In this document: positions 1-34,451 of the stretch, piece by piece | How positions within the stretch are numbered: position 1 is the stretch's first letter | Layout of the letters: each line of letters starts with the position of its first letter | NCBI GenBank assembly: GCA_003164895.1 | Contig: PLUL01000026.1 | Location: 1-34,451, forward strand | DNA length: 34,451 bases | Source: Bacteroidota bacterium | Lineage (GTDB): Bacteria; Bacteroidota; Bacteroidia; Palsa-948 | Direction: 5' to 3' | Position numbers and translations under genes: made by a program | Notes under the pieces: generated by a model | Told to the model about the DNA's origin: nothing | Databases searched by the model: none | Seen by the model: only the letters and a program-made list of their open reading frames with translations

Positions 1-1
1 A

Positions 2-106
2 AGCGGCACTATTGTACAGCAGGATATGTATGTGTGGAAAGCTAATTTAACAAACGTATTTGGCAATTCCTATAATTACATGGGAACGGTTACTGTGGTG
101 CATTAA
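2..106 (+). CDS. C-terminal end of a T9SS-secreted protein (gliding motility-associated C-terminal domain), partial
   Basis: Only the last 34 residues are inside the window. They end in '...YNYMGTVTVVH' and stop at TAA 104-106. The 'W K A N L ... F G N S Y ... G T V T V' pattern is the last two strands of the CHU_C / TIGR04131-type domain, which targets proteins to the type IX secretion system and the cell surface in Bacteroidota. The complete CHU_C protein encoded convergently at 425-2494 ends in a similar way ('SGTITLIR'), which supports the call. The body of the protein, and so its function, lies outside the window. Confidence 0.7.
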   Translation, partial: SGTIVQQDMYVWKANLTNVFGNSYNYMGTVTVVH

Positions 107-145
107 TCCCACATTGCTTATTCTCTGAATATTCATTTTTTCGTA

Positions 146-381
146 GTGGAACGCGATGCTTTTATCCTGATTGAATATGGGTTGGTCGCCTGGGGGGAAA
201 AGGAAAAGCCAATGTGCATAAAGAAAAGCTTCACGAAAAAGGATTTAACTTCAACCACATCACGCACACCTACAAAACCAAAAAGGGCGCGGTGTATTAT
301 TTCTGTTACGAATACGGTTACCTTCCGCTTGATAAGGATTTTTATTTTTTAGTGAAGTGGGATGCTGAACGGGTAAAGTGA
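146..381 (+). pseudogene. Small protein of about 78 aa, broken by a frameshift at a homopolymer
   Basis: Reading from a GTG at 146 gives 'VERDAFILIEYGLVAWGEK', which then runs into a poor-quality frame. From about 199 the +2 frame reads 'GKANVHKEKLHEKGF', continues through a Tyr/Phe-rich stretch ('YYFCYEYGYLPLDKDFYF') and ends at TGA 379-381. That second frame has no start of its own, because a TGA closes it at 172-174. The two halves join naturally if one base is restored in the G6A4 run at 192-201. This is either a real inactivating deletion or a homopolymer sequencing error. I do not recognise the family. The gene lies between two convergent T9SS cargo genes. Confidence 0.5.
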
Positions 382-424
382 ACAATTATAGAAAATAGAA
401 ATAAGAATTTTTTTCACAATAAAA

Positions 425-2494
425 TTATCTTATCAGCGTAATCGTTCCCGAAACTAAAGAATTATCCCCATTGGAGGCGGTGCAATTTATTACATACATA
501 TAAATTCCTTCCTCGCAGGGATGTCCTTTCTTTTTTCCATCCCAACCTTCGGCAGGATTGGTGCTTTGCATGATAGGATATCCCCATCGGTCGTAAATGC
601 TCAATGAATACGCGCCGGGATTAATGAAGCAGATAATAGGAATAAAAATATCATTCAGTTTGTCTCCGTTAGGAGTGAAAGCATTTGGCGCGTAAACTTT
701 TGGATATTCATACAGCGTAACCACATTTGATTTGCTCGAATCTTTGAATGAGTATGGATTTCCATTTCCCTCAATGGCAACCACGTAATATGAAAATTTG
801 CCTTCGCTTGTTGCGCAAACTGAAGTAACATCATCGGTGTAAGTTCCTTCGGTGGAAGAATAAGGCACAATGCCAACCGGAGACGGATCCCACACTCCAT
901 CCACCGCTCGGTAAACTTCGTAATGATCCACACCGCCAAGCCAAGAACCATAATTATTCCATGTAAGAGAGATGCCCAAATTAAGAGCAACGGTTGCTTT
1001 TAAAAGAATTGTGGTATCTGTATTGGAAGTCATGATTGCTTTGTTGCATGTATTTATAGCTTCCCATTTGTATGAATAGCTTTCTGCCTGCGTGTTCACC
1101 GTTTTATCCGTATAGGTAATTGTATTTCCTGTGGGTTTTGGAACGATAAAACTGTTGGAAAAAACTCCACTTGATCCTGCTGCACGTTTAAGGTAGTAAT
1201 ACGAAACACTCGGGGTAGGATCAACATAGCCAGTAATTAATATTGAATTATTTGATTGCACTGTGGCAAACCGATTGTAAGTGAATGCAGGAGGATTAAC
1301 AACAGATGGCGTTAAACATATTTTGTTGGAAGAAGAAGTTTTTCCAGCCAAGTTTGTTGCGCGAATGATGTAGCAATACGCAGTTCCGATTACGAGACCC
1401 GTATCTAAATAAGTTGTATCGGTTGAAGGTAGAGTAGTGATCATATTAAATGCTCCTGCATTTACGCTTCTCAGCACTTCATATTGTTTTACCGGAACAT
1501 TCATGTTGATGTATGAATTCCATGAAAGATTTGCAGTGCCTGCACATGGATTAAAAGATGAGGAGAGATAAATAGTGCGATGCGGTGTTCCTTGGGCAGA
1601 GAGATTTTTGCAAGAATCTATAAATGCAATACAATAATATTCTGACATGGTTCCTGCAACAGAAGCGGTATAAGTAAATGATGTTTGTGGAACGGGAACA
1701 ATAGCAATTGAAAACCAAGGACCAGAAGCAGATGTGGCTCTATAAATTTCTACTGAATCTGCATCGGGTGAAGGAGAAGGATACCAACTGATGGTTGCAA
1801 GGTTAGCGGCATTAACGCTTACGGTGTCAATGGGTTCAATGATGGGTGAAGTACCGTCATCAATTTTACCTTTCCATATATTCGAAACGGAACTGCATCC
1901 AGAATTGTCAGCAATCTCTATGCGGTAACTGAGTGTATCAGCGCACGTATGAAATTTGTCGGTATAAGTAATATTTTGGGAGTTAGTTTGAATACTATCA
2001 TGCAATGACCATACACCTGAGGAGCGTTTCAAATAAATTTTATACCATGTTGATGAAGTAGAAAGAAGAGGACTTGTAACCGCATTCCACGAAAGTTGTG
2101 CATAGCCAGTGTTGGGATTAGCCACCTGTAAATAAATTGTGGAGCAAGTATCTATAGAAGCAGATGTTCCGGCTGGATTACTGTATTCTGTTTGTACATA
2201 ATAATAAATTCTTTTTGTGTTTGCTCCCGCACCGGGATGAAAAAATGTAGGTTGTGCGAAAACAGTTACTGTTCCAACAGGTGCGAAAGCCGTGGGAGTA
2301 TTTGGCGAAGCATAAATTTTATAATCAACAAATGTTCCTGTGTTTGTCGGAGTTATCCAAGTCAATGTAACATCTCCGTTTGCTGCAACGCTTACACATT
2401 TCACATCAGGAGAGGCAATGGGTTGGGCAAATCCTTGTGAAAGATAAAATGTAATGGGTAAAAGATAAAGAAAAGAATATGCCTTCTTTTTCAC
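425..2494 (-). CDS. T9SS type-B-sorted secreted protein with fibronectin-III-like repeats
   Basis: The protein has 689 aa. It opens with a signal peptide (residues 1-24, cleavage near 'GFAQ'). Next comes a long series of beta-sandwich, FN3-like segments (about residues 28-598), seen as repeated patterns of the 'LTW', 'YYYV' and 'Y.I.A' type that end with paired Thr/Ser and Pro. The last 90 residues form a classic gliding-motility-associated C-terminal domain: 'YAPNAFTPNGDKLND', then 'IYDRWG', 'GWDGKKKG' and the final strand 'SGTITLIR'. Known family members are exported by the type IX system and displayed at the cell surface or released. No catalytic domain is visible, so an adhesin or structural role is an inference. 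A TAnnTTTG element on the minus strand lies 20 nt upstream of the start. Confidence 0.88.
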   Translation of the reverse strand: MKKKAYSFLYLLPITFYLSQGFAQPIASPDVKCVSVAANGDVTLTWITPTNTGTFVDYKIYASPNTPTAFAPVGTVTVFAQPTFFHPGAGANTKRIYYYVQTEYSNPAGTSASIDTCSTIYLQVANPNTGYAQLSWNAVTSPLLSTSSTWYKIYLKRSSGVWSLHDSIQTNSQNITYTDKFHTCADTLSYRIEIADNSGCSSVSNIWKGKIDDGTSPIIEPIDTVSVNAANLATISWYPSPSPDADSVEIYRATSASGPWFSIAIVPVPQTSFTYTASVAGTMSEYYCIAFIDSCKNLSAQGTPHRTIYLSSSFNPCAGTANLSWNSYINMNVPVKQYEVLRSVNAGAFNMITTLPSTDTTYLDTGLVIGTAYCYIIRATNLAGKTSSSNKICLTPSVVNPPAFTYNRFATVQSNNSILITGYVDPTPSVSYYYLKRAAGSSGVFSNSFIVPKPTGNTITYTDKTVNTQAESYSYKWEAINTCNKAIMTSNTDTTILLKATVALNLGISLTWNNYGSWLGGVDHYEVYRAVDGVWDPSPVGIVPYSSTEGTYTDDVTSVCATSEGKFSYYVVAIEGNGNPYSFKDSSKSNVVTLYEYPKVYAPNAFTPNGDKLNDIFIPIICFINPGAYSLSIYDRWGYPIMQSTNPAEGWDGKKKGHPCEEGIYMYVINCTASNGDNSLVSGTITLIR

Positions 2495-2513
2495 AAGGGG
2501 ATTTTTTACTTAG

Positions 2514-2521
2514 CAAATTTA
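2514..2521 (-). promoter_or_regulatory. Bacteroidota-type -7 promoter element (TAAATTTG)
   Basis: The minus strand reads TAAATTTG, matching the TAnnTTTG core of the primary Bacteroidota sigma factor, 20 nt upstream of the secreted-protein start at 2494. No clear -33 TTTG box is seen at the expected distance. Confidence 0.4.
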
Positions 2522-2555
2522 CCGAATTAACGCGTCATGGCATAATTTATTTGAG

Positions 2556-2583
2556 TTGACAAAGCAAAACTTCTCTATTTTTG
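2556..2583 (+). promoter_or_regulatory. Promoter TTG-N17-TATTTTTG for the downstream permease
   Basis: TTG at 2556-2558 is followed after 17 nt by TATTTTTG (2576-2583), a match to the flavobacterial/Bacteroides consensus TTG-N17-23-TAnnTTTG. Transcription would start near 2590. That makes ATG 2610 the likely permease start and rules out the upstream in-frame TTG at 2556, which falls inside the promoter. Confidence 0.6.
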
Positions 2584-2609
2584 GAATTACAACAACAAAA
2601 ATATTCTCA

Positions 2610-4292
2610 ATGTCAATATTCAGAAAGAAATCTCTTGAAACATTATTGGCGCAGGCAGCCGATTCCGACAAAGGATTGAAACGAACCTTAGGTTCTTGGG
2701 CTCTTATCACGCTTGGAATTGGAGCAATCATCGGTGCCGGACTTTTTGTTCGTACTGCTGCGGCATCTGCTGAAGCGGCTGGTCCTGCGGTTACACTTTC
2801 ATTTGTCGTGGCTGCGATCGGTTGTGCTTTTGCCGGATTGTGCTATGCTGAATTTGCATCTATGATCCCGATTGCGGGAAGCGCATACACCTATGCTTAC
2901 GCAACCATGGGCGAATTAATTGCATGGATAATCGGTTGGGCATTGATCTTGGAATATGCATTGGGAGCAGCAACGGTTTCCATCGCATGGAGCGAATACT
3001 TGAATAAACTTTTAGGAGGAGCCATACCGTTTCAGTGGTGTCACTCACCCTTTGAGACCAGCGTTTCAGGAATTCACGGAATGGTAAATGCTCCGGCACT
3101 TTTCATTCTTCTCATGCTTACATTATTGCTGATTCGCGGCACACAGGAATCCGCAGTGGTGAACGGAATAATTGTTTTTCTGAAAGTAAGTATTGTTTTA
3201 ATCTTTATCGTTATCGGATGGAAATTTATAAATCCTTCAAACTACACTCCGTATATGATTCCCGAAGGTGTTGCAGGGCACGAAGGATTTTTCTCTCATG
3301 GTTGGGGCGGTGTTTTGAAAGGAGCAGGAATAGTTTTCTTCGCATTCATTGGCTTTGATGCAGTTTCCACTGCGGCACAGGAGGCAAAAAATCCTAAACG
3401 CGATATGCCGATAGGAATTCTTGGTTCGCTGGTAGTCTGTACTTTTTTATATATCGTGTTTGCACACGTTCTTACAGGCGTTGCTAACTGGCACGACTTT
3501 GCTGATCCTGCAAAAGGAAAAGAAGCTTCGGTTGCCTATGCCATTTCAACATACATGACGCAATACAGCTGGCTGGCAACTGCGGTTACGGTGGCAATTC
3601 TCGGAGGATTTTCTTCGGTGATTCTTGTGATGCTGATGGGACAAAGCCGCGTGTTCTTTTCCATGTCGCATGATGGACTTCTGCCAAAAGTATTTTCGCA
3701 TCTGCATCCTAAATTCCGCACTCCGTATAAATCCAACCTCATGCTTTTTTTGTTCGTTGGAATTTTTGGAGGATTTATTCCCGGAAGTATTGCCGGTGAT
3801 CTTACTTCCATCGGAACCTTGCTTGCATTCGTTTTAGTGTGTGCCGGAATCTGGATTCTCCGCAGAAGCGATCCCAAAGCAGTGCGTCCGTTCAAAACTC
3901 CGTTGGTGCCGCTGGTTCCTATCCTCGGAATGGGAGTTTGTTCGCTGATGATAATTTCTCTCGACCGCCTCACACAATTGAGCGCACTCACCTGGATGCT
4001 CGTTGGACTGGATGTATATTTGCTTTTCGGATTGAAGAACAGCATTCTTTCAAAAGGCGAAGAAGCGCATCATTCTTTCCGCGGACTGAAATCGGCTTCC
4101 ATTGCCGGAATTTTTTGCGCGTTGTTTCTGCTTACCTTGAGTTTGCTCGATTATTATTTCAAGAACCAGATATTTATGGCAGATACTTCCAAAAACCCTG
4201 AACCATCCATGCCTTGGTTCTTTTTGGTGCTTGGAATTGTTCATTTGGGAATCTTTTCGGTTACCATGATGAAACGTCCGAAAGTTGCCTGA
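2610..4292 (+). CDS. APC-superfamily amino acid permease (cationic amino acid transporter type)
   Basis: The protein has 560 aa and about 12-14 hydrophobic transmembrane helices. The APC signature 'GIGAIIGAGLF' lies at residues 36-46, and the conserved 'FFAFIGFDAVSTAAQEAKNPKRDMP' region marks the cytoplasmic loop after helix 6. The C-terminus carries extra hydrophobic segments, as in the CAT subgroup (TC 2.A.3.3), and the length fits that subgroup. Such proteins import amino acids across the inner membrane by uniport or symport; the substrate cannot be read from sequence. I start it at ATG 2610 rather than at an in-frame TTG 54 nt upstream because a good promoter covers that TTG. A second APC permease lies at 5544-7022. 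Confidence 0.88.
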   Translation: MSIFRKKSLETLLAQAADSDKGLKRTLGSWALITLGIGAIIGAGLFVRTAAASAEAAGPAVTLSFVVAAIGCAFAGLCYAEFASMIPIAGSAYTYAYATMGELIAWIIGWALILEYALGAATVSIAWSEYLNKLLGGAIPFQWCHSPFETSVSGIHGMVNAPALFILLMLTLLLIRGTQESAVVNGIIVFLKVSIVLIFIVIGWKFINPSNYTPYMIPEGVAGHEGFFSHGWGGVLKGAGIVFFAFIGFDAVSTAAQEAKNPKRDMPIGILGSLVVCTFLYIVFAHVLTGVANWHDFADPAKGKEASVAYAISTYMTQYSWLATAVTVAILGGFSSVILVMLMGQSRVFFSMSHDGLLPKVFSHLHPKFRTPYKSNLMLFLFVGIFGGFIPGSIAGDLTSIGTLLAFVLVCAGIWILRRSDPKAVRPFKTPLVPLVPILGMGVCSLMIISLDRLTQLSALTWMLVGLDVYLLFGLKNSILSKGEEAHHSFRGLKSASIAGIFCALFLLTLSLLDYYFKNQIFMADTSKNPEPSMPWFFLVLGIVHLGIFSVTMMKRPKVA

Positions 4293-4338
4293 AAATCTGT
4301 CAGTAATTGAAAATTTCGCAAATTAAATACCTCCGAGG

Positions 4339-4506
4339 CCCCTCTTGGGGCTTCTGAAGCCCTCTGTTGGGCATAATAAGCCCGGCTTTGTGCCTCTGAT
4401 GCCCTCCTTAGTATTTCCGAACGCCTTCGATATACCTTTTAGGGTATTCGTTGGGCTTATGAACGCCACCGTTGTATTTATGAGGGCTTGCTTAGGGCTT
4501 AAGAAT
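4339..4506. repeat. Degenerate 21-bp tandem repeat, eight units, intergenic
   Basis: Eight consecutive 21-nt units begin at 4339, 4360, 4381, 4402, 4423, 4444, 4465 and 4486. The rough consensus is [g/c]cc tcc gtt ggg ctt atg aa[g/c]. Read in the one open frame, they give a seven-residue pattern (PLLGLLK, PSVGHNK, PGFVPLM, PSLVFPN, AFDIPFR, VFVGLMN, ATVVFMR, ACLGLKN). The open frame is explained by the 21-nt period and the absence of stops in the unit, so I treat it as a repeat and not as a gene. It fills most of the 240-bp gap between the permease and the next secreted protein. Confidence 0.7.
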
Positions 4507-4541
4507 GTTTATCTTTATAGCGTCAATCACAAATGGATGCA

Positions 4542-5507
4542 ATGAAAAAAGTTTTACTCATCTTATTCGTCATTGCAAGCGTAGCGAAGCAATCTCATTC
4601 GCAGACAAATGTTTATCATCCGTTTCCTGATTCAAATGCGGTGTGGATAAATGAGAAAGTTACATGTTTAGATTGGCAATCAAATCCACCATGTATATCA
4701 AGTATGGATTACCATCTTTACTATTACTTTTTAAAAGGCGATACGACAGTTGGTACAAATGTTTATCATAAGATATATAGAATAGATTCTAGCGCAGTAG
4801 CATCAATGGGAGGATTTTTAGGAGGAATTAGGGAAGATGCAAACAGAAAAATATTCCTTACAGATTTTTCAACCGCTGAAAAATTGTTATATGATTTTTC
4901 TTCAACGAATATTGGTGACACAATAGTTCGTAGTTCTTATTTGTGTTTTGGAATTATTAGTTCGATTGATTCTGTTCAATTAGACAATGGACAGTGGAGA
5001 AAAAGATATACAACTACTGCCTGTGGGTGGCCAAGCCAAATTTCTTATGTAATAGAAGGTATAGGTTCAAATTATGATTTAATACAAGGGCCTAATAGTG
5101 GTGAATATGTTAGTTGGTCGCTCCGTTGTTTTCATCAAAATAATTCTCTTGTTTATATTTATGATACTGCAAGTACCGCTTCTTGTTATATGAATTATTT
5201 GCACACAGGAATTGATGAACAACAAAATAAATTTTCATTTTTAATTTCTCCCAATCCCTTTTCCACGCAGACAACTTTACAGGCAAATAGAAATTTACAA
5301 AATGCAACCTTAACGGTTTATAATTCATTCGGACAGGAAGTGAAACAGATTAAAAATATTTCTAGTCAGTCAATTACTTTGCAACGCGATAATTTGCCAA
5401 GTGGTTTGTATTTTATTCGCCTCACAATTCCCTCTACCAACGGGGGAGGGACACAGGGTGGGGGCGATGATGTTGCAACCTCCAAATTAATTATCTCCGA
5501 TAATTAA
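4542..5507 (+). CDS. Secreted protein with type-A T9SS C-terminal sorting tail
   Basis: The protein has about 321 aa from ATG 4542 ('MKKVLLILF'); an in-frame ATG at 4533 would add three residues. A signal peptide covers roughly residues 1-21. The central 200 residues are not a family I recognise: a beta-rich domain with several Cys and Tyr. The C-terminus is a standard Por-secretion tail: 'FLISPNPFSTQTTL', 'LTVYNSFGQEV', 'LPSGLYFIRL'. These tails direct export through the type IX system. Two dispersed repeats are embedded in the gene. Part of the signal peptide is encoded by a palindromic repeat (4568-4594). A glycine-rich insert near the C-terminal end of the sorting tail comes from a GC-rich repeat (5430-5465) and may disturb the last strand. 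Confidence 0.8.
   Translation: MKKVLLILFVIASVAKQSHSQTNVYHPFPDSNAVWINEKVTCLDWQSNPPCISSMDYHLYYYFLKGDTTVGTNVYHKIYRIDSSAVASMGGFLGGIREDANRKIFLTDFSTAEKLLYDFSSTNIGDTIVRSSYLCFGIISSIDSVQLDNGQWRKRYTTTACGWPSQISYVIEGIGSNYDLIQGPNSGEYVSWSLRCFHQNNSLVYIYDTASTASCYMNYLHTGIDEQQNKFSFLISPNPFSTQTTLQANRNLQNATLTVYNSFGQEVKQIKNISSQSITLQRDNLPSGLYFIRLTIPSTNGGGTQGGGDDVATSKLIISDN
4568..4594. repeat. Dispersed repeat of the 'cgtcattgc...gcgaagcaatct' type inside a signal peptide
   Basis: These 27 bases begin CGTCATTGCAAGC and end GCGAAGCAATCT. This resembles a repeat I recall as common between genes of many bacterial genomes. Here it is translated as 'VIASVAKQS', the hydrophobic core and cleavage region of the signal peptide of the protein starting at 4542. 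Recognition is from memory; no second copy is in this window. Confidence 0.45.
5430..5465. repeat. GC-rich dispersed repeat, copy 1 (within a coding region)
   Basis: Its pattern is CCCTCT...GGGGGAGGG, then CAGGGTGGGGGC, shared with copies at 5937-5976 and 19512-19543. All three lie in the same orientation. This copy is translated as a Gly-rich insert ('STNGGGTQGGGDD') in the T9SS tail of the protein ending at 5507. Confidence 0.55.
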
Positions 5508-5543
5508 GATTAATTGTTTCTTTGCAATAGTTTCCAATAATAA

Positions 5544-7022
5544 ATGCAAGAACAACCCGAACTCAAACGCTCCCTCGGTCTCATTGATGCCACCATGATC
5601 GTGGCTGGTTCCATGATCGGTTCGGGAATTTTTCTCGTCAGTGCCGATATGGCGCGCACCGTTGGTTCTGCCGGTTATCTTCTTTTGCTTTGGATCATCA
5701 CAGGCCTAATTACCGTGATGGCAGCGCTCAGTTACGGAGAACTTGCGGGCATGATGCCCAAAGCGGGCGGACAGTTTGTTTACATTCAGCGCGCTTTCGG
5801 AAATCTTACTGCCTTTCTTTATGGCTGGACGGTTTTCACCGTCATCTCCACGGGAGTTATTGCCGCAGTAGGAATTGCGTTTGCAAATTACACCGCCATC
5901 TTTTTTCCTGAACTCAATCAAAATATTTTCTCACTTTCTCCCCTCGCCTTTGGGAGAGGGGCAGGGGGAGAGGGCGCTTTCGTAATCAATCTAAAACAGA
6001 TCCTTGCCATTATCAGCATTCTGTTTCTCACGTATTCCAACAGTCGTGGAATCCGAAACGGAAAAATAATTCAGTTTGTTTTTACTTCCGCAAAATTATT
6101 CGGACTCTTTGCCTTGATCGTTCTTGGAATCGCAATTGGCTTGAAAGGAAATACACTCATGGAAAATTTCCATAACGCATGGGATGCATCTACAACAACG
6201 GTCAATCCGGATGGTTCGCTTAACATCAAACACCTCGCAGGATTTGCCCTGGTTGGCGCGATGGGTTCCACCATCATCAACTCTCTTTTTTCTGCCGATG
6301 CATGGAATAATGTAACGTTCATTGCCGGAGAGATAAAAGATCCGAAGAAAAATATTCCACGCAGTTTGTTCCTCGGAACATTGATCGTTACCATTCTTTA
6401 CACACTTGCCAATATTGCATATCTCTGTTTGCTTCCTGTGAAAGGCGATCCGCACGCGGCAGATGTTTATGGAATGGGAATCCAATTTGCAACTGATAAT
6501 CGCATTGGTGCTGCAGCAGCTACGATGATCTTCGGGAATGTTGCGCTCTTCATCATGGCAGGATTAATTATGGTTTCTACATTCGGATGCAACAACGGAC
6601 TCATTCTTGCAGGTGCGCGCGTGTATTACGCCATGGCTAAGGATAAATTATTTTTTAAAAAGGCAGGAACGCTGAATGAAAACAGTGTTCCTGCAACTGC
6701 ATTGTGGCTGCAAGGCGCTTGGGCAGCAGCGCTTTGTCTCACCGGAACTTACAAAGACCTTGTGGCATATTCCACTTTTGCTTCCATGATCTTTTATATC
6801 GTAACCATCATCGGAATTTTTGTTCTGAGAAAAAAGGAACCGGATACCGAACGACCATACAAGGCTTTTGGTTATCCGCTCATGCCTGCGCTTTATATCC
6901 TTGCTGCCTTGGCGATATGTGCAATCCTCATTATTTATGACGGAAGAAATACTGGAATGGCATTGCTGTTTGTCGCTGCCGGCATTCCTGTTTATTTTCT
7001 GACGGTAGGAAAGAAGCAATAA
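5544..7022 (+). CDS. APC-superfamily amino acid permease (LAT/SteT-like)
   Basis: The protein has 492 aa and about 12 transmembrane helices. It starts 'MQEQPELKRSLGLIDATMIV', and the APC substrate-backbone motif 'GSMIGSGIF' falls at residues 22-30. 'YGELAGMMPKAGGQFVYI' marks the end of helix 2, and 'PKKNIPRSLFLG' the loop after helix 6. The family exchanges or imports neutral amino acids at the inner membrane; the substrate is unknown. Residues about 132-146 ('SPLAFGRGAGGEG') are encoded by a GC-rich dispersed repeat and sit in a predicted periplasmic loop, where an insertion is likely tolerated. The start codon is 36 nt after the previous stop; a weak promoter-like TTTCTTTG precedes it. Confidence 0.87.
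   Translation: MQEQPELKRSLGLIDATMIVAGSMIGSGIFLVSADMARTVGSAGYLLLLWIITGLITVMAALSYGELAGMMPKAGGQFVYIQRAFGNLTAFLYGWTVFTVISTGVIAAVGIAFANYTAIFFPELNQNIFSLSPLAFGRGAGGEGAFVINLKQILAIISILFLTYSNSRGIRNGKIIQFVFTSAKLFGLFALIVLGIAIGLKGNTLMENFHNAWDASTTTVNPDGSLNIKHLAGFALVGAMGSTIINSLFSADAWNNVTFIAGEIKDPKKNIPRSLFLGTLIVTILYTLANIAYLCLLPVKGDPHAADVYGMGIQFATDNRIGAAAATMIFGNVALFIMAGLIMVSTFGCNNGLILAGARVYYAMAKDKLFFKKAGTLNENSVPATALWLQGAWAAALCLTGTYKDLVAYSTFASMIFYIVTIIGIFVLRKKEPDTERPYKAFGYPLMPALYILAALAICAILIIYDGRNTGMALLFVAAGIPVYFLTVGKKQ
5937..5981. repeat. GC-rich dispersed repeat, copy 2 (inside a permease gene)
   Basis: The sequence CCCCTCGCC TTT GGGAGAGGGG followed by CAGGGGGAGAGGGC matches the copies at 5430 and 19512. 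CCCCTCgCC and GGgAGAGGGG can pair as a hairpin. It is read in frame with no stop and adds about 15 residues to the permease. Confidence 0.6.
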
Positions 7023-7040
7023 TTCCAAAATAAATTCTCG

Positions 7041-8099
<1,059 letters not shown>

Positions 8100-8167
8100 C
8101 TAAAAGTAAAATTATTTTTCTGATAAGATGTATCTTTAAAATTATCTTATTTTAGGAGCGATTTCTT

Positions 8168-9085
8168 ATGAAAAATATTATACGAGATTATTTCACTTTC
8201 AACCGCAGGGAGCGTAACGGGGTTTTTGTTTTGCTCTCCATAATTCTTATTCTCATTTTATATCTTTCTTTCTCCGATTATTTTTTTGCTAAAGAGAAAA
8301 TAGATTTCTCAAAGTTTGATAAAGAGATAACTCAGTTTGAAGCTGAGCAAAAGCAAATTGGCGATTCGGTTTCTCTACAGAAAAATTATTTTTCTTCAGG
8401 AAATAATCCTCAGTTGGATAGCGCAGAAAGATTTCCCTTTAATCCGAATAATTTACCTGAAGAAGATTGGAAACGTCTTGGATTATCGGATAAACAAATC
8501 CATGTCATAAGTAATTATGAATCCAAAGGCGGAAAATTCCGAACGAAAGAAGATGTTAAGAAAATGTATTGCATCTCTCCGCAGCTTTATGCTTCGCTTG
8601 AACCATATATTCAAATTCCGCAAGAGAATAAATCAGAAATCTCAAATCGAAAATCCGAACCCCTATATAGATTCAAAGATGATAAGGTGATTGTTGAACT
8701 TAATTCTGCGGATACAACGGAGTTGCAAAAAATAAAAGGCATCGGTTCATCGTTTGCTAAACGTATCATTAAGTTTCGTGATATGATTGGAGGATTTGTA
8801 AGGAAAGAACAACTGATGGAGGTTTATGGATTTGATAAAGAAAAATTTGATTTGATTTCTCCGCAGATAACAGTGGATGTTTCAATCGTAAAAAAAATAA
8901 ATATTAATTCTGCATCGGTAGATGATTTGAAAAAACATCCTTACATGAACAAGAAAGCAGCGGTTGCTATTTATATGCATCGGGTGAACAATGGTGATTT
9001 TAAAAGTGTGCAGGAAATAAAAGAACTTAACTTTGTGAGCGATTCGCTTTTCAATAAAATTGCGCCTTATTTGAAAGTTGAATAA
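8168..9085 (+). CDS. Membrane-anchored helix-hairpin-helix (ComEA-like) protein
   Basis: The protein has 305 aa. A short basic N-terminus precedes one transmembrane helix (about residues 19-36, 'VFVLLSIILILILYL'). Three helix-hairpin-helix modules follow, at roughly 85-142, 172-236 and 240-305. The middle one shows the clearest 'ELNSADTTELQKIKGIG' motif, the third reads 'ININSASVDDLKKHP', and the first is more diverged. Such modules bind DNA non-specifically or mediate protein contacts. In ComEA the homologous domain binds incoming DNA during competence, but Bacteroidota carry long HhH proteins of unknown role, and no competence gene is adjacent. AGGAG at 8154-8158 lies 9 nt before the ATG, a Shine-Dalgarno-like sequence that is rare in this window. 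Confidence 0.8.
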   Translation: MKNIIRDYFTFNRRERNGVFVLLSIILILILYLSFSDYFFAKEKIDFSKFDKEITQFEAEQKQIGDSVSLQKNYFSSGNNPQLDSAERFPFNPNNLPEEDWKRLGLSDKQIHVISNYESKGGKFRTKEDVKKMYCISPQLYASLEPYIQIPQENKSEISNRKSEPLYRFKDDKVIVELNSADTTELQKIKGIGSSFAKRIIKFRDMIGGFVRKEQLMEVYGFDKEKFDLISPQITVDVSIVKKININSASVDDLKKHPYMNKKAAVAIYMHRVNNGDFKSVQEIKELNFVSDSLFNKIAPYLKVE

Positions 9086-9092
9086 TTTTATT

Positions 9093-9329
9093 ATGAAAAC
9101 AGAAATCTTAGGAATCCCATTTACAGAATTAGTCGGCTATCTTGCTTCGTTCGGAGTTTTGTGTTCTTTCACCATGAAAGATATTAGGAAATTGCGTTTA
9201 ATAAATTCCGTTGGATGCTTTGGCTTTATTGCTTATGGCTTTTTGCTTGGCATTTCCTGGCCCATAGTAATTACAAACGTGGCAATAGTTATTATAAATA
9301 TTTATTATTTGAGTCGGCAAAAAGCATGA
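9093..9329 (+). CDS. Small inner-membrane protein (YgjV-like)
   Basis: The protein has 78 aa, starts at ATG 9093 ('MKTEILGIPFTEL') 7 nt after the HhH stop, and is almost entirely three hydrophobic helices: 'LVGYLASFGVLCSFTM', 'INSVGCFGFIAYGFLLG' and 'PIVITNVAIVIINIYYL'. The pattern 'K.IRKLRLINSVGC..F..YG' resembles the YgjV family of inner-membrane proteins, whose function is unknown. Its stop (TGA 9327-9329) directly abuts an ATG at 9330 in the next gene region, so the HhH gene, this gene and apt are probably one transcript. Confidence 0.65.
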   Translation: MKTEILGIPFTELVGYLASFGVLCSFTMKDIRKLRLINSVGCFGFIAYGFLLGISWPIVITNVAIVIINIYYLSRQKA

Positions 9330-9356
9330 ATGGTAATTGTTACAAACATAAATTAT

Positions 9357-9884
9357 ATGATTACTAATAAAATAAAATCTGTTATCCGCGATGTTCCTGA
9401 TTTTCCTAAGCCGGGAATTATGTTCAAGGATATTACACCAATCCTAAAAGATTCAAAACTTTGTTCTGAAATTGCGGATGAATTTATCAAACAATTAAAA
9501 GGAACAAAGATTGACGCCATTGTAAGTACAGAAAGTCGCGGATTCTTTTTCGGATTTCTACTTGCGCACAAAATGCATCTTCCATTAATTCCACTGCGCA
9601 AGCAGGGAAAACTTCCATACAAAACTATTTCTCATGAATATGATTTGGAATACGGAACAGCAAAGGTTGAAATGCATGTTGATGCATTGGAGAAAGGATG
9701 GAATGTTCTTGTTCACGATGATTTGCTGGCAACCGGAGGAACTGCAGAAGCTTCTGCCGTTCTGATAAAAAGACAACATGCCAACGTTGCAGGTTTTGCT
9801 TTTCTTGTTGAACTGGAATTTCTTCACGGAAGAAAAAAAATCGAAACATATTCCCATAATATTATTAGTTTAGTCAAGTATTAA
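9357..9884 (+). CDS. apt: Adenine phosphoribosyltransferase
   Basis: The protein has 175 aa from ATG 9357; an in-frame ATG at 9330, immediately after the preceding stop, would add nine residues. I prefer 9357 because 'MITNKIKSVIRDVPDFPKPGI' matches the usual family N-terminus. Diagnostic features are 'PKPGIMFKDITPIL', 'ESRGFFFG' (adenine-side loop) and the PRPP-binding motif 'VLVHDDLLATGGTA' at residues 117-130. The enzyme makes AMP from adenine and PRPP in the cytoplasm. The nearby deaminase gene would compete for adenine if it is an adenine deaminase. Confidence 0.95.
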   Translation: MITNKIKSVIRDVPDFPKPGIMFKDITPILKDSKLCSEIADEFIKQLKGTKIDAIVSTESRGFFFGFLLAHKMHLPLIPLRKQGKLPYKTISHEYDLEYGTAKVEMHVDALEKGWNVLVHDDLLATGGTAEASAVLIKRQHANVAGFAFLVELEFLHGRKKIETYSHNIISLVKY

Positions 9885-9903
9885 TTAAAGAATCAAACCA
9901 TTT

Positions 9904-11076
9904 ATGTCACACACAGAAACACTATCAGAATCCATTATGGAATTCACATTCAGCGAGAATCAAAAGATGATCGCGGAAATGATCAAGAAATTTGGTGAAG
10001 AACATATCAAGCCGCACATGATGGAATGGGATGAAACACAAAAGTTCCCCGTTGAATGTTTTAAAAAAATGGGAGAACTCGGGCTGATGGGCGTTCTTGT
10101 TCCAACAGAATATGGAGGTGCAGGATTTGGGTATATGGAATATGTCACTGTGATTTCTGAAATTGCAAAGATTGATGGATCAATAGGTCTTTCGGTTGCC
10201 GCACATAATTCGCTGTGCACCGGACACATTCTTCAATTTGGAAATGAAGAGCAAAAGAAAAAATATTTACCAAAACTTGCTACCGGAGAATGGATCGGAG
10301 CTTGGGGTTTAACAGAAGTGAACACTGGTTCAGATGCAGGAGGAATGTTAACCACAGCTGTTCAGGATGGAGATTATTTTGTTCTGAATGGTTCAAAGAA
10401 CTTTATCACTCACGGAACAAGCGGCAACGTGGCAGTAGTGATTGCACGCACAGGAGAGAAAGGAGATTCACATGGAATGACAGCATTTATTATAGAGAAA
10501 GGAACAAAAGGATTTAGCGGAGGAAGAAAAGAAAATAAATTAGGTATGCGCGCATCCGAAACTACAGAATTGATTTTTGATAGTTGCCGGGTTCATAAAA
10601 GTCAGGTGATGGGAAAAGTAGGGGACGGATTTGTACAGTCGTTGAAAGTTTTGGATGGCGGAAGAATTTCAATTGCTGCGCTTGGATTAGGAATTGCCAA
10701 GGGTGCGATGGAAGCATCTATAAAATATTCCAAAGAACGCCAACAGTTTGGAAAACCAATTTGTGAGTTTCAGACAATTGCATTCAAGATTGCTGACATG
10801 GCGACTCAGATCGAAGCAGCAGAATTATTAATTTTTCAATCAGCAGATAAAAAAAACAGAGGAGAAAAAGTCACCAAACTTTCTGCGATGGCGAAATATT
10901 ATTCATCTGAAGTTGCTGTGAAAGTTGCAAACGAAGCGGTTCAGATATTTGGTGGCTACGGCTATACAAAGGATTTTCCGGTAGAAAAATATTACCGCGA
11001 TGCAAAACTTTGCACAATTGGCGAAGGAACTTCTGAAATTCAAAAGTTAGTTATTGCGAGAGAAATTTTAAAATAA
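9904..11076 (+). CDS. Acyl-CoA dehydrogenase (short-chain/butyryl-CoA type)
   Basis: The protein has 390 aa from ATG 9904, or 379 aa from ATG 9937 ('[11 protein letters not shown]'), which fits the normal family length better. N-terminal helical domain, middle beta domain ('[15 protein letters not shown]', FAD/substrate contact) and C-terminal helical domain are all present. The catalytic base is the Glu in 'IGEGTSEIQ' (E374 by the longer numbering), and '[20 protein letters not shown]' is the usual C-terminal signature. It oxidises acyl-CoA to enoyl-CoA in fatty-acid or branched-chain amino-acid breakdown, using electron-transfer flavoprotein. No ETF or other beta-oxidation gene is nearby. 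It lies 19 nt after apt, same strand. Confidence 0.93.
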
Positions 11077-11108
11077 TACTTCATATTAACCCCATAATTT
11101 AAACAACT

Positions 11109-11747
11109 ATGAAAACAAAAAACATCATCATTACAAATTTATTTATTGCAATTGCGGTCGTGTTTGCTTCTTGTAGTACTTCTGTGGAAATTGCTAAAAG
11201 AACATTTAATAATGGTTACTATGTGCATGTAATCACAAACAAGAAAGTCGAAAGTGCAAAAGAGAACAATGAAGTTGCTAAGAAAAATCCCGAGAATGTT
11301 TCAATCCCAGATATGAAGGATAACAATACTAAGAACAGTTATTCTGATATTCAGAATGTAAAGAGTATTAATTCTGTTGCTGAAATAACGAAAAATACAA
11401 TTGAAAATTCAACCGTTGCTTCAATGGATAAGAAACCAGTACTTTCTTCTAAAAAAAATATTTCTTTCAAACCAGAAGAAACAAATTCTGTGAAAAGTAG
11501 CAAGGCGGATTTTAAAACTTCAAGAAATATTATGAGTGTGAAGGAGACAAGAAAATTTATTCGCCACAATCTTTTTCATCATTCGGATGTTCCAACTATT
11601 GTTCTGATTCTTTTATGTATTTTCCTGCCTTTTATTGCGGTGGGGTTAGTTGACGATTGGGGTATAAGATTTTTGATCAGCATCGTGCTAACATTATTAT
11701 TTTGGTTTCCCGGGATTATTTATGCATTCATTGTTTGCTTTGCCTAA
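11109..11747 (+). CDS. Lipoprotein with C-terminal YqaE/Pmp3-like double-helix domain
   Basis: The protein has 212 aa. It begins with a lipoprotein signal ('AIAVVFASC', lipidated Cys near residue 22). A Lys/Asn/Ser-rich, low-complexity stretch of about 130 residues follows. It ends in two hydrophobic helices, 'IVLILLCIFLPFIAVGLVDDWG' and 'FLISIVLTLLFWFPGIIYAFIV'. The tail matches the YqaE/Pmp3 (PF01679) pattern, small membrane proteins linked to salt and membrane-potential stress. The odd feature is topology: a lipid anchor at one end and two membrane-spanning helices at the other, with a charged tether between. A hairpin terminator follows at 11765. Confidence 0.7.
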   Translation: MKTKNIIITNLFIAIAVVFASCSTSVEIAKRTFNNGYYVHVITNKKVESAKENNEVAKKNPENVSIPDMKDNNTKNSYSDIQNVKSINSVAEITKNTIENSTVASMDKKPVLSSKKNISFKPEETNSVKSSKADFKTSRNIMSVKETRKFIRHNLFHHSDVPTIVLILLCIFLPFIAVGLVDDWGIRFLISIVLTLLFWFPGIIYAFIVCFA

Positions 11748-11764
11748 CTAAATTAAATATGTTG

Positions 11765-11798
11765 AAAAAGCCCGAGCGATTATCGTTCGGGCTTTTTT
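11765..11798. terminator. Bidirectional intrinsic terminator
   Basis: The stem AGCCCGAGCGA / TCGTTCGGGCT (one G-T wobble) has a 3-nt loop, A5 on the left and T6 on the right. It lies between the convergent lipoprotein gene and pfkA and can serve both. Confidence 0.85.
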
Positions 11799-11821
11799 GT
11801 TTTATAAGGGAAGAAATATTC

Positions 11822-12790
11822 CTAAACAGCAAGCACCCTCATCATTCGCTGCAAGTCAGGATGAATTTCATCTAAATGTTTCACTGCATTTTCAAAAGGC
11901 GTATAAGCGATTTTATTATTGATAATTCCTATCATCACTTGTTTCTTTCCTGCCATCAACGCTTCTACAGCAGAAAATCCCATGCGCGAGGAATTTACAC
12001 GGTCCATGCAAGTGGGATTTCCGCCGCGCTGAATATGACCAAGCACTGAAACACGAATATCATAAAACGGAAGTTCTTTTTTTACTTTTTCTGATAACTG
12101 TAAAACGCTACCTGTTCCGCCTTGTTCGGAGACAATAACAATTTTTGATGATTTGTCTTTTCTTCCTTCTTTCAAATGCTGAATAAGTTTTTCAAAATCA
12201 GTTTTAGCTTCTGAAATTAAAATGGCTTCCGCACCTGAACCAATCCCGCTTCTCAATGCGATGAGTCCTGCATCACGTCCCATCACTTCAACAAAAAATA
12301 ATCGGTCGTGGCTTTCCGCTGTGTCGCGGATTTTGTCAACAGCTTCTACCACCGTGTTGATTGCAGTGTCATAACCGATTGTGAAATCTGTACCAATCAA
12401 ATCGTTGTCAATTGTTCCCGGGCATCCGACAAATGGAATGGAACACAAAGTGCCAAACTCCAGCGCTCCTTTAAAAGTTCCGTCACCGCCAATTGCAATT
12501 ACGCCTTCTATTCCGTGCTTCTCTAGATTTGCTTTTGCTTTTTGCATTCCTTCTTGTGTCAGAAACTCGCTGCTTCTTGCAGTTTTCAAAATAGTACCGC
12601 CTCGCTGAATAATTCCGGAAACAGATTTTGCATTCATGGAAATAAATTCATCGCGAATCATGCCGTCATATCCATGCAAGATTCCCATCACTTCTATTTT
12701 GTGAAATACGCAGGTGCGTACCACCGCACGAATGCAAGCGTTCATTCCGGGCGAATCGCCACCGGAAGTAAAGACAGCAATTTTTTTCAT
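11822..12790 (-). CDS. pfkA: ATP-dependent 6-phosphofructokinase
   Basis: The protein has 322 aa, the usual bacterial PfkA length. Key motifs are 'GGDSPGMNA' (10-18, phosphate binding), 'GGDGTF' (101-106) and 'PGTIDNDLIGTD' with catalytic D128. Gly at 104 in place of Asp points to ATP, not pyrophosphate, as donor. 'EVMGRDAG' and 'LGHIQRGGNPTCMDR' complete the sugar-phosphate site. The enzyme phosphorylates fructose-6-phosphate and commits carbon to glycolysis in the cytoplasm. It is a monocistronic-looking gene with its own TAATTTTG element upstream. The bifunctional PGI/PMI at 25476 feeds the same step. Confidence 0.96.
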   Translation of the reverse strand: MKKIAVFTSGGDSPGMNACIRAVVRTCVFHKIEVMGILHGYDGMIRDEFISMNAKSVSGIIQRGGTILKTARSSEFLTQEGMQKAKANLEKHGIEGVIAIGGDGTFKGALEFGTLCSIPFVGCPGTIDNDLIGTDFTIGYDTAINTVVEAVDKIRDTAESHDRLFFVEVMGRDAGLIALRSGIGSGAEAILISEAKTDFEKLIQHLKEGRKDKSSKIVIVSEQGGTGSVLQLSEKVKKELPFYDIRVSVLGHIQRGGNPTCMDRVNSSRMGFSAVEALMAGKKQVMIGIINNKIAYTPFENAVKHLDEIHPDLQRMMRVLAV

Positions 12791-12808
12791 GGTGATTTTT
12801 TAGTAAAA

Positions 12809-12816
12809 CAAAATTA
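12809..12816 (-). promoter_or_regulatory. -7 promoter element (TAATTTTG) for pfkA
   Basis: The minus strand reads TAATTTTG 19 nt upstream of the pfkA start. It is paired with a divergent TAATTTTG at 12839. Confidence 0.45.
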
Positions 12817-12838
12817 CGCCGATTATACTTTACTTTTC

Positions 12839-12846
12839 TAATTTTG
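12839..12846 (+). promoter_or_regulatory. -7 promoter element (TAATTTTG) for the chalcone-isomerase-like gene
   Basis: TAATTTTG lies 19 nt upstream of ATG 12866. The spacing implies a short leader of about 12 nt. Confidence 0.45.
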
Positions 12847-12865
12847 TCGAAAATAAATTCACCAA

Positions 12866-13429
12866 ATGAAAAACATATTTTCCACCACAATCATTTTATT
12901 GATTTCTCTTTTTTCTGTTGAAGCCCAAACAAAAATTAACGGCATTACTTTTACCGATACTTATACTGCCGGCAAAGATAAATTAGTGCTGAATGGCGGA
13001 GGTACCAGGGTTAAATACTGGATGGATATGTATGTTGGTGGATTGTATCTTACTGAAAAAAACAAAGATGCAGCGGCTATTGTTTCTGCAAATACTTCCA
13101 TGGCGATAAAACTTACTATTGTTTCGGGTTTGATTTCCAGCTCAAAGATGATTGAAGCGGTGGATGAAGGTTTTAAAAAATCTACCGGAGGAAATACTAC
13201 TCCATTAAAAGATAAAATAGAAAAATTTAAAAATTCATTCAGCGATGAGATTAAGAAAGGAGATGTGTTTGATATTGTTTATACCGGAGAGAAAATTTCG
13301 GTTTACAAAAATAATACTTTGAAATCAGAAATTGAAGGACTTGATTTCAAAAAAGCTGTTTTCGGAATTTGGCTCGGCAATGATCCTGCCGACAGTAATT
13401 TGAAAGATGGAATGCTTGGGAAATCCTGA
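12866..13429 (+). CDS. Secreted chalcone isomerase-like protein
   Basis: The protein has 187 aa with a clear signal peptide (residues 1-21, 'SLFSVEAQ'), so it is periplasmic or exported. The mature part shows the chalcone-isomerase-like pattern: 'LNGGGTRVKYWMDMYVGGLYL' near the start, 'AIKLTIVSGLISSSKMIEAVDEGF' in the middle and 'FGIWLGNDPADSNLKDGMLG' at the end. Bacterial members of this fold (chalcone isomerase-like, PF16036-type) mostly have no proven flavonoid activity; some bind fatty acids. I therefore call the fold, not the reaction. It ends 1 bp from the convergent DUF4442 gene, with no terminator between them. Confidence 0.75.
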   Translation: MKNIFSTTIILLISLFSVEAQTKINGITFTDTYTAGKDKLVLNGGGTRVKYWMDMYVGGLYLTEKNKDAAAIVSANTSMAIKLTIVSGLISSSKMIEAVDEGFKKSTGGNTTPLKDKIEKFKNSFSDEIKKGDVFDIVYTGEKISVYKNNTLKSEIEGLDFKKAVFGIWLGNDPADSNLKDGMLGKS

Positions 13430-13430
13430 T

Positions 13431-13919
13431 CTATGATTTATTTTTCACTTTCAACGACCACGTGAAAATAAATTCTGCTACCGTTTCGCCGGCTTCATCA
13501 ATCCCAATGGATTTTACATCTATCACAATTCCTTCTTCGGTTTGTTTTGCTTTCTGAATAGCTTCAGAAATTTGTTTTCCATCCGCACAGGTAAAAGAAA
13601 TTTTTCCAACTGCTTTCTTTAAAAAGAAGGATTGGTTTTTTATTACCAGCATTGAAATAGCAGGAGAAGATTTATAAATTCCATTCATCACCAGCAAGCC
13701 GGTACTTATTTCGGCTGCCATTGCCAGACAAGCAAAATAAATTGAGCGAAAAGGATTTTGTGTAAGCCATGAAAATTTGATAGTGAGAATGGATTTCTCA
13801 ACCGAAAATTCTTTTACTCTGATGCCTGCCAAAAATGCCATCGGCAACACTTTCAGGAGATATAAACGAAATAAAAAATTATTCTTTATAAACTTTTGAA
13901 ATTTGGAACTCTCATTCAT
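13431..13919 (-). CDS. DUF4442 hot-dog-fold protein (thioesterase-like)
   Basis: The protein has 162 aa. 'NPFRSIYFACLAMAAEISTGLL' in the middle, followed by 'FLKKAVGKISFTCADG' and 'VTVGEF'-like strands, fits the DUF4442 family (PF14539), which has the hot-dog fold of acyl-CoA thioesterases. A catalytic role is inferred only from the fold. It starts 21 nt after the M1 peptidase stop on the same strand, so the two are probably cotranscribed. It meets the chalcone-isomerase-like gene tail to tail. Confidence 0.7.
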   Translation of the reverse strand: MNESSKFQKFIKNNFLFRLYLLKVLPMAFLAGIRVKEFSVEKSILTIKFSWLTQNPFRSIYFACLAMAAEISTGLLVMNGIYKSSPAISMLVIKNQSFFLKKAVGKISFTCADGKQISEAIQKAKQTEEGIVIDVKSIGIDEAGETVAEFIFTWSLKVKNKS

Positions 13920-13940
13920 CGCAATAGTTTTTCATACTTT

Positions 13941-16900
13941 TTAAAACGCTCTGCTGATTCCAATCAACCATCTTAATTTTATGTAATCGCTATCCACTGC
14001 CGGAATTCTATTCAAGAGTAACGGTACATCAAAACGTATGGTGAGCGGATCAACGGTTTGAAGCGGTCCCCATTTTTTTATGGTGAGTGCTGCGCCAACT
14101 CCTGCATCGGAACAGAAATCGGCTAACAATAGATTTTCAGTTGGTAAATTATAATTTATCACGCCCATATCTCCGAATAAATAAGTATTTAGCTTGAACG
14201 TGTTCTTCGTCCATTTAATAATTCCGTTCTGGTCAATAATGTGAATGAACTTAAAAAGTTTATCGAACTCCAGTTCAGCGTTGAATGCTGCACCGCTTGT
14301 GCCGCTATAAGTATAATGCTGAACTCCATTTTTATCAACGTAAGGAGAAAGATAACCAGCATATCCGCGCAGATTCAAACCGCCACCCATTTGAAAATTA
14401 TTTGTGCTTGCTCCGTAACCTGTCCAATCTGCAGGAATAAATCCGGTGGAGCGCGTGAATTTATTATCCATCAATTCTTCGGGACTTGCACCTGCCAGAT
14501 AAAGCGAAGATTCTTTCGGAGTATTATTTCCTGTTCCGTACTGTAGAAAAGTGCGCGTGTTCAAATTAAATTTTCCAAAATGATTTTTATTTACAGCAGT
14601 GAGTCGGAGGTTTGCATAATCGTAATCACTTCTTAAAGTGGAAGAACGTAAATCCAAATTTATTTTTCCTGTTCCATGCTTGTAGGAATAATTGTGTTCG
14701 TAGCCAAGGTTCACAGTATTGTTCCACATGTTTGCATCCCACTCATTTGGATAAAGAAGATACGCGAGGTCAGAACTCGTTTTTCGGACCATTGCTTTTA
14801 TGTTCGCATAAAATTTGTTTGTGTTATTTTGGCTGTGTTTTTCAAAACCGGCGAGGTAAGAATGAAGTCCGTCAAGATTTTTCAGTGAAAAGTTTACCGA
14901 AGAATATTTTACGAAACGATCCGTACCTGTTTTGTAATTCAATCGGTAAGAAAGATTGTTAAAAGAATTTTTATGCACCGATGAATCAAGTTTTCCCTGA
15001 CCAAGACCCGAATTTATCCAGAAGTTTGCATCGAATACACCTTTGTAGTTCATGAAATTTCCGTTGAGATGAATTCCGGCTTTTACTCCGTCAAAACCAT
15101 TGTACCAGAGATCAGGACGGACGTAAAGAGAATAACGCGTCCAGTCTGGCATGTTGTAAATTTTTGAATCAAAAAAATAATCCATATTCCTGTCAGCCGG
15201 AAATTTATTGTTGCGCATGTTCACATCGGCAAGACGGTTGCTCGGATCAATCGTAACTTCTTTTATTCCGGCAGGAATGTAAACCACCGCTTGATAGGTT
15301 GGTTGAATTTTATCCCAGCCAAACCATTTCGGAAGAATTTGTGCATCTGTTTTTTTTATAAACCATGTATTCGGAATATGAAATTTATGTACGGAATCAT
15401 TTCTGTCTACGATCTCAAAATCAATCGGCATCTGCATTTGTCCTTTGCGGGAAAATGTGATGGAGTAGGTGCCCTGCAGTTTTTCCGCTTTCACCGATTT
15501 AATTTCGTAGTCGATCGTTTTGGAAGTTTCGAGCCACTCGTCAAAAAACCAATTCAGGTCAACATGCGTGAATTGAATAATTGAGTTGCGGAAATCTTCG
15601 GGATAAGGATGGCAGATCTTCCACTGGCTAACATAATGTTGCATCGCTTTTAAAAACAGATCATCTCCCAAAACATATTGCAGATTATAAAGCATCACCG
15701 CAGTTTTAAAATAAACCTGTCTGTAACCTCCACCATGACGAAGAGCGGTATTAAAATCATTCGAGTGTTTGCTGATGTTGGTTTCCTCGCCTTTTATTGC
15801 ATCCATCATGTAAGGCAAATACACTTCGCTGGTGCGAATATAATTTGGCTCGGAAAACTTTTTCACATAGTTTGAAGCAGGAGGATTTTCTATTTTTTCC
15901 TTGCCATCAATTTTTTCATATGTCCAGCAGGTGATAAACTGAGTGAAACCTTCGTCCATGAAAGCGCGGTAGGTTTCGTTATTTCCCAGCATTCCGAAAA
16001 ACCAATTGTGTCCCACTTCGTGCGTGAACAGATCGCGGTAGTTCGGATCGTAGCCGCCATCGAGCGTGAGCATGGGATATTCCATTCCATCGCGTGCATC
16101 GGCAACCACCATTTTAGGATATACATACATTCCGAAATCTTCAGAATTTGTTTTAATAATTTTTGCCGTGTAATCAGCAGCGTTTTGCCAGCCGGCTGCG
16201 TTCGGCTCCTGAGTGAGCGCAATTATTTGAACTCCATTCCAGGCAGATTCACCGATTCGGTAAATTGGATCAGCAGTAAAAGCAAAATCATGAACATTTA
16301 CAGCATGATATTTCCATGTCTTGCGAAATTTTCCGGTGCTATCGTAAGGAATGATAATGCTTGGCGCTGAGAACATCGGCTTGTCTTTGAAATTGCTGAT
16401 GTCCAATTTTTTTCTGAGGTCATCGGGCAATACTTCGTTTCGGTTGAGAAGATCTCCGGTAGCTTCCACAATAAAATTATTTGCAAAGTTGAGTTCCACA
16501 TCATACGTTCCGAAATCGCCATAGAATTCTTTTTCCATGTGCTGTTCGGTTTCCCAGCCGAATTTTCTATCGTACACCGCAATGCGCGGATACCAATGTG
16601 CGCCATCGTAATGTTTGTTGCCGAACACGCTGAACATTTTCATCCTGCGCTCCCTGCCGCCATGACCTTCAAAATAAGAATTGAATTCAATTTGAAACTT
16701 TACGGAATCATTCGGGAAAAGCGGTTTGGTTAAAAAGACTTTTACGATCGTGTTATCTTCCACTTTTTTAAGTTCCATACCGTTCGAGGTCATTTTAATT
16801 ATCTCCTCATTTTTTTTCTGTGCTTCGTAATGCCCGTATTTAGGAACTACTTTATTTTCTTTGGTGAGCTTATCGAAATAGGAACCCGGCTGAAAAGCAT

Positions 16901-17156
16901 TTTGATAAAGATGAAAGTAAACGAAGGTTAGCGTGTCGGGTGAATTATTGTAATACGTAAGTTCTTCGGTGCCCGAAACAATATCCGTCTTTTCGTCAAT
17001 ACGCGCTTTGATATTATAATTCACATCCTGCTGCCAGTAACCTGCAAATGGCGGATGGTTCTTCCAGTAATTTGGATTGGAAGCGGAGCGATACGTTTGA
17101 GAAAAAGAGAATTGAAATGCGAGAATCAAAAAGAAAAACAAGTAAAGTTTTTTCAT
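13941..17156 (-). CDS. M1-family zinc metallopeptidase with C-terminal outer-membrane-barrel-like domain
   Basis: The protein has 1071 aa. Signal peptide 1-19 ('LAFQFSFSQ'), then the M1 beta domain. The peptidase core has a substrate motif 'DGMEYP' (in place of GAMEN) and the zinc site 'HEVGHNW' at 378-384, with the third ligand Glu in 'FMDEGFTQF'. M1 enzymes trim N-terminal residues from peptides. From about residue 680 to the end the sequence changes to alternating aromatic/polar strands with 'LNLRGYAGYL', 'AELEFDKLF', 'LYLFGDMG'-like turns, 'DPLTIRFDVPLLLNR' and a final Phe. That is the pattern of an Omp85/surface-antigen-type beta-barrel, suggesting that the peptidase is held at the outer membrane by its own barrel. 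The barrel assignment is inference from pattern. Divergent from ftsZ. Confidence 0.85.
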   Translation of the reverse strand: MKKLYLFFFLILAFQFSFSQTYRSASNPNYWKNHPPFAGYWQQDVNYNIKARIDEKTDIVSGTEELTYYNNSPDTLTFVYFHLYQNAFQPGSYFDKLTKENKVVPKYGHYEAQKKNEEIIKMTSNGMELKKVEDNTIVKVFLTKPLFPNDSVKFQIEFNSYFEGHGGRERRMKMFSVFGNKHYDGAHWYPRIAVYDRKFGWETEQHMEKEFYGDFGTYDVELNFANNFIVEATGDLLNRNEVLPDDLRKKLDISNFKDKPMFSAPSIIIPYDSTGKFRKTWKYHAVNVHDFAFTADPIYRIGESAWNGVQIIALTQEPNAAGWQNAADYTAKIIKTNSEDFGMYVYPKMVVADARDGMEYPMLTLDGGYDPNYRDLFTHEVGHNWFFGMLGNNETYRAFMDEGFTQFITCWTYEKIDGKEKIENPPASNYVKKFSEPNYIRTSEVYLPYMMDAIKGEETNISKHSNDFNTALRHGGGYRQVYFKTAVMLYNLQYVLGDDLFLKAMQHYVSQWKICHPYPEDFRNSIIQFTHVDLNWFFDEWLETSKTIDYEIKSVKAEKLQGTYSITFSRKGQMQMPIDFEIVDRNDSVHKFHIPNTWFIKKTDAQILPKWFGWDKIQPTYQAVVYIPAGIKEVTIDPSNRLADVNMRNNKFPADRNMDYFFDSKIYNMPDWTRYSLYVRPDLWYNGFDGVKAGIHLNGNFMNYKGVFDANFWINSGLGQGKLDSSVHKNSFNNLSYRLNYKTGTDRFVKYSSVNFSLKNLDGLHSYLAGFEKHSQNNTNKFYANIKAMVRKTSSDLAYLLYPNEWDANMWNNTVNLGYEHNYSYKHGTGKINLDLRSSTLRSDYDYANLRLTAVNKNHFGKFNLNTRTFLQYGTGNNTPKESSLYLAGASPEELMDNKFTRSTGFIPADWTGYGASTNNFQMGGGLNLRGYAGYLSPYVDKNGVQHYTYSGTSGAAFNAELEFDKLFKFIHIIDQNGIIKWTKNTFKLNTYLFGDMGVINYNLPTENLLLADFCSDAGVGAALTIKKWGPLQTVDPLTIRFDVPLLLNRIPAVDSDYIKLRWLIGISRAF

Positions 17157-17176
17157 TGTATGAATAATTATTGTGG

Positions 17177-17184
17177 CAAAAGTA
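17177..17184 (-). promoter_or_regulatory. -7 promoter element (TACTTTTG) for the M1 peptidase
   Basis: The minus strand reads TACTTTTG 21 nt upstream of the peptidase start at 17156. Confidence 0.45.
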
Positions 17185-17276
17185 ATTATTAGTATGAATT
17201 GAACTGGTAATGTTTGGGAAGTATACTCTTATCACAGTAATTCACAATGCATAGTGTATAAGTTCAATCAAGTACG

Positions 17277-17307
17277 TTGATTTGAAATTCATCTGCCACT
17301 AACTTTA
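17277..17307 (+). promoter_or_regulatory. Possible ftsZ promoter TTG-N20-TAACTTTA
   Basis: TTG 17277-17279 and TAACTTTA 17300-17307 (one mismatch to TAnnTTTG) lie 25 nt before the ftsZ ATG. The call is tentative because of the mismatch. Confidence 0.35.
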
Positions 17308-17331
17308 GCAAATAATTTAAACACAACCACT

Positions 17332-19398
17332 ATGCAGTTTGATCTACCGAAAGAAAAATCTTCCATCATTAAAGTGATAGGAGTAGGAGGCGGAGGCAGC
17401 AACGCTGTCAACCACATGTTTAAACAGGGAATCAAAGACGTTGATTTCATTGTTTGTAATACCGACAGACAAGTGCTGGATGCAAGTCCGGTGCCATTGA
17501 AAATTCAATTGGGCGCAGCGCTCACCGAAGGACTCGGTGCAGGTTCACTTCCTGAAATGGGAAGAAAAGCCGCGCTTGAGAACGAAGAAGAATTAAGAAC
17601 CGCGCTTGCAAAAACAAAAATGCTTTTCATTACAGCAGGAATGGGCGGAGGAACCGGAACCGGTGCTGCACCTGTTATTGCAAAGATAGCACGTGAGATG
17701 GGAATATTAACCGTTTCCATTTGCACACTTCCATTTTCCTGGGAAGGAAAGCTTAGAAAAAAACAAGCCGAAGAAGGTTTGGCAGAATTAAAAAGACATT
17801 CTGATTCTGTTCTTGTTATTTTAAATGACAAGATCAGAGAGATATATCACAACTTGAAAGTAGGCGAAGCATTTGCGCATGCAGATAACGTGTTAACCTC
17901 TGCTGCAAAATGTATAGCCGAACTTATTAACGTGGCACTCACCATCAATGTGGACTTCAACGATGTTCGCAGAGTGATGGAGAACAGTGGTGTTGCAATC
18001 ATGGGTTCTGCAATGGCCGCTGGCGAAGGTCGTTCGCTCAAAGCTGTTACGCAAGCGCTCAACTCACCATTATTAAATGACAATGACATTCGCGGAGCGC
18101 GATATGTATTGGTAAGCATCACCTGCGGAACAGGAAAAGATGAATTGACCATGGATGAGCTTGCAGAAATTACAGATTACGTTCAGGAAGCTGCAGGACA
18201 AACTGCCGAGATGATAAAAGGTTACGGAACCAACGATACGCTTGGAGAGAAAGTGAGCGTTACCATCATTGCCAGCGGATTTGCGCGCAATGCTTCTGAT
18301 CTTGGATTTGAAGCTCCGCAGCAGCAGGAGATCACAATGGTTCATCTTGATGAAACCAAAACGGTGGTTAAAGAAGTAGAGCCAAAAATTATGGAAACCA
18401 AAGTGGAGGTTTCTAAAATGACTGAACCGATGTTAAAGTCGGATGTGATAGCAGATAAAGTGATAGCGAATGTAAAGAAGGAAACTCCATCGGTTGCAGA
18501 AGTTAAAAAAGAAGAGATACTTATCGAGTTGAAGAAAGTAGAGGAGAAGCCGATAGAGAAAAAAGTTATTGAAGTGAAACTTGAACCAGTTGTTACGATG
18601 GTGAAAGAAGAACCCAAAGTAGAACCGATTGCTGAAGTGAAGTCTGAACCAATTGCAGAAATAAAAGTTGAACCTGTTGTAATGGTTACTCCTGTTGAAG
18701 AAGTTAAAGTGGAACCCATTGCTGAAGTAAAAGCAGAACCTGTTGCCGAAATTATTCCTCCAGTTGTCATCACAGAAAATAAAGTAGAAGAAGTGGAAGA
18801 AGAAAAACTTCCTGAACCTTTCCTTCTTGTGAAAGAAGAAGAGCAGGTAAGTTTTGAATTCGACATGACTGCCGAACTTCCAAAGAATACTTTTAAGGAA
18901 CCTGTGGTTCAAAAAGTAGAACCTAAAATTGAAGAAGTTCCTGTTGCCAAGAAAGAAGAAGCGCCTGTAATGGAAACCAAAGTGGAAACGGTTGCAGAAG
19001 TAGTGAAACCCGCTATTAATATGGATGTGAAACGCGGACTCATGAACGCTTCCATGTCTAGCGAACCTGCGGCAGAATCAAAAGTTACCAAGATTGCAGA
19101 AGTAAATCTTAATTCACAACCTCCAATTACCGATAGCGAAGCAAGAGCACGTGCGCAGGAAAAAATTCAGAAGCTGCGCGAACTTAGTTTTAAAGTAAAA
19201 ACTCCCGGTGGATTGGCTGAGTTGGAGAACGAACCTGCTTACAAACGCAAGAACGTGGTGCTGAACGATACTCCTCATTCTTCCGAATCAGAAATATCGC
19301 GCCTCACGTTGGGAACCGAGAATCCTACCAATGGAGCCACCAATAAAACTCCAAGTTTAAGACCCGATAATTCTTTCCTGCACGATAAACCGGACTGA
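17332..19398 (+). CDS. ftsZ: Cell division protein FtsZ with long charged linker
   Basis: The protein has 688 aa. The tubulin-like GTPase domain covers about residues 10-322: 'GVGGGGSNAVNHM', the GTP-phosphate loop 'GGGTGTG' at 105-111, and the T7 loop 'NVDFNDVRRVMENSG' with the catalytic Asp. A linker of about 270 residues rich in Lys, Glu, Val and Pro follows, including 'VEPIAEVK'-type imperfect repeats. The end is conserved in the phylum: 'KIQKLRELSFKVKTPGGL', then 'ENEPAYKRKNV', and a terminal 'LRPDNSFLHDKPD' peptide that should bind FtsA or other partners. It polymerises at mid-cell to build the division ring. ftsA, ftsQ and the mur genes that normally precede it are absent; its upstream neighbour is the divergent peptidase. 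Confidence 0.97.
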   Translation: MQFDLPKEKSSIIKVIGVGGGGSNAVNHMFKQGIKDVDFIVCNTDRQVLDASPVPLKIQLGAALTEGLGAGSLPEMGRKAALENEEELRTALAKTKMLFITAGMGGGTGTGAAPVIAKIAREMGILTVSICTLPFSWEGKLRKKQAEEGLAELKRHSDSVLVILNDKIREIYHNLKVGEAFAHADNVLTSAAKCIAELINVALTINVDFNDVRRVMENSGVAIMGSAMAAGEGRSLKAVTQALNSPLLNDNDIRGARYVLVSITCGTGKDELTMDELAEITDYVQEAAGQTAEMIKGYGTNDTLGEKVSVTIIASGFARNASDLGFEAPQQQEITMVHLDETKTVVKEVEPKIMETKVEVSKMTEPMLKSDVIADKVIANVKKETPSVAEVKKEEILIELKKVEEKPIEKKVIEVKLEPVVTMVKEEPKVEPIAEVKSEPIAEIKVEPVVMVTPVEEVKVEPIAEVKAEPVAEIIPPVVITENKVEEVEEEKLPEPFLLVKEEEQVSFEFDMTAELPKNTFKEPVVQKVEPKIEEVPVAKKEEAPVMETKVETVAEVVKPAINMDVKRGLMNASMSSEPAAESKVTKIAEVNLNSQPPITDSEARARAQEKIQKLRELSFKVKTPGGLAELENEPAYKRKNVVLNDTPHSSESEISRLTLGTENPTNGATNKTPSLRPDNSFLHDKPD

Positions 19399-19425
19399 GA
19401 AAAGAAGTAAAAGCTAACAGGTAAG

Positions 19426-19458
19426 ATGGCAGATGTATAAATTACGTCTGCCATTTTT
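19426..19458 (+). terminator. Intrinsic terminator after ftsZ
   Basis: ATGGCAGA (19426-19433) pairs with TCTGCCAT (19447-19454), extended by three more pairs, and is followed by a short T-run. It lies 28 nt after the ftsZ stop. Confidence 0.7.
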
Positions 19459-19511
19459 AGTTTCAAAATTAGGGTGCAAAATTTATTTTTGAGGTTGCCG
19501 TCATTTCATTT

Positions 19512-19640
19512 CCCTCTCTTGTGGGAGAGGGCAGGGTGAGGGCTTTTTGGGCGTGCCCTCACTCCGTTCGGTCGGGCTTTCCGCTGGTACCTCACGCAAA
19601 TACTACTTAGTATTTACACGCATCTCAGCCGCGCTTTCTG
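19512..19640. repeat. Composite interspersed element: GC-rich repeat plus palindromic block
   Basis: It begins with the GC-rich repeat (19512-19543, copy 3; CCCTCTC...GGGAGAGGGCAGGG). It continues into 'GGGCGTGCCCTCACTCCG', 'GGTCGGGCTTTCCGCT' and 'CCTCACGC', a layout I recall from short interspersed elements in Bacteroidota genomes. A perfect 8-bp palindrome AAATACTA-CT-TAGTATTT follows just before 'ACACGCATCTCAGC'. No ORF is present. It fills the gap between the ftsZ terminator and the next gene. The family assignment is from memory. Confidence 0.5.
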
Positions 19641-19653
19641 GTTTCCATTGTCG

Positions 19654-20439
19654 TTAGTAAAGAGAGGTTGAAGAATAAATTTCCACATTTCCACATTTAG
19701 GACAAGTAATTGTTTTACTGCCACCTCCTATTGGTGTTGTTGTAATTCGCATCGTTGCAGTAAAAGGAGTTTCTCTAACAAAATAACCATAACCACATTT
19801 AGAACAGAAATGAGGTTTGTTTTGCCAAAGAGAATAATTTGTCAAATATTCCTCATGATGTTCTGGTGTTACATAAGATGGATTTATTTTTGTCTCTAGG
19901 TTGTCCTTTTGTTTTTCCAGTTTTGATATTACTTCATTAATTTCTTTTTTGCTTTCTTCCCCGGCTGTTTCCAATTTCTTCTTATACTCTGAAATTAAAT
20001 TTGTCAAATCTATTTCAACTGTTTTAAGCTGTTTATTTTTTTCTTCTATGAGTTGATTGAGAATTGATTCATATTTTGTTATTGATTCTTTCAACATTTC
20101 TTTATGATCCTTACTTTGGCGATAAATTATTACCGCTGAAATAATAGTCAAAATGGTAAAAAGAATTCCTAAAACACTTATTAGTAATCCATATGGATTC
20201 CACCATAAACTTAATTGACTATTTGTTTTTTCAAGTATCTGCTGATAATTTTTAACAACATTATCGTCTATAATTTTCTGCACAATTACAACTGTATCCT
20301 TATGAACCATTGGATTTGAATGAATGGTCGCACTGTCTTTGAAAGTTCCTTGTGTCTGTGCGAAAAAGGGAACCATTATAAGGAAAAGAAGAAGGTATTT
20401 TGCGATTCTTCTCTTTAAATTATCTGCTTTATATTTCAT
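19654..20439 (-). CDS. Membrane protein with coiled coil and C-terminal zinc ribbon, unknown function
   Basis: The protein has 261 aa from ATG 20439; an in-frame TTG at 20448 would add three residues. An N-terminal hydrophobic segment (15-30, possible signal peptide ending 'FFAQTQ') is followed by a polar stretch of about 50 residues, a transmembrane helix (about 84-106), a Lys/Glu-rich coiled coil (about 108-185) and a zinc-ribbon-like end with 'CSKC' (212-215) and 'CPKC' (246-249). If the first segment is cleaved, the coiled coil and ribbon lie in the cytoplasm. I do not recognise the family. The gene is flanked by two repeat elements, so it may belong to a variable part of the genome. Confidence 0.7.
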   Translation of the reverse strand: MKYKADNLKRRIAKYLLLFLIMVPFFAQTQGTFKDSATIHSNPMVHKDTVVIVQKIIDDNVVKNYQQILEKTNSQLSLWWNPYGLLISVLGILFTILTIISAVIIYRQSKDHKEMLKESITKYESILNQLIEEKNKQLKTVEIDLTNLISEYKKKLETAGEESKKEINEVISKLEKQKDNLETKINPSYVTPEHHEEYLTNYSLWQNKPHFCSKCGYGYFVRETPFTATMRITTTPIGGGSKTITCPKCGNVEIYSSTSLY

Positions 20440-20565
20440 TTTTTTCAATCAAGAATAATGTCTGACTTGTTGTTTCAGTATTGCCACAGTCCTATATCCT
20501 CAACAAATATACTTCTTTCCCACTTTTCTCTACTCTTAACCGTTAAAAACAGCGCAAAAAGCGTT

Positions 20566-20775
20566 CGCATTCAGGAAATACGCGTCCCTATTCAGGAAAT
20601 GCACACCCCTATTCAGGAAACGTGCGCCCCTATTCAGGAAACGTGCGCCCCCATTCAGGAAACAGTCGCCCCGATTCAGGAAATGTGCGCCCCCATTCAG
20701 GAAATAGTCGCCCCGATTTAGGAAATATGCACCCCTATTCAGGAAACGGTCGCCCCCATTCAGGAAATCAGTGCC
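20566..20775. repeat. Tandem array of ten 21-bp units
   Basis: Ten contiguous units have the consensus CC[tcg]ATTCAGGAAAnntgcgc; units start at 20566, 20587, 20608 and then every 21 nt to 20755. The block ATTCAGGAAA is nearly invariant, the variable bases being clustered at positions 13-18. One unit has ATTTAGGAAA, which creates a stop in the forward frame. The forward frame would read seven-residue units such as 'PIQETCA', and the reverse frame 'FLNRGAR'. There are no spacers between units, so it is not a CRISPR array. It lies between the zinc-ribbon gene and the promoter of the acetyltransferase-like gene. Confidence 0.93.
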
Positions 20776-20810
20776 CGCAATGCAGCATGAATCTATGTAA
20801 TCATAATATT

Positions 20811-20818
20811 TACATTTG
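20811..20818 (+). promoter_or_regulatory. -7 promoter element (TACATTTG) almost at the start codon
   Basis: TACATTTG ends only 6 nt before ATG 20825. Since Bacteroidota transcripts start about 6-8 nt after this element, the mRNA would be leaderless or nearly so. Confidence 0.45.
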
Positions 20819-20824
20819 CAAACT

Positions 20825-21943
20825 ATGTCTATCCAAATTAAAGAAGTAAAAACCAGGAGCGATGCAAAGCAATTTGTAAACCTGCCCTTCGGCATTTACA
20901 AAGGCAATAAGTTTTGGGTTCCGCCACTCAAGGCAGGCGAACTCAAATCTCTTTTCCCCGAAACAAATCCTGCGTTCGATTTCTGCAAGGCAAAATTCTG
21001 GCTTGCATTTAAAGATGGCAAATGTGTGGGTCGTATCGGCTGCATCATCAACGAAGAGTACAACAAAAAAACGAGCGAAAAGATGGCGCGCTTTTCCCGC
21101 CTCGAATTCTTTGACAATGCAGATGTGGTTTCAAAACTTATTTCCACTGCTGAAGCTTGGGCAAAACAGCAGGGAATGATCGGCATTCACGGTCCGCTTG
21201 GCTTTGCCAACCTCGATACGCAGGGAATGTTGGTGGAAGGATTCGACCACTTGCAATCCATTGGTTCGGTTTATCATCATGCATATTATCATCCGCATCT
21301 CGAAAAGCTCGGCTACTCAAAAGAAAACGATTGGGTTGAATTTCGTTTAACTGTTGGTGAAGCGGCTTTTGAAAAAGCAAATCGCGGTGCGGCTTTGATC
21401 CAAAAGCGTTACGGAATTGAAGTGCTTCATTTCACCAAGATGGCAGAACTTCTTCCTCATTCGGATACTATTTTTAATATTCTCAACGATGCGTTCAGCG
21501 AACTGCCTTATGTGGTGGCGTTCACTCCGCGCATGATGGCGTTCTACAAAGAAAAATATATCAAGCTGCTCAATCCTGAGTTTGTGAAGATGGTAAAACA
21601 TAAAGGCGAACTCGTTGGTTTCATCATCGGCTTGCCAAGTTTATCCGAAGCCATGCAACGCGCAAACGGAAGTCTTTTCCCTTTCGGTTTTTTGCCCGTG
21701 ATGAAAGCGTTGAAAGGAAAAGATGTGATGGACCAGATGCTCACCGGAGTAAAGAAAGAATCGCAATCCACAGGTGCAGGCGTGATTTTGATGTCCGAAA
21801 TTCAAAAGGTGATGATTGCCAAAGGAATGAAGTTCATCGAAACCACCGGAATATTTGAAACCAACCAGAATGCAATTTCAAACTGGAAGAACTACGAACA
21901 CATTCAACACAAACGCAAACGTACCTACCGAAAAATGTTTTAA
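20825..21943 (+). CDS. GNAT-fold acyltransferase-like protein
   Basis: The protein has 372 aa from ATG 20825; the in-frame TTG at 20816 overlaps the promoter element and is unlikely. 'FWVPPL' near residue 29, 'FKDGKCVGRIGCIIN' (beta strands typical of a GNAT core), 'WAKQQGMIGIHGPLGF' and 'GLPSLSEAMQRANG' match a Bacteroidota family annotated as N-acetyltransferase-like, about 370 aa long. A second GNAT-like half is suggested by 'GAGVILMSEIQKVMIAKGMKFIETTGI'. The substrate is unknown. The EVE gene starts 2 nt after its stop, so the two are one operon. Confidence 0.7.
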   Translation: MSIQIKEVKTRSDAKQFVNLPFGIYKGNKFWVPPLKAGELKSLFPETNPAFDFCKAKFWLAFKDGKCVGRIGCIINEEYNKKTSEKMARFSRLEFFDNADVVSKLISTAEAWAKQQGMIGIHGPLGFANLDTQGMLVEGFDHLQSIGSVYHHAYYHPHLEKLGYSKENDWVEFRLTVGEAAFEKANRGAALIQKRYGIEVLHFTKMAELLPHSDTIFNILNDAFSELPYVVAFTPRMMAFYKEKYIKLLNPEFVKMVKHKGELVGFIIGLPSLSEAMQRANGSLFPFGFLPVMKALKGKDVMDQMLTGVKKESQSTGAGVILMSEIQKVMIAKGMKFIETTGIFETNQNAISNWKNYEHIQHKRKRTYRKMF

Positions 21944-21945
21944 CC

Positions 21946-22347
21946 ATGAATTATTTCCTCGTTAAATCCGAACCCGAAACTTATTCCTGGAGCCAGTTTG
22001 AAAAAGATGGCAAAACCATGTGGGAAGGCGTGCGCAATTACGCAGCGCGCATTCACCTTCGCGCAATGAAAGTGGGAGATTTGGTTTTGTTCTATCACAG
22101 CGGAGAAGATAAAGCGGTTCAGGGAATTGCAAAGGTGGCCAAAGAAGCTTATCAAGACCCAACTACAAAAGAAGATTGGTCGGTAGTGGATCTGGCATTT
22201 CATAAACCACTCAAAAGATCAGTTTCTCTTGCCGAAATAAAAGCCGAAAAGAAATTGCAGAACATTTATCTCGTTCGTCAAGGCAGACTTTCGGTAATGC
22301 CGCTGGGAAAAGAAGAATTTGACTTGATAGTTAAGATGGGAAGTTGA
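21946..22347 (+). CDS. EVE domain protein
   Basis: The protein has 133 aa and consists of a single EVE (PUA-like) domain: 'MNYFLVKSEPETYSWSQF' at the start, 'WEGVRNYAARIHLRAMKVGD' and 'FYHSGEDKAVQGIAKV' in the middle, then 'VDLAFHKPLKRSVSLAEIK', as in the human THYN1 group. EVE domains bind modified bases in nucleic acids (such as 5-hydroxymethyl- or methylcytosine). No restriction endonuclease or methylase is nearby, so a housekeeping role in RNA or DNA recognition is the simpler inference. Its start is 2 nt after the acetyltransferase-like stop, suggesting translational coupling. Confidence 0.9.
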   Translation: MNYFLVKSEPETYSWSQFEKDGKTMWEGVRNYAARIHLRAMKVGDLVLFYHSGEDKAVQGIAKVAKEAYQDPTTKEDWSVVDLAFHKPLKRSVSLAEIKAEKKLQNIYLVRQGRLSVMPLGKEEFDLIVKMGS

Positions 22348-22404
22348 AATGAAAATGAAAATTGAAATTCCTTTTTAGCGTATCAACTTTAATTAACGTA
22401 ATTT

Positions 22405-23250
22405 TTACAGCGTAAATTCTTTTCCTTTTCTTGGAATGTAATTAAAGTGTAAGTTTTGTAAGATAGGTTCAAACTCCTCCTTGATTATTTCTACTTCTTC
22501 ATTATCTTCAAAATCATAATACCAATTTACGAGTCCCTGTTTTTCGTCGCGATATATTTTATTAATTAAAAACAATAGGTCTGTAAGGCATTTCTTAGAA
22601 CTTGTGTTGTAGTAACGCATTTTAATATCAAACGGATGTCCCATCATCCATTGTTTGCCATTACATTCAATCCATTTTTCAATCTGATTATAAAACGCAC
22701 GCGGATGTTCCGGGCGTGATGTACCTGATATGCGGAACACACTATTCGGAGTGTCAAAAAATATTTTTGGTGAAATATCGGTGGGATGAATAAAGAACGA
22801 AGGAACGCCTTTTTCGTTTATCGTTTCAAAAAAAATACGATATCCGTCTATGTATTGTTGCAAGAATGACTTTATCTTTTCGTTGCTGCTGTTATAATGC
22901 CATTTTATCTGAATGTGTACATCTCTGCTGTTCGTCAGTTCGATTCTTGATATTAAAATTTTCAATGCTTCCAGACAAGCATTGTTTGCCTCCACCAGAT
23001 TAAATTCAAACACAAGATTCAGTGCTTGGATTTTATTTTCCCTTTGAAGCAGATCAAGCTGCTTATCATATTGTATAATCCATTTTCCGGCATTGAAAAA
23101 TATTTCCGCAGTTTGAAAAGATGTTGCATTGCCGGAAATGTTGAAAAATAGTTTGTCGGGTATAAAACTAACGCTTGGCGTTGTGTCAGTTGCCTGAACG
23201 ATGAAAGGAGCGATTGATTGTGTTCCTTCTGGAGTAGTGTTTTCAGTCAT
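22405..23250 (-). CDS. Double SiaC-like (DUF1987) regulatory phosphoprotein
   Basis: The protein has 281 aa made of two tandem copies of the SiaC/DUF1987 domain (about 24-145 and 160-275). Both have 'F.I.G......A..F.......I' at the start and a 'W.Y' strand near the end ('IKWHYN', 'VNWYYDF'). The second has the phosphoacceptor motif 'NTSS' (215-218); the first reads 'NLVEAN' at 84-89 and lacks it. In Pseudomonas, SiaC is switched by the kinase SiaB and phosphatase SiaA and binds the diguanylate cyclase SiaD. None of those partners is visible here. A TATCTTTG promoter element lies 50 nt upstream. Confidence 0.75.
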   Translation of the reverse strand: MTENTTPEGTQSIAPFIVQATDTTPSVSFIPDKLFFNISGNATSFQTAEIFFNAGKWIIQYDKQLDLLQRENKIQALNLVFEFNLVEANNACLEALKILISRIELTNSRDVHIQIKWHYNSSNEKIKSFLQQYIDGYRIFFETINEKGVPSFFIHPTDISPKIFFDTPNSVFRISGTSRPEHPRAFYNQIEKWIECNGKQWMMGHPFDIKMRYYNTSSKKCLTDLLFLINKIYRDEKQGLVNWYYDFEDNEEVEIIKEEFEPILQNLHFNYIPRKGKEFTL

Positions 23251-23300
23251 CGTTTTGGTTCTTGTGCTATCGTCTGAGTTTTATTCGCAAATCTTATGTG

Positions 23301-23308
23301 CAAAGATA
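23301..23308 (-). promoter_or_regulatory. -7 promoter element (TATCTTTG) for the SiaC-like gene
   Basis: The minus strand reads TATCTTTG 50 nt upstream of the start at 23250, giving a leader of about 40-45 nt. Confidence 0.45.
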
Positions 23309-23407
23309 AAAACATACATAAATCATTGATGATATCTTTATAAACTCTCTATAACTTTTTCTTCAATTATAATTTTCAGCTGAAAAATTTCATTTCCTTT
23401 GTCATGA

Positions 23408-24697
23408 ATGACAGGACTTAAAAAGGGCGACAAAAAAATTATTACCGCCTGGAGTTTTTACGACTGGGCGAATTCGGTTTATCCGCTTGTCATTACTTCC
23501 ACCATCTTTCCTATTTATTATTTATCGGTAACTCAAACTGATTCCAGCAACAAAGTTCATTTTATTGGAAGAGAATACACCAACACAACTCTTTATGATT
23601 TTTCTTTGGCATTTGCATATTTAATCGTTGCGCTGATAGCGCCCTTGCTTTCAGGAATTGCAGATTACAGCGGAAGCAAAAAAAGATTCATGCAATTCTT
23701 TTGTTATCTCGGTTCAATTTCTTGTGCTGCGATGTATTTTTTTACCGGAATTGAAAATCTCTGGATTGGAATTCTCACAGCCATTCTCGCCTGTATCGGT
23801 TATTCAGGCAGCATTGTTTTTTATAATGCATTCCTTCCCGAAATCGCTGAACCAAAAGACCATGACCGAGTAAGTGCGAAAGGTTTCGCGATGGGTTATA
23901 TCGGAAGTGCAATTCTACTCATCATTAATTTGGTAATGGTGATGAAACCTGAATTATTTGGCTTTGCAAATGCAGGAACTGCAACTCGAATTTCTTTTCT
24001 CACCGTTGGGGTATGGTGGATTCTTTTTGCACAAATAACTTTTTACTATTTGCCGAACAATATTTATGGGCACAAACCGGAAGGACATTATATTTTCAAC
24101 GGATATTTAGAATTGAAAAAAGTTTGGCTGGAGTTGAAACAACACAAACAGATTGCAAAATTTCTTTCTGCGTTTTTTGTTTACAATATGGGCGTGCAAA
24201 CAGTAATGTTAATAGCTACACTTTTTGGCAGTAAAGAACTCAAACTCGAATCGAGTCAGCTTATCATTGTCATTCTTGTAATTCAGTTTGTCGCCATTGC
24301 CGGGGCATATTTATTCTCATTCATGTCAGAAAAAAAAGGGAATATTTTTACGCTGAAAGCTGCGGTAATAATTTGGATTGCAGTTTGTATTGATGCCTAT
24401 TTTGTTAAATCTGCAAATCATTTTTATGTTCTTGCTGGAATTGTCGGCTTGGTGATGGGCGGCATACAATCGCTTTCCCGTTCAACATATTCAAAAATGC
24501 TCCCTGAAACTGAGGACCATGCATCGTACTTTTCTTTTTTTGATGTAACAGAAAAAATATGCATTGTCTGCGGAATGGGATTATTCGGTATGATTGAACA
24601 AGTCAGCGAAAGCATGCGTAATCCGATTCTTGCATTGATTTTATTTTTCATAGTTGGATTTCTCTTACTTTTGCGTATTCCGAAAAACACAGTATAA
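23408..24697 (+). CDS. MFS transporter, UMF1 (Atg22-like) family
   Basis: The protein has 429 aa and about 12 transmembrane helices. It starts 'MTGLKKGDKKIITAWSFYDWANS', with the 'FYDWANSVYPLVI' signature of UMF1/Atg22-type permeases. 'APLLSGIADYSGSKKRFM' (loop 2-3 motif), 'YNAFLPEIAEPKDHDRVSAKG' and 'GGIQSLSRSTYSKMLPE' complete the family pattern. Eukaryotic Atg22 exports amino acids from the vacuole; bacterial substrates are unknown. The next gene starts 4 nt after its stop, so transporter and Fe-S oxidoreductase are probably one operon. Confidence 0.87.
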   Translation: MTGLKKGDKKIITAWSFYDWANSVYPLVITSTIFPIYYLSVTQTDSSNKVHFIGREYTNTTLYDFSLAFAYLIVALIAPLLSGIADYSGSKKRFMQFFCYLGSISCAAMYFFTGIENLWIGILTAILACIGYSGSIVFYNAFLPEIAEPKDHDRVSAKGFAMGYIGSAILLIINLVMVMKPELFGFANAGTATRISFLTVGVWWILFAQITFYYLPNNIYGHKPEGHYIFNGYLELKKVWLELKQHKQIAKFLSAFFVYNMGVQTVMLIATLFGSKELKLESSQLIIVILVIQFVAIAGAYLFSFMSEKKGNIFTLKAAVIIWIAVCIDAYFVKSANHFYVLAGIVGLVMGGIQSLSRSTYSKMLPETEDHASYFSFFDVTEKICIVCGMGLFGMIEQVSESMRNPILALILFFIVGFLLLLRIPKNTV

Positions 24698-24701
24698 CGA
24701 A

Positions 24702-25424
24702 ATGATTGTAGATATTTTCATCCCTTGCTTCATTGACCAGCTTCATCCGCATGTCGGACTGAATATGGTGAAGATTCTGGAAAAACTTGGCTGCGGAATC
24801 AATTACAATCCTGAGCAAACGTGCTGCGGACAGCCTGCTTTCAATTCCGGTTATTGGGATGAAGCGCGCGAGGTCGGAGAAAAATTTATTAAAGAATTTC
24901 AAAACGACCGCTATATTGTTTCACCGTCTGCTTCCTGCACCGGTTATGTAAAAAATTATTATCCTGAAATGTTTCACAATTCCGTTTTGCACAATGAATT
25001 CAAGCAATTGAAAAGAAATATTACAGAGTTTTCTGATTTTTTGGTAAATGTTTTGAAGATTACAAATATTGGCGCAACACTCAATGGCGTTGCAACTTAT
25101 CATGATTCTTGTGCTGCACTTCGAGAATATGGTATAAAACATGAGCCAAGAACTTTATTGTCAAAAGTTCGCGGACTTGAACTTCGTGAGATGAAAGATA
25201 CTGATACTTGTTGCGGTTTTGGCGGAACTTTCGCTGCTAAATTTGAACCTATTTCTGTTGGCATGGCTGAACAAAAAGTGAAAAACGCCATGGAAGTGAA
25301 AGCCGATTATATTATTTCCACAGATATGTCATGTCTCTTGCAGCTCGACAGTTATATTCAAAAGCAAAAACTTAACATCAAAGTGTTGCACCTTGCGGAT
25401 GTGCTGGTGAGCGGATGGGAATAA
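24702..25424 (+). CDS. Fe-S oxidoreductase with two CCG domains (LutA/YkgE-like)
   Basis: The protein has 240 aa from ATG 24702. The Cys-rich CCG motifs are visible: 'TCCGQPAFNSGY', 'SASCTGY', 'HDSCAALREYG', 'DTCCGFGGTFA' and 'TDMSCLLQ'. The family includes LutA, part of the LutABC L-lactate utilisation complex, and related heterodisulfide-reductase-like subunits. Cluster binding is inferred from the motifs. lutB and lutC are not next to it; instead it follows an MFS transporter with 4 nt spacing, a context worth noting if it acts on the transported compound. Cytoplasmic or membrane-peripheral. Confidence 0.85.
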   Translation: MIVDIFIPCFIDQLHPHVGLNMVKILEKLGCGINYNPEQTCCGQPAFNSGYWDEAREVGEKFIKEFQNDRYIVSPSASCTGYVKNYYPEMFHNSVLHNEFKQLKRNITEFSDFLVNVLKITNIGATLNGVATYHDSCAALREYGIKHEPRTLLSKVRGLELREMKDTDTCCGFGGTFAAKFEPISVGMAEQKVKNAMEVKADYIISTDMSCLLQLDSYIQKQKLNIKVLHLADVLVSGWE

Positions 25425-25447
25425 CTTTCAATAATCTTTCTAATTTG

Positions 25448-25455
25448 TACATTTG
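25448..25455 (+). promoter_or_regulatory. -7 promoter element (TACATTTG) for the PGI/PMI-lipB operon
   Basis: TACATTTG lies 20 nt before ATG 25476 and downstream of the preceding stop, so the isomerase likely has its own promoter. Confidence 0.5.
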
Positions 25456-25475
25456 CAATCCATATAAATAGTATT

Positions 25476-26459
25476 ATGAAATTATTAATTGAAAATTTTC
25501 CAAACCAGCTTCGCGAAGCTATACTCATAGGAGAAAAGGTAAAACTTTCACCTTCTAAAAGAAAAATTTCTAATGTATTTATTTCCGGTCTTGGTGGTTC
25601 TGGAATTGGCGGAACAATCGTCAGTGAATTGGCAGCAATGTATTCCCCCGTGTCGATTACGGTTGGTAAGGGATATTTTATACCAAAATTTGTAAATGAG
25701 AATACACTTGTCATTATTTCGTCATACAGCGGAAATACTGAAGAAACTTTAAATTGTCTGAATCTCGCTTTGAAAAGAAAAGCCAAAATTGTTTGCATTA
25801 CTTCAGGTGGAAAAGTTGCAGAAATTGCAAAAAATAAAAAATTAGATTTGATTTTGATTCCCGGAGGAAATCCTCCACGTGCTTGTTTGGGATATTCTCT
25901 CACGCAATTGTTATATGTTTTATCACATTTTAAAATCATCAGCAATAAATTCAAAGCGCAATTAAAATCTTCTGTTGAATTAATTGAACGTGAAAAACAA
26001 AATATTATTTCTGAAGCCAATACTATTGCAGAAAAAATTCATGGAAAGACACCGATGATTTATGCAACTACTTATTTTGAAGGAATTGCCATTCGTTTTC
26101 GCCAACAAATAAATGAGAATGCGAAAATGCTTTGCGGGCATCACGTGATTCCTGAAATGAATCATAATGAATTGGTAGGATGGGCGAGCGGAAGTGAAAA
26201 GATTTCTGTAATTATTTTCCGAGATAAAGATGAGTTTGAACGTAACAATGCTCGCATCGTGATAAACAAAGAAGTAATAAAAAAATATACTCCGAACATA
26301 ATTGAAATTTGGTCAAAAGGAAAATCACAAATTGAAAAAGCAATTTACTTTATCCATCTTGGCGACTGGATTTCCATATTTCTGGCGGAGAAACGAGGAG
26401 TGGATGCGGTGGAAGTGAAAGTGATTGATATGCTGAAAGGCGAGCTTTCCAAAATATGA
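25476..26459 (+). CDS. Bifunctional phosphoglucose/phosphomannose isomerase
   Basis: The protein has 327 aa. A SIS domain is seen in 'ISGLGGSGIGGTIVSELA' (phosphosugar-binding) and 'VIISSYSGNTEETLNC'. The bacterial PGI/PMI C-terminal half has 'IPGGNPPRACLGYSLTQL' and 'PEMNHNELVGW', the latter carrying the catalytic Glu and His region typical of this family. It interconverts glucose-6-phosphate, fructose-6-phosphate and mannose-6-phosphate. In Bacteroidota this short form replaces or complements the classical PGI. It feeds fructose-6-phosphate to PfkA (11822). lipB overlaps its stop by 4 nt (ATGA), indicating translational coupling. Confidence 0.92.
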   Translation: MKLLIENFPNQLREAILIGEKVKLSPSKRKISNVFISGLGGSGIGGTIVSELAAMYSPVSITVGKGYFIPKFVNENTLVIISSYSGNTEETLNCLNLALKRKAKIVCITSGGKVAEIAKNKKLDLILIPGGNPPRACLGYSLTQLLYVLSHFKIISNKFKAQLKSSVELIEREKQNIISEANTIAEKIHGKTPMIYATTYFEGIAIRFRQQINENAKMLCGHHVIPEMNHNELVGWASGSEKISVIIFRDKDEFERNNARIVINKEVIKKYTPNIIEIWSKGKSQIEKAIYFIHLGDWISIFLAEKRGVDAVEVKVIDMLKGELSKI

Positions 26460-27190
26460 TTTCTTTCCCAATGCCTAATGTTCAAACTAAACAGAAAATT
26501 CTTTTTAAGGATTTAGGTCTTATTGATTACAAAGAATGTTGGGATTATCAGGAAAAACTTTTTCAGGAAATTATTTCTCGAAAAATTCAAAATAGAAATT
26601 CTTCCATCGACAATCAATCACCAACCATCAGCCATTTGTTATTTTGTGAGCATCCTCACGTTTACACACTTGGGAAAAGCGGTGACGAGAAAAATCTTTT
26701 ACTGAACGAATCTCAGCTTCAAACGAAAAATGCTACTTACTACAAAATAAATCGCGGAGGCGATATCACCTATCACGGTCCCGGGCAAATTGTGGGGTAT
26801 CCGATTTTGGATTTGGATAATTTCTTTACCGACATTCACAAATACCTGCGTTTTCTGGAAGAAACAATTATTCTCACATTGAAAGATTATGGAATTGAAT
26901 CTGGAAGAATTGAAGGGCTTACCGGTGTTTGGCTGGACTGGAAAAATCCTGCAAAGGCAAGAAAAATATGTGCGATGGGTGTTCGCACTTCCCGCTGGGT
27001 AACGATGCACGGATTTGCTTTCAATGTAAATTCGGATTTGAGTTATTTTAAAAATATTATTCCCTGCGGAATTCAGGATAAAGCCGTTACTTCAATGAAG
27101 CACGAACTCGGAAGAGAAGTTGATATGAATGAAGTGAAACAGAAAGTAAAAAAATACTTTGCTGAAGTTTTTGAATGTGAAATTGTCTGA
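26456..27190 (+). CDS. lipB: Octanoyltransferase (lipoate-protein ligase B)
   Basis: The protein has 244 aa, starting in a 4-nt overlap with the isomerase stop; an in-frame ATG at 26471 is a possible shorter start. The fold signatures are 'FCEHPHVYTLGKSG', 'NRGGDITYHGPGQIVGYPI' and 'RTSRWVTMHGFAFNV', with the catalytic Cys in 'IIPCGIQDKAVTSM' and the conserved Lys in 'RKICAMGVR'. The enzyme moves octanoate from acyl-carrier protein to the lipoyl domains of 2-oxoacid dehydrogenases and glycine cleavage H protein. LipA, which adds the sulfurs, is encoded at 30710 in the same window. A short insert (about residues 42-60) is Asn/Ser-rich and may be a lineage-specific loop. Confidence 0.95.
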   Translation: MISFPMPNVQTKQKILFKDLGLIDYKECWDYQEKLFQEIISRKIQNRNSSIDNQSPTISHLLFCEHPHVYTLGKSGDEKNLLLNESQLQTKNATYYKINRGGDITYHGPGQIVGYPILDLDNFFTDIHKYLRFLEETIILTLKDYGIESGRIEGLTGVWLDWKNPAKARKICAMGVRTSRWVTMHGFAFNVNSDLSYFKNIIPCGIQDKAVTSMKHELGREVDMNEVKQKVKKYFAEVFECEIV

Positions 27191-27234
27191 TGAATTTTTA
27201 TTCGTAAATTCGTTTTAATCCGTTATCTGTACCC

Positions 27235-28413
27235 ATGGAACGTTTCTTCAATATTTTCAAAAACATTCTCAAGTGGTTTCTTATTCTGCTTGTTATTCTG
27301 AATATTCTCATTCTTGTTTCAGGGAAAACATATTTGTATAAAGGTTTTGCAAATACTTATTTGAAAGGAAGAGTTAGTGCCGGCATTGATGAATACAAAA
27401 TTTTTGATAACCGAATTGTAAAATCAAATCGGCATTCTGAATGGGTGCTTGGAAAAGATTACAATACTTCAAAAATTCCTTCGCAATATATTTCCGGCAT
27501 GGAACGAATGAAAACCATCGCTTATCTTATTATTAAAGATGATTCTATCCGCCATGAAGAATATTGGGATGGTTACAGCGACACATCACACACGGGTTCT
27601 TTTTCCATGGCGAAAACCTTTATCAGCATATTAGTCGGTATTGCAGTTAACGAAGGAAAAATTAAATCTATTGATGAACCCGTTGGAGATTTTTTACCAG
27701 AATATAAGGAAGGAAATAAAAACAAAGTTACTATTCGTCATCTGCTCACGATGAGTTCAGGAATTAATTTTGATGAAAGCTATATCAATCCAATCGGTTT
27801 TGCCGCTGAAGCATATTATGGGGATAATCTTCGTAAATTAATTTTCAAATATGATGTTACTGGTGAGCCAGGAAAATATTTTGAGTATAGAAGTGGAAAT
27901 ACACAATTACTGGGTTTTGTTTTAAGCAAAGCCGTAGGAATGAGTGTGAGTGATTATGCTTCTGAAAAATTATGGCAACCTATTGAAGCGGAGCACGATG
28001 CTTATTGGAGTTTAGACCATAAGGATGGGGATGAAAAAGCGTATTGCTGTTTTAATTCCAATGTTCGGGATTTTGCTCGAGTAGGAAAATTGTTTTTGGA
28101 TAGCGGAAGATGGAATGGCAAACAGGTTGTTCCCGAAAAATATGTTATGGAATCCATTCAACCGGCACAGACTTTGGATGGAGATTCCCCTAACAAAAGA
28201 TACGGGTATTCGTGGTGGCTTATGCCGAATTACAAAGGACATAATATTTTTTATGCCCGCGGTGTGCTTGGACAATACATCGTTATTATTCCGGATTTGA
28301 AAATGATTGTGGTTCGTCTGGGAAGGATGCGAGAACTTTCAGATGTAAACGGACATCCTATAGATTTATACTGGTATATTGATGCTGCGCTGGAGATGTG
28401 TGGGAAGAAATAA
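27235..28413 (+). CDS. Serine hydrolase of the beta-lactamase (class C) fold
   Basis: The protein has 392 aa. One N-terminal transmembrane helix (about 11-29) anchors it in the inner membrane, active domain outside. Catalytic 'SMAK' is at 124-127, the second motif 'YRSGNTQLLG' starts at Y218, and 'RHLLTMSSGI' is the usual conserved helix. 'HNIFYARGVLGQYIVIIPD' fills the place of the K-T-G strand, with no canonical KTG seen. Family members are penicillin-binding-like peptidases, esterases or lactamases; I would not call antibiotic resistance from this. It follows lipB by 44 nt and ends 7 nt from ung, tail to tail. Confidence 0.85.
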   Translation: MERFFNIFKNILKWFLILLVILNILILVSGKTYLYKGFANTYLKGRVSAGIDEYKIFDNRIVKSNRHSEWVLGKDYNTSKIPSQYISGMERMKTIAYLIIKDDSIRHEEYWDGYSDTSHTGSFSMAKTFISILVGIAVNEGKIKSIDEPVGDFLPEYKEGNKNKVTIRHLLTMSSGINFDESYINPIGFAAEAYYGDNLRKLIFKYDVTGEPGKYFEYRSGNTQLLGFVLSKAVGMSVSDYASEKLWQPIEAEHDAYWSLDHKDGDEKAYCCFNSNVRDFARVGKLFLDSGRWNGKQVVPEKYVMESIQPAQTLDGDSPNKRYGYSWWLMPNYKGHNIFYARGVLGQYIVIIPDLKMIVVRLGRMRELSDVNGHPIDLYWYIDAALEMCGKK

Positions 28414-28420
28414 TTATAGA

Positions 28421-29107
28421 TTATTCTACTCGCCAATCAATTGCCTGTAAACCTTCCTTCTTCAGCAGTTCATTTGTTTTTGAAAAATGTTTGCAACCAA
28501 AAAATCCTGAATGAACTGAAAATGGCGAAGGATGTGGAGCTTGCAGAATGTGATGTTTTGATTTGTCAATGAGAATTTCTTTTGCTTGGGCAAATTTTCC
28601 CCATAAAATAAAAATCAATCCCTTCCTTTTTTCTGACAACGCTCGGATTGCAGCATCTGTAAATTCTTCCCAACCATGTTTTTGATGCGAACCAGGTTGA
28701 TTTGCACGTACGGTTAACGTTGCATTTAGAAGCAATACGCCTTGCTTTGCCCAAGGTTCAAGGTTGCCAGTTTTCGGAATAGGAATTCCTAAATCACTGT
28801 TCAGTTCTTTGAAAATATTTTGTAGAGAAGGCGGTTGAGATATTCCATCGCTAACAGAAAAACACAAACCATTTGCCTGTCCTGCTCCATGATAAGGATC
28901 CTGACCGATAATAACAACTTTTACATTTTCAAATGGTGTATAATTGAAAGCAGCAAAAATTCTCGATGAAGGCGGATAAATAATATTCTTCTTTCTTTCT
29001 TCAACAAGAAACTTTTTTAACGATATAAAGTATTCACTTTGGAATTTTTGTATCAGAATTTCTTTCCATGATTCATTAATTGTTGGATTTATTGAAACCT
29101 TTTCCAT
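28421..29107 (-). CDS. ung: Uracil-DNA glycosylase, family 1
   Basis: The protein has 228 aa, full length for the family. The water-activating loop 'GQDPYHGAGQANGL' spans 68-81, with catalytic D70. 'LLLNATLTVRANQPGSHQKHGW' and the DNA-intercalating 'HPSPFSVHSGF' loop are intact. It excises uracil from DNA, starting base-excision repair. It has its own TAATTTTG promoter element 19 nt upstream. It converges on the beta-lactamase-fold gene. Confidence 0.97.
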   Translation of the reverse strand: MEKVSINPTINESWKEILIQKFQSEYFISLKKFLVEERKKNIIYPPSSRIFAAFNYTPFENVKVVIIGQDPYHGAGQANGLCFSVSDGISQPPSLQNIFKELNSDLGIPIPKTGNLEPWAKQGVLLLNATLTVRANQPGSHQKHGWEEFTDAAIRALSEKRKGLIFILWGKFAQAKEILIDKSKHHILQAPHPSPFSVHSGFFGCKHFSKTNELLKKEGLQAIDWRVE

Positions 29108-29126
29108 TTTGTTGCGTAATACACGT

Positions 29127-29134
29127 CAAAATTA
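29127..29134 (-). promoter_or_regulatory. -7 promoter element (TAATTTTG) for ung
   Basis: The minus strand reads TAATTTTG 20 nt upstream of the ung start. Confidence 0.45.
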
Positions 29135-29173
29135 ACAACAAGTAGTTTCTGTTAATAAAAAAATAAAATATTT

Positions 29174-29204
29174 TTTGCTCATTTAAGAGAAACCACTACC
29201 TTTG
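29174..29204 (+). promoter_or_regulatory. Consensus promoter TTTG-N19-TACCTTTG for a small lipoprotein gene
   Basis: TTTG 29174-29177 and TACCTTTG 29197-29204 are separated by exactly 19 nt, the best match in the window to the Bacteroides consensus. Transcription should start near 29211, leaving a 5' leader of about 70 nt before ATG 29283. Confidence 0.75.
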
Positions 29205-29282
29205 CTTTCAATAAAACATTGGCATATTTATTGTCATCAATCGGAAAACAAGTTTTAAACATAAAATAACAACCCCACTACA

Positions 29283-29414
29283 ATGAAGAAACTTCTCGCA
29301 CTAATCGCCACCGTTGCGTTGTTTGCAGTCATCTTTTCATCTTGTAAAAGTCATGAACTTTGCCCTGCCTATGGCAAAACAAGTGCGAAAGTAACTACTC
29401 AGAAGCAGGTTTAA
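29283..29414 (+). CDS. Small lipoprotein, 43 aa
   Basis: The ORF starts ATG AAG AAA, encodes 43 residues and stops at TAA 29412-29414. 'MKKLLALIATVALFAVIFSSC' is a textbook lipoprotein signal with lipidated Cys21; the mature part is only 23 residues ('CKSHELCPAYGKTSAKVTTQ...') with a second Cys at 27. It has a consensus promoter upstream (29174) and a strong terminator 20 nt after the stop, so it is a self-contained, probably highly expressed unit. The function is unknown. Such short lipoproteins are easily missed by gene callers. Confidence 0.75.
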   Translation: MKKLLALIATVALFAVIFSSCKSHELCPAYGKTSAKVTTQKQV

Positions 29415-29434
29415 CATTTCCGAATTTTATACTT

Positions 29435-29470
29435 ACCCGCTTTCAGAAATGAAAGTGGGTTTTTTGTTTT
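29435..29470 (+). terminator. Intrinsic terminator after the small lipoprotein gene
   Basis: The stem ACCCGCTTTC / GAAAGTGGGT (one G-T wobble), loop AGAAAT, is followed by T5GT4. The left half of the stem also contains the last codon and the stop of osmC on the other strand. Confidence 0.85.
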
Positions 29471-29847
29471 ATATCTGGATGTAAACTCTTTGCTACCGGA
29501 CAAGCATGGGCGGTATTCTCAAGTAAATCTTTTTCTTTTTGAGAATAAGTATTTTTCGGAAAAAATAAATCAACATGGATTTCCGAAACTCTTCGAGGAT
29601 TTTCTCCCATTACTTTTAGAATTTCCACTTTTGTTCCATTCATATTAATAGAATGTCTTTTTGCGACAATGCCCATTACCGTAAGCATGCAGCACCCAAG
29701 TGAAGTGGCAAGCAGATCTGTAGGAGAAAAAGCTTCGCCTTTTCCGTTATTATCCGTAGGTGCATCGGTTATGATTTCTTGTCCTGATTTTAAATGAACA
29801 GCTGTGGTACGAAGCTCGCCTTTATAAATAATTTCAGAAGTTTTCAT
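29443..29847 (-). CDS. OsmC family protein
   Basis: The protein has 134 aa from ATG 29847 ('MKTSEIIYKGELRTTAVH'). A longer open frame reaches 30105, but it would have to cross the promoter region and the divergent gene, and the family length supports the short start. Typical features are 'PTDLLATSLGCCMLTVMGI' (the conserved Cys region), 'VSEIHVDLFF' and the C-terminal Cys in 'ENTAHACPVAKSLHPD'. The two Cys form the peroxide-reducing pair of OsmC/Ohr enzymes, so hydroperoxide detoxification is likely but not shown. An apparent 'TACTTTTG' -7 element lies 20 nt upstream. Confidence 0.9.
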   Translation of the reverse strand: MKTSEIIYKGELRTTAVHLKSGQEIITDAPTDNNGKGEAFSPTDLLATSLGCCMLTVMGIVAKRHSINMNGTKVEILKVMGENPRRVSEIHVDLFFPKNTYSQKEKDLLENTAHACPVAKSLHPDIKQKTHFHF

Positions 29848-29867
29848 TTGAATGGATTTTTGATGAA

Positions 29868-29875
29868 CAAAAGTA
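29868..29875 (-). promoter_or_regulatory. -7 promoter element (TACTTTTG) for the OsmC gene
   Basis: The minus strand reads TACTTTTG 20 nt upstream of ATG 29847, which supports the short OsmC start. Confidence 0.45.
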
Positions 29876-29896
29876 TTATTAATCCGATAGGTTTTG

Positions 29897-29904
29897 TACA
29901 TTTG
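29897..29904 (+). promoter_or_regulatory. -7 promoter element (TACATTTG) for the outer-membrane-type gene and lipA
   Basis: TACATTTG lies 15 nt before ATG 29920. Together with the element at 29868 it forms a compact divergent promoter region. Confidence 0.5.
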
Positions 29905-29919
29905 CTTAGAACATTTTAA

Positions 29920-30693
29920 ATGAGATATATTTTTTCCATATTTTTTTTCTTGTTTCTTTTTGCCGACCTTTATGCTCAGGATATTGCTAAAGGAATTACG
30001 CCTGTTAATAATGACGATGTTCCATTGTTGTATCGTAATGAACAGGAATTCGGTGGTGTAGCACATTCTTCCGGTTGGGGATTTAATTACCGCAGATGCA
30101 AACACGTAACTGGATATAAAAAGCGTATTCTTGAATTTGAACTTGTCGGGATGAAAAGTCCGAAGGAAATTAAAACTTCTCCTCCTTCTGACATCGGCAT
30201 CAAACCATATTTTTACGGAAAACAGTTTACCGTTACATTTCTTAGAGTAGGATGGGGAATGAATAAAGTGATCACCGGAAAAAGTGAGCGTAAAGGGGTT
30301 GAGATAAGATTGGTTACAATTGCCGGACCAGTTATGGCGTTTGCAAAACCAGTGTATTTAAATGTGTGGTATCCTGATACTACAAATTCAAATAGCGGAA
30401 CTATTATCACTCAAAAATATGATCCAACAAACCCCGAACAAACCCAAAATAACATTGCCGGAAGAGCTTCTTATTTTACCGGATTTGGTCAAATGCAATT
30501 TTTTCCGGGAGCATTTTGTAAACTCGCATTAAGTTTTGAACATGGAAAAAATGATACCGATATTCAATTGCTTGAAACCGGAATTGTAGTTGATGGATTT
30601 TATAAAACAATTCCTATCATGGCAAATGCAAGGAATAATCAGGTTTACATAAATGTGTATCTGAATATTATGTTCGGAAAGAAATGGTTTTAA
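29920..30693 (+). CDS. Predicted outer-membrane beta-barrel-like protein, unknown function
   Basis: The protein has 257 aa. A signal peptide (about 1-20, 'FLFADLYAQ') is followed by alternating hydrophobic/polar strands with aromatic ends ('[15 protein letters not shown]', '[11 protein letters not shown]', '[20 protein letters not shown]', '[17 protein letters not shown]'). The final Phe fits the C-terminal signature of outer-membrane proteins. I know it only as a conserved Bacteroidota hypothetical type and offer no function. It lies 16 nt before lipA, so the two are probably cotranscribed. Whether that link is functional is unknown. Confidence 0.7.
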
Positions 30694-30709
30694 AACTCAC
30701 TATTTATTT

Positions 30710-31576
30710 GTGTCTGACATTCTTGAAATTCCCCAGCGAGCAAAAAAACCGGATTGGTTAAGAGTAAAACTTCCAATTGGGGAAAATTATCTTCAGGTTA
30801 GAAAATTAGTTGACACTCATAAACTCCACACGATTTGCGAGAGTGGCAATTGCCCGAATATGGGCGAATGTTGGGGGGCTGGAACTGCCACATTTATGAT
30901 TCTTGGAAATATTTGTACGCGTTCTTGCGGATTTTGTGCTGTTGCAACTGGTAAACCAAATACTGTGGACAAGAACGAACCCGAACGAGTTGCAAATTCT
31001 GTGAAGCTGATGAATGTAAAACATTGCGTCATTACTTCGGTTGATAGAGATGATTTGCCGGATGGAGGATCTATGATTTGGGTAGAAACAATTCGTGCGG
31101 TAAGAAAAATTTCTCCACAGACAAAATTTGAAACTCTCATTCCTGATTTTCAAGGTAATAAGGAAAAGATGGAACGGGTTTTTGTAGAACGCCCCGAAGT
31201 TTTATCTCACAATCTTGAAACAGTAAAACGATTGACCAAACAAGTTCGTGTTCAGGCAAAATATGAAAGAAGTTTAGATGTGTTGAAAAGTGCAAAGGAA
31301 TTCGGATTAAGAACAAAATCAGGAATTATGCTTGGCTTGGGAGAAACCGAAGAGGAAATTATTGAATCCATGAATGATTTGCGAAATGCAAAAACGGATG
31401 TGCTTACGCTTGGACAATATCTGCAACCCACCAAACAACATTTATCTGTTCAAGAGTTTGTTCATCCTGAAAAATTTGCCAAGTATAAAGAGATTGGATT
31501 AAAAATGGGATTTTTATATGTGGAAAGTTCTCCGCTTGTTCGTTCATCATATCATGCGGAAAAACATGTGCTTTGA
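30710..31576 (+). CDS. lipA: Lipoyl synthase
   Basis: The protein has 288 aa, starting with GTG 30710 ('[20 protein letters not shown]'). The auxiliary [4Fe-4S] cluster Cys are C43, C48 and C54 in '[12 protein letters not shown]'; the radical-SAM cluster Cys are C69, C73 and C76 in 'CTRSCGFC'. The conserved Ser of the C-terminal 'RSSYHAEKH' tail, which ligates the auxiliary cluster, is present. It inserts two sulfurs into octanoyl groups placed by LipB (encoded at 26456), so the window carries the complete de novo lipoylation pair, split by other genes. Length and motifs are standard. Confidence 0.97.
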
Positions 31577-31627
31577 GAATAAAAAATTTTTAAAACGAAA
31601 AATAATATCATTAGATAAATCGTTGTG

Positions 31628-31659
31628 TACCCAACCATTTTGTGCATTTATACATCTTA
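31628..31659 (+). promoter_or_regulatory. Putative ECF-type promoter, TACCCAACCATT-N13-CATCTTA
   Basis: TACCCAACCATT (31628-31639) is followed 13 nt later by CATCTTA (31653-31659). The same arrangement occurs at 33749. An AACC-containing -35 with a CGTC/CATC-like -10 is typical of promoters used by extracytoplasmic-function sigma factors, and the site ends 12 nt before the sigma gene. Autoregulation is an inference. Confidence 0.5.
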
Positions 31660-31671
31660 ATAATATAGGCA

Positions 31672-32238
31672 ATGCCGGATTTCAGTGAAGAAGAAATAGT
31701 TAAGCAATGTCTGAAGGGCGATAGAGCTTTTCAAAAAATCCTTTACAATCGGTATGCGGGTAAAATGCTTGCTGTGTGTTTCCGATATGCCGATGGAAGA
31801 GAGGAAGCAGAAGATGTTCTGCAGGAAGGATTTATAACAGTTTTTGAAAAACTTCATCAATTTAGAGGAGAAGGGTCTTTTGAAGGATGGATAAGAAAAA
31901 TCATGGTAAATAAATCGTTAGAACATTATAGAAAAGGATCGCGAATGTTCACGCGAGTGCATATTGAAGAAGAGTCGAATCAGTTTATCAGTTCTGAAGA
32001 TATTCTATCAAATATTTCTTCAAAAGAATTGCTCGAAATAGTGCAAGAACTTCCTCCGGTTTACAAAATGGTTTTCAATCTTTTTGCATTTGAAGGAATG
32101 AAACATAAAGAAATTGCAGAACAACTTGGAATTTCGGAAGGTACATCAAAATCAAATCTTTCGGATGCAAGAACCATTTTGAAAAGAAAAGTAAAACTGC
32201 TGATGGGAAGTGTGGTAGCTCAAGAAATTGTAGGATGA
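31672..32238 (+). CDS. ECF-type RNA polymerase sigma factor
   Basis: The protein has 188 aa. Region 2 is seen in 'FQKILYNRYAGKMLAVCFRY', with 'EEAEDVLQEGFITVFEKL' (region 2.2) and 'GSFEGWIRKIMVNKSLEHYRK' (2.3-2.4). Region 4 follows with 'LPPVYKMVFNLFAFEGMKHKEIAEQLGISEGTSKSNLSDAR' as a helix-turn-helix. ECF factors direct core RNA polymerase to a small target set and are held by a membrane anti-sigma factor. Its stop overlaps the next start by 4 nt (ATGA), so that neighbour is the likely partner. The upstream motif at 31628 is a candidate self-target. Confidence 0.93.
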   Translation: MPDFSEEEIVKQCLKGDRAFQKILYNRYAGKMLAVCFRYADGREEAEDVLQEGFITVFEKLHQFRGEGSFEGWIRKIMVNKSLEHYRKGSRMFTRVHIEEESNQFISSEDILSNISSKELLEIVQELPPVYKMVFNLFAFEGMKHKEIAEQLGISEGTSKSNLSDARTILKRKVKLLMGSVVAQEIVG

Positions 32239-33746
32239 AAAAAAATATTAACCTGACAGATGATTTGGACAACGCTTTTAATAAAGCGATTGAACCGATG
32301 GAGATTGAGCCGTCTGAATCTGTTTGGAAAAATGTGGATGCCGGATTAACAAGGGTTGAAAACTCCCTTCTTAAAAAGAAAATTATTTTCTGGAAAAAAA
32401 TAGCAGCATCTATTTCAGTTTTTCTTGTTGCGCTTGGGATATTTTTCTTCTACCAATATTCCAATCCTAAACCATCTCATCAATTAGTAAAAGCGGATAT
32501 AACAGAAAGTAAATTAGCATCAGAACAACAACAAACAACAAATTCATCTGTTGAAAAAGAACCTTTGGCTGTTGTAAGTCAGAAAAAGATGGAATCATTA
32601 CCTGTAAATTCTGAACAGAAAGAAAAGAAAATTGGCACAAACACCAGTTCAATTCTAACTGTGATTTCTGAAAATAATTCCGCAGAATCTAATCAAAAGG
32701 AAAATTATATTGAATCAGAAAAGAAAGAACCCGCAACAGAAATTCAAAGTGTTATTTCAACTGAAGTAAATACAGAAAAAATCAATTCAGCAGTTTCTGG
32801 TCAGCAGTCTTCATTACATACTAATAAAATAAATAATTCCAAATCCGATTCGACGGTAGATATTCCCGAGAAGGAAACACAGCAGTTATCAGTTTTTTCT
32901 GAGATAAATCATAATACTTTGAAGGATTCTTCTGCGCTTCCGAAATGTAATGAGCCGTTGACCGGGGTTGCTTCTGCGAATCCGTCTGAAGTTCCTAACA
33001 CAGTTGGCATTCATACTTCCGCCATCTTTTCGCACATTTATGTTGAAGGAATATTTTCGCCTGAAATTACAAATCAATATTTGAAAGACAATAATACTTC
33101 GGATGCATTTTCAAAACAAAGTGTAAAATCACACGAAGTAAATATTGTTTCACATTCAGAAGGAATAAAATTTGGATACGACATTAATCATTGGAGTATT
33201 GAAACTGGATGTATTTATTATCAGGAGCATATAAATATTTTACCAAGTACAATTGCACCGTATGAATTAAATGGAGAAATTCATAGTTCTTTAGTAACGA
33301 GCAGTGGCGTAGTAGATATTCCTTTAAATGGAGCACATCATATAAGTGATAGTGTTGATATAAAAAGTGGTTCGAATCAAGTACTTAGTTTTGTTAATAT
33401 TCCTATACAAGTTAAGTATAGGTTTGGAGGAAAAAAATTATCCTTTTATGTCATGTCAGGTATTTCTGCAAATGTTTTAACGCAAGAAAAAACTAATTTA
33501 AAAATGGATCATGATCATGACCAAGATGATGGAGGTGATAGAACAGTAATTGGAATCAAGGGAACTAAAAATGTTTTTTATGGATATTCGCTTGGTATGG
33601 GCGCGAGTTATAAATGCTTTAGAGGATTTTATTTGAATTTGGAACCGTTATTCAGAGGCGCAATGACATCTCTTAATAAGGATACTCCAATAAAAACATA
33701 CCCAAATACTTTTGGAATTGGAATAATTGCAGGGTATCATTTCTAA
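32235..33746 (+). CDS. Envelope-spanning protein: anti-sigma-like N-terminus, one transmembrane helix, beta-barrel-like C-terminus
   Basis: The protein has 503 aa. Residues 1-53 are cytoplasmic-type, acidic then basic ('DDLDNAFNKAIEPMEIEPSESVWKNVDAGL'). One hydrophobic helix follows (about 56-73, 'AASISVFLVALGIFFFY'), then a Ser/Thr/Glu/Gln-rich linker of about 200 residues. From about 300 to the end are alternating strands ('IKFGYDINHWSIETGCIYYQ', 'FVNIPIQVKYRFGGKKLSFYVMSG', 'FYLNLEPLFRGAM') ending 'GIGIIAGYHF' with a terminal Phe, as in outer-membrane barrels. A His/Asp-rich loop 'DHDHDQDDGGD' (425-435) might bind metal. The overlap with the sigma gene suggests that it controls the sigma factor. 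The topology is inference. Confidence 0.75.
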   Translation: MKKNINLTDDLDNAFNKAIEPMEIEPSESVWKNVDAGLTRVENSLLKKKIIFWKKIAASISVFLVALGIFFFYQYSNPKPSHQLVKADITESKLASEQQQTTNSSVEKEPLAVVSQKKMESLPVNSEQKEKKIGTNTSSILTVISENNSAESNQKENYIESEKKEPATEIQSVISTEVNTEKINSAVSGQQSSLHTNKINNSKSDSTVDIPEKETQQLSVFSEINHNTLKDSSALPKCNEPLTGVASANPSEVPNTVGIHTSAIFSHIYVEGIFSPEITNQYLKDNNTSDAFSKQSVKSHEVNIVSHSEGIKFGYDINHWSIETGCIYYQEHINILPSTIAPYELNGEIHSSLVTSSGVVDIPLNGAHHISDSVDIKSGSNQVLSFVNIPIQVKYRFGGKKLSFYVMSGISANVLTQEKTNLKMDHDHDQDDGGDRTVIGIKGTKNVFYGYSLGMGASYKCFRGFYLNLEPLFRGAMTSLNKDTPIKTYPNTFGIGIIAGYHF

Positions 33747-33748
33747 TT

Positions 33749-33780
33749 TACCCAACCATTCTCTTGTTTTTTTCATCTAT
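33749..33780 (+). promoter_or_regulatory. Second putative ECF-type promoter, TACCCAACCATT-N13-CATCTAT
   Basis: TACCCAACCATT (33749-33760) and CATCTAT (33774-33780) have the same 13-nt gap as the site at 31628. The site lies 2 nt after the preceding stop and 33 nt before the Rieske ATG, inside a short intergenic space, where a promoter would otherwise not be needed. Confidence 0.5.
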
Positions 33781-33813
33781 CAGTTATCAGCAATTATTGA
33801 TAAATTATTTTTT

Positions 33814-34236
33814 ATGGATAGAAGAGATTTTATAAAATCATCCTGCGCTTTTTGTGGCGTTGCAATTGCGGGAGTTGCCTTAATAGATAGTTGCAAGAAA
33901 CCTGCGCCAACTCCAGTTGTAGTAAACTTTACTTTGGATTTGACGAATTCAGCAAATTCTGCTTTAAACTCGGTTGGTGGATATGTTTATAGCAATAATG
34001 TGATTGTTGCAAGAATCAATAGTGCGGTTGCCGCTACATCTTTTGTTGCTTTATCAGAAGCATGCACACATGCCGGATGCACGGTTTCTTATTCTGGAAG
34101 TTCCTCTCGCTTTGTGTGTCCTTGCCACGGAGGTATGTTTGATACAAGTGGCAATGTTGTTTCAGGTCCGCCTCCATCAGCACTCACAAAATATAAAACC
34201 ACTTTGAGTGGAAACATTTTGTCTGTAAATTCGTGA
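33814..34236 (+). CDS. Tat-type Rieske [2Fe-2S] lipoprotein
   Basis: The protein has 140 aa from ATG 33814; an upstream in-frame TTG at 33727 would lie inside the previous gene and override the promoter. The N-terminus 'MDRRDFIKSS' is a twin-arginine signal and 'ALIDSC' (22-27) a lipobox, so it is exported folded and lipid-anchored. Rieske ligands are C84/H86 in 'CTHAGC' and C102/H105 in 'CPCHGG', with the C89-C104 disulfide pair of high-potential (bc1-like) Rieske proteins. The small size and lack of a partner cytochrome gene suggest an electron carrier of its own. Known substrates are not apparent. Confidence 0.92.
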   Translation: MDRRDFIKSSCAFCGVAIAGVALIDSCKKPAPTPVVVNFTLDLTNSANSALNSVGGYVYSNNVIVARINSAVAATSFVALSEACTHAGCTVSYSGSSSRFVCPCHGGMFDTSGNVVSGPPPSALTKYKTTLSGNILSVNS

Positions 34237-34451
34237 ATTTTATAGAATTTATTTATAACACATTCTGCATTTCGGATAAATGTGTTTCATGTTTTATTTT
34301 GAAAATATTAAGCAACCTTTTATAAGACAATACGTCTTTATTGCTTTAGGACTTATCGTAGAATCTATGTTAAAGTAATAAGTAGAAATTATGATTATGG
34401 TCATAAATATTATTACAAAATAATAATTTAGTTTTTACTCACCAAAGGTAT
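34237..34451. other. AT-rich non-coding end of the window with one hairpin
   Basis: The 215 bp after the Rieske gene hold no credible ORF. An inverted repeat AACACATT (34257-34264) and AATGTGTT (34279-34286) with a 14-nt loop is a weak terminator candidate; the T-rich sequence after it is interrupted. The rest is AT-rich and may contain the regulatory region of a gene outside the window. Confidence 0.4.

Follow-up and report, generated by a model that had tools for sequence, protein, structure and literature searches.

A repeated, identically spaced ECF-type motif points to a Rieske gene and a wider redox-type set as probable targets of a Das-Dma sigma/anti-sigma pair in a Bacteroidia genome

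An identically spaced bipartite motif precedes both a sigma factor gene and a nearby Rieske gene, which raises the question of whether that same sigma factor reads both of them as promoters. The window (the whole stretch of 34,451 nucleotides that was analyzed) is contig 46 of a 3.25-Mb Bacteroidia genome (G000). Both 30-nt sites matching TACCCAACCATT-N13-CATCT were located on the + strand at 31628 and 33749, exactly where the first-pass annotation had placed them; at each, 13 nt separate the 12-mer from CATCT, which leaves the stated gap of 16 nt from ACCCAACC to CATC. It had put the sites 12 and 33 nt from a start codon; counted from the last T of CATCT, these distances are 14 nt (ATG 31672) and 35 nt (ATG 33814). 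The features of the locus are as follows.

31628..31657, + strand: P1 (TACCCAACCATTTTGTGCATTTATACATCT), putative sigma-operon promoter; -35 ACCCAACC at 31629-31636, 16-nt spacer, -10 CATCT at 31653-31657; exact repeat, conserved with unchanged spacing before orthologous sigma genes
31672..32238, + strand: das, ECF21-like sigma factor, 188 aa (Pfam Sigma70_r2 and Sigma70_r4_2)
32235..33746, + strand: dma, Dma-type anti-sigma factor (OMP_b-brl_2, family alignment, AlphaFold2 model, Foldseek)
32400..32459, + strand: predicted inner-membrane helix of Dma, about residues 56-75 (sequence; helix 28-76 in both models)
32463..33026, + strand: disordered periplasmic tether of Dma, residues 77-264 (pLDDT <50 throughout)
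33027..33743, + strand: predicted outer-membrane beta-barrel of Dma, residues 265-503 (strands with pLDDT mostly >80; Foldseek)
33749..33778, + strand: P2 (TACCCAACCATTCTCTTGTTTTTTTCATCT), putative Rieske-gene promoter; -35 ACCCAACC at 33750-33757, 16-nt spacer, -10 CATCT at 33774-33778; exact repeat, with equivalent sites before Rieske genes in other lineages
33814..34236, + strand: Rieske [2Fe-2S] protein, 140 aa (Pfam Rieske PF00355, 1.8e-12; homologues)

Base composition predicts 5e-6 occurrences of TACCCAACCATT-N13-CATCT per window and 5e-4 per genome, and dinucleotide shuffles of the window gave zero matches. When the genome was scanned by pattern search, the full 17-base pattern returned two exact and three one-mismatch matches, all of them intergenic and pointing into a gene. 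Its core, ACCCAACY-N16-CATCT, was found exactly seven times against an expectation of 0.13; all seven sites front genes and none lies inside a recognized gene, so that the scatter at random or within coding regions that had been named as an objection was not seen. The genes behind these sites are das (P1), the Rieske gene (P2), a CxxCH/choice-of-anchor V T9SS protein (C22), a lipoprotein-YceI-DUF5777 operon (C48), two large PKD-domain T9SS proteins that have no redox signature (C34 and C76) and a DUF7793 gene (C3). The redox-type module is split up in this genome, with the Rieske gene adjoining dma, CxxCH on C22 and YceI-DUF5777 on C48, each carrying the motif; the label "redox" is suggested by the Rieske ligands, the CxxCH motifs and YceI. 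Among the 48 occurrences of CAACC-N14-18-CATCT in the genome, 24 had a spacing of 16, with 11, 4, 7, and 2 at spacings of 14, 15, 17, and 18, respectively.

The sigma factor encoded downstream of P1 contains regions 2 and 4 only (Pfam), and its gene overlaps dma by 4 nt (ATGA). It is provisionally classed as ECF21-like, by its Dma partner and the published description. Das1/Dma1 and Das2/Dma2 of Bacteroides thetaiotaomicron pair an ECF21 sigma factor with a dual membrane-spanning anti-sigma factor (PMC13088901). As in that organism, das is followed by a Dma gene whose product has an anti-sigma N-terminus, a transmembrane helix, a long disordered tether and a barrel, and the pair is of the known Das-Dma kind. 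In B. thetaiotaomicron, vesiculation (governed by Das1 by way of NigD1) and polysaccharide loci are under the control of these pairs, whereas the predicted targets here are the Rieske gene and extracytoplasmic redox-type genes. Named relatives were from Bacteroidota with one exception, the systematic search having covered Bacteroidia; in the exception (L273), das-dma lies in a record that bears the title Candidatus Kuenenia and is probably a mis-binned contig. Two Saprospiraceae das genes (L308, L309) had no Dma-like gene directly downstream. The window also carries the lipoate synthesis genes LipB (26456-27190) and LipA (30710-31576); LipA lies directly upstream of P1 and has an apparent GTG start.

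The first-pass annotation had overlooked the nature of the gene at 32235, which on structural modeling is predicted to encode a dual membrane-spanning anti-sigma factor reaching the outer membrane. A usable model was obtained from an alignment of 12 sequences, the single-sequence model being poor (pLDDT 37), and AlphaFold2 placed a helix at residues 28-76, disorder at 77-264 and barrel strands at 268-502. In the family alignment, DxxFxxxIExxExxPSxxxW stands out as a conserved motif of the N-terminus, which is short and cytosolic. Beyond the helix, a tether of about 190 disordered residues leads to a C-terminal beta-barrel that ends in F, and Foldseek matched this barrel to OmpA, NspA, and OmpW. 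The protein encoded downstream of P2 retains the complete set of Rieske ligands (CTHAGC...CPCHGG, in agreement with CxHxGC and CxCHG). It carries a Tat-like RRDFIK signal and is a probable lipoprotein. All of its matches to the bc1 and b6f equivalog families fell under the curated cut-offs.

A Das homologue was encoded by 330 of the 395 Bacteroidia genomes surveyed (E value, 1e-30 or better). The closest das orthologues (60 to 67% identity) belong to a family other than that of the window genome; in most of them, ACCCAAC[CT]-N16-CATCT occupies the equivalent position. The suggestion to compare upstream regions of orthologous sigma genes was followed up across 134 distinct upstream regions of homologous sigma genes, where [CG]CAAC[CT]-N16-[CT][AG]TCT was present at a spacing of 16 in 58, compared with 0 to 3 at any other spacing; the opposite strand gave 2 and shuffles averaged about 0.1. 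A -35/-10 pair about 16 nt apart is therefore conserved upstream of orthologous sigma genes, as expected of an autoregulated promoter, and the proposal that the ECF factor drives its own operon is strongly supported. The exact motif was absent from the other genomes of the window genome's genus, which encode weaker das homologues, and one of these (G006) has TATCT as its -10. Four Hymenobacter das loci (L305, L311, L321, and L340) carry a different conserved upstream stretch, GCGTATGCAGCA...CCGGCCTCCGC, in place of the motif.

Linkage to Rieske genes also extends beyond the window, das and Rieske being neighbors in four other lineages. G325, G304, and G233 share the arrangement P-das-dma-P-Rieske-P-CxxCH protein-CxxCH lipoprotein (P denoting the promoter), after which come YceI and then DUF5777 in G325 and G233. 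The orders das-dma-Rieske-DUF5777-YceI and das-dma-Rieske were found in G241 and Runella, respectively, and the Rieske gene of G103 is divergent from das. The -10 boxes of das and its neighbor drift together between lineages: four genomes (that of the window, G325, G304, and G233) have the das/Rieske pair CATCT/CATCT, whereas this pair is CAACT/CAACT in Runella and TGTC/TGTC in G103 (where all three boxes are TGTC), and the das/neighbor-gene pair is TATCT/TATCT in G006 and CGTCT/CGTCT in G088 and G282. In G120, the Rieske gene has TTGAACC-N16-CGTCT, as does a das paralogue on another contig, which suggests that this regulon may have followed a new sigma variant. For 18 automatically collected pairs of neighbor and das promoters, the -35 base agreed in 16 and the -10 in 14, with shuffle means of 10.2 and 7.9 (P of ∼1e-4 and 2.5e-4, respectively, relatedness being ignored). 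Given that the two genes sit beside each other in four other lineages and that their promoters change together, the claim that the Rieske gene is a target of the sigma factor is also strongly supported. The same claim had described it as an unusual target; the Rieske gene holds as a target, but a single odd target does not, as the regulon appears to be a wider extracytoplasmic redox-type set.

The relaxed -10 (xGACT) of the 18-pair analysis gave extra "G-type" sites, some of them taken as lying inside coding sequence, and the count for residue 165 was therefore redone with a strict, unbiased promoter pattern across 135 homologues. Asp165 accompanied CC as the two bases before AAC in 19 of 19 cases and Arg165 accompanied GC in 43 of 43; the remainder were His with GC (n = 2), Tyr with TG (n = 2) and Lys with AC (n = 1). 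The unlinked das paralogue of G120 that shares the Rieske promoter type (L216, L223) has Tyr165. In Das, D165 lies in the -35 recognition helix and aligns with R176 of E. coli SigmaE and, by match coordinates and a conserved four-residue spacing to an invariant Ser, with R186 of Mycobacterium tuberculosis SigH, a residue that contacts the first G of GGAAYA through two hydrogen bonds (PMC6411747). Both of those factors, as is predicted for Das, read the -35 through the region 4.2 helix, theirs being of the GGAAC type; the aligned residue here is Asp and the base is C, whereas relatives with Arg have G. D165 would thus account for the CCCAAC form of the -35. In a tree from which these columns were omitted, the Arg/GCAAC and His/GCAAC lineages are nested inside the Asp/CCAAC group, with two to three independent D/R contrasts, too few for a formal test. 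No residue clearly tracked the A/G choice of the -10. Matches of region 4 to TAL effectors were dismissed as repeat artifacts.

Rieske genes adjoin seven D-type das loci, including that of the window, compared with none of the 101 other loci for which enough sequence was available. A number of D-type loci lack a Rieske gene in their vicinity, and at several of them a different gene follows dma. Within the window's genome, a second promoter set, GCAACC-N16-CATCT, was identified, for example before the paralogous sigma gene C52:11754, and is predicted to belong to this Arg165 paralogue. Its sites are C52:11713, C1:1411, C34:2171, C61:9108 and 8986, C51:36580, and C50:91317; those on C1 and C34 belong to secreted proteins that are related to each other, and an acyl-carrier protein gene is preceded by two sites in tandem.

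Taking together the motif, its spacing, conservation and co-variation, the gene neighborhood and the architecture of Dma, all read from sequence, we put at roughly 0.86 the probability that P1 and P2 are promoters read by Das, regulated by Dma and accompanied by dispersed targets. Autoregulation and a redox regulon are strongly supported but unproven. The promoters of das and the Rieske gene vary in concert among distantly related bacteria, and for this reason it is very probable that Das activates a group of electron-transfer proteins located beyond the inner membrane. In the mechanism that we infer, which takes in transcription from both sites, the signal, the release step, the chemistry and the redox role, the cytosolic N-terminus of Dma would bind Das and keep it inactive, by analogy with Dma1/Das1, where direct inhibition has been reported, with the body of Dma spanning both membranes and the periplasm between them. 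Das would be released when the outer-membrane barrel senses a change, and free Das would transcribe das-dma from P1, the Rieske gene from P2 and the other ACCCAACY-N16-CATCT targets (CxxCH T9SS, lipoprotein-YceI-DUF5777, PKD/T9SS, and DUF7793). Asp165 would set the preference for C before CAAC, keeping this regulon apart from that of the Arg165 paralogue reading GCAAC. On balance, we lean toward a broader proposal in which the Asp165/CCCAACC branch of Das/Dma couples an outer-membrane sensor to an electron-transfer module, with the D-C and R-G code insulating it from sister sigma factors; as part of that same joint reading, and with the same modest preference, the module would be extracytoplasmic and comprise the Rieske protein, CxxCH T9SS proteins, YceI, and the DUF5777 barrel.

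Several observations count against P1 and P2 as promoters read by Das, among them the absence of the exact motif from the other genomes of the genus and the D-type loci that lack a nearby Rieske gene. The predicted leader from P1 would start only ∼5 to 9 nt 5′ of the sigma start, although similarly short distances from CATCT to the start codon recur in orthologues of das. Read-through from das-dma could also extend into the Rieske gene, P2 beginning 2 nt after the dma stop, which, together with the presence of at least three further ECF21-like paralogues in the genome, lends something to an arrangement in which only P1 is autoregulatory and P2 is a decayed copy or is read by another paralogue, the Rieske gene being expressed mainly by read-through. 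This is unlikely, as P2 matches exactly, whereas C52, the nearest paralogue, has R165 and a gene preceded by GCAACC; moreover, a matching site of its own is retained by the Rieske gene even in G103, where it is divergent, and in G120, where it is on another contig.

More improbable still is a reading of P1 and P2 as operators, bound by some DNA-binding regulator and not by the sigma factor. Conserved bipartite sites can be operators, but the spacing here is fixed at 16 nt, the sites are on a single strand just upstream of genes, the -10 variants fall in the usual ECF range and the -35 base is linked one-to-one to a residue of the sigma recognition helix. As the spacers and flanks of P1 and P2 are unrelated, a recent duplication of one promoter was ruled out. 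That the repeat is functionless, whether by chance or by local duplication, has next to nothing in its favor beyond the location of both copies within 2.2 kb; five more exact core sites elsewhere and the conservation across lineages strongly disfavor it.

Dma anti-sigma factors have been described recently and few targets are known. With P1 and P2 read as Das promoters, a sharp, searchable motif could make Das regulons readable from sequence in hundreds of Bacteroidota, mostly uncultured, and indicates a redox module as a class of Das target. The locus would also illustrate, in nature, how a sigma factor and its promoters can co-evolve through a single residue and a single base. Another Bacteroidota ECF factor, SigP of Porphyromonas gingivalis, regulates the T9SS (PMC4800418), and some of the predicted targets here carry T9SS sorting domains; SigP acts with PorX/PorY, whereas the partner here is Dma. 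Neither a published ECF21 promoter motif nor a Rieske-YceI-DUF5777 system was found in the open literature searched, and the same holds for the target set, promoter definition and residue-base code; some of the promoter motif may nonetheless have been recorded before.

No motif was present in the 127 nt upstream of a further Rieske operon in the window's genome (G000:C36), where the upstream region ends at the contig end. That operon (L203:128-2120) combines a second Rieske gene, 71% identical to the first, with YceI and DUF5777.
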